Part shown: in pieces, positions 1-27,395 of the stretch
Position numbering within the stretch: the first letter of the stretch is position 1
How the letters are laid out: the number at the start of each line of letters is the position of its first letter
IMG/VR virus record: IMGVR_UViG_3300030110_001739
Span: 47,097-74,491 of that record
Reading direction: 5' to 3' (one strand)
Length of the DNA: 27,395 bases
DNA from: a virus
The notes under the pieces: generated by a model
The model's input: only the letters and a program-made list of their open reading frames with translations
Database searches by the model: none
Told to the model about the DNA's origin: nothing
Program-made: the position numbers and the translations under genes

Positions 1-95
1 GTATAGTCAGCAGAGTATATTTTAGTATAGGTCCGTGACCAAATCTTTGTGTAAACTTTTGTATATGCACCCGACCAAACTTTAGAATAAACTTT
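1..95 (-). repeat. 36-bp tandem repeat, about 2.6 copies, in the -1 frame
   Basis: Read on the minus strand, bases 95-60 and 59-24 are two copies of a 36-bp unit beginning AAAGTTTA, and 23-1 begins a third. In the frame one base upstream of the open frame starting at 508, the copies translate as KVYSKVWSGAYT, KVYTKIWSRTYT and KIYSADY. Most differences between copies fall at third positions of that frame (TAT/TAC, AAA/AAG, TCG/TCA, ACA/ACT), which suggests that this frame, not the one carried down from 508, is the translated one here. Confidence 0.7.
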
Positions 96-508
96 ACTAT
101 AGTTTGTTGTAGCACCTCCGATGTACTTGTTGGATCTTGAACATTTTCTACACATCCTACAGCATAAGCTGAACCAGGTGATTTAGAGTCTATACTTTCT
201 ACCTCACTTGTTAAATCACAGATAGCTTTAATTATAGCTGTTAGATAGTTATTTAATGATAGAGGATTACAATCATCTAGATAGACCTGTACTTCAGGAC
301 ATATATCTGATGGAGGGACAACAGGTTGTATACCTGTGCCATCAAGTGTAGAACCTAAAAAGGTAATAAGAGCTTGCTCTACAAAAGATAGAGAATCTCC
401 ATTTTGTATTCCTAATATAGGAACATCTACACCTGTATATTTAACGCACTTGTCTGAAGTAATTTCAGTACAGCCGTTATAACAGTTTGAGCAATTTTGT
501 GTTGACAT
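1..508 (-). CDS. Virion/tail-region protein, partial (runs off left edge)
   Basis: An open frame begins at ATG 508-506 and has no stop before base 1 (169 codons visible), so the 3' end lies outside the window. The N-terminus is cysteine-rich (MSTQNCSNCYNGC), followed by TSDKCVKYTG and NGDSLSFVEQ. From memory, this style of opening is common in virion proteins of marine flavobacterial and crAss-like phages, where later segments take the form 'C.E.V.DP..T.EVLQ'; here CVENVQDPTSTSEVLQQ matches that. It follows the 787-residue protease gene by 25 bases and is probably in the same late transcript. Past about base 115 the translation stops looking like this family, and a different frame carries a clean 12-residue repeat, so the reading frame near the edge is doubtful. 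A role in the tail or receptor binding is inferred from position only. Confidence 0.7.
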   Translation of the reverse strand, partial: MSTQNCSNCYNGCTEITSDKCVKYTGVDVPILGIQNGDSLSFVEQALITFLGSTLDGTGIQPVVPPSDICPEVQVYLDDCNPLSLNNYLTAIIKAICDLTSEVESIDSKSPGSAYAVGCVENVQDPTSTSEVLQQTIVKFILKFGRVHIQKFTQRFGHGPILKYTLLTI

Positions 509-533
509 AATTTTATTATTTTATTTGTTCACC

Positions 534-2897
534 TTATGGTGATGTTTGACTAAATCCGATTGTTATAGCTCCACTAGATACATTAGTTGGACTAAACGTA
601 GTAGTAATAGGTCCTATTACACTTTGAGCTACACCCGTATCAGTATCTGAAACTAATGAAGCACCTGCCCCTACTGCTGTCTGTAATATTGTATCATCAT
701 CTCCAGGAGCTGTTTTCTGATAAGACATTTCTAATTCATATACGTGACCTTCTTGGAAGAACTCAGTAGTATACGTTCCATTACTTGCTGTAGTAGCTGT
801 CTTCTCAAAGAACTTTCCTATACTAGAATCTGTTGTATCAGTAATACTTAGAAACTGAGCGGTACTTCCTACATCTTCCATATCTACAGTAATACTTGAT
901 GTTGAAGCAGCAGTTATAACAACTTTATATTTTACCTTTGGATCTGTTGGAGTAGCTGTAATTGTTATTAAACTTAATGTATCTGTCTTAGAAGCATTAG
1001 CTGCTATAAAACCTTCATCAGTATCCAGTAAAGTTACACCTCCTGATACACTTCCTTTATACTGTTCATGTTCTGCATATTGTGGGTATGACGCAGGGTT
1101 ATTGTCTGTAGTAAGACTTTGAGTTATCTTGTCTCCTGGGCTAACAGTAAATGTTCCACTACCTGTAGGGGTAGCAGGATCAAATGTTACAGGACCTACT
1201 ACTGAAACTCCATTCTTAAAGATCTCTAAACTTGATTCTCTCCATGACTTAGTAGTACCAGGATCTGAACCTTCAAACTCCCAAGTCATTACAAATGCTG
1301 TTGTAGTTGTTGTAGTTGTTGTGCTACTACTAGTTGTTGTAGTACTAGTTGATGTACTAGTAGAGGTACTAGTGGACGTACTGGTACTTGTGCTAGTACT
1401 TGTACTTGTGCTAGTAGAAGTGCTCGTAGAAGTGCTTGTAGAGGTACTAGTAGACGTGCTAGTAGTACTTGTACTTGTACTGGTACTAGTAGATGTACTA
1501 GTTGAACTACTTGTTGTTGTAGTGGTAGGTATAGGAGTGGTAGTAGAAGTGGTGGTTGGACCACAATTAGCTTCTAGTGAACCTGTAAATCCTACTTGCC
1601 AGTATTCTTCATTCTCACAATATATAATTTTCTCATCACTTGCACCATCAATAGTTATGTATGTAACACTATCAGGGTCTATCATTGCTGATGGTCCCAC
1701 TCCCCCACTGGTTACATATTGTTCTATTCCTAATTGATCTACTATATCATCTATTCTACATGCGAGACCAAATATAGTTCCTGTTGAATTACCAGAACCA
1801 GCATAAACTAGTCCTACTATTTTAATTACTCCGTTAAAATCTGCTAATAACATAGATCCGGAATCACCACTATATATAGGGTTATAACATCCTGGACTTT
1901 GAGAATTAGGATCTTCTTGTGGAGGTTTTACAAACTGTATAGATCTTGTAAATGTACATGGTACCTTATAATCAGTCTGATCACATAGAAGAGCTAAATC
2001 CTCCTGATTAGGATTTTGCATTTCATAGCATATTGGAGTTACTAACTGAGGAGAAGAACTTACTCTTAGAGGACACTCAGGTTCCAATCCTTTAGCACCA
2101 GTTCTGTAACCAGCTGTATATAAAGGAGGATTTGTAGCTAATATATTATCTAGCTCTTGAGTGCTTGCAAAAGGTGGAGCCTCTGGTCCCATTATAGATT
2201 CCAGTCCCACTTGTAACCAAGATGCAGTGTCTGAAAAATCTTCCTCTGCTACTGAACATATAGCAGCATCTACTTGATTTACTTGTCCTGAAGCAATAGA
2301 ATGTATAGGAACATATCTTAAACTTACTCCGAAGTTATTAGATGTAGGTGTACCAACACCTTGTACATTATTATAAACTCTATTTACAGGAAATGCGTCA
2401 TTTAATAAAAAGCCATTAATATCTCTATCAGATGTAAAGAAAGCATCATTAATTGAAACGTGATTGTTTGTTAAACCCACCACACCACTAGTTGCACTGT
2501 GTATTACAAAACCTCCTAGAGTTCCTACAGTTGAATCATTGTTTCTACTTGATACAGCTATTCCACTTTTTAAAGGTCTTTGGGTAGCTCTATTGGCTGC
2601 ATTATGTGGATTAGGATTTATATTACCACAATCACTGTCACATGTCATACGTATATTATAAGATATTTCTACGACATCAGTTTTTATTTTTAAACCATCT
2701 ATATCCACTTCAGCACTCACTAACTCATGTGCTGGTACGTGAGAAATTGGTTTCTTTTTTGGAACTGCTATTTGAATAGCAAACTCTCCAGTGTCCACTC
2801 CATTAACTATCTTCTTCCCTAGCCCAATACCAGTAGCTTTAGGATACAGTTTGTGTAGCTCTAAAATCTTATCATGTACTGCTTGTGTTACTTCCAT
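534..2897 (-). CDS. Virion-region trypsin-like (Nal1-type) serine protease with Ser/Thr linker and C-terminal beta-rich domain
   Basis: This is a 787-residue protein. Residues 15-80 (ATGIGLGKK, IQIAVPKKKP, TDVVEI) resemble the leader domain found before S1-family, Nal1-like bacterial proteases. A trypsin-type triad is visible: His146 in LTNNHV, Asp210 in NQVDAAI and Ser346 in YSGDSGSM. Residues 448-533 are almost purely Thr/Ser, mostly alternating, and form a flexible linker. Residues 534-787 are rich in Val/Thr/Gly/Ser with no membrane segment and look like beta-sandwich modules. There is no signal peptide. The gene starts 2 bases after the stop of the beta-propeller protein and precedes another virion gene, so it is probably a late virion or tail-associated enzyme that cuts a surface protein, or that matures a tail protein. 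The catalytic family is well supported by the triad; the substrate and virion location are inferred. Confidence 0.8.
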   Translation of the reverse strand: MEVTQAVHDKILELHKLYPKATGIGLGKKIVNGVDTGEFAIQIAVPKKKPISHVPAHELVSAEVDIDGLKIKTDVVEISYNIRMTCDSDCGNINPNPHNAANRATQRPLKSGIAVSSRNNDSTVGTLGGFVIHSATSGVVGLTNNHVSINDAFFTSDRDINGFLLNDAFPVNRVYNNVQGVGTPTSNNFGVSLRYVPIHSIASGQVNQVDAAICSVAEEDFSDTASWLQVGLESIMGPEAPPFASTQELDNILATNPPLYTAGYRTGAKGLEPECPLRVSSSPQLVTPICYEMQNPNQEDLALLCDQTDYKVPCTFTRSIQFVKPPQEDPNSQSPGCYNPIYSGDSGSMLLADFNGVIKIVGLVYAGSGNSTGTIFGLACRIDDIVDQLGIEQYVTSGGVGPSAMIDPDSVTYITIDGASDEKIIYCENEEYWQVGFTGSLEANCGPTTTSTTTPIPTTTTTSSSTSTSTSTSTSTSTTSTSTSTSTSTSTSTSTSTSTSTSTSTSTSTSTSTSTSTSTTTTSSSTTTTTTTTAFVMTWEFEGSDPGTTKSWRESSLEIFKNGVSVVGPVTFDPATPTGSGTFTVSPGDKITQSLTTDNNPASYPQYAEHEQYKGSVSGGVTLLDTDEGFIAANASKTDTLSLITITATPTDPKVKYKVVITAASTSSITVDMEDVGSTAQFLSITDTTDSSIGKFFEKTATTASNGTYTTEFFQEGHVYELEMSYQKTAPGDDDTILQTAVGAGASLVSDTDTGVAQSVIGPITTTFSPTNVSSGAITIGFSQTSP
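1299..1556 (-). repeat. Low-complexity Ser/Thr linker-coding tract
   Basis: These 86 codons are almost entirely Thr and Ser, largely alternating, with one PIP interruption near the start. Synonymous codons are mixed (ACT, ACA, ACC, AGT, AGC, TCT), so the peptide pattern is kept while the DNA is not a perfect microsatellite. The tract separates the protease domain from the C-terminal beta-rich domain. Its antisense strand stays open, giving a Val/Leu-rich shadow frame that is not a gene. Confidence 0.85.
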
Positions 2898-2898
2898 C

Positions 2899-5800
2899 TT
2901 ATACTGATTGGTTAAAAAGGTTAAATTTAGTAAATATTGTTCTTGCTCCTGAGACTACAGTGGTAGTTGTAGTTGTTGTTTCTCCAGGAATAGTTGTTGT
3001 AGTGGTGGTAGTACCAAAAGTAAAGCCTTGACTTACTCTACAACTAGGTAAACTATCAGCTCCTGCTGCTTGATATGCAAAATCATCTGTTACTTGTTCC
3101 CATGTTGCAGTTGCAAAATCAATTCTCCATAATTTGTCTGAGAAAGCTTGTGCATTTTCATCTTCTAATGTAACATATATATAACCATCAACTGCCATCA
3201 AATCTGGAGAACTTGCCCATCCAGCTGGATAAGGAACACTACCTTCAAACTGTCCAGTCTGGTAGTCAAATTGACTTAGTCTTCTAGTTGGACCAACGGT
3301 GCTACCATCCTCTCCATTATCATATCCTATCAACTTACTAGGTGTACCATCTTCGTTAAGAAGAACTACAAGTTCTCCACCAAAGTTTGAATATGGTGGG
3401 TTTGGAATTTGGAACTTAAGATCTACTATCATATCAGTAGTACCGTCTGATGGGAAGGTTGCTTCAAATACTTGTATATTCTCGTACTCGCTATATGCAC
3501 AACCATTGATATCATCACATCTGAAATATTGCATTACTAGTGTGTCATCACTAATTGCAGTTATTCCAAAAATACTATTAAGCATAGATCCTGGAGACCA
3601 GACATTTAATCCTGGTAAATCTTGTATCTTAAGATTATATAACACTCCATCCCATACAACATTTTGTGGTACCTCATTTGAATCTACTCCAGTGTAGTTA
3701 TATCTTACTAACTGTTGTGGTACATCTGGAACATTTCTTTGATTCATGTTAATCTGTCCTATCATATAGTTATCAGAGTAACCAAAGTTAACATTTTGGA
3801 AATAGGAATTTCCTGGTAATAGAACCTGATTTAGTGTATCTGTATATATATTATGTACGTATATTCTATTCAGATTACCAAATAAATTTTCTGGAGAACA
3901 AAGACCAGCATTTTCTGCATTAGAACATTTAGTTATTTCACGTCCAGCAAATACTCTAGTACATGTTGGGTCAGGTGTTTGTACACATCCAAGTGCCCAA
4001 CCACCTCCATTACCTCTATTAGTTCCTTTAATTGTAAGAACTGTAAAGTCTTCAGAACCTGTAATGGTAAATGTTCCACTACCTCTTCCACTACTTGTGC
4101 CAACATCTGTGTAAACTTCATTTCCATTTTGAATGTTATAAAAACAACCTCCGTCTTGTGAAATTGTAGTACTTGTTGCATTTGTACTAAAGAAGAAGTT
4201 ATCACCCGTATCAAATATAGAACCTCTTAAAGGTATGTTGTTTATTGGTATTGGAAATGTAAGAGTATAATCAAATGCTGGGAAACTGCTTGATCCAGGA
4301 TCCAGACTTATATTTCCATTAAAAATTACACTATCAGCTGGTATTGTAATACCACAGTCAGTAGTATACGTAGGACCTGTTACAGTATCTCTCATTCCTT
4401 CAAACACTATACTTGATGCCTCAACTGTCATTCCAGAGTACTCAAAACTCACAGGACCAATATATACTTTGTTTCCATCCTCATCCTCAGTTACAAGAGT
4501 TGGTAGAGCAGTAGGGGTACAATCATTCAACTCATCAGGAGTAACAATTCTTACATCTGCACAAGGTATAGCAGAAACTAACCATACACTATCATCTTCT
4601 ATAGTAGTTGTAAGAGTAGCATCATAGTAAGGATTTTGCTGTATTGTATATACTTCATTAGTTTCTGGTTGTAATGTTTGTAACAATCCATTTACTCCCC
4701 ATAGAGGCATAGCTTTAGTATCAGCCCATGACTCACTAAATTGAGGTACACCTAGACCTTGTAAATTAAGAATAGGGAAAGGATTATCATTATCAGCATT
4801 TGCCCAATCTTGTTGAGTAGCTCCTGGAATATAGCTACCATTACCGCCTATATCATCTCTATTAGTTGGAGGTAACCCTTTATACTGTCTAACGTAATTA
4901 AATGCATTAAGATCATATTCCAGTCCATAATATCTAGCGGAAACTAGTACATTATTATCAGTGGTAACTAGAAGTCCAGTAACATCAATAAGAGAAGAAT
5001 AAGTGTTACCGAAATTAACACTATTCATTCCTAGTGCATTATCTTTTGGAGTTAGTGTACCAGCATTCAAATCAAATGAATACACTCCTGCTGAATTTGG
5101 ATTTTGGTAACCCATAGCAACTATCAGCATAGTAAATGGTACCTCAGGCCAATAACTAGTACCGGGATATTCACTAGGTCCAACAGCAGGAGATTCTGCT
5201 ATAGCTATCGCCTGAACTCTAGTTCCCCAGATACCTTTTTTATTACTCTGACCTGTTTCAATTTTAATTTCTCTTACATAACTTAATACAGGAGCTACAC
5301 CAGTAGCATCTATACTCCATTCTCTAAGTAGAACATAATCATACTGTTCAATTTGATTCTCACTAGTTCCATCTGGTGCATCATTTAAAACTACACTAGT
5401 TAGATATAAATGAGTTTCATTTGCAGCCATAGGTCTATTAATACCCTGTGTCTCGTTAAAGTCATTAGGAACTAATACATCAGTTTGAGTATTGGTATCA
5501 AAGTCATATACACCAACTAAACCTGGATTACCACCGTTAGTAGACCATAGACATGGTACACCAAATGGATCTGGGAAATAAGTTGTAGTAGTGGTTGTTG
5601 TAGGAGGGGCTGTAGTAGTGGTAGTTGTTGTAACATCACAATCAATTGAACCACTAAAGTTACAGTTAAGAGTTGTAGTGGTTGTAGTTGTACTACTTGT
5701 ACTAGTTGTAGTTGTACTAGACGTACTAGTGGTAGTAGTTGTAGGATTAGGACAAGGCGTTAGAGCACATGTAGTTATTTCACATACAGTTGGTTCGTTA

Positions 5801-6087
5801 CAGAATGGTACACAACCAGCTGTAAGACGAATAACTTTACTAGCAATATCCTCTGTACTTACCGTAGGACAACTTTCAGCATAATGAGTATCACAAAATC
5901 TATGTTGTAAAACACGTTTATATACTAACAATTGAGATATCTCGCTATTAGCAATAGGCTTGTTCAACATAAATACAACATTGTTGTATAAGTTGTTTCC
6001 AAGCTCTGCTAATTTGCAGTCTATCTTTCTAAGTAAATCAGGAATGTTTGCACACTCCTTACAATTGGTTAGTTTGGGTGATATCAT
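2899..6087 (-). CDS. Large tail/virion protein with poly-Thr linkers and beta-propeller-like repeats
   Basis: This is a 1062-residue protein. Residues 1-115 form a compact cysteine-containing head (MISPKLTNCKECANIPDLL, then KIDCKLAELGNNLYNN) that I recall as a conserved N-terminal module of flavobacterial phage virion proteins, probably the particle-attachment part. Two Thr-rich linkers lie at about 116-140 and 152-168, around the short segment LNCNFSGSIDCD. The remainder has repeated strand patterns such as VGVYDFDTNTQTD, AGVYSFDLNAGT, LNRIYVHNIYTDT, RRLSQFDYQTGQ and KLWRIDFATATWE, as expected for a beta-propeller or Kelch-like fold. A Gly/Ser/Thr-rich insert sits near 560-690. The C-terminus has two more Thr tracts and only about 20 further residues. 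It is probably a tail fibre, spike or adhesin. The fold is inferred from sequence pattern, and no enzymatic motif was seen. Confidence 0.7.
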   Translation of the reverse strand: MISPKLTNCKECANIPDLLRKIDCKLAELGNNLYNNVVFMLNKPIANSEISQLLVYKRVLQHRFCDTHYAESCPTVSTEDIASKVIRLTAGCVPFCNEPTVCEITTCALTPCPNPTTTTTSTSSTTTTSTSSTTTTTTTLNCNFSGSIDCDVTTTTTTTAPPTTTTTTTYFPDPFGVPCLWSTNGGNPGLVGVYDFDTNTQTDVLVPNDFNETQGINRPMAANETHLYLTSVVLNDAPDGTSENQIEQYDYVLLREWSIDATGVAPVLSYVREIKIETGQSNKKGIWGTRVQAIAIAESPAVGPSEYPGTSYWPEVPFTMLIVAMGYQNPNSAGVYSFDLNAGTLTPKDNALGMNSVNFGNTYSSLIDVTGLLVTTDNNVLVSARYYGLEYDLNAFNYVRQYKGLPPTNRDDIGGNGSYIPGATQQDWANADNDNPFPILNLQGLGVPQFSESWADTKAMPLWGVNGLLQTLQPETNEVYTIQQNPYYDATLTTTIEDDSVWLVSAIPCADVRIVTPDELNDCTPTALPTLVTEDEDGNKVYIGPVSFEYSGMTVEASSIVFEGMRDTVTGPTYTTDCGITIPADSVIFNGNISLDPGSSSFPAFDYTLTFPIPINNIPLRGSIFDTGDNFFFSTNATSTTISQDGGCFYNIQNGNEVYTDVGTSSGRGSGTFTITGSEDFTVLTIKGTNRGNGGGWALGCVQTPDPTCTRVFAGREITKCSNAENAGLCSPENLFGNLNRIYVHNIYTDTLNQVLLPGNSYFQNVNFGYSDNYMIGQINMNQRNVPDVPQQLVRYNYTGVDSNEVPQNVVWDGVLYNLKIQDLPGLNVWSPGSMLNSIFGITAISDDTLVMQYFRCDDINGCAYSEYENIQVFEATFPSDGTTDMIVDLKFQIPNPPYSNFGGELVVLLNEDGTPSKLIGYDNGEDGSTVGPTRRLSQFDYQTGQFEGSVPYPAGWASSPDLMAVDGYIYVTLEDENAQAFSDKLWRIDFATATWEQVTDDFAYQAAGADSLPSCRVSQGFTFGTTTTTTTIPGETTTTTTTVVSGARTIFTKFNLFNQSV

Positions 6088-6092
6088 TTATC

Positions 6093-6203
6093 TTACTTTT
6101 TACCTTTTTCTTTCTCTAGTTTAGATCTACAAGCAGCACATAGACCGTCTTTCAATCTACATCCACATCCTACCTTAGCTCCACACGATGCACATTGTGC
6201 CAT
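6093..6203 (-). CDS. 36-residue cysteine-rich (zinc-ribbon-like) virion-cluster protein
   Basis: A 36-codon frame runs from ATG 6203-6201 to TAA 6095-6093. It has six cysteines arranged CASC, CGC and CAAC, and a lysine-rich tail (KLEKEKGKK). The pairs CxxC...CxC...CxxC suggest one structural zinc site. It fits exactly between the start of the 1062-residue gene (6087) and the stop of the 188-residue gene (6205), with spacings of 5 bases and 1 base, which is strong context for a real gene. I recall similar tiny CxxCG...CGC proteins in structural clusters of other Bacteroidota phages. Function is unknown; a protein-protein or RNA contact role is only a guess. Confidence 0.72.
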   Translation of the reverse strand: MAQCASCGAKVGCGCRLKDGLCAACRSKLEKEKGKK

Positions 6204-6204
6204 A

Positions 6205-6771
6205 TTATCTAAAGTTTACTTTGTAGTTGTTTCCTGTACAACCACAATTTGATTTTATAAATGTATCAAGCATATTATCAGCTTGAGTATATAATTTTAG
6301 TGCTTCTTTTTCCGCACAATTATTAGCAGCAGCTAATGATCCTTGGATAAAGAAGTTAATAGTATTTAATGTAACGTTTGATTGTTCTCTTAGAGCACTA
6401 TCACATTCCATCATGTTTAACTTTAAAAACGCATTGTCAAACTTCTCCTGAAGTTTATCAACACGCATTATAGTTTTCTCTACATAATTCTTATATGCAG
6501 GTGCTACAGAGTATTTCAGATAGTATATACCATCTGGAATATCTTGTTTACATCCAGATTCAGTAATTCCTAAAGTATCGGATGCAAAGATGTTTGTCTC
6601 TAAGGGTTTAAAGGGTAAGATTTGTGTCCCAAAGCTAGGTATCTCTATCTCAATTGTAGGAGATGAAACTAATGGTGGGTCATCTGGGTAGACTGACGCA
6701 TCAGTAACTGCAAGTAACTTTACACTGTAACTAGGAGGAACAATAATATCTAACTGTAAATTGACTGCCAT
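6205..6771 (-). CDS. Conserved virion-cluster protein, 188 residues
   Basis: The N-terminal half (residues 1-100) is beta-rich and carries PSYSVKLLAVTDAS and the compact motif DIPDGIYYLKYSVAP, which suggests a small beta-sandwich. The C-terminal half is helical: EKTIMRVDKLQEKFDNAF, then SNVTLNTINFFIQGSLAAAN and LKLYTQADNMLD, ending in a CGC motif. No enzyme motif or membrane segment was seen. It lies downstream of a strong terminator that closes the 383-residue gene, so its expression needs readthrough or a promoter not recognised here. The set formed with the 36- and 1062-residue proteins is, from memory, conserved in flavobacterial phages. It could be a tail or connector-associated structural protein; the exact role is unknown. 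Confidence 0.65.
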   Translation of the reverse strand: MAVNLQLDIIVPPSYSVKLLAVTDASVYPDDPPLVSSPTIEIEIPSFGTQILPFKPLETNIFASDTLGITESGCKQDIPDGIYYLKYSVAPAYKNYVEKTIMRVDKLQEKFDNAFLKLNMMECDSALREQSNVTLNTINFFIQGSLAAANNCAEKEALKLYTQADNMLDTFIKSNCGCTGNNYKVNFR

Positions 6772-6782
6772 AAGGATTGATT

Positions 6783-6832
6783 AAAAAAAAATACCAGAGG
6801 ATTGAGCGTTTAATCCTCTCACCTCTGGTATT
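6783..6832 (-). terminator. Rho-independent terminator after the 383-residue virion gene
   Basis: On the minus strand an 11-bp perfect stem is formed by AATACCAGAGG (832-822 side) and CCTCTGGTATT (800-790 side), with an extra TGAG/CTCA pairing inside the loop. It is followed by an unbroken run of Ts (bases 791-783 read as T). The stem and U-tract are textbook for intrinsic termination. A competing inner pairing, AGAGGATT with AATCCTCT, uses part of the same stem and might modulate the terminator. Confidence 0.88.
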
Positions 6833-6864
6833 ATAGGTTAGTATTGTTTTATGTAACTCTCTTA

Positions 6865-8016
6865 TTACGGAGCAGTTGTAGTAGTAGTTGTAGTTATACA
6901 AGTATTATTATCAACCACAGCTCCTAATCCAGCGACTAAGATAGCTTCAAGAGCAGCAGCAATACCACTTCCACCATCAGTGTCAGCATTAGGTACGGCT
7001 ATCATAACTATGTTATCCATATGTATGTAGTCACCCCACTGGTAAGCAGCTTTGTCAAACTCATTGAAACGGATATAATAGCTGTCATAAACAACTCCAT
7101 CAGATACATAAGACTCAAAGTTCTCATTGTATCCTCCCATTCTATATAGAGACTTCAAATACCCAGCTTGGTAGCTATAGTAATTGATTTCTGCTTGCTT
7201 CCACTCAGCAGCGAGTCCTGAAGGGTAGCTAGAATTTTGGATTACAGAAGATGTAGCAACGATATTACAAGCGTCAGCAACAATAAAGTCAGCAGTTGTA
7301 GCTGGTCCTTCGTATACAAAAGAATTGAAATACATTCTGTCATACTCAAATGGGAATGCAGCAATATCACAAGGCTGACCATATTTAGTTAATGGCTTAC
7401 CATGAATTCTTAAGATTGTTCCACCAACATTTTCGAAAGTAAAGAAACTATCGAAAGAAACGTTGTCTGGGTTATTACCTGGAGCTTTCTTATTGAAAGC
7501 AACGATAAGTGAATCGATTAATGCATTTACATCAACATCAACACATGGGTCACCACCACAATCACAACAAGGTGCTTGTACTGTTACCGAACGTGTAAAT
7601 CCGTTAAAGTATAATGTATTAATATAGTTAGAAAATGCTCTAAGTGTTACAGTTAGTATTTCACCACATTGTACTTTGAAGTCTGTTATATCAGTAATCT
7701 GATTAGCAGCTTGTGCACAACCGGAGGCTTTATACCACTCAGTTACGTTAGAGTTACAAGTTGCCACTGCAGATCCTGCACCTGGGCAACCTTTAATTTT
7801 GTCAGATCTTTTGGATCCTTGCAGATAGGTATTCTCTCTACCTTGAGCTACGTACCAATATGGAGCAGCAGCTATGTTTCCAGCTGTTCCAGCACTATAG
7901 TCATTTAAGAATATACCTACTTGACCTGCTGTCAGGTCTTGAGTTGAACCAGAGTTAGGAACAGATGTCTGCCCTACTGGCACCACGAATAACGTGGTTA
8001 ACGCGAATGTACTCAT
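6865..8016 (-). CDS. Probable abundant virion structural protein ending in a poly-Thr tail
   Basis: This is a 383-residue protein with no signal peptide or membrane segment. The N-terminus (MSTFALTTLFVVP, then LTAGQVGIFLND) looks like a beta-rich capsid- or tail-tube-type start. Residues about 75-150 contain cysteines (CPGAG, CNSNV, SGCAQ) and LTVTLRAFSNY followed by APCCDCGGDPC. The C-terminus is Gly/Ala-rich and then ends abruptly in CITTTTTTTAP. The gene is 30 bases downstream of the connector-like gene and is followed by the strongest terminator in the window, which fits a highly expressed particle protein. Candidates are a tail-tube, head-fibre or decoration protein; the sequence alone does not decide. 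Confidence 0.62.
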   Translation of the reverse strand: MSTFALTTLFVVPVGQTSVPNSGSTQDLTAGQVGIFLNDYSAGTAGNIAAAPYWYVAQGRENTYLQGSKRSDKIKGCPGAGSAVATCNSNVTEWYKASGCAQAANQITDITDFKVQCGEILTVTLRAFSNYINTLYFNGFTRSVTVQAPCCDCGGDPCVDVDVNALIDSLIVAFNKKAPGNNPDNVSFDSFFTFENVGGTILRIHGKPLTKYGQPCDIAAFPFEYDRMYFNSFVYEGPATTADFIVADACNIVATSSVIQNSSYPSGLAAEWKQAEINYYSYQAGYLKSLYRMGGYNENFESYVSDGVVYDSYYIRFNEFDKAAYQWGDYIHMDNIVMIAVPNADTDGGSGIAAALEAILVAGLGAVVDNNTCITTTTTTTAP

Positions 8017-8046
8017 AATTTATTGTATTTAAGGGTTATATTAATA

Positions 8047-8778
8047 TTATTCATTTGTTTGAATTCTGAATTGTGCACTTTGTACAGCAGCAGCATTCTC
8101 TGTGTACATAGCTAGATTCTGAACTGTTAAATCTACAATTTCGTCCTCTAGATATTCTTCTAGTTCACAATTAACATTTGTTGATGGCGTACCATCTAAC
8201 ATGATGTAACCTGCTTTGTTTATATAGACAGGATATCTCATGTACATTATGTATATCATTGTGGGGGTAAATGTACCGTCCGTATAGATACTTAGATTAT
8301 TAGAAGACAATGCATTCATTGTTTCTTGATACTCAAAGCTTGGTTTATAATGATCGTTATTAAGTAATAGAGATATATCTCCATGTTTACTTAGATCTTT
8401 ATTAATCCAAATCTTACGGTTTTTGCATCTTCCCTTATCAGCTAACACATAACTATCTACATAAAACATGTATTTAGGATTGAGTAGCGTAAGGTCAGCA
8501 TCCCACTGATGTAATTCTTTATTTGTTTCCACTAGTGATAGTGGCTGGTTGGTAAAATCTACAACTAGATTCTGTAAATCTTCATACCTTTTTTTAAAGG
8601 CATCAAACCCTAACTTGTTAGGGACTGGAAAACCATCAACTTTTTGTTTTATCAACTTAATCTGAGCCTCATTCAAACTCAAGATTTTGTCTTCTAGTGC
8701 AATTTGTTGATGCTCATTAGTTGATAGTTTATTTAGTTTTTGGTCAATCTTGTATAATAAACTATCGACTGGTATCAT
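8047..8778 (-). CDS. Probable head-tail connector / tail adaptor protein
   Basis: This is a 243-residue protein. The N-terminal 80 residues are helical (SLLYKIDQKLNKLS, DKILSLNEAQIKLIKQK, FKKRYEDLQNLVVDF). The middle carries PKYMFYVDSYVLADKG, ISLLLNNDHYKPSFEYQ and an IYTDGTFTPTMIYIMYMRYP strand region. The end has CELEEYLEDEIVDLTVQNLA and MYTENAAAVQSAQFRIQ. I recognise this pattern, especially the ending with an acidic helix and the VQSAQ-RIQ tail, as a conserved family in flavobacterial phages. The order (short helices, beta core, terminal helix that packs on the ring) resembles tail-adaptor proteins that sit under the portal. Position after capsid genes agrees. The adaptor role is inference; conservation is from memory. 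Confidence 0.6.
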   Translation of the reverse strand: MIPVDSLLYKIDQKLNKLSTNEHQQIALEDKILSLNEAQIKLIKQKVDGFPVPNKLGFDAFKKRYEDLQNLVVDFTNQPLSLVETNKELHQWDADLTLLNPKYMFYVDSYVLADKGRCKNRKIWINKDLSKHGDISLLLNNDHYKPSFEYQETMNALSSNNLSIYTDGTFTPTMIYIMYMRYPVYINKAGYIMLDGTPSTNVNCELEEYLEDEIVDLTVQNLAMYTENAAAVQSAQFRIQTNE

Positions 8779-8784
8779 ATTTAA

Positions 8785-8803
8785 CTAGTTTTATAAAAAC
8801 TAG
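8785..8803 (-). terminator. Perfect hairpin between two virion genes
   Basis: CTAGTTTT and AAAACTAG form an 8-bp perfect stem around a 3-base loop (ATA), in the 29-base gap between the 322- and 243-residue genes. There is no clear U-tract after it on the minus strand, so it may be a weak terminator or an RNA-processing/stability hairpin rather than a full stop. Confidence 0.5.
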
Positions 8804-8807
8804 CTAC

Positions 8808-9776
8808 TTATACCGCAGCTAGTTTCTTAGATTTCAATTTCTTTTCGAGTACTATTAGGTCATCTTGATGATCTTCATCAACTAGATACTTAACTAACTC
8901 GTCTTCATCCATCGCTACCTCATAGTCTCCTTCATATATCTTGCCACTTGGCTTAACTCTATAGATAGAATGTTGTATTGCTTGTTTAACTAAATCTTTA
9001 ATATGGAGTAAATTGTCTTTCATATCAGCGAATCTACTGAAAACTTCTACAGGATTTAATCCTTTAAAGCTTCCACTCTTAACTTCAGATTGTTTTAACA
9101 TGTTATCAACTAAGTTATAAACAACTTCTTCTTTAGATTCATTTGTTACTGGTAATCCAAGTAGTCTTGCAACTTTTCTCTTCTTCTCCATACTCATACC
9201 ATCAAATTTAATGATAGCTTTATTGATTTGTTGTTTCTTCTTATAAACTATTTGACTTTCAATCTCATCATTTACAACATAAAATTGTGTATCTGCTGGA
9301 AAATCACCTCTTTCCCATGCTTGGTATGAAGATGCAATAGTTGGATGCACTCTTAACCATGCAAAAGAAAGCTCTTGAATAGGTACACTTAAATCATATA
9401 AGTTATCACCATCTAATAGTTTAACAGCTTTTACATGTAAGTTGTCTTGAGTTCCTGTAGATAATCCATAGTTCCAAAACTTTGATCTTGGTCCTAAGTC
9501 TACATCACCAAGAGCATTTTGAAGTTTCTCTTTAAGTTCTGTAACTCTTTCGATCTCTAACTCTTTTTCAAGTGGATCTTGAATTCTTTTGATGTAACCA
9601 GCTTCAGGATCTAAACCTGTTCTGTATTTACCATCTAACTCTTTGTAAGGATATTTAAAAACTCCTGTTCCAGGAATTCTTGTCATACCTTGTTTTGATA
9701 GACCACTTTGTAAGGTCTGCAATTGGCTGCTATTATACTCTTTTTTAATCGTAGAGATTTTTCCTAATTTACCCAT
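8808..9776 (-). CDS. Conserved virion-module protein, 322 residues
   Basis: The protein is charged and helical, without membrane segments. Visible segments are an N-terminal basic part (MGKLGKISTIKKEYN), LEKELEIERVTELKEKLQNAL at about 70-90, a central globular part containing SFAWLRVHPTIASSYQAWE and QFYVVNDEIESQIVYKKK, a SAP-like or helix-rich stretch (MSMEKKRKVARLLGLPV), and an acidic then lysine-rich C-terminus (LEKKLKSKKLAAV). It is the first gene after the capsid gene, from which it is separated by the structured gap. No family is recognised with certainty. Position suggests a head-completion or core/ejected protein, but that is inference. Confidence 0.6.
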   Translation of the reverse strand: MGKLGKISTIKKEYNSSQLQTLQSGLSKQGMTRIPGTGVFKYPYKELDGKYRTGLDPEAGYIKRIQDPLEKELEIERVTELKEKLQNALGDVDLGPRSKFWNYGLSTGTQDNLHVKAVKLLDGDNLYDLSVPIQELSFAWLRVHPTIASSYQAWERGDFPADTQFYVVNDEIESQIVYKKKQQINKAIIKFDGMSMEKKRKVARLLGLPVTNESKEEVVYNLVDNMLKQSEVKSGSFKGLNPVEVFSRFADMKDNLLHIKDLVKQAIQHSIYRVKPSGKIYEGDYEVAMDEDELVKYLVDEDHQDDLIVLEKKLKSKKLAAV

Positions 9777-9817
9777 AATGTAGTTTAATTAATTATTCTT
9801 TGGTTTATAATTTTAGT

Positions 9818-9940
9818 AGAGTGATCCAATTGAATGGGTAGAACTTAATCTTCACTCTGGGTAGAGAAAGTGGTCCCCTCTGAGGAGGGACAGTGTGGGT
9901 GAGGGGACACTATCTCTGAGAAAGGTGAATTGAATCACCT
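9818..9940 (-). ncRNA. Highly structured intercistronic RNA element after the capsid gene
   Basis: The 176-base gap 9777-9952 contains several stems. (1) AGAGA/TCTCT, AGTG/CACT and TCCCCTC/GAGGGGA stack into one arm pairing 863-880 with 901-917, with 16 pairs, one mismatch and one bulge. (2) AGGTGA/TCACCT pairs 923-928 with 935-940 (all minus 9000) right after the capsid stop. (3) AGAGTGA/TCACTCT pairs 818-824 with 852-858. An alternative short hairpin, CCCTC-TGAG-GAGGG (876-889), would compete with the main arm. No U-tract follows, so this is not a standard terminator. It may set mRNA stability or relative expression of capsid versus downstream genes. No tRNA features and no good ORF were seen. 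Confidence 0.55.
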
Positions 9941-9952
9941 GATTCTTCTTTT

Positions 9953-11518
9953 TTAGAACTGTGGTATTTCCTCAATAAGTACAGTTCTTGATAAATCCTC
10001 GATGAATACATCACAACGATCTTTCATCCAGATTTCGTATCCTGGGAATTTATTAGCAGACTGCATTCCCTGAGACTTCGCAAAGCCTAAGTGAGAACGA
10101 GTTCCATCAATATAACCCCAAGTCATAGAAGGAGCACCCTTCATACGAACTTCACGGATGTTGTTTACCATTGCACCATCAGATAATGGAGAAACATCAA
10201 ACACCATAAATACAGGTGTAGACTTCATGTTTTGTCCAAATTCTAAATTAGTTTGTGGTAAATCAAGTTCTTTTAAGTGAATTAATTCAACACGACCTGT
10301 TTCTCTCGTAACCATTGCATCGAAAGCAAAGTTATAAGTGATGTTTTGTCCTTCACCTTGTAGATATCTGTTTCCAGAATCTGCAACGAAAGTAAGACCT
10401 GAATTAAGTGCATCATCTTTAAGAGCTTGTTGGAATACATCGAATCCAGCCTCATTAGTATACATCTTAACTCTACGATCTTTAACATCGACTCTACGAT
10501 AGAATAGATCACCGAAAACTGCACGTATTAAGTTAGCAGAGAATTCACCTCTGTTATACTGTACTAAGTTTCCGTTGTTTCTCATTCTGTGGTATACACC
10601 AGCAGAAGTTCTTTTTAAGTTTTGTTGAGAACCATTAGTTTTAACAGTACCTGGAGAAGCCCAGATCATTCTTTTAACTTTTAGTTCTAACATAGATTTA
10701 CGCATCCAGAACTCAATAAATGGTTCCCACTTAACGTCTTCTCTTCTTAAAGGAAGTTGATTACGTCTTTGTGGAGCATATACTAAGATATCTAGTGGCT
10801 TACCAGAAGCATCACGTAACATTTTGTCATCAGCCCATTCCGTAATTTTGTGCTCATATCCATATGCAGAACCTAATGATTCGAACATAGTGATTTCTTC
10901 ACCTAATTTAGGAAGACCTAATAAGTCTTGATCAAATTCACCGATCGCAGCATCTACTAATTCTAGTTCAATTCCTTGTACTAAGAATGTAGGGTTAACG
11001 AAGTCTACAATTGGATTATCACTTACTAACGTAAATTTATAAAGCCATCCCATATTCCATGGTTGTGGATCTTTAATTACGTAGAAACGTGGTCCATATT
11101 GACGTGTTCCAACTGAAATGATAGCGTTCTTAGAGAACTCGTTAGAACTTAAGATAAGTTCAAACTCTTGACCATCAATACCAACTTTACCCGCAGCATC
11201 AATTACATCTTGCGTAGATTTTGGAATGTCAACAATTTTAGGGAATTTGTATGGTACTGCAATATTCCATTTCCAAGCATCACTGTTTGTGTCGATGAAA
11301 TATGGCGTACTCTTATTAATCATGTCTAGGAAGTCATTGCTATACAATGAAGATTGAGTGTACAGACTAATAATTTTCTTATCATAGTCTGCAGGCTCTG
11401 TAGAGTGAAAAGACTCTAAGTGGTTTGCATCAGTTAGCTTACCTACTGCTCGTGCATCCATAGACGCCACACGTGCATAAGTAAAGCCAGTTAAACCTGG
11501 GATTGTTTGAATTGCCAT
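9953..11518 (-). CDS. Major capsid protein (probable HK97-fold)
   Basis: This is a 521-residue protein, a usual length for crAss-like major capsid proteins. It starts MAIQTIPGLTGFTYARV, has no obvious delta-domain coiled coil, and is a mix of beta strands and short helices with aromatic-rich segments (YFIDTNSDAWKWNI, YGPRFYVIKDPQPWNMGW). Residues about 250-330 contain YAPQRRNQLPLRREDVKWEP and the RRVDVKDRRVKMYT segment. It follows the portal and the acidic scaffold-like gene in the classical terminase-portal-scaffold-capsid order, 29 bases after the scaffold-like gene, and is followed by a structured RNA element. The call rests on gene order, length and overall character, because capsid proteins carry no catalytic motif to check. 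Confidence 0.75.
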   Translation of the reverse strand: MAIQTIPGLTGFTYARVASMDARAVGKLTDANHLESFHSTEPADYDKKIISLYTQSSLYSNDFLDMINKSTPYFIDTNSDAWKWNIAVPYKFPKIVDIPKSTQDVIDAAGKVGIDGQEFELILSSNEFSKNAIISVGTRQYGPRFYVIKDPQPWNMGWLYKFTLVSDNPIVDFVNPTFLVQGIELELVDAAIGEFDQDLLGLPKLGEEITMFESLGSAYGYEHKITEWADDKMLRDASGKPLDILVYAPQRRNQLPLRREDVKWEPFIEFWMRKSMLELKVKRMIWASPGTVKTNGSQQNLKRTSAGVYHRMRNNGNLVQYNRGEFSANLIRAVFGDLFYRRVDVKDRRVKMYTNEAGFDVFQQALKDDALNSGLTFVADSGNRYLQGEGQNITYNFAFDAMVTRETGRVELIHLKELDLPQTNLEFGQNMKSTPVFMVFDVSPLSDGAMVNNIREVRMKGAPSMTWGYIDGTRSHLGFAKSQGMQSANKFPGYEIWMKDRCDVFIEDLSRTVLIEEIPQF

Positions 11519-11547
11519 TTTATTCGTTTTTTATTATTAATTAAAAT

Positions 11548-12825
11548 TTACAAGAACCATGAATTAGGTTTCTTATTGTTACTACTAGGTTTTTTAGAAG
11601 CAACGGTTTTAGCTTTAGTAACTTGTCTTGCAACTTCTCCAAATAGCTGATTAGATTTTTTAGTCACACCTGCTCTCTGTATCGTAGATAACGATGGATC
11701 TTTTTCTAACATCTTAAGGAGCAATCCCACTTTTACTTTTAATTCATGATTCTCTGGTCTTTTCAAATCTAAGATAGAACGATCAAAATCGGTTAGGGTT
11801 TCTCCACTAGGTGTTTTCCATTTATCCACTAGTAAGAAGTCTTGTAGTTCGTTTGCTAAATTAGAGTTGATAGGTATTCCATCGAACTCTTTTTCTTTTA
11901 CTTTATCTGAAAGTATAGTCTGAACATTAGTTTGATATTGTTGCTTAATAGCATTCTTTTGTTGTAACTCTTGTTGAGACTGGGCTTCTAATTGTTGAAG
12001 CTTCTTAGCTTCTTTTTTTACCAACACCTTATGATGTCTGGTAGATACGGCTTCTAGATCTCCATAACTTTTTAATCTTTCCACCTCTTTATCTATGTCT
12101 TCTGCTTCAAATCCTTGATCAGTAAGTGCTTGTTTCATCACTTGTTTCTGATTAGCTTCTTTGGATAAATCCATTTCGGTAAAGTTTACAATGTTATTGT
12201 AAGTTCCGAAATATTGTTTTGGGTTAACACCCTTTACAAAGATAGATTCGAATGCTTGTTGATAATCTTCACCAAACTGACCTATGAATTGTTGTACTAA
12301 TTCCTGTGCACCTTTTTTCTTTTCAGATTCAAATCTTGCTAAGAAATCTTCAGGACTTGAAATGGATACTTCCTCTTCACCTTCCTTTTTAAATACACCT
12401 AAGTTAAATAGATCATTAGCTAGAGCTTCAAAGTTAGGAGTACCTGTTTCAGTTTCTTCTTCTTCTACTACCTCATCTAAAACATCTTTAGACTCTGGTT
12501 CAGCAGCTTTTTCTTCTACGACCTCTTCCTCTTCAGTTTCTGCATCTGGATCATCACTTAAAAAGCTATTAATTAAATCTTCTCCAGTTGGCTTTTCTTC
12601 TTTAGATTGTCCATCTAGTTCTCCTTTAATCTCTTTTCCTTTAGGAGTTGTCTTTTCAGGTAGTGTATCCTCTACTTCTTTGATTATAGGTTCTACAGCT
12701 TCAGGATCTGCTTGAGCAGTTTCTGGAGCCATTAAATCGTTCAGTAACTGTGTATCACCAGCACCACCAACATTCATGGTGTCCTGTATACCAAAGTTAC
12801 CTTGTGGCTGTAAATTATCAGACAT
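11548..12825 (-). CDS. Scaffold-like acidic coiled-coil protein between portal and capsid
   Basis: This is a 425-residue protein. The first 150 residues are disordered and very acidic, with runs such as DDPDAETEEEEVVEEKAAEPE, consistent with a scaffold or chaperone tail. Residues about 170-300 are helical (ESEKKKGAQELVQQFIGQFG, VKKEAKKLQQLEAQ, then a Gln-rich helix). The C-terminus is basic (SKKPSSNNKKPNSWFL), as in scaffolds whose positive end binds the capsid protein. The gene sits between the portal and the capsid, where scaffold genes normally are. No protease motif was seen. The role is inferred from position, charge pattern and coiled-coil content. Confidence 0.65.
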   Translation of the reverse strand: MSDNLQPQGNFGIQDTMNVGGAGDTQLLNDLMAPETAQADPEAVEPIIKEVEDTLPEKTTPKGKEIKGELDGQSKEEKPTGEDLINSFLSDDPDAETEEEEVVEEKAAEPESKDVLDEVVEEEETETGTPNFEALANDLFNLGVFKKEGEEEVSISSPEDFLARFESEKKKGAQELVQQFIGQFGEDYQQAFESIFVKGVNPKQYFGTYNNIVNFTEMDLSKEANQKQVMKQALTDQGFEAEDIDKEVERLKSYGDLEAVSTRHHKVLVKKEAKKLQQLEAQSQQELQQKNAIKQQYQTNVQTILSDKVKEKEFDGIPINSNLANELQDFLLVDKWKTPSGETLTDFDRSILDLKRPENHELKVKVGLLLKMLEKDPSLSTIQRAGVTKKSNQLFGEVARQVTKAKTVASKKPSSNNKKPNSWFL

Positions 12826-12981
12826 ATGTAGTTATTTTTGTTAAAATATTGGTTTATTTTACTTATTTGACTGTAAAGTTAAATCAGTCATTTTGATTTA
12901 CAAAACTTTATTTATATATTTTTGTAAATAGTTGAGATAATATAGCATTAATATTTTCTTCTCTATAATGAAGATAATTAT
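12826..12981 (-). other. Intergenic gap with two overlapping hairpins (portal/scaffold boundary)
   Basis: This AT-rich 156-base gap holds TAAATCA/TGATTTA (880-886 with 894-900, 7 bp) and TTTACAAAA/TTTTGTAAA (897-905 with 920-928, 9 bp), positions minus 12000. The two arms share bases 897-900, so the hairpins cannot both form fully. No exact TANNTTTG box was found on the minus strand. It may be a transcription or processing boundary before the scaffold and capsid genes. Confidence 0.5.
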
Positions 12982-15564
12982 TTAATCCTTTTTTCTCCCT
13001 TTTGCATTCATTTTAGCTACAGCTAAATCATTGTCCATATTTTCACGAGCTAATTTTATTTTATCTCTTTCAAGTTGTAACTTTTGAGAAGCAACAGTAT
13101 TTCTACCTTGTATCTCTGCCATCTTTCCTTGATAAGCTTTATTAGCTTTATTTGTTTCCGCTTCTAGTCTAGACATCTCTACAATATCAGGGACACCAGA
13201 ACCATCATCATCAGCCCCTACTATTGCAGGACCTTTAGCCATTGCATTGATAAGAGCAACTTCTTTCTTATTAACTCTATCAAGTTCATTTTGTCTATCT
13301 GCGTTAATCTGATCTTCCATCTTCATTTGCTTAGCTTGCTGTAAAGCTGCTTGAGCTTGCTCTTGTTGAGCCTGTTGTGCTTGCTGTTGCAGTTGAAGTT
13401 GTTGTTGTTGCTGAGCATCCATCTTATCTCTGAGGTCTTTGAAGGTTTTCTTCATCTCTCTCATCGACTTGGTGCTATATAATTCGATTACATCATAAAG
13501 TGTACCACCATTTTGAATAACAGCTTGAGATAATTGTCTAAGTTCATTAAACATTTGAGTGTCTTCAGGTCTATTAGTTAAGAACACTTGAAGATCACGT
13601 AATGATAAGTCATTACCATTAACTTGTACAAATGCAGACTCACCTTCGCTAGTTATATAAGATAAAGTAGATTGTGGTTTTGCACTCTCTATATATAGTG
13701 AAGCATCTACAATTGCTTGATATAACTGCCCTTGTACGTACTCATGAGCAACAAATAGAGGCTCTGTCTGAGAGTAACTCTGTTGCATTGCTGTTCTTGT
13801 ACCTGTTGCTGTTTCTGATGCAGCTACAGATCCCATACGTTGTTTCGACATACCGATAAGTTCCCAACATTCTACTTTCATTTGTTGTGCTAGGGTATAT
13901 CTTGACTGTATTTCCTGGGTACGTGTAAGATCTAGTGATGTAAACTGGTTAAATGAGCTTGGAGCTTTTAAATTCTCTGGGCTATCATCTACAAACACTA
14001 CACCTCGATTTCTTGCTTCCATCTCCCACATCTCGAGTGCATCTTGTGCATCTCCATCTTTAGGTATAGGAATATGACGAAGTGACATAAGTTGTACCTT
14101 ACCCATTTCCTTTTCTAGCAGTTTGTATAACTGATTCATACAAACATTGTAAATAACCTGGAAAGGTTTCATTAAGTCTACTAAAGATTTAGCTTCTGTA
14201 TTCTTTTGCTCATAAACTGTACCTATGATAGGACAGTAGTCTAGTAGTTTATAAGGTTTAACATGATAAATGTCTGCACCTATTTTAATTCCTTGATACC
14301 ATTGATTAACCCATCCCCATTCTAGTGAGATTTGTGTAGGCATCATTCCATTTTTATAATTCTCATCTACTAGAGTGGATTGTTCCATACCCATATCGTC
14401 AAGATAGATAAGTCTACCTATCTTCTTTTTAGAAATCCAGTATGCTCTTACAACTACATACTTGTAACCAAATGCAGAAACATTATTAGTTAGGCCAAGA
14501 AAGTCTCTTAATCCATCATCATTCTCTTTCATCTCAGACTCAATGATCATACGTGTTTGTAATACTAGTGGATCATAGGTATCATATGTAATAGAATCAA
14601 TACCTGGTGTAACATCAGGATTAGTTAAATTAGATTCCGAAACATTTAATAGTCCATAGTTTTCTAAAGAGGATCTTAAGTGATCAATCTCTTCTTTAGT
14701 TAATTCAGGAACTGCTTCAATTATTTCTGATAACTCCATCACTTCTACTGTACCTGCAGCATAAGATCCTTGCTTTCTACCTGTAGGATCTGAAATATAC
14801 TTCTTATTAGGAGTAGTTAGATACCATGTGTTTCGTGGATTAGTTACCTCGATATTGTATCCTAATTTAGAGTTATCTTCATATATATGATAAAACTGTC
14901 TAGCAGAAATAAGTAAATCTCTAAATGCTTCTTCCGACTTTTCTTTTAAATTAAAGTCAGCTTTTTGTGCAGTTAAGACATGGTTAGCCCATTTCTCTGC
15001 AACAGATGTATAACTATCTAGTTCATCTTTTACTTGATCGAATGTAAGTTTCTCTAAGTCTTCTTGATTTATTTCTTCTCCAGCTATTGCTGCTTTTGCT
15101 GCTATCTGGTTTTTTACTTTAGTTACTACATAGTTTTGTAGTGTATCTGTTTTAAACTGTAACTCTTCTGCTTGACTATCATCATCAAAAGCTTTTACTC
15201 TAAATGAATCTGGACGTTTAGATATCTCTCCTACTAACTCATTAACTGGTGTAGTTACAATAGAATACATTTTTACGTATGCAGGTAGGTCTGCATCTGA
15301 TACTAACTGATCCGTAAAGCTTCTTACTTCTGGTTCTTGATAGAAATCTTCTCTACGAAGAATCCCTTTCATTAAATCATAGTTCTTTACAAATGTGTCC
15401 CTGTTTCTTATATACATTGCATATGCTTGATTTGCAAAGTAGTCCATTGTGTTTTTAACCCAATTGTCATCTTGTTTTTGCTTAGCAGTTTTAAACTGAT
15501 CAGGAAAGATGTTTAAGTATGCGTACTTAACTGTTGAATCGTTTGAATATCTTATAATTGCCAT
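12982..15564 (-). CDS. Portal protein
   Basis: This is an 860-residue protein, in the size range of crAss-like portals. It begins MAIIRYSNDSTVKYAYLNIF. Residues about 25-80 contain KQKQDDNWVKNTMDYFANQ and the membrane-free helical wing region. The middle has the mixed beta/helical portal core (TRMIIESEMKENDDGLRD, RAYWISKKKIGRLIYLDDM, IGTVYEQKNTEAKSLVDLMKPF) and LIGMSKQRMGSVAASETATGT, which resembles the portal crown/stem stretch preceding the central helix. Residues about 713-860 form a long Gln-rich helix (QQQQQLQLQQQAQQAQQ) and a charged coiled coil, as in barrel-bearing portals. The ATG overlaps the terminase stop (shared base 15564), so the two are translationally coupled. The assignment comes from gene order plus the C-terminal barrel. 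Confidence 0.85.
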   Translation of the reverse strand: MAIIRYSNDSTVKYAYLNIFPDQFKTAKQKQDDNWVKNTMDYFANQAYAMYIRNRDTFVKNYDLMKGILRREDFYQEPEVRSFTDQLVSDADLPAYVKMYSIVTTPVNELVGEISKRPDSFRVKAFDDDSQAEELQFKTDTLQNYVVTKVKNQIAAKAAIAGEEINQEDLEKLTFDQVKDELDSYTSVAEKWANHVLTAQKADFNLKEKSEEAFRDLLISARQFYHIYEDNSKLGYNIEVTNPRNTWYLTTPNKKYISDPTGRKQGSYAAGTVEVMELSEIIEAVPELTKEEIDHLRSSLENYGLLNVSESNLTNPDVTPGIDSITYDTYDPLVLQTRMIIESEMKENDDGLRDFLGLTNNVSAFGYKYVVVRAYWISKKKIGRLIYLDDMGMEQSTLVDENYKNGMMPTQISLEWGWVNQWYQGIKIGADIYHVKPYKLLDYCPIIGTVYEQKNTEAKSLVDLMKPFQVIYNVCMNQLYKLLEKEMGKVQLMSLRHIPIPKDGDAQDALEMWEMEARNRGVVFVDDSPENLKAPSSFNQFTSLDLTRTQEIQSRYTLAQQMKVECWELIGMSKQRMGSVAASETATGTRTAMQQSYSQTEPLFVAHEYVQGQLYQAIVDASLYIESAKPQSTLSYITSEGESAFVQVNGNDLSLRDLQVFLTNRPEDTQMFNELRQLSQAVIQNGGTLYDVIELYSTKSMREMKKTFKDLRDKMDAQQQQQLQLQQQAQQAQQEQAQAALQQAKQMKMEDQINADRQNELDRVNKKEVALINAMAKGPAIVGADDDGSGVPDIVEMSRLEAETNKANKAYQGKMAEIQGRNTVASQKLQLERDKIKLARENMDNDLAVAKMNAKGRKKD

Positions 15565-17585
15565 TATGAAAAAAGTTTATTTCTTTTTCTCCCAAAGAGT
15601 CCTCTTGACTCTGTGAATAGAATGTTTTTTTTATTTTGTCTACGAAATGATGAAAATCTTTCATCTTCCTTATCACCAACTCTACCTATCATTGGATCTA
15701 GTTTCATTGCTAACCCAATAGCTAATTCAGCTGCAATAATACGGTCAAAGTTACCTGACTCATTGTACTGTATCATTTCTTCTAGTAATACAGGATCTAA
15801 TATTTTAGACATCCCTTTTACTTCAGATACGATTTCTCCTTCTTCATTGGTTTCAGTATGTATTACTTCTTCAGTATATTTCTTTAAACAACTGTGTAAG
15901 AAGTCTCTTATCTTTTCTGAAGATCTATGTATACCATAATCACGTCTCACTGTAGTGTTTGGTACAATCTCCTTCAACCATTGAGGTTGTTTTTCTAGAT
16001 AATGAGCATCTCCTTTATTAATCATATAGTCAATAAAAGATATCTCATCGTTTTCACATAATGCTCTTGCATTATAGTACTTTATTAGGTATCTAGCCTG
16101 TTCTTCCCAAGTTTCTTTCTTGTCTGGACGTGCACAATAACTTGCAACGAACATATCTTGGTACTTTTCCCCAGCTATTGCATGCATACGTTTGTATATG
16201 TATACAGACCCTAATGAGGAGCTATATGCTGATTTACCCTGTCTATAGGGGTCAATACCTGCAACATATAGGCCATATGGAGGGTTTTCTATAGGAAACT
16301 CATATATAACCACCGGTGCATCCTTCATATCAGTTTGCTTTAGTGGAAAATTAGTTATAGCTATCTTATCGGTAAAGTCATGCTTTACACCTTCCCCATC
16401 ATCATACAATACAACAGGTGTTCCTGTTTTTTCTTGTTCTGCTATTCTATACTTCTGACGTTTAGCTGCTTCTATATCAAATATGTTTGTATCCTCATTT
16501 AAGAATATATCATCTACATCTTGGGGATAATACATTTTTTCTTTGAGATATGCAACTCTATCACCAGCTTTCTTTAATCTTTCTAGTATTTCGTTTGTAA
16601 TTGCTGTAGCTTTCTCTTCATCCGATACTAACATAGGTATCTCGTGAAGAATGGAATCTTTTTTCTTGTGTAAAAAAGAACCCAACGTGGACTCTTCTTT
16701 TGCCTCCATTCTATACTTATGAGAAATGAATAATCCGTGGATTCTTTTTTCGTCTTTTGCATTGTTGTATGTTAGAAAATTAAAATTATCTACATCAAAC
16801 ATTAAAGACTTTGCATCCATAAACATCTTCATGTCACCACCTGTACCAGTTAATATTGGACTACAACCCCACCCAAATGGTGTGGTGAATCCTGGTATTG
16901 CAGCTTGTAATCCACGTAGAAAGTTACCTTTACCTATCTCATCAATGATCAGCCTTCGAGGTTTTGTACCTGCAATAGCTTCTTCATTATTACCTCCATC
17001 TAAATTACGGATGAGGATTTGTGAGAAAGGTATTCTTGTTCCACCTTTCGTTTTTATACCTAAGGTGACTTGGTTTTTCCAATTATCTTCAACTCTCTGC
17101 CATCTCCATTCTTTAGGTAGAAAGTTTAGACCTTTATCTATTTTATCTGTAATAAGTTTTATATCAGGTGCATTCAAACCTGCTATAATATTCTGTGAGT
17201 TTTCATCAAACGTAGCACCATGACCAATATAACTAGCTTCTATTACAGATTTTGCAAAACGTCTAATACCTAATATAACTAGACCTTTCTTTTCTTTATG
17301 TGCTCGGTCTATCTCATTAGTTACTAACCATTCATTATCACGAAGTAATGGGTTAGAATATTTCTGATTGATTCTACCATACTCATCTATTGTATCTACT
17401 TCTGTATGCCAGAAGTTTAGATGCCAATATAAGAATGGATTGATATACGCTCCATCTACTACACATCCATTCATGCACACTTCTTTATGGAAATCAAAGA
17501 ATTCTTTATGTTCTTTTGATTCTTTGTCTGGAATACGTTTTTGATTTATAAACCATTCAGAGTATTGTAAGTTTTTGTAGTCCAT
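15564..17585 (-). CDS. terL: Terminase large subunit (ATPase and nuclease)
   Basis: This 673-residue DNA-packaging motor pumps the genome through the portal and cuts the concatemer. The ATPase half has a Walker A-like loop ILGIRRFAKS at residues 104-113 (Lys112, Ser113), a Walker B RLIIDEI at 211-217 (Asp215, Glu216) and a coupling motif ILTGTGG at 244-250. The RNase H-like nuclease half has VAGIDPYRQG (Asp445), ALCENDE (Glu511) and FDRIIAAELA (Asp614) as likely metal ligands. The Walker A is a non-classical G-x-R-R-F-A-K-S form, common in phage terminases. It directly precedes the portal gene and follows a candidate small subunit, as usual. The motif set makes the call firm. Confidence 0.95.
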   Translation of the reverse strand: MDYKNLQYSEWFINQKRIPDKESKEHKEFFDFHKEVCMNGCVVDGAYINPFLYWHLNFWHTEVDTIDEYGRINQKYSNPLLRDNEWLVTNEIDRAHKEKKGLVILGIRRFAKSVIEASYIGHGATFDENSQNIIAGLNAPDIKLITDKIDKGLNFLPKEWRWQRVEDNWKNQVTLGIKTKGGTRIPFSQILIRNLDGGNNEEAIAGTKPRRLIIDEIGKGNFLRGLQAAIPGFTTPFGWGCSPILTGTGGDMKMFMDAKSLMFDVDNFNFLTYNNAKDEKRIHGLFISHKYRMEAKEESTLGSFLHKKKDSILHEIPMLVSDEEKATAITNEILERLKKAGDRVAYLKEKMYYPQDVDDIFLNEDTNIFDIEAAKRQKYRIAEQEKTGTPVVLYDDGEGVKHDFTDKIAITNFPLKQTDMKDAPVVIYEFPIENPPYGLYVAGIDPYRQGKSAYSSSLGSVYIYKRMHAIAGEKYQDMFVASYCARPDKKETWEEQARYLIKYYNARALCENDEISFIDYMINKGDAHYLEKQPQWLKEIVPNTTVRRDYGIHRSSEKIRDFLHSCLKKYTEEVIHTETNEEGEIVSEVKGMSKILDPVLLEEMIQYNESGNFDRIIAAELAIGLAMKLDPMIGRVGDKEDERFSSFRRQNKKNILFTESRGLFGRKRNKLFS

Positions 17586-17587
17586 AC

Positions 17588-17917
17588 TTACCCTCTACTT
17601 TTTAAAAAGTCTTCAGCCATACTACCTAATGCTGCTCCACCTCTAGTTTCTACCTTCTTTACTTCTCTCTCACGTAAACTATCTACTTGACCCAGTAGAG
17701 CTAAGTAGTTCTTCATGGTATCTTGAATAAATTTACCCTGAGATTCAATAGAGGCTACCACCATAGGTATGGATCCACCATTAGCAGTTTGTTTATACTC
17801 TATCCTATCTTTCAGTGCAGGGAGAGGATTAGCATCTACATAGGCTTTCCATTGGACTAATTGTGTTTCAGCCCAGTCTAACTCTGCGTTTATGTATGTA
17901 GTTTTCTTTACTGCCAT
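17588..17917 (-). CDS. Candidate terminase small subunit (coiled-coil protein)
   Basis: This is a 109-residue helical protein ending 2 bases before the large-terminase start. It has an N-terminal helix (INAELDWAETQLVQWKAYVD), a central stretch with ANGGSIPMVVASIESQGKF, and a second helix (GQVDSLREREVKKVETRGG). The size, predicted coiled coil and position immediately upstream of terL are what a small terminase subunit would show. However, no recognisable DNA-binding helix-turn-helix is visible and I recall no firm family assignment. It could equally be an unrelated packaging-associated protein. Confidence 0.5.
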   Translation of the reverse strand: MAVKKTTYINAELDWAETQLVQWKAYVDANPLPALKDRIEYKQTANGGSIPMVVASIESQGKFIQDTMKNYLALLGQVDSLREREVKKVETRGGAALGSMAEDFLKSRG

Positions 17918-17924
17918 GCAGTTG

Positions 17925-18161
17925 TTATTTACCTATGGATAATCCATCCTTGATAATCTTATCAACTTCAAAGTTATCATCTTCCACTTCCACTATATCT
18001 AGTTTAGCTTGATAATTACTTAGCAATTGATAAAACTTTTTATCTGTTATAGACCATACATCTTCTCCATCTAAGGCTGTAGCTATATGTTTGCCTATAT
18101 TCATCTTAGGATGAAGTTCCTTTAGGTGTTTTATTATGTTTATTATTTTAGTTATGTACAT
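17925..18161 (-). CDS. Hypothetical small protein, 78 residues
   Basis: This is a small mixed-charge protein (MYITKIINIIKHLKELHP, DGEDVWSITDKKFYQLLSNYQ, VEVEDDNFEVDKIIKDGLS). It has no cysteines, membrane segment or known motif. It is packed between neighbours with gaps of only 4 and 7 bases in the pre-terminase cluster, which supports it being a real gene in the late operon. The function is unknown. Confidence 0.6.
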   Translation of the reverse strand: MYITKIINIIKHLKELHPKMNIGKHIATALDGEDVWSITDKKFYQLLSNYQAKLDIVEVEDDNFEVDKIIKDGLSIGK

Positions 18162-18165
18162 TGGT

Positions 18166-18444
18166 TTATTTGATTAAATCGTTTATATCCTCATCAGATA
18201 TAGGAGGAAACTCTTCCTCATAGTCTTGTTCGGTTACCATATATTGTGGATCTGTATTATTCACTTCATCTGTATAATACTCCGGTTTCACTTCAATTTT
18301 AATCACATCTTCTTTACCCTCTTCAGCCTGTTCTCCCATTATATCAATGAAATCAGCTCCATCATCATAGATCTTTTTAAGCATATCTATCAATCCTATG
18401 ATAGACACCTTTCTTAAACCTTTAAATTTCTTTCCTTCACTCAT
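18166..18444 (-). CDS. Acidic hypothetical protein, 92 residues
   Basis: A lysine-containing start (MSEGKKFKGLRKVSIIGLIDMLKKIYDDG) is followed by a strongly acidic second half (GEQAEEGKEDVIKIEVKPEYY, EQDYEEEFPPISDEDINDLIK). Its start overlaps the stop of the zinc-ribbon gene by 4 bases (ATGA type), so it is translationally coupled to it. No domain is recognised. The acidic tail suggests binding to a basic partner, but nothing more can be said. Confidence 0.6.
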   Translation of the reverse strand: MSEGKKFKGLRKVSIIGLIDMLKKIYDDGADFIDIMGEQAEEGKEDVIKIEVKPEYYTDEVNNTDPQYMVTEQDYEEEFPPISDEDINDLIK

Positions 18445-18743
18445 AACTTATGGTCTTCAATTACATCTTGTTCTTCATCTGTTAACACAGCTGTCCATTT
18501 ATTAATTGGGCAACTGCAAGATAAGCATTTTGTTTTAGCTGACAAAGTACATCCGCAACTAACACAATGTGCATCTGGCCTAGCAGTCTTATGTTTACTA
18601 GAATGATTAGGACATGCATCACATATAGCCATCCTTTCTTCACTAACTAGTTCTATCTGCTCCACCATATCGGCATCAGGGAGTAGCTTATTTTTCCATC
18701 CTTCGTAGATTTGGCCTACGTTTATCTTTAGATTTTTGTACAT
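18441..18743 (-). CDS. Zinc-ribbon protein of the pre-terminase cluster
   Basis: This is a 100-residue protein. An N-terminal helix-like segment (QIYEGWKNKLLPDAD) is followed by SEERMAICDACPNHSS, then CVSCGCTLSAKTKCLSCSCP and INKWTAVLT. The cysteines CxxC, CxxCGC and CxxCxC would hold one or two zinc ions. I recall a conserved phage family with 'R..IC..C' and 'KT.C....CP..KW' that fits. Zinc ribbons like this typically mediate DNA or protein contact; a specific role is not visible. The start overlaps the small basic ORF at 18688-18816. The ATG at 18743 is supported by the conserved-looking YEGWKN region that follows it. Confidence 0.75.
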   Translation of the reverse strand: MYKNLKINVGQIYEGWKNKLLPDADMVEQIELVSEERMAICDACPNHSSKHKTARPDAHCVSCGCTLSAKTKCLSCSCPINKWTAVLTDEEQDVIEDHKL

Positions 18744-18816
18744 TCTTATGACTCTTCAGTGTCTTCATCCAAGCTTTAACTTGTGCTATGTTTTGCTTTG
18801 GACTATTCTTCGACAT
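18688..18816 (-). CDS. Possible 42-residue basic protein
   Basis: A 42-codon frame begins at ATG 18816-18814, overlapping the end of the HU-like gene by 14 bases, and runs 56 bases into the start of the zinc-ribbon gene. The product is very basic (MSKNSPKQNIAQVKAWMKTL, then KSKDKRRPNLRRMEK). The 14-base overlap at its start is typical of coupled phage genes, but the 56-base overlap downstream is large, so it may be only a leader peptide or chance frame. Confidence is low. Confidence 0.4.
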   Translation of the reverse strand: MSKNSPKQNIAQVKAWMKTLKSHKNVQKSKDKRRPNLRRMEK

Positions 18817-19162
18817 TTACTTTTGGTTTTATTGAGTTCAAAGTTAGGTTGAGGTTACTCAGCTTGCTCTTGATTACATCCAACTTCTTGGTTGGTAATG
18901 TATTCTCGGCTAGTTGATGTTCGTAGTTCTTTTTTATTTTTTCTAGCTTTTCTATTCTCTTAACGGCCTTGGATGAGTTAAAAACAAATTTTCCAAACCC
19001 TGAGATTTCTATACTGTTCTGAGTCTTAGTGGCATCTTCAGCAGAATTAAACTGATGTGTTATCACTTGATCAATCACTCTCTCACTCACTACCATCCCC
19101 ACTGACATCTTCTTCACTATGTGGTCCCTTAGTGTCGTTCTCTTCTTGTCTATCTTCTTCAT
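18803..19162 (-). CDS. HU/IHF-like DNA-bending protein
   Basis: The chosen start is Met at 19162 (MKKIDKKRTTLRDHIVKK); a longer frame to 19198 exists but adds residues that do not fit the family. The signature is NSIEISGFGKFVFNSSKA, matching the HU/IHF core 'V-x-L-x-G-F-G-x-F-x-V' with the following basic region, and the preceding helices (VVSERVIDQVITHQFNSA) fit the dimerisation body. The extended C-terminus (about residues 75-119) is helical and lysine-rich. Such IHF-like genes are typical of crAss-like phages. It overlaps the upstream wing-helix gene by 80 bases in another frame; an internal start near MSVGMVV would reduce this. It probably compacts or bends phage DNA during packaging or transcription. 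Confidence 0.72.
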   Translation of the reverse strand: MKKIDKKRTTLRDHIVKKMSVGMVVSERVIDQVITHQFNSAEDATKTQNSIEISGFGKFVFNSSKAVKRIEKLEKIKKNYEHQLAENTLPTKKLDVIKSKLSNLNLTLNSIKPKVNVEE

Positions 19163-19511
19163 GTTGTAATTGTATAAACAGGTTAATATGTTTCTCAAAG
19201 TCCAACACTATTACAGGATTAACCTTCACCTTACTATCTTCTTTGATAAATATGCCCACCTTCTTAAGCTTACTTACAATATTATTGATCGTAGCTGTGG
19301 TGGTGTTATACTTCTCACAAAACTCTGCTCTAGCGTTAGCATAAGTGATGGTACCTTTGATTGACGTATATGCCACCAACTGTATCTCTCTTTCTGTTAG
19401 TTTTAGATTGTTTAGTGCAGATAGTATGGAATAGTACTGTTGAGCAAGTTCATACTTGTCATCATAGCTTTTTGCTAGTTTCTGTATTACTTTTGGTTTC
19501 TGTGCTTCCAT
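19083..19511 (-). CDS. Probable winged-helix DNA-binding protein, first gene of the late operon
   Basis: This is a 142-residue protein. The central part reads KLTEREIQLVAYTSIKGTITYANARAEF, then CEKYNTTTATINNIVSKLKKVGIF and KEDSKVKVNPVIVLDF. That is a helix-turn-helix (recognition helix around TTATINNIVSKLKK) plus a wing (VKVNPVIV), like MarR- or replication-initiation-type winged helices. The C-terminus is acidic and Glu/Asp-rich (EEDRQEENDTKGPHSEEDV). It lies immediately downstream of the promoter at 19539-19572, so it would be the first late gene made and could regulate the divergent region. The specific role is inferred; the HTH is visible by pattern only. Confidence 0.7.
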   Translation of the reverse strand: MEAQKPKVIQKLAKSYDDKYELAQQYYSILSALNNLKLTEREIQLVAYTSIKGTITYANARAEFCEKYNTTTATINNIVSKLKKVGIFIKEDSKVKVNPVIVLDFEKHINLFIQLQHEEDRQEENDTKGPHSEEDVSGDGSE

Positions 19512-19538
19512 TATTTAGTTATATTGGCTTTCTATATG

Positions 19539-19572
19539 CAAATATATAAAAAAATTATATGACATTACCAAA
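19539..19572 (-). promoter_or_regulatory. Bacteroidota-type promoter for the leftward (late) operon
   Basis: On the minus strand TTTG (19572-19569) is followed after 22 bases by TATATTTG (19546-19539), an exact match to the TANNTTTG -7 box of Bacteroidota primary sigma promoters. The -7 box ends 27 bases before the ATG of the 142-residue gene at 19511. The spacing is at the upper end of the usual range. Confidence 0.7.
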
Positions 19573-19785
19573 TAATCTTTTGAGAAAAGCTATATTATGT
19601 TTGAACATTCACTGTTTTACAGGTTACAAGGAACCTAAATAAGAAGATATCTTATGATTTAATATCCCACCCACCCACCAAAGGTATAACATTCTACCCC
19701 AAACTTCCAAATTTTTAACTACCCTTTTTTCAAAACCACCCCCCCCCATCGTGTGTGTACTGAAGGAGACCCCTACCATTTGAAA

Positions 19786-19821
19786 CCCCACAAAAAAACT
19801 GCGTGGTGGGGGTAGTCCCCC
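19786..19821 (+). promoter_or_regulatory. Competing hairpins in the leader of the first rightward gene
   Basis: CCCCAC (19786-19791) can pair with GTGGGG (19806-19811), or GGGGG (19808-19812) can pair with CCCCC (19817-19821) around a TAGT loop. The two use overlapping G residues and exclude each other. The second is followed by TTT, 36 bases before the ATG at 19858. This layout resembles a terminator/antiterminator pair or an RNA switch, but no ligand-binding core was recognised. Confidence 0.5.
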
Positions 19822-19857
19822 TTTGATTGAACACGCTTAACTTAATTATTTAATCCA

Positions 19858-20304
19858 ATGGATAATACTAAAAATGCCCAAGCAGGGGCTAATCTGCTAA
19901 CCGACCCAAGTATCTGGTCTAATGTCGATACTAACGACAGAATTGAATTAGGAACTGTTTACCAAGGTGTAGGCAAGGACGGTTGGATAGAACTATCTCA
20001 ACCTAATATGCAAAAGACAGACGGTACTCGTTGTGTTGTGTTCTTGTATAAGAATGAAGACGAGCGAGCAATGGTTTACTGTTCACCTGCAGTTAGTGAA
20101 GGCTTAAGGAATAAGACTATCAGCATTCCACAACTTTACAACTTCAACCTTTACGAAGCGTTTACACAAGACGGGACAGCCTTCTTGCAAATTCAAATGC
20201 CAAGTGGTGGTCAGAGAATTGCATTCAAGGCAAGCGAATACGCTAATGCTAATGCTACCTTTGAGCAAGAAGTTGTTGACCCTTCTACTTTGGTTGCGTT
20301 CTAA
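19858..20304 (+). CDS. Monocistronic early protein of unknown function, 148 residues
   Basis: This protein has an open, hydrophilic N-terminus (MDNTKNAQAGANLLTDPSI). It is followed by beta-rich segments (ELGTVYQGVGKDGWIELS, TRCVVFLYKNEDERAMVY, TAFLQIQMPSGGQRIAFKA) and an acidic tail (QEVVDPSTLVAF). There is no membrane segment or enzyme motif. It stands alone between a structured leader and a strong hairpin terminator, so it has its own transcript and is the first rightward gene. A hand count of 20161-20220 gives 26/60 G+C, against 20/60 for a line of the polymerase gene (24481-24540). That suggests different codon use or recent acquisition. Early single-gene units are often host-takeover or single-strand-binding proteins, but no such motif is seen. 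Confidence 0.7.
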   Translation: MDNTKNAQAGANLLTDPSIWSNVDTNDRIELGTVYQGVGKDGWIELSQPNMQKTDGTRCVVFLYKNEDERAMVYCSPAVSEGLRNKTISIPQLYNFNLYEAFTQDGTAFLQIQMPSGGQRIAFKASEYANANATFEQEVVDPSTLVAF

Positions 20305-20315
20305 TAGCAAACCTT

Positions 20316-20350
20316 TAGCATATCAGGGACTTCGGTCCCTGTTTGTGCTA
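20316..20350 (+). terminator. UUCG-loop terminator after the 148-residue gene
   Basis: CAGGGAC-TTCG-GTCCCTG (20324-20341) is a perfect 7-bp stem with the highly stable UUCG tetraloop. It is extended by TAGCA/TGCTA (20316-20320 with 20346-20350) across an internal loop. It begins 12 bases after the stop of the 148-residue gene. The downstream U-tract is weak (TTTG inside the outer stem), but the stability of the loop favours a terminator or an mRNA 3'-end protector. Confidence 0.75.
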
Positions 20351-20356
20351 TATATA

Positions 20357-20378
20357 GGGTGGGAGTAATAGGGTTGGG
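20357..20378 (+). other. G-quadruplex motif
   Basis: GGG-T-GGG-AGTAATA-GGG-TT-GGG fits the G3 N1-7 pattern exactly with loops of 1, 7 and 2 bases. It is intergenic, just downstream of the terminator, in an otherwise AT-rich genome. It is flanked by TATATA on the left and CATATATGG on the right. Confidence 0.7.
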
Positions 20379-20397
20379 CATATATGGTGCAAAGTAA

Positions 20398-20466
20398 GTA
20401 CTATTGCAACTGTTTTACGTGTAAACTTAAACAGTAGTGTACACAGTACCCACTTTAACCCACTTT
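20398..20466 (+). promoter_or_regulatory. Dyad element plus short direct repeat
   Basis: ACTGTTT (20409-20415) and AAACAGT (20429-20435) form a 7-bp dyad around a 13-base spacer containing TTTACGTGTAAA. An outer GTACT/AGTAC pair (20398-20402 with 20445-20449) is also possible. Immediately after, ACCCACTTT is repeated at 20448-20456 and 20458-20466. The whole could be an operator, a cruciform or part of an origin. Confidence 0.45.
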
Positions 20467-20514
20467 TTACCACAGATAAATAAACAAGACATATAATAAA
20501 TATATAGCATTAAG

Positions 20515-20655
20515 ATGACAGAAGACGACTATAACAACAGACAAGGCAAATCAGAACAGCAGTATAGATCTGCTATGATATGTACAACTATCTCCTATAT
20601 AGGTTTGATAGTTTCCTTTATACTAATAGTAATAATAAATAATATAAGATTATGA
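20515..20655 (+). CDS. 46-residue single-pass membrane protein
   Basis: A frame from ATG 20515 to TGA 20655 gives a charged N-terminus (MTEDDYNNRQGKSEQQYRSA) and one hydrophobic segment of about 20 residues (TTISYIGLIVSFILIVII), then NNIRL. The end overlaps the next ATG as ATGA, typical of coupled phage genes. It is a small membrane protein of unknown function, possibly an early host-modifying protein. Confidence 0.6.
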   Translation: MTEDDYNNRQGKSEQQYRSAMICTTISYIGLIVSFILIVIINNIRL

Positions 20656-20801
20656 AACGCAAGATTAAACTACTACCTACAGCATTCTATAGATTTAGAC
20701 TAGCAGCATTTGCTGTTGGCTTATTCTTTATGTGCTCAATACAAAATGGAGAATACACTGTGGAAGCAGATGACTCAGAGTTAGAACAATTAGGATATTA
20801 A
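20652..20801 (+). CDS. 49-residue protein with an N-terminal hydrophobic segment
   Basis: Starting within ATGA of the previous gene, it begins with a basic stretch (MKRKIKLLPTAFYRFR), then a hydrophobic segment (LAAFAVGLFFMCS), and ends with an acidic soluble tail (EYTVEADDSELEQLGY). The pattern resembles a signal anchor or a lipoprotein-like export signal: Cys follows the hydrophobic core, though the lipobox is not classical. It is probably membrane- or periplasm-directed. Function is unknown. Confidence 0.6.
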   Translation: MKRKIKLLPTAFYRFRLAAFAVGLFFMCSIQNGEYTVEADDSELEQLGY

Positions 20802-20805
20802 CCTT

Positions 20806-21010
20806 AAGGGCTAGACTAACAATCATGGATTCTAGATAAATACAAGGATAGGCAAGAGAATGCTATGACCCTTACCTCAACGCTGCAGGAGAGCAGAAGA
20901 AAGGCCCTTTTAACTAACATAACGACTAGAGCAATGAGTCACGCAATACCACTGACTATTCTGAGATAGTGTCAGCCTTTATGGATAAGCACTCTAGTTC
21001 TATGTTAGTT
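20806..21010 (+). ncRNA. Candidate structured RNA, two adjacent domains
   Basis: No convincing gene fills this 225-base gap, yet it is dense in complementary segments. Domain A (20806-20909) is closed by AAGGGC/GCCCTT. Inside are TAGA/TCTA (20812-20815 with 20831-20834), AAGG-ATAG(g)CA with TGCTAT...CCTT (844-854 with 861-873), and CTGC/GCAG (883-886 with 893-896) around an AGGAGA loop. Domain B (20912-21010) is closed by a perfect 10-bp AACTAACATA/TATGTTAGTT, then ACTAGAG/CTCTAGT (925-931 with 992-998), then an inner CTGACTAT/ATAGTGTCAG hairpin (952-959 with 966-975) with a 2-base bulge. No tRNA T-arm motif or known riboswitch core was recognised. A 34-codon frame (20865-20969) spans both domains and is an alternative explanation for part of it. 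Confidence 0.55.
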
Positions 21011-21026
21011 TTAAATACATAACATT

Positions 21027-21149
21027 ATGAAACATTGGCTAAACGAAGGTCTTGAGATACTTAAGGTGTTACACAAGGCTAGAAAGCAATCAAATAAAAA
21101 ATCGAAAAATGGCAAAAGACGGAAAAGAGACGATAACAGTAAAATATAG
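21027..21149 (+). CDS. Possible 40-residue basic protein
   Basis: A frame from ATG 21027 to TAG 21149 encodes MKHWLNEGLEILKVLHKARK followed by a very basic, lysine/arginine-rich tail ending DDNSKI. An amphipathic helix plus basic tail suggests nucleic-acid or membrane contact. It begins 16 bases after the structured RNA and overlaps the next gene by 41 bases in another frame, so its reality is only moderately supported. Confidence 0.45.
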   Translation: MKHWLNEGLEILKVLHKARKQSNKKSKNGKRRKRDDNSKI

Positions 21150-21339
21150 AGACATCTATCTTACATGTGTAGGATACTTTACGTCAAGATGTCCAGGTGA
21201 TTATCACACAGCACCAAGTCCAGCTGAGTTTGAAGCACACAAGATACTTGTGGAAGATACAGACATCATGGACTTACTAGACTACCAACTAATAGAAGAG
21301 ATAGAACAACAGGCAGTAGAATCCATTGAGGATAATTGA
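21109..21339 (+). CDS. Small acidic protein of the early operon, 76 residues
   Basis: The preferred start is ATG 21109 (MAKDGKETITVKYRDIYLTC), preceded by the A-rich context usual in Bacteroidota; a longer frame from 21052 adds residues overlapping the upstream ORF. The product has a beta-like start, SRCPGDYHTAPSPAEFE, and an acidic helical end (DIMDLLDYQLIEEIEQQ). No family is recognised. It is the first clear gene of the rightward operon and is followed at once by a hairpin. Confidence 0.65.
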   Translation: MAKDGKETITVKYRDIYLTCVGYFTSRCPGDYHTAPSPAEFEAHKILVEDTDIMDLLDYQLIEEIEQQAVESIEDN

Positions 21340-21410
21340 TTGGTAGTTTAATCAATGAGTGGTGGGGGTAACGAGAGAATTCACAATACTTCAAAATCCC
21401 CCACACACTC
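21335..21410 (+). terminator. Two consecutive hairpins with G-rich stem
   Basis: ATTGATT/AATCAAT (21335-21341 with 21350-21356, 8-base loop) begins at the stop codon of the 76-residue gene. It is followed directly by GAGTG-GTGGGGG pairing with CCCCCAC-a-CACTC (21357-21368 with 21398-21410), 12 bp with one bulged A and a 29-base loop. The sequence GTGGTGGGGGTA in the second stem also occurs at 19803-19814 in the earlier leader. No strong U-tract follows, so attenuation or mRNA processing is as likely as termination. Confidence 0.55.
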
Positions 21411-21445
21411 TTAATAATAAATATTAACTTTATAAAACAGGCAAA

Positions 21446-21607
21446 ATGAATTACCCAGATGAAATGACAAGCAATAAAGAGCCCATGATTCTTTGTCCTG
21501 AATGCTTCAAAGGCAGAGTGATAATGAACTACTCACGCAAAGAAGGTGAGTGTAATCATTGTGGGACACAATTTAAACTAAACGGATTAACTTTAAAATA
21601 TAAATGA
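21446..21607 (+). CDS. 53-residue zinc-ribbon protein
   Basis: A frame from ATG 21446 to TGA 21607 encodes a short protein with LCPECFKGRV and later CNHCGTQFKL, the two CxxC pairs of a classic zinc ribbon separated by 16 residues. The remainder is short. The following ATG is 1 base after the stop, so the genes are coupled. Zinc ribbons of this size often bind DNA, RNA or RNA polymerase; the phage role here is unknown. Confidence 0.65.
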   Translation: MNYPDEMTSNKEPMILCPECFKGRVIMNYSRKEGECNHCGTQFKLNGLTLKYK

Positions 21608-21608
21608 C

Positions 21609-22076
21609 ATGGCAGAACGACCAGCAATATGGATAGCAGTAGAACTAGCTTTCCATCACTATGAACCAGACAAGTTCAGACCAGACACATTATTTATGAA
21701 TGTGCACTTCCCAGGAACAGAGAGAGAACATGTGCAAGTGTTTCCTTTAGGATCTACAGCACTAGAGCTATGGGAGAAGAATATGATTATACCAGAGAGC
21801 TTTGGCTATCCAGTTCAACCTTTCATCCTTGATGATAATGGTAGACAGATAGCTCAGCCCGATGAGATAGGATATTTTGACAACCCAAGAGAGGAAGATG
21901 AGTACCAAATGTTCACAACTAAAGAGATGAATATCATTATGGATCAGTTTGACGGTCTATGTGAGCTCTTGGTAGACGAACAAGAATATGATGATAACTT
22001 TATACAACCAGTTTATGTGGATGATTTAGTTATCATTAGAGGCTTAACACCTGAAGAGGATGAAGAGCCAGAATAA
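21609..22076 (+). CDS. Acidic hypothetical protein, 155 residues
   Basis: This is a soluble acidic protein with WIAVELAFHHYEPDKFRPD at the N-terminus, a central PLGSTALELWEKNMIIPE and FDNPREEDEYQM, and an acidic tail (TPEEDEEPE). It has no cysteines in pairs, no membrane segment and no known motif. It is packed between two zinc-ribbon genes (1-base and 11-base gaps), so it is a real operon member. The function is unknown. Confidence 0.6.
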   Translation: MAERPAIWIAVELAFHHYEPDKFRPDTLFMNVHFPGTEREHVQVFPLGSTALELWEKNMIIPESFGYPVQPFILDDNGRQIAQPDEIGYFDNPREEDEYQMFTTKEMNIIMDQFDGLCELLVDEQEYDDNFIQPVYVDDLVIIRGLTPEEDEEPE

Positions 22077-22087
22077 AACCTAAAATT

Positions 22088-22324
22088 ATGAGTGAAGAAT
22101 TATTTTATGATTATCATTGTGGTAGCTGTAAGGCTACATACACTAGTAATCAACCGGAAGAGAAATGCTTTTACTGTGACAGTACAAGGCTAACTATTAA
22201 GGTACAGAGACCAAAGATACAAAGGATCAGGAAGAAGTCAGAGCTTGAGTTATTAAATGAAACTCTAGACAATATTCCAGAACCAGACTATGAATGGATG
22301 AATGACTTAGATAAAAACAGATAA
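22088..22324 (+). CDS. 78-residue zinc-ribbon protein
   Basis: The N-terminus YDYHCGSCKATYTSN, followed by EEKCFYCDSTRLTIKV, shows two CxxC pairs 15 residues apart, a zinc ribbon. The middle is basic (RPKIQRIRKKSELE) and the end acidic (PEPDYEWMNDLDK). It follows the 155-residue gene by 11 bases. The fold is well supported by the cysteines; partner and function are unknown. Confidence 0.65.
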   Translation: MSEELFYDYHCGSCKATYTSNQPEEKCFYCDSTRLTIKVQRPKIQRIRKKSELELLNETLDNIPEPDYEWMNDLDKNR

Positions 22325-22354
22325 AACTATGAGAGATTATAATCAATATAAAAT

Positions 22355-22486
22355 ATGGGAAAAGTAATAAAACTAGAAACAAGAAAGCAGGCTTTCCATA
22401 AGTGGATGGTCCAGACCATTAAGAATAAATATGTTAAGGACGAGAAGCAAATGAAAGCCGCTTTTAAAAAGATAAGCAATGAGTAA
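22355..22486 (+). CDS. 43-residue basic protein
   Basis: The frame from ATG 22355 to TAA 22486 gives MGKVIKLETRKQAFHKWMVQ, then a lysine-rich helical tail (KDEKQMKAAFKKISNE). It is a single amphipathic, basic polypeptide with no motif. Its end overlaps the next ATG (22479) by 8 bases, the kind of coupling seen elsewhere in this operon, and the 300-base stretch has no other plus-strand gene. It is reasonably supported as a small gene. Confidence 0.5.
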   Translation: MGKVIKLETRKQAFHKWMVQTIKNKYVKDEKQMKAAFKKISNE

Positions 22487-22637
22487 AATAGAATTAACAA
22501 GAACAGAATACAGAAGTCATGTAACTGGTAACAAAGTAAAGAAGACCAACACAGGGTGGAGAGACACCAAAACACACGAAGATCTTCTAGATTACCAAGT
22601 ATATAAGTTTGTATCTCTGTTCGCTAAAATCAAATAA
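22479..22637 (+). CDS. 52-residue small protein
   Basis: The frame from ATG 22479 to TAA 22637 gives MSKIELTRTEYRSHVTGNKV, then a mid region with TGWRDTKTHEDLLDYQV and a hydrophobic-ended tail (YKFVSLFAKIK). It overlaps the previous gene by 8 bases and stops 5 bases before the next ATG. No family is recognised. Confidence 0.5.
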   Translation: MSKIELTRTEYRSHVTGNKVKKTNTGWRDTKTHEDLLDYQVYKFVSLFAKIK

Positions 22638-22642
22638 ATATT

Positions 22643-23284
22643 ATGGGAGTAGATATATACGGTAGAAGAACAGAGTGGGTTGGTACAAAACCAGAGATAG
22701 ACTGGTCCAAAGAACACTCAGCAGAAGCTAAAGATGAATTCTTCAGACTTGTAGATGAGTTTGAAGACAATAATCCTGGTTACTATTTCAGAAGTAACTG
22801 GTGGGGATGGAGACCAATAATTATGCTAAGTCAGATAGCAGCACAGAATGCAGATCTAGACATATGCTTCAAACACTGGGGCTCTAATGATGGTAAAGGG
22901 CTAGAGAATCAAGAAGAGTGCACTGCATTAGCAGAAGCTTTAGAACAGTTACTAGCAGCTGATGGTAGTTTCGAACACGAAAGTGATGAGCTTTATGTAA
23001 ACATGGGATCCTGGAGAGATGGTAGTGGAATGGTAGTACCAGAACACATACAAGACATCTTAAACAATGAATTACCATATGGTAAAGTTACCTTTACAGG
23101 CATAATGATCACTACTCCTATTGTAGAAGAAGAAGATGAAGTGAATTTATTCAGTGCTCCTAGCTCTGTAAAACATAAAAAGAAGGAGCCAAAGATATAT
23201 TATCCATCACACAGCTGTGACAAAGCACACGTAGATAGATTTATTGCTTTTTTACGTGAATGTGGTGGGTTTACTATTTGGTAA
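22643..23284 (+). CDS. MGxDIYG-type phage protein
   Basis: This is a 213-residue protein beginning MGVDIYGRRTEW, with GYYFRSNWWGWRPIIM at about residues 46-61 and a C-terminal RFIAFLRECGGFTIW. I recall this start plus the 'YFR-N-WWWRP' and 'F-FLR-SGGF' segments as a widespread family in phages and bacteria with no agreed function. A lysine-rich stretch (SVKHKKKEPKI) near residue 175 may be an exposed linker. The family resemblance is by eye; the role is unknown, possibly nucleotide- or DNA-related given the operon. Confidence 0.65.
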   Translation: MGVDIYGRRTEWVGTKPEIDWSKEHSAEAKDEFFRLVDEFEDNNPGYYFRSNWWGWRPIIMLSQIAAQNADLDICFKHWGSNDGKGLENQEECTALAEALEQLLAADGSFEHESDELYVNMGSWRDGSGMVVPEHIQDILNNELPYGKVTFTGIMITTPIVEEEDEVNLFSAPSSVKHKKKEPKIYYPSHSCDKAHVDRFIAFLRECGGFTIW

Positions 23285-23307
23285 ACTAATTAAATTTGTT
23301 AAATTTG
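23277..23307 (+). promoter_or_regulatory. Bacteroidota-type promoter before the polymerase genes
   Basis: TTTG (23277-23280) is followed by exactly 19 bases and TAAATTTG (23300-23307), a match to TTTG-N19-TANNTTTG. A second TAAATTTG at 23291-23298 is only 10 bases from the -33 box and is less likely. Transcription would start about 15 bases before ATG 23329, and the -33 box overlaps the end of the MGxDIYG gene. Confidence 0.75.
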
Positions 23308-23328
23308 TAGTGCAATCAAAAACACATA

Positions 23329-23526
23329 ATGAAATTCATAACCTTTCTAATTAGATGGATTAGTCAACAACTGGCTATACCTTTCTGGATAGTGGGACAT
23401 ATACATTTGTCAATACATACATGGCATGACCTATACGAGATATTAGCTAGTGTAGGTCTACATGTTGTGGTGGGTATTGGATTTTATTTAGATTATTTAG
23501 ATTATAAAAAAGTTAAAGATGATTGA
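23329..23526 (+). CDS. 65-residue membrane protein
   Basis: This hydrophobic protein has two likely membrane segments: FLIRWISQQLAIPFWIVGHI and the region around ASVGLHVVVGIGFYLDY, joined by HLSIHTWHDLYEIL. It ends in a charged tail (KKVKDD). It overlaps the polymerase start by 8 bases, so it is translationally coupled to it. A membrane anchor for the replication complex is a possible inference from this coupling; no specific family is recognised. Confidence 0.6.
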   Translation: MKFITFLIRWISQQLAIPFWIVGHIHLSIHTWHDLYEILASVGLHVVVGIGFYLDYLDYKKVKDD

Positions 23527-25483
23527 GAATGTAATTATATACGATATAGAAACTATGCAAGAGTGTTTCATAGTTGTGTGCATGGAACCAGGAAAGACAC
23601 CTAAGAGCTTTACTGTCAGTAAATGGCAGAATCAATTAGATGCTTTCGTGAAGTACACAGATATGCATAAGGACGCTTATTGGGTAGGCTATAATAACTT
23701 ACGTTTTGATGCTCAGGTAGTAGAATGGATACTCAGAAACTATGAACACTGGCATGACTTAACTGGACTAGAGATCTGTGCTAAGATTGCACTAAAAGCT
23801 GCTGATGTAATACATGATGCAAATTATGATGTGTTTCCGGAGTATCGTGAGTGGGAATTGTCATTACAGCAGCTAGACCTGTTTAAAGTACATCATTATG
23901 ATAACAAGAACAGGCGTGTTAGTCTGAAGAGACTAGAGTTTGAGATGGATCTTGAGAACATCGAAGAGATGCCTATACATCATAGTAAGACTGGTATGAC
24001 TAAGGATGAAGTATTTCAGACCTTACAGTACTGTTTTAATGATGTAGATGCAACTTATGAGTTCTACAAGGTCACTATAGGAGATACTGAGCACCCATTA
24101 TACAAAGGGAATAACCAAATACAGCTAAGACTTGACATACAAGAAGAGTTTGGCATACCGTGTTTGAATTATTCAGATAGTAAGATAGGTGATGAGATCA
24201 TTAAGAAGTATTACTGTGATGAAAAGAATATTGACATCAAAGAACTACCTCGCAAAGGTTTCTTCAGGAAGAGTATAGCTCTCAAGAACTGTATTGCACC
24301 ATATGTTAAGTTTGAAACTGAACAGCTGCAACAGTTCCTCAAGAACATTAGAGGACTAACACTTGGACTTCAAGATGACTTCAAAGAACATATAGATTTC
24401 TACGGTCAAGTCTACTCTTTTATGAGAGGTGGCTTGCATACCGAGAATAAACCAACTGTCTTTGAGGCTAACGAGGAGTTCGAAATCATTGACTGGGATG
24501 TAGCTAGTTACTATCCTGCTATTATTATTAACAATGCAAAGTATCCTGCACACTTGGGGAGGCAATTCTTACACGGATATCGAGAGATGTACGAGAAAAG
24601 ATTACAGCTGAAGCAAAGTGGGGTGAAGGATGCTAAAACTATGGGTATTATCGGTGCACTGAAACTTGCGGTAAACTCTGTCTATGGGAAATCATCGGAC
24701 ATGCTTTCATGGATCTATGATAAGCAGTTAACTATGTTCACTTGCATAACAGGTGAGCTTAGCTTAATGATGCTTATTGAACAATATGAGATGAATGGTA
24801 TTAAGGTGATCTCTGCAAATACAGACGGTGTTACTATAAGGATCAATAAAGATCTGATACCTAAGATGCATGAGATTAATAAATGGTGGGAAGAGACTAC
24901 ACAATACATCCTGGAGCGTACGGACTATCAAAAGATCATATTCTCCACGGTTAATGATTACATAGCTGTCACACCAGATGGCTATATCAAGAAGAAGGGG
25001 GACTTTCTAACAGACTTTGAACTGCATAAGAACAAATCTGCTAGAATAGTTCCTCTGGCTCTTGAGCAGTATTATGTAAATGGTACACCAGTGAGGGATA
25101 CTATTACTCAGCATACTAACTTGTTTGACTTTTGCATCAGGAAGAAAGCTTCTAAAGACTTCTTCTTTGAAGGCATACACAGAACTACATCTGAAACAAC
25201 TCAATATAATAAACTAATTAGATACTATGTGTCTAAAACCGGTGAGAAGATATTCAAGGTTAGGAAAGAGAGTTCAACAAGTAAGGCTGTAAAGAGATCA
25301 CAGGCAGAAGCAGGTGATTGGGTATGCACGGTTTGTAACTATCTACCAGACGCAAGTCAACTAGATAATATAAACTACACATACTATATACACAGAGCTG
25401 AGAAGATAATAAATAAGATAAGAAGCGGAGGGAAAAGAATTAAGACTAAAGTCTCACCTAATCAATTAAATTTATTTGCATGA
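23519..25483 (+). CDS. Family B DNA polymerase with 3'-5' exonuclease
   Basis: This 654-residue replicative polymerase copies the phage genome. The exonuclease motifs are YDIET (Asp9, Glu11), YNNLRFDAQ (Asp64) and YCFNDVDAT (Tyr171, Asp175), so proofreading should work. The polymerase motifs are DWDVASYYP (Asp327, motif A), LKLAVNSVYGKSS (Lys382, Asn386, Tyr389, motif B) and SANTDGVTI (Asp436, motif C; a variant of the usual DTDS). KKKGDF follows further on. At 654 residues it is shorter than cellular B polymerases (about 800-1000), as in compact phage enzymes; no TPR1-like protein-priming insert is clearly visible. Motif C keeps one Asp but has Gly for the second residue position, so the metal-binding set deserves a check. 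It is coupled to the membrane protein before it and overlaps the next gene by 4 bases. Confidence 0.93.
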   Translation: MIENVIIYDIETMQECFIVVCMEPGKTPKSFTVSKWQNQLDAFVKYTDMHKDAYWVGYNNLRFDAQVVEWILRNYEHWHDLTGLEICAKIALKAADVIHDANYDVFPEYREWELSLQQLDLFKVHHYDNKNRRVSLKRLEFEMDLENIEEMPIHHSKTGMTKDEVFQTLQYCFNDVDATYEFYKVTIGDTEHPLYKGNNQIQLRLDIQEEFGIPCLNYSDSKIGDEIIKKYYCDEKNIDIKELPRKGFFRKSIALKNCIAPYVKFETEQLQQFLKNIRGLTLGLQDDFKEHIDFYGQVYSFMRGGLHTENKPTVFEANEEFEIIDWDVASYYPAIIINNAKYPAHLGRQFLHGYREMYEKRLQLKQSGVKDAKTMGIIGALKLAVNSVYGKSSDMLSWIYDKQLTMFTCITGELSLMMLIEQYEMNGIKVISANTDGVTIRINKDLIPKMHEINKWWEETTQYILERTDYQKIIFSTVNDYIAVTPDGYIKKKGDFLTDFELHKNKSARIVPLALEQYYVNGTPVRDTITQHTNLFDFCIRKKASKDFFFEGIHRTTSETTQYNKLIRYYVSKTGEKIFKVRKESSTSKAVKRSQAEAGDWVCTVCNYLPDASQLDNINYTYYIHRAEKIINKIRSGGKRIKTKVSPNQLNLFA

Positions 25484-25743
25484 AAAAGAGAGCACCTATC
25501 AACAGAGGTAATATCATGAGGCATCTTATTGAATATCAACTAGATATGGTTGGTAAGAGACTAGTGGATACACTAGATGATGACAAGTGGTACTTCAACT
25601 GGACGATGACCACTGAACAGCGTATAAAGTTTAACACGTACGCTATTAGAACTATGAAGAAAGTGTTTAAGTTTAATACTAATAAAGCTAAAGCATGTTT
25701 GGATTGGTTCATTGAACAATTCGGATTAAGAATTAAAGATTAA
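25480..25743 (+). CDS. Hypothetical protein coupled to the polymerase, 87 residues
   Basis: The start ATG overlaps the polymerase stop as ATGA. The protein is basic and helical (MKKRAPINRGNIMRHLIEYQ, DMVGKRLVDTLDDDKWYFNW, AIRTMKKVFKFNTNKAKAC). No domain is recognised and there is no membrane segment. Coupling to the polymerase suggests a replication-accessory role, by inference only. Confidence 0.6.
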   Translation: MKKRAPINRGNIMRHLIEYQLDMVGKRLVDTLDDDKWYFNWTMTTEQRIKFNTYAIRTMKKVFKFNTNKAKACLDWFIEQFGLRIKD

Positions 25744-25768
25744 TTATTAACATTTAAAATCAATAAAT

Positions 25769-26011
25769 ATGGAAACAATACACTTATTACTTATATTAGC
25801 ATCAGTAGCAATTATTGCGTTTGCTGTCTTCACTTATTGGAGTAACAGAAAGCCTAAAAAGATCGTAGCACCTAAAAGAGCACGTAACAAGAAAGGCCAG
25901 CTGAAGGCTGATGATAAGTCTACACCTAATGTGAATGAAGCATGGGTTGGTGGTAAAGCACCTAAGAAAAGAGGTAGACCAAAAGGTTCCAAGAATAAGC
26001 CTAAGAAATAA
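25769..26011 (+). CDS. Membrane-anchored AT-hook protein
   Basis: This is an 80-residue protein. Residues 3-24 are a single hydrophobic segment (TIHLLLILASVAIIAFAVF, then TYWSN). A basic linker follows (RKPKKIVAPKRARNKKG), and the C-terminus carries KKRGRPKGSKNK, an AT-hook-type DNA-binding motif with its Arg-Gly-Arg-Pro core. With N-out/C-in topology (positive-inside), the hook would face the cytoplasm and the AT-rich phage DNA. It lies in the replication operon and its stop overlaps the next ATG (TAATG). The membrane segment and hook are directly visible; anchoring phage DNA to the membrane is inference. Confidence 0.75.
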   Translation: METIHLLLILASVAIIAFAVFTYWSNRKPKKIVAPKRARNKKGQLKADDKSTPNVNEAWVGGKAPKKRGRPKGSKNKPKK

Positions 26012-26223
26012 TGGGCTTTACTAAGAGGGACTGGGAGATACATGAGCTGGCGAATGACCAGCTCTATGCTGCCGAGAGACAACACTTAATGGAAAAAGAG
26101 TGGCAAGAGTGGGAACATGAACAGAAACAGAAGCCTGCTATAATTAAACTATCAAAAACAAAAAAAGATGAAGCTACACATAACCCCAGAAAAGTTCGAG
26201 GAGCTCATCAAGAAAAGCTATAG
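26011..26223 (+). CDS. Hydrophilic hypothetical protein, 70 residues
   Basis: The start shares its A with the stop of the AT-hook gene. The protein is charged and helical (HELANDQLYAAERQHLMEK, EWQEWEHEQKQKPA), with a basic tail (KLSKTKKDEATHNPRKVRG). It overlaps the next gene by 56 bases in another frame. It is probably a real small operon gene, but no function is recognised. Confidence 0.5.
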   Translation: MGFTKRDWEIHELANDQLYAAERQHLMEKEWQEWEHEQKQKPAIIKLSKTKKDEATHNPRKVRGAHQEKL

Positions 26224-26797
26224 TTTAGATATAATATACCTACTTAAGTTGATTGAGGCAGAGTATGACGTAGAACCGCTCTATGAGAATAGTATGCGTC
26301 TCTCTGCTATATATCAATCAGTAAGAAGAAAAGGACTAATAGCTGAAGATGAAGACAAATTGACTACAGTAGGCAAGGATTTACTAACATACCTAGAGCC
26401 TGATCAGGTGGCTAGAACATTTGTAAAGCGAAAGCCTCAAGATACAGCATTCGCAGAGTGGTGGAAGACATACCCAGGTACAGATACATTTACTTATAAA
26501 GGTAAGAAGTTCAGAGGGACCAGAGCCCTGCGTAAAGATAAACAAGCATGTAAAGTTAAATTCGATGCAATACTGCTAGAAGGAGACTACACAGCTGATC
26601 AATTAATACAGGCCTTAACATATGAGTTAGAGCAAAAAGTAATAATGTCCATGAAGACTGGACAAAACAGACTTACATACATGCAGAACAGCCTCACCTA
26701 TCTTAATCAAAGAACATATGAAGCATTCATAGAGCTCATTGATGAACAAGGTAGTGATCATGGAACTGAAGCACCAAGTGGGTCAACAGATATATAA
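26168..26797 (+). CDS. Conserved probable replication-accessory protein, 209 residues
   Basis: The N-terminal half has a helical, winged-helix-like pattern (YSLDIIYLLKLIEAEYDVE, MRLSAIYQSVRRKGLIAED, LTTVGKDLLTYL), suggesting a DNA-binding domain. The C-terminal half reads FAEWWKTYPGTDTF, KFRGTRALRKDKQACKVKF and then NRLTYMQNSLTYLNQRTYE. That is a pattern I recall from conserved proteins of flavobacterial phages and from replication/primosome-type proteins ('FW..YP' plus 'R..R..K..C'). A role in replication initiation or helicase loading is plausible but unproven. The start at 26168 overlaps the 70-residue gene; a later Met in MRLSAIY is possible but would lose the first helix. Confidence 0.6.
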   Translation: MKLHITPEKFEELIKKSYSLDIIYLLKLIEAEYDVEPLYENSMRLSAIYQSVRRKGLIAEDEDKLTTVGKDLLTYLEPDQVARTFVKRKPQDTAFAEWWKTYPGTDTFTYKGKKFRGTRALRKDKQACKVKFDAILLEGDYTADQLIQALTYELEQKVIMSMKTGQNRLTYMQNSLTYLNQRTYEAFIELIDEQGSDHGTEAPSGSTDI

Positions 26798-26798
26798 T

Positions 26799-27395
26799 AT
26801 GAAAAAAGTAGAATTTGGTAAACAAGCCAGAAAAAATTTAATTAAAGGTATAGATATTTTAGCTGATGCCGTAGTTTCAACTTTAGGACCTAATGGTAGA
26901 AATGTTGTTATAGGTAAAGGGATAATTGAACCCCCTCAAAGTACAAAAGATGGAGTTACAGTTGCTAGAAATATTGTATTAAAGGAAACTAATCAAGAAC
27001 TTGGAGTTCAATTAGTTAAATATGCTGCTATTAAAACAGCAGATAAAGCTGGAGATGGTACAACAACATCTACCTTATTAGCCAGAGAAATTATCAAAAA
27101 TGGTTTGACAGCTTTAGATAATAAAGAAAATGCTGTTCAAATTAAAAGAGATATTGATAAAGCAGTTAAACAAGTTGTTTCTCAATTAAAAGAAATATCT
27201 GAGGATATTAGTGAAGAAAATCAATTACAACAAATTGCTACTGTATCTGCTAATAATGATGATGAAGTAGGAAAATTAATTTCTACAGCAGTAGATAAAG
27301 TTGGTCAACAAGGTGTAGTTCATATTGAATCATCTAGAACGGCAGAAAATTATATTGAAACTGTAGAAGGTATGCAATTTGCTAGAGGTTATAAA
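26799..27395 (+). CDS. groEL: GroEL-type chaperonin, partial (cut by right edge)
   Basis: The frame from ATG 26799 stays open to the end of the window (199 codons), so the C-terminal half is missing. Cpn60 signatures are clear: STLGPNGRNVVIG (nucleotide-binding loop), STKDGVTVARNI, KAGDGTTTSTLL (the catalytic GDGTTT), SANNDDEVGKLIS and VEGMQFARGYK. It should fold phage or host proteins as a ring; whether it uses host GroES is unknown. Odd points: in MQFARGY the Asp found before the Arg in bacterial GroEL is Ala, and the next-but-one residues read YK rather than YL. The sequence is also strongly AT-rich compared with its neighbours (14/60 G+C at 27121-27180). It starts one base after the stop of the 209-residue gene. 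Confidence 0.95.
   Translation, partial: MKKVEFGKQARKNLIKGIDILADAVVSTLGPNGRNVVIGKGIIEPPQSTKDGVTVARNIVLKETNQELGVQLVKYAAIKTADKAGDGTTTSTLLAREIIKNGLTALDNKENAVQIKRDIDKAVKQVVSQLKEISEDISEENQLQQIATVSANNDDEVGKLISTAVDKVGQQGVVHIESSRTAENYIETVEGMQFARGYK

Follow-up and report, generated by a model that had tools for sequence, protein, structure and literature searches.

The 205-base gap at positions 20806-21010 of the stretch analysed here (the window, 27,395 nucleotides of a viral record, G000, of 74,491 bases) almost certainly encodes two separate structured RNA elements, both on the plus strand and called E1 and E2 in the following. Each of them consists of a near-invariant core enclosed by a closing helix that varies. 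In a group of mostly marine tailed phages, they are exchangeable cassettes inserted among tiny ORFs in the early part of the rightward operon, and were previously unlisted as RNA families.

A sequence-only reading of the gap had proposed an undescribed structured phage RNA, folded into two adjacent domains. The first part of this proposal is borne out by the absence of Rfam matches, by the pair counts of E2 and by permutation of the closing helices of both elements. Both domains are indeed structured; they are, however, independently inherited elements, each occurring alone in other phages, rather than halves of one molecule.

Genomic setting

The gap lies in the rightward module, between an ORF of 49 codons (20654-20803) and one of 40 codons, starting at 21028. 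The window terminase and portal proteins match PHROG head-and-packaging families, and an ORF of 654 amino acids matches DNA polymerases. Among annotated phages, the large terminase (TerL) is closest to that of Leptolyngbya phage Lbo-JY46 (40% identity), followed by Cellulophaga phi17:2 (32%), matches which place the window, by protein similarity, among tailed phages of the crAss-like/Lightbulbvirus neighbourhood. In the structural module (534-6087, minus strand), two large proteins carry extended runs of Thr/Ser (TTTTSTST).

The features discussed below are listed here, by position in the window unless otherwise stated.

20435-20508, plus strand: promoter-like block (CCCACTTTAACCCACTTTTTACCAC ... 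TATAATAAATATATAGC at 20492-20508), upstream of E1 and E2; a sequence match only
20806-20909, plus strand: E1, first structured RNA; matched by model R2 at 20805-20909 with 125.9 bits (the model's seeds include the window)
20806-20812, plus strand: E1 P1, 5' strand AAGGGCU, last pair U-G; partner at 20903-20909; the unrelated P1s of relatives each fit their own 3' strand
20818-20824, plus strand: E1 core strand A, AACAAUC; present in nearly all E1 copies
20827-20876, plus strand: E1 P3 arm; closed by GG (20827-20828) and CC (20875-20876), with a variable inner stem
20878-20896, plus strand: E1 core strand B and P4, CAACG-CUGC-AGGAGA-GCAG; in about 25 viral contigs, loop ARGAGA
20903-20909, plus strand: E1 P1, 3' strand GGCCCUU; basis as for the 5' strand
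20912-21010, plus strand: E2, second structured RNA; matched by model R1 at 20918-21006 with 96.6 bits (the model's seeds include the window), pair counts, fold z -2.67
20912-20931, plus strand: E2 P1, 5' strand; outer part AACUAACAUA (20912-20921), inner part GACUAGAG (20924-20931); columns 5-9 of alignment A1 covary with 120-124
20932-20951, plus strand: E2 core, 5' joining strand CAAUGAGUCACGCAAUACCA; scarcely varies among 23 distinct copies, retained in minimal copies L160 and L210
20952-20975, plus strand: E2 P3, bulged hairpin CUGAC-UAU-UCUGAG-AUA-GU-GUCAG; two covarying pairs (GC to UA, CG to UA) with every cell paired; missing from minimal copies
20976-20984, plus strand: E2 P4, CC/GG hairpin; about 7 to 77 nt long in relatives, CG to UA change in three copies
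20985-20991, plus strand: E2 core, 3' joining strand AUAAGCA; invariant in A1, AUAAGCG in L271
20992-21010, plus strand: E2 P1, 3' strand CUCUAGUU-C-UAUGUUAGUU; basis as for the 5' strand
about 6430-6500 of L006, minus strand: E4, third conserved RNA module, in the E2 slot; also in L009, L220 and L261

The placement of the gap at the start of the rightward module agrees with the data: E1 and E2 lie on the same strand as the module and downstream of a common promoter-like sequence. This block (20435-20508), composed of repeated CCAC boxes plus TATAATAAATATATAGC, was not listed by a sigma-70 scan. It precedes E1, E2 or E4 in L001, L002, L004, L010, L115, L162, L170, L214 and L220, at distances from 19 to about 1160 nt (19-22 nt in L162, L170 and L220; 118 nt in L115 and L214), and its end, TATAATAnATATATAGC, is common to near and far relatives. 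The E2 core lies 425 nt from the block in the window, and about 400-550 nt from it across the window clade.

Base pairing in E2

The nested stems and bulged hairpin (20952-20975) described earlier for the second domain are present. The outer stem, AACTAACATA/TATGTTAGTT, pairs 20912-20921 with 21001-21010 over 10 bp and has a counterpart in L162, L170 and L141; the inner stem, GACTAGAG/CTCTAGTT, pairs 20924-20931 with 20992-20999 and has 8 pairs, the last being G-U. The core enclosed by P1 may be summarized as AUGAGUCAnGCAAUACC...AUAAGCA, its joining strands nAUGAGUCAnGCAAUACCA and AUAAGCA being near-invariant.

Covariation in relatives, suggested beforehand as a check of the structure, was evaluated on alignment A1, which contains 23 distinct E2 copies and 21 pairs. 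Standard pairs fill 96.5% of the pair cells, a share which falls to 29-42% after one strand is shifted by 1-3 columns. Two-sided changes affect nine pairs, for a total of 47 cells against 15.4 in shuffles, a figure which does not represent a probability, as the copies are related. The most variable helix is P1. When its partners were permuted among copies, a test covering E1 and E2 (E4 being available in three copies), none of 50,000 permutations did as well for E2: the two flanks of a copy fit each other, but do not fit the partner strands of the remaining copies. The minimal copies, L160 and L210, are devoid of P3 and P4 and keep core and P1, with differing P1 sequences.

Two further observations concern individual E2 loci. 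An insertion common to L002, L134 and L141 (UUGGACAACUAAAGCAUGAGA...UAGUUAGUCAA) lengthens P4, and may be another nested element. In L132 and L210, odd tRNA-like genes, uncalled by ARAGORN, are found just 3' of E2; the one in L132 reaches 36 bits with the tRNA-Sec model, below the cut-off.

Base pairing in E1

The AAGGGC/GCCCTT arm proposed to close the first domain is present, at 20806-20811 and 20904-20909. E1 copies share, with small departures, the core AACAAUC-NN-[P3]-U-CAACG-CUGC-ARGAGA-GCAG inside P1; core strand A is replaced by AGCAAUAAUC or AGCAACAAUC in the L042/L101/L036 type (AGCAAUAAUC in L042). The P1 sequences belong to mutually unrelated types (AAGGGCU, AAGAACUA, AUAGAAGGCUGG, AUAGAAUGGCU, AAAGUAACC and AAAACGAAA), each having its complement downstream. 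Over 10 types and variants, flanks pair with their own partners at -13.1 kcal/mol versus -7.4 kcal/mol for cross-pairing, and only 3 out of 50,000 permutations were as low (65 out of 50,000 with one sequence per type).

The case for E1 rests on this cross-partner test and on the different P1 types, because the other measures were weak: RNAalifold found P4 as the sole helix in a first mixed alignment, and pair counts within the close clade (alignment A3, where MAFFT shifted L038 and L023 by one base) gave little. The E1 model was built from eight close copies only, the wider P1 types being left out of the seeds. It finds L090, L010, L228, L093, L227 and L086 at E-values from 1e-5 to 0.03. The L042 type and the L100 place are reached only at E 0.08-0.44, as are two places at chance level.

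Three internal hairpins had been suggested for this domain. The supported parts are P1, P4 (CUGC-ARGAGA-GCAG) and a variable P3, whose inner stem is AAGGAU/AUCCUU in L006 and AAGUG/CACUU in L008 and L009, and of which only a short hairpin is left in L041, L038 and L023; its closing pairs vary little inside the close clade. The CTAGA/TCTAG hairpin, which competes with an extension of P1, is inconsistently kept in relatives. The resemblance of the AGGAGA loop to a ribosome-binding sequence was also abandoned as Shine-Dalgarno mimicry, because some copies have AAGAGA at this place. Nor does the alternative of a conserved 34-codon protein frame (20865-20969) hold, since stops interrupt it in nearly every relative.

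At one locus, L100, the E1 core strands occur in reversed order: CAACGCUGCAGGAGAGCAG comes first, followed by a short spacer and by AACAAUC. The closing helix, of 10-11 bp, is the one that is P3 elsewhere, and the fold has a z-score of -3.08. The TerL of this record is 26% identical to that of the window. The evidence for a circularly permuted E1 is thin, coming from one locus, but specific, because the joining lengths are preserved (NN after AACAAUC, U before CAACG). In L227-L230, two E1 cores stand in tandem within one outer P1, an arrangement readable as nested.

Folding energy and known RNA families

Comparison of the fold energy with shuffled sequences, another check proposed at the outset, gave a divided answer. 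The plus strand of the whole 205-nt gap is unremarkable (z -0.96), and so is E1 alone (z -0.25, average), whereas E2 alone reaches z -2.67, with 3 out of 200 shuffles equally good. Thermodynamic folding was consequently discarded as proof of structure, which is decided by the comparison with homologues. Energy cannot decide the strand either, because the minus strand also scores (z -1.56 for the gap, z -3.14 for E2). Within E2 helices, G-U pairs occupy 9 cells versus 2 for A-C, as expected of RNA transcribed from the plus strand.

No Rfam 15 covariance model matched anywhere in the window at gathering score; a single chance match (E 8.6) was produced by region 20780-21040, and none by the E2 copies in 18 loci. 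Hammerhead or twister cores were not found by covariance model in the window, in the gap region or in these E2 copies, and ARAGORN called no tRNA or tmRNA in the window. In the other relatives, the search for known ribozymes returned above cut-off only tRNAs and one tmRNA. A phage-encoded tmRNA, with a tRNA adjoining, is located at 167-517 (minus strand) of L027, a relative with 85% identical TerL, and scores 73.6 bits. Identity with Y RNA was rejected, as the partner TROVE (Ro) protein, PF05731, is absent from all 18 records searched, several of which are partial. A riboswitch was likewise rejected, since the ORFs downstream of E2 vary among phages, with no fixed tie to one gene family. No description of E1, E2 or E4 in crAss-like or other phages was found in the open-access literature.

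Distribution and exchange

Relatives of the window were gathered via terL and an ORF close to the gap; they conserve two blocks, separated by a stretch that varies. Pattern scans of 2.9 million viral contigs, from which chance matches in coding sequences were removed by eye, yielded about 50 true E2 contigs and about 25 true E1 contigs. E1 is present without E2 in L006, L007, L009, L010, L041, L042 and L086, and most E2 contigs are without E1, a distribution pointing to independent inheritance and not to one two-domain RNA. Weak extra matches aside, each element occupies one place per genome. Where E2 and terL share a record, terL always occupies the strand opposite to E2, and E2 belongs to the rightward module; E1 is likewise sense to this module wherever terL was found.

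Outside the close clade, the TerL of E2 phages is 28-34% identical to that of the window, and the E2 core is almost unchanged; the ORFs on both sides of E2 vary from phage to phage. Closely aligning flanks enclose E2 in the window and E4 in L006; similarly, E2 is present in L008 and the same place is empty in L007 and L009. Many records with 81-95% identical terL are without E2, and some close relatives are without any known module. Of the leader role that the sequence-only reading also suggested, one form can be set aside: E1 and E2 are not gene-specific leaders, because the flanking ORFs differ and the RNA is absent or swapped in close relatives.

The E4 core is AGUUUGCCU...GGACAUCAGGCU..ARGAUAACCAACGA, closed by a covarying P1 (UUGACAC/GUGUCAA, GAUAC/GUAUC or GGCAC/GUGCC). 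In L009 it lies upstream of E1. It is nearly identical in L005/L006 and in the distant L220, whose TerL is about 31% identical to that of the window. A terminator follows E4 in L220, and likewise E2 in L120. A fourth motif, E3, adjoins E2 in L115, L121, L133, L141, L162, L170, L214 and L220; it features a hairpin, CUNUU/AANAG, with a compensatory change, and a conserved tail, AUAGUACCCGCAAUAUUG, directly 5' of an ORF or of E2.

No isolate phage examined carries E2: with the gap and E2 as blastn queries, 50,697 phage records yielded nothing beyond short matches of no relation, and the E2 model had no match in Leptolyngbya phage Lbo-JY46, Cellulophaga phi17:2 and phi14:2, or Flavobacterium FpV4. 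A scan of genomes identified one real E2, on a phage-looking 114.7-kb contig of a metagenome-assembled genome; the other two matches were rejected as coding sequence.

Possible functions

Our preferred reading, held tentatively, is that E1 and E2 are cis-acting RNAs of the rightward transcript, which would most likely process it by self-cleavage. They would cut the leader or separate its small cistrons, and any of several unrelated modules (E1, E2, E4) could do the job. Such interchangeability would explain the replacements within the slot, the varying neighbour genes, the missing P3 and P4 and the swapped strand order of E1. Self-cleavage fits best because it accommodates module substitution in one slot, indifference to neighbour genes, optional helices and circular permutation; the anatomy is also ribozyme-like, with variable helices around a fixed core, helices omitted in L160 and L210 and a permuted E1 in L100. 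Among natural RNAs, circular permutations are listed for hammerhead and twister ribozymes, 5S rRNA and group II introns; in addition, ribozymes that cleave themselves are often close neighbours (PMC10085705).

Phage hammerheads, which border short gene blocks whose identity varies (PMC3088659), resemble E1 and E2 in being small and compact, with a fixed core and variable helices, and intergenic in phage transcripts; their permuted forms may have a counterpart in the L100 form of E1. They differ by their core (CUGANGA, GAAA, UH), which E1 and E2, without Rfam match, do not contain. The twister ribozyme shares optional helices, fixed internal loops and, if the L100 form is a true permutation, circular permutation, but its core sequence is unmatched, and E1 and E2 have no Rfam match. 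That neither core fits an Rfam ribozyme family counts against self-cleavage, as does the occurrence of the permuted E1 at a single locus. In addition, the prior for a new ribozyme class is low, since the candidate motifs tested in one study besides hammerheads showed no self-cleavage (PMC10085705). The unusually conserved loop and bulge of E2 P3 could equally mark a protein-binding site, and the terminators after E4 in L220 and E2 in L120 also suit stand-alone small RNAs.

It is possible, though improbable, that the elements act in trans, as accessory small RNAs excised or separately transcribed, stable, gained and lost, and directed at host RNA or protein (for example, as anti-defence decoys). 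Their patchy presence among close relatives, the near-identity of E4 in L005 and L220 across the TerL distance given above, the tRNA-like genes adjoining E2 in L132 and L210 and the terminators after some copies would suit this role. It is harder to reconcile with the window clade having no dedicated promoter for E1, E2 or E4, with copies lying inside the operon between ORFs, with cores mostly held in P1-closed loops and devoid of a common exposed seed, and with the lack of copies found at other genome places. T4 stable RNAs C and D sit in a tRNA cluster. They are comparable to E2 in L132 and L210 as structured non-tRNA RNAs beside phage tRNAs; the likeness is one of position, and E1 and E2 of the window have no nearby tRNA.

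The self-cleaving reading may be extended to a bolder and doubtful one, in which E1, E2 and E4 would represent several new classes of self-cleaving RNA able to replace one another, mobile as cassettes in a single leader slot of marine phages that form a widespread group, with E1 existing in ordinary, permuted and nested double forms.

Unlikely, in our judgement, is control of the nascent transcript, by which a put-like or EAR-like antiterminator, or a protein-binding leader, would act on RNA polymerase or mRNA stability in the rightward operon. The antitermination RNA put of HK022 consists of two adjacent stem-loops early in a phage operon. Its likeness to E1 and E2 extends to the strand and to sequence conservation; E1 and E2, however, are not always two and vary in order and identity, and any contact of theirs with polymerase would be hypothetical. 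The promoter-like block close upstream (at 19-22 or 118 nt in the loci given above), the terminator 3' of E2 in L120, the restriction to the sense strand and the indifference to the following gene are all in keeping with transcript control; many close relatives, however, are without E2 and some without any known module, several unrelated structures in one slot are harder to square with one polymerase contact, and circular permutation is, to our knowledge, not known for elements of this type.

It is very improbable that E2 is a leader peptide gene with its hairpins as attenuator. A frame, AUGAGUCAnGCAAUACCA...UAG, does read MSQAIPLTILK or a close variant in every copy, with start and stop kept in all distinct E2 copies counted. 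This micro-frame is always open, yet its variation does not look like peptide selection: 4 of the 6 variable positions alter or end the peptide (Q/H, T/I, K/stop, K/R), and the other two, in P3 (G37T, C39T), change together with their pairing partners. Moreover, the AUG comes two or three bases past a stable stem, leaving no space for a ribosome-binding sequence, minimal E2 copies read into another peptide, and nothing similar is found in E1 or E4. A DNA-level element between transcription modules, such as a replication origin or recombination site, is scarcely credible despite the nearby coding-strand switch, since helix changes pass via plus-strand G-U pairs, the place within the operon shifts and several relatives are without the element.

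Implications

It is rare for structured RNAs to stay near-unchanged across phages whose terminases share only about 30% identity; in the present case, moreover, several unrelated RNAs swap in one leader slot. The function of E1, E2 and E4 is directly testable in vitro, because their cores are small (50-100 nt). If they do cleave, one or more ribozyme classes would be added to those known; if they do not, the elements would suggest a phage system, of small RNAs or of transcription control, absent from current libraries.
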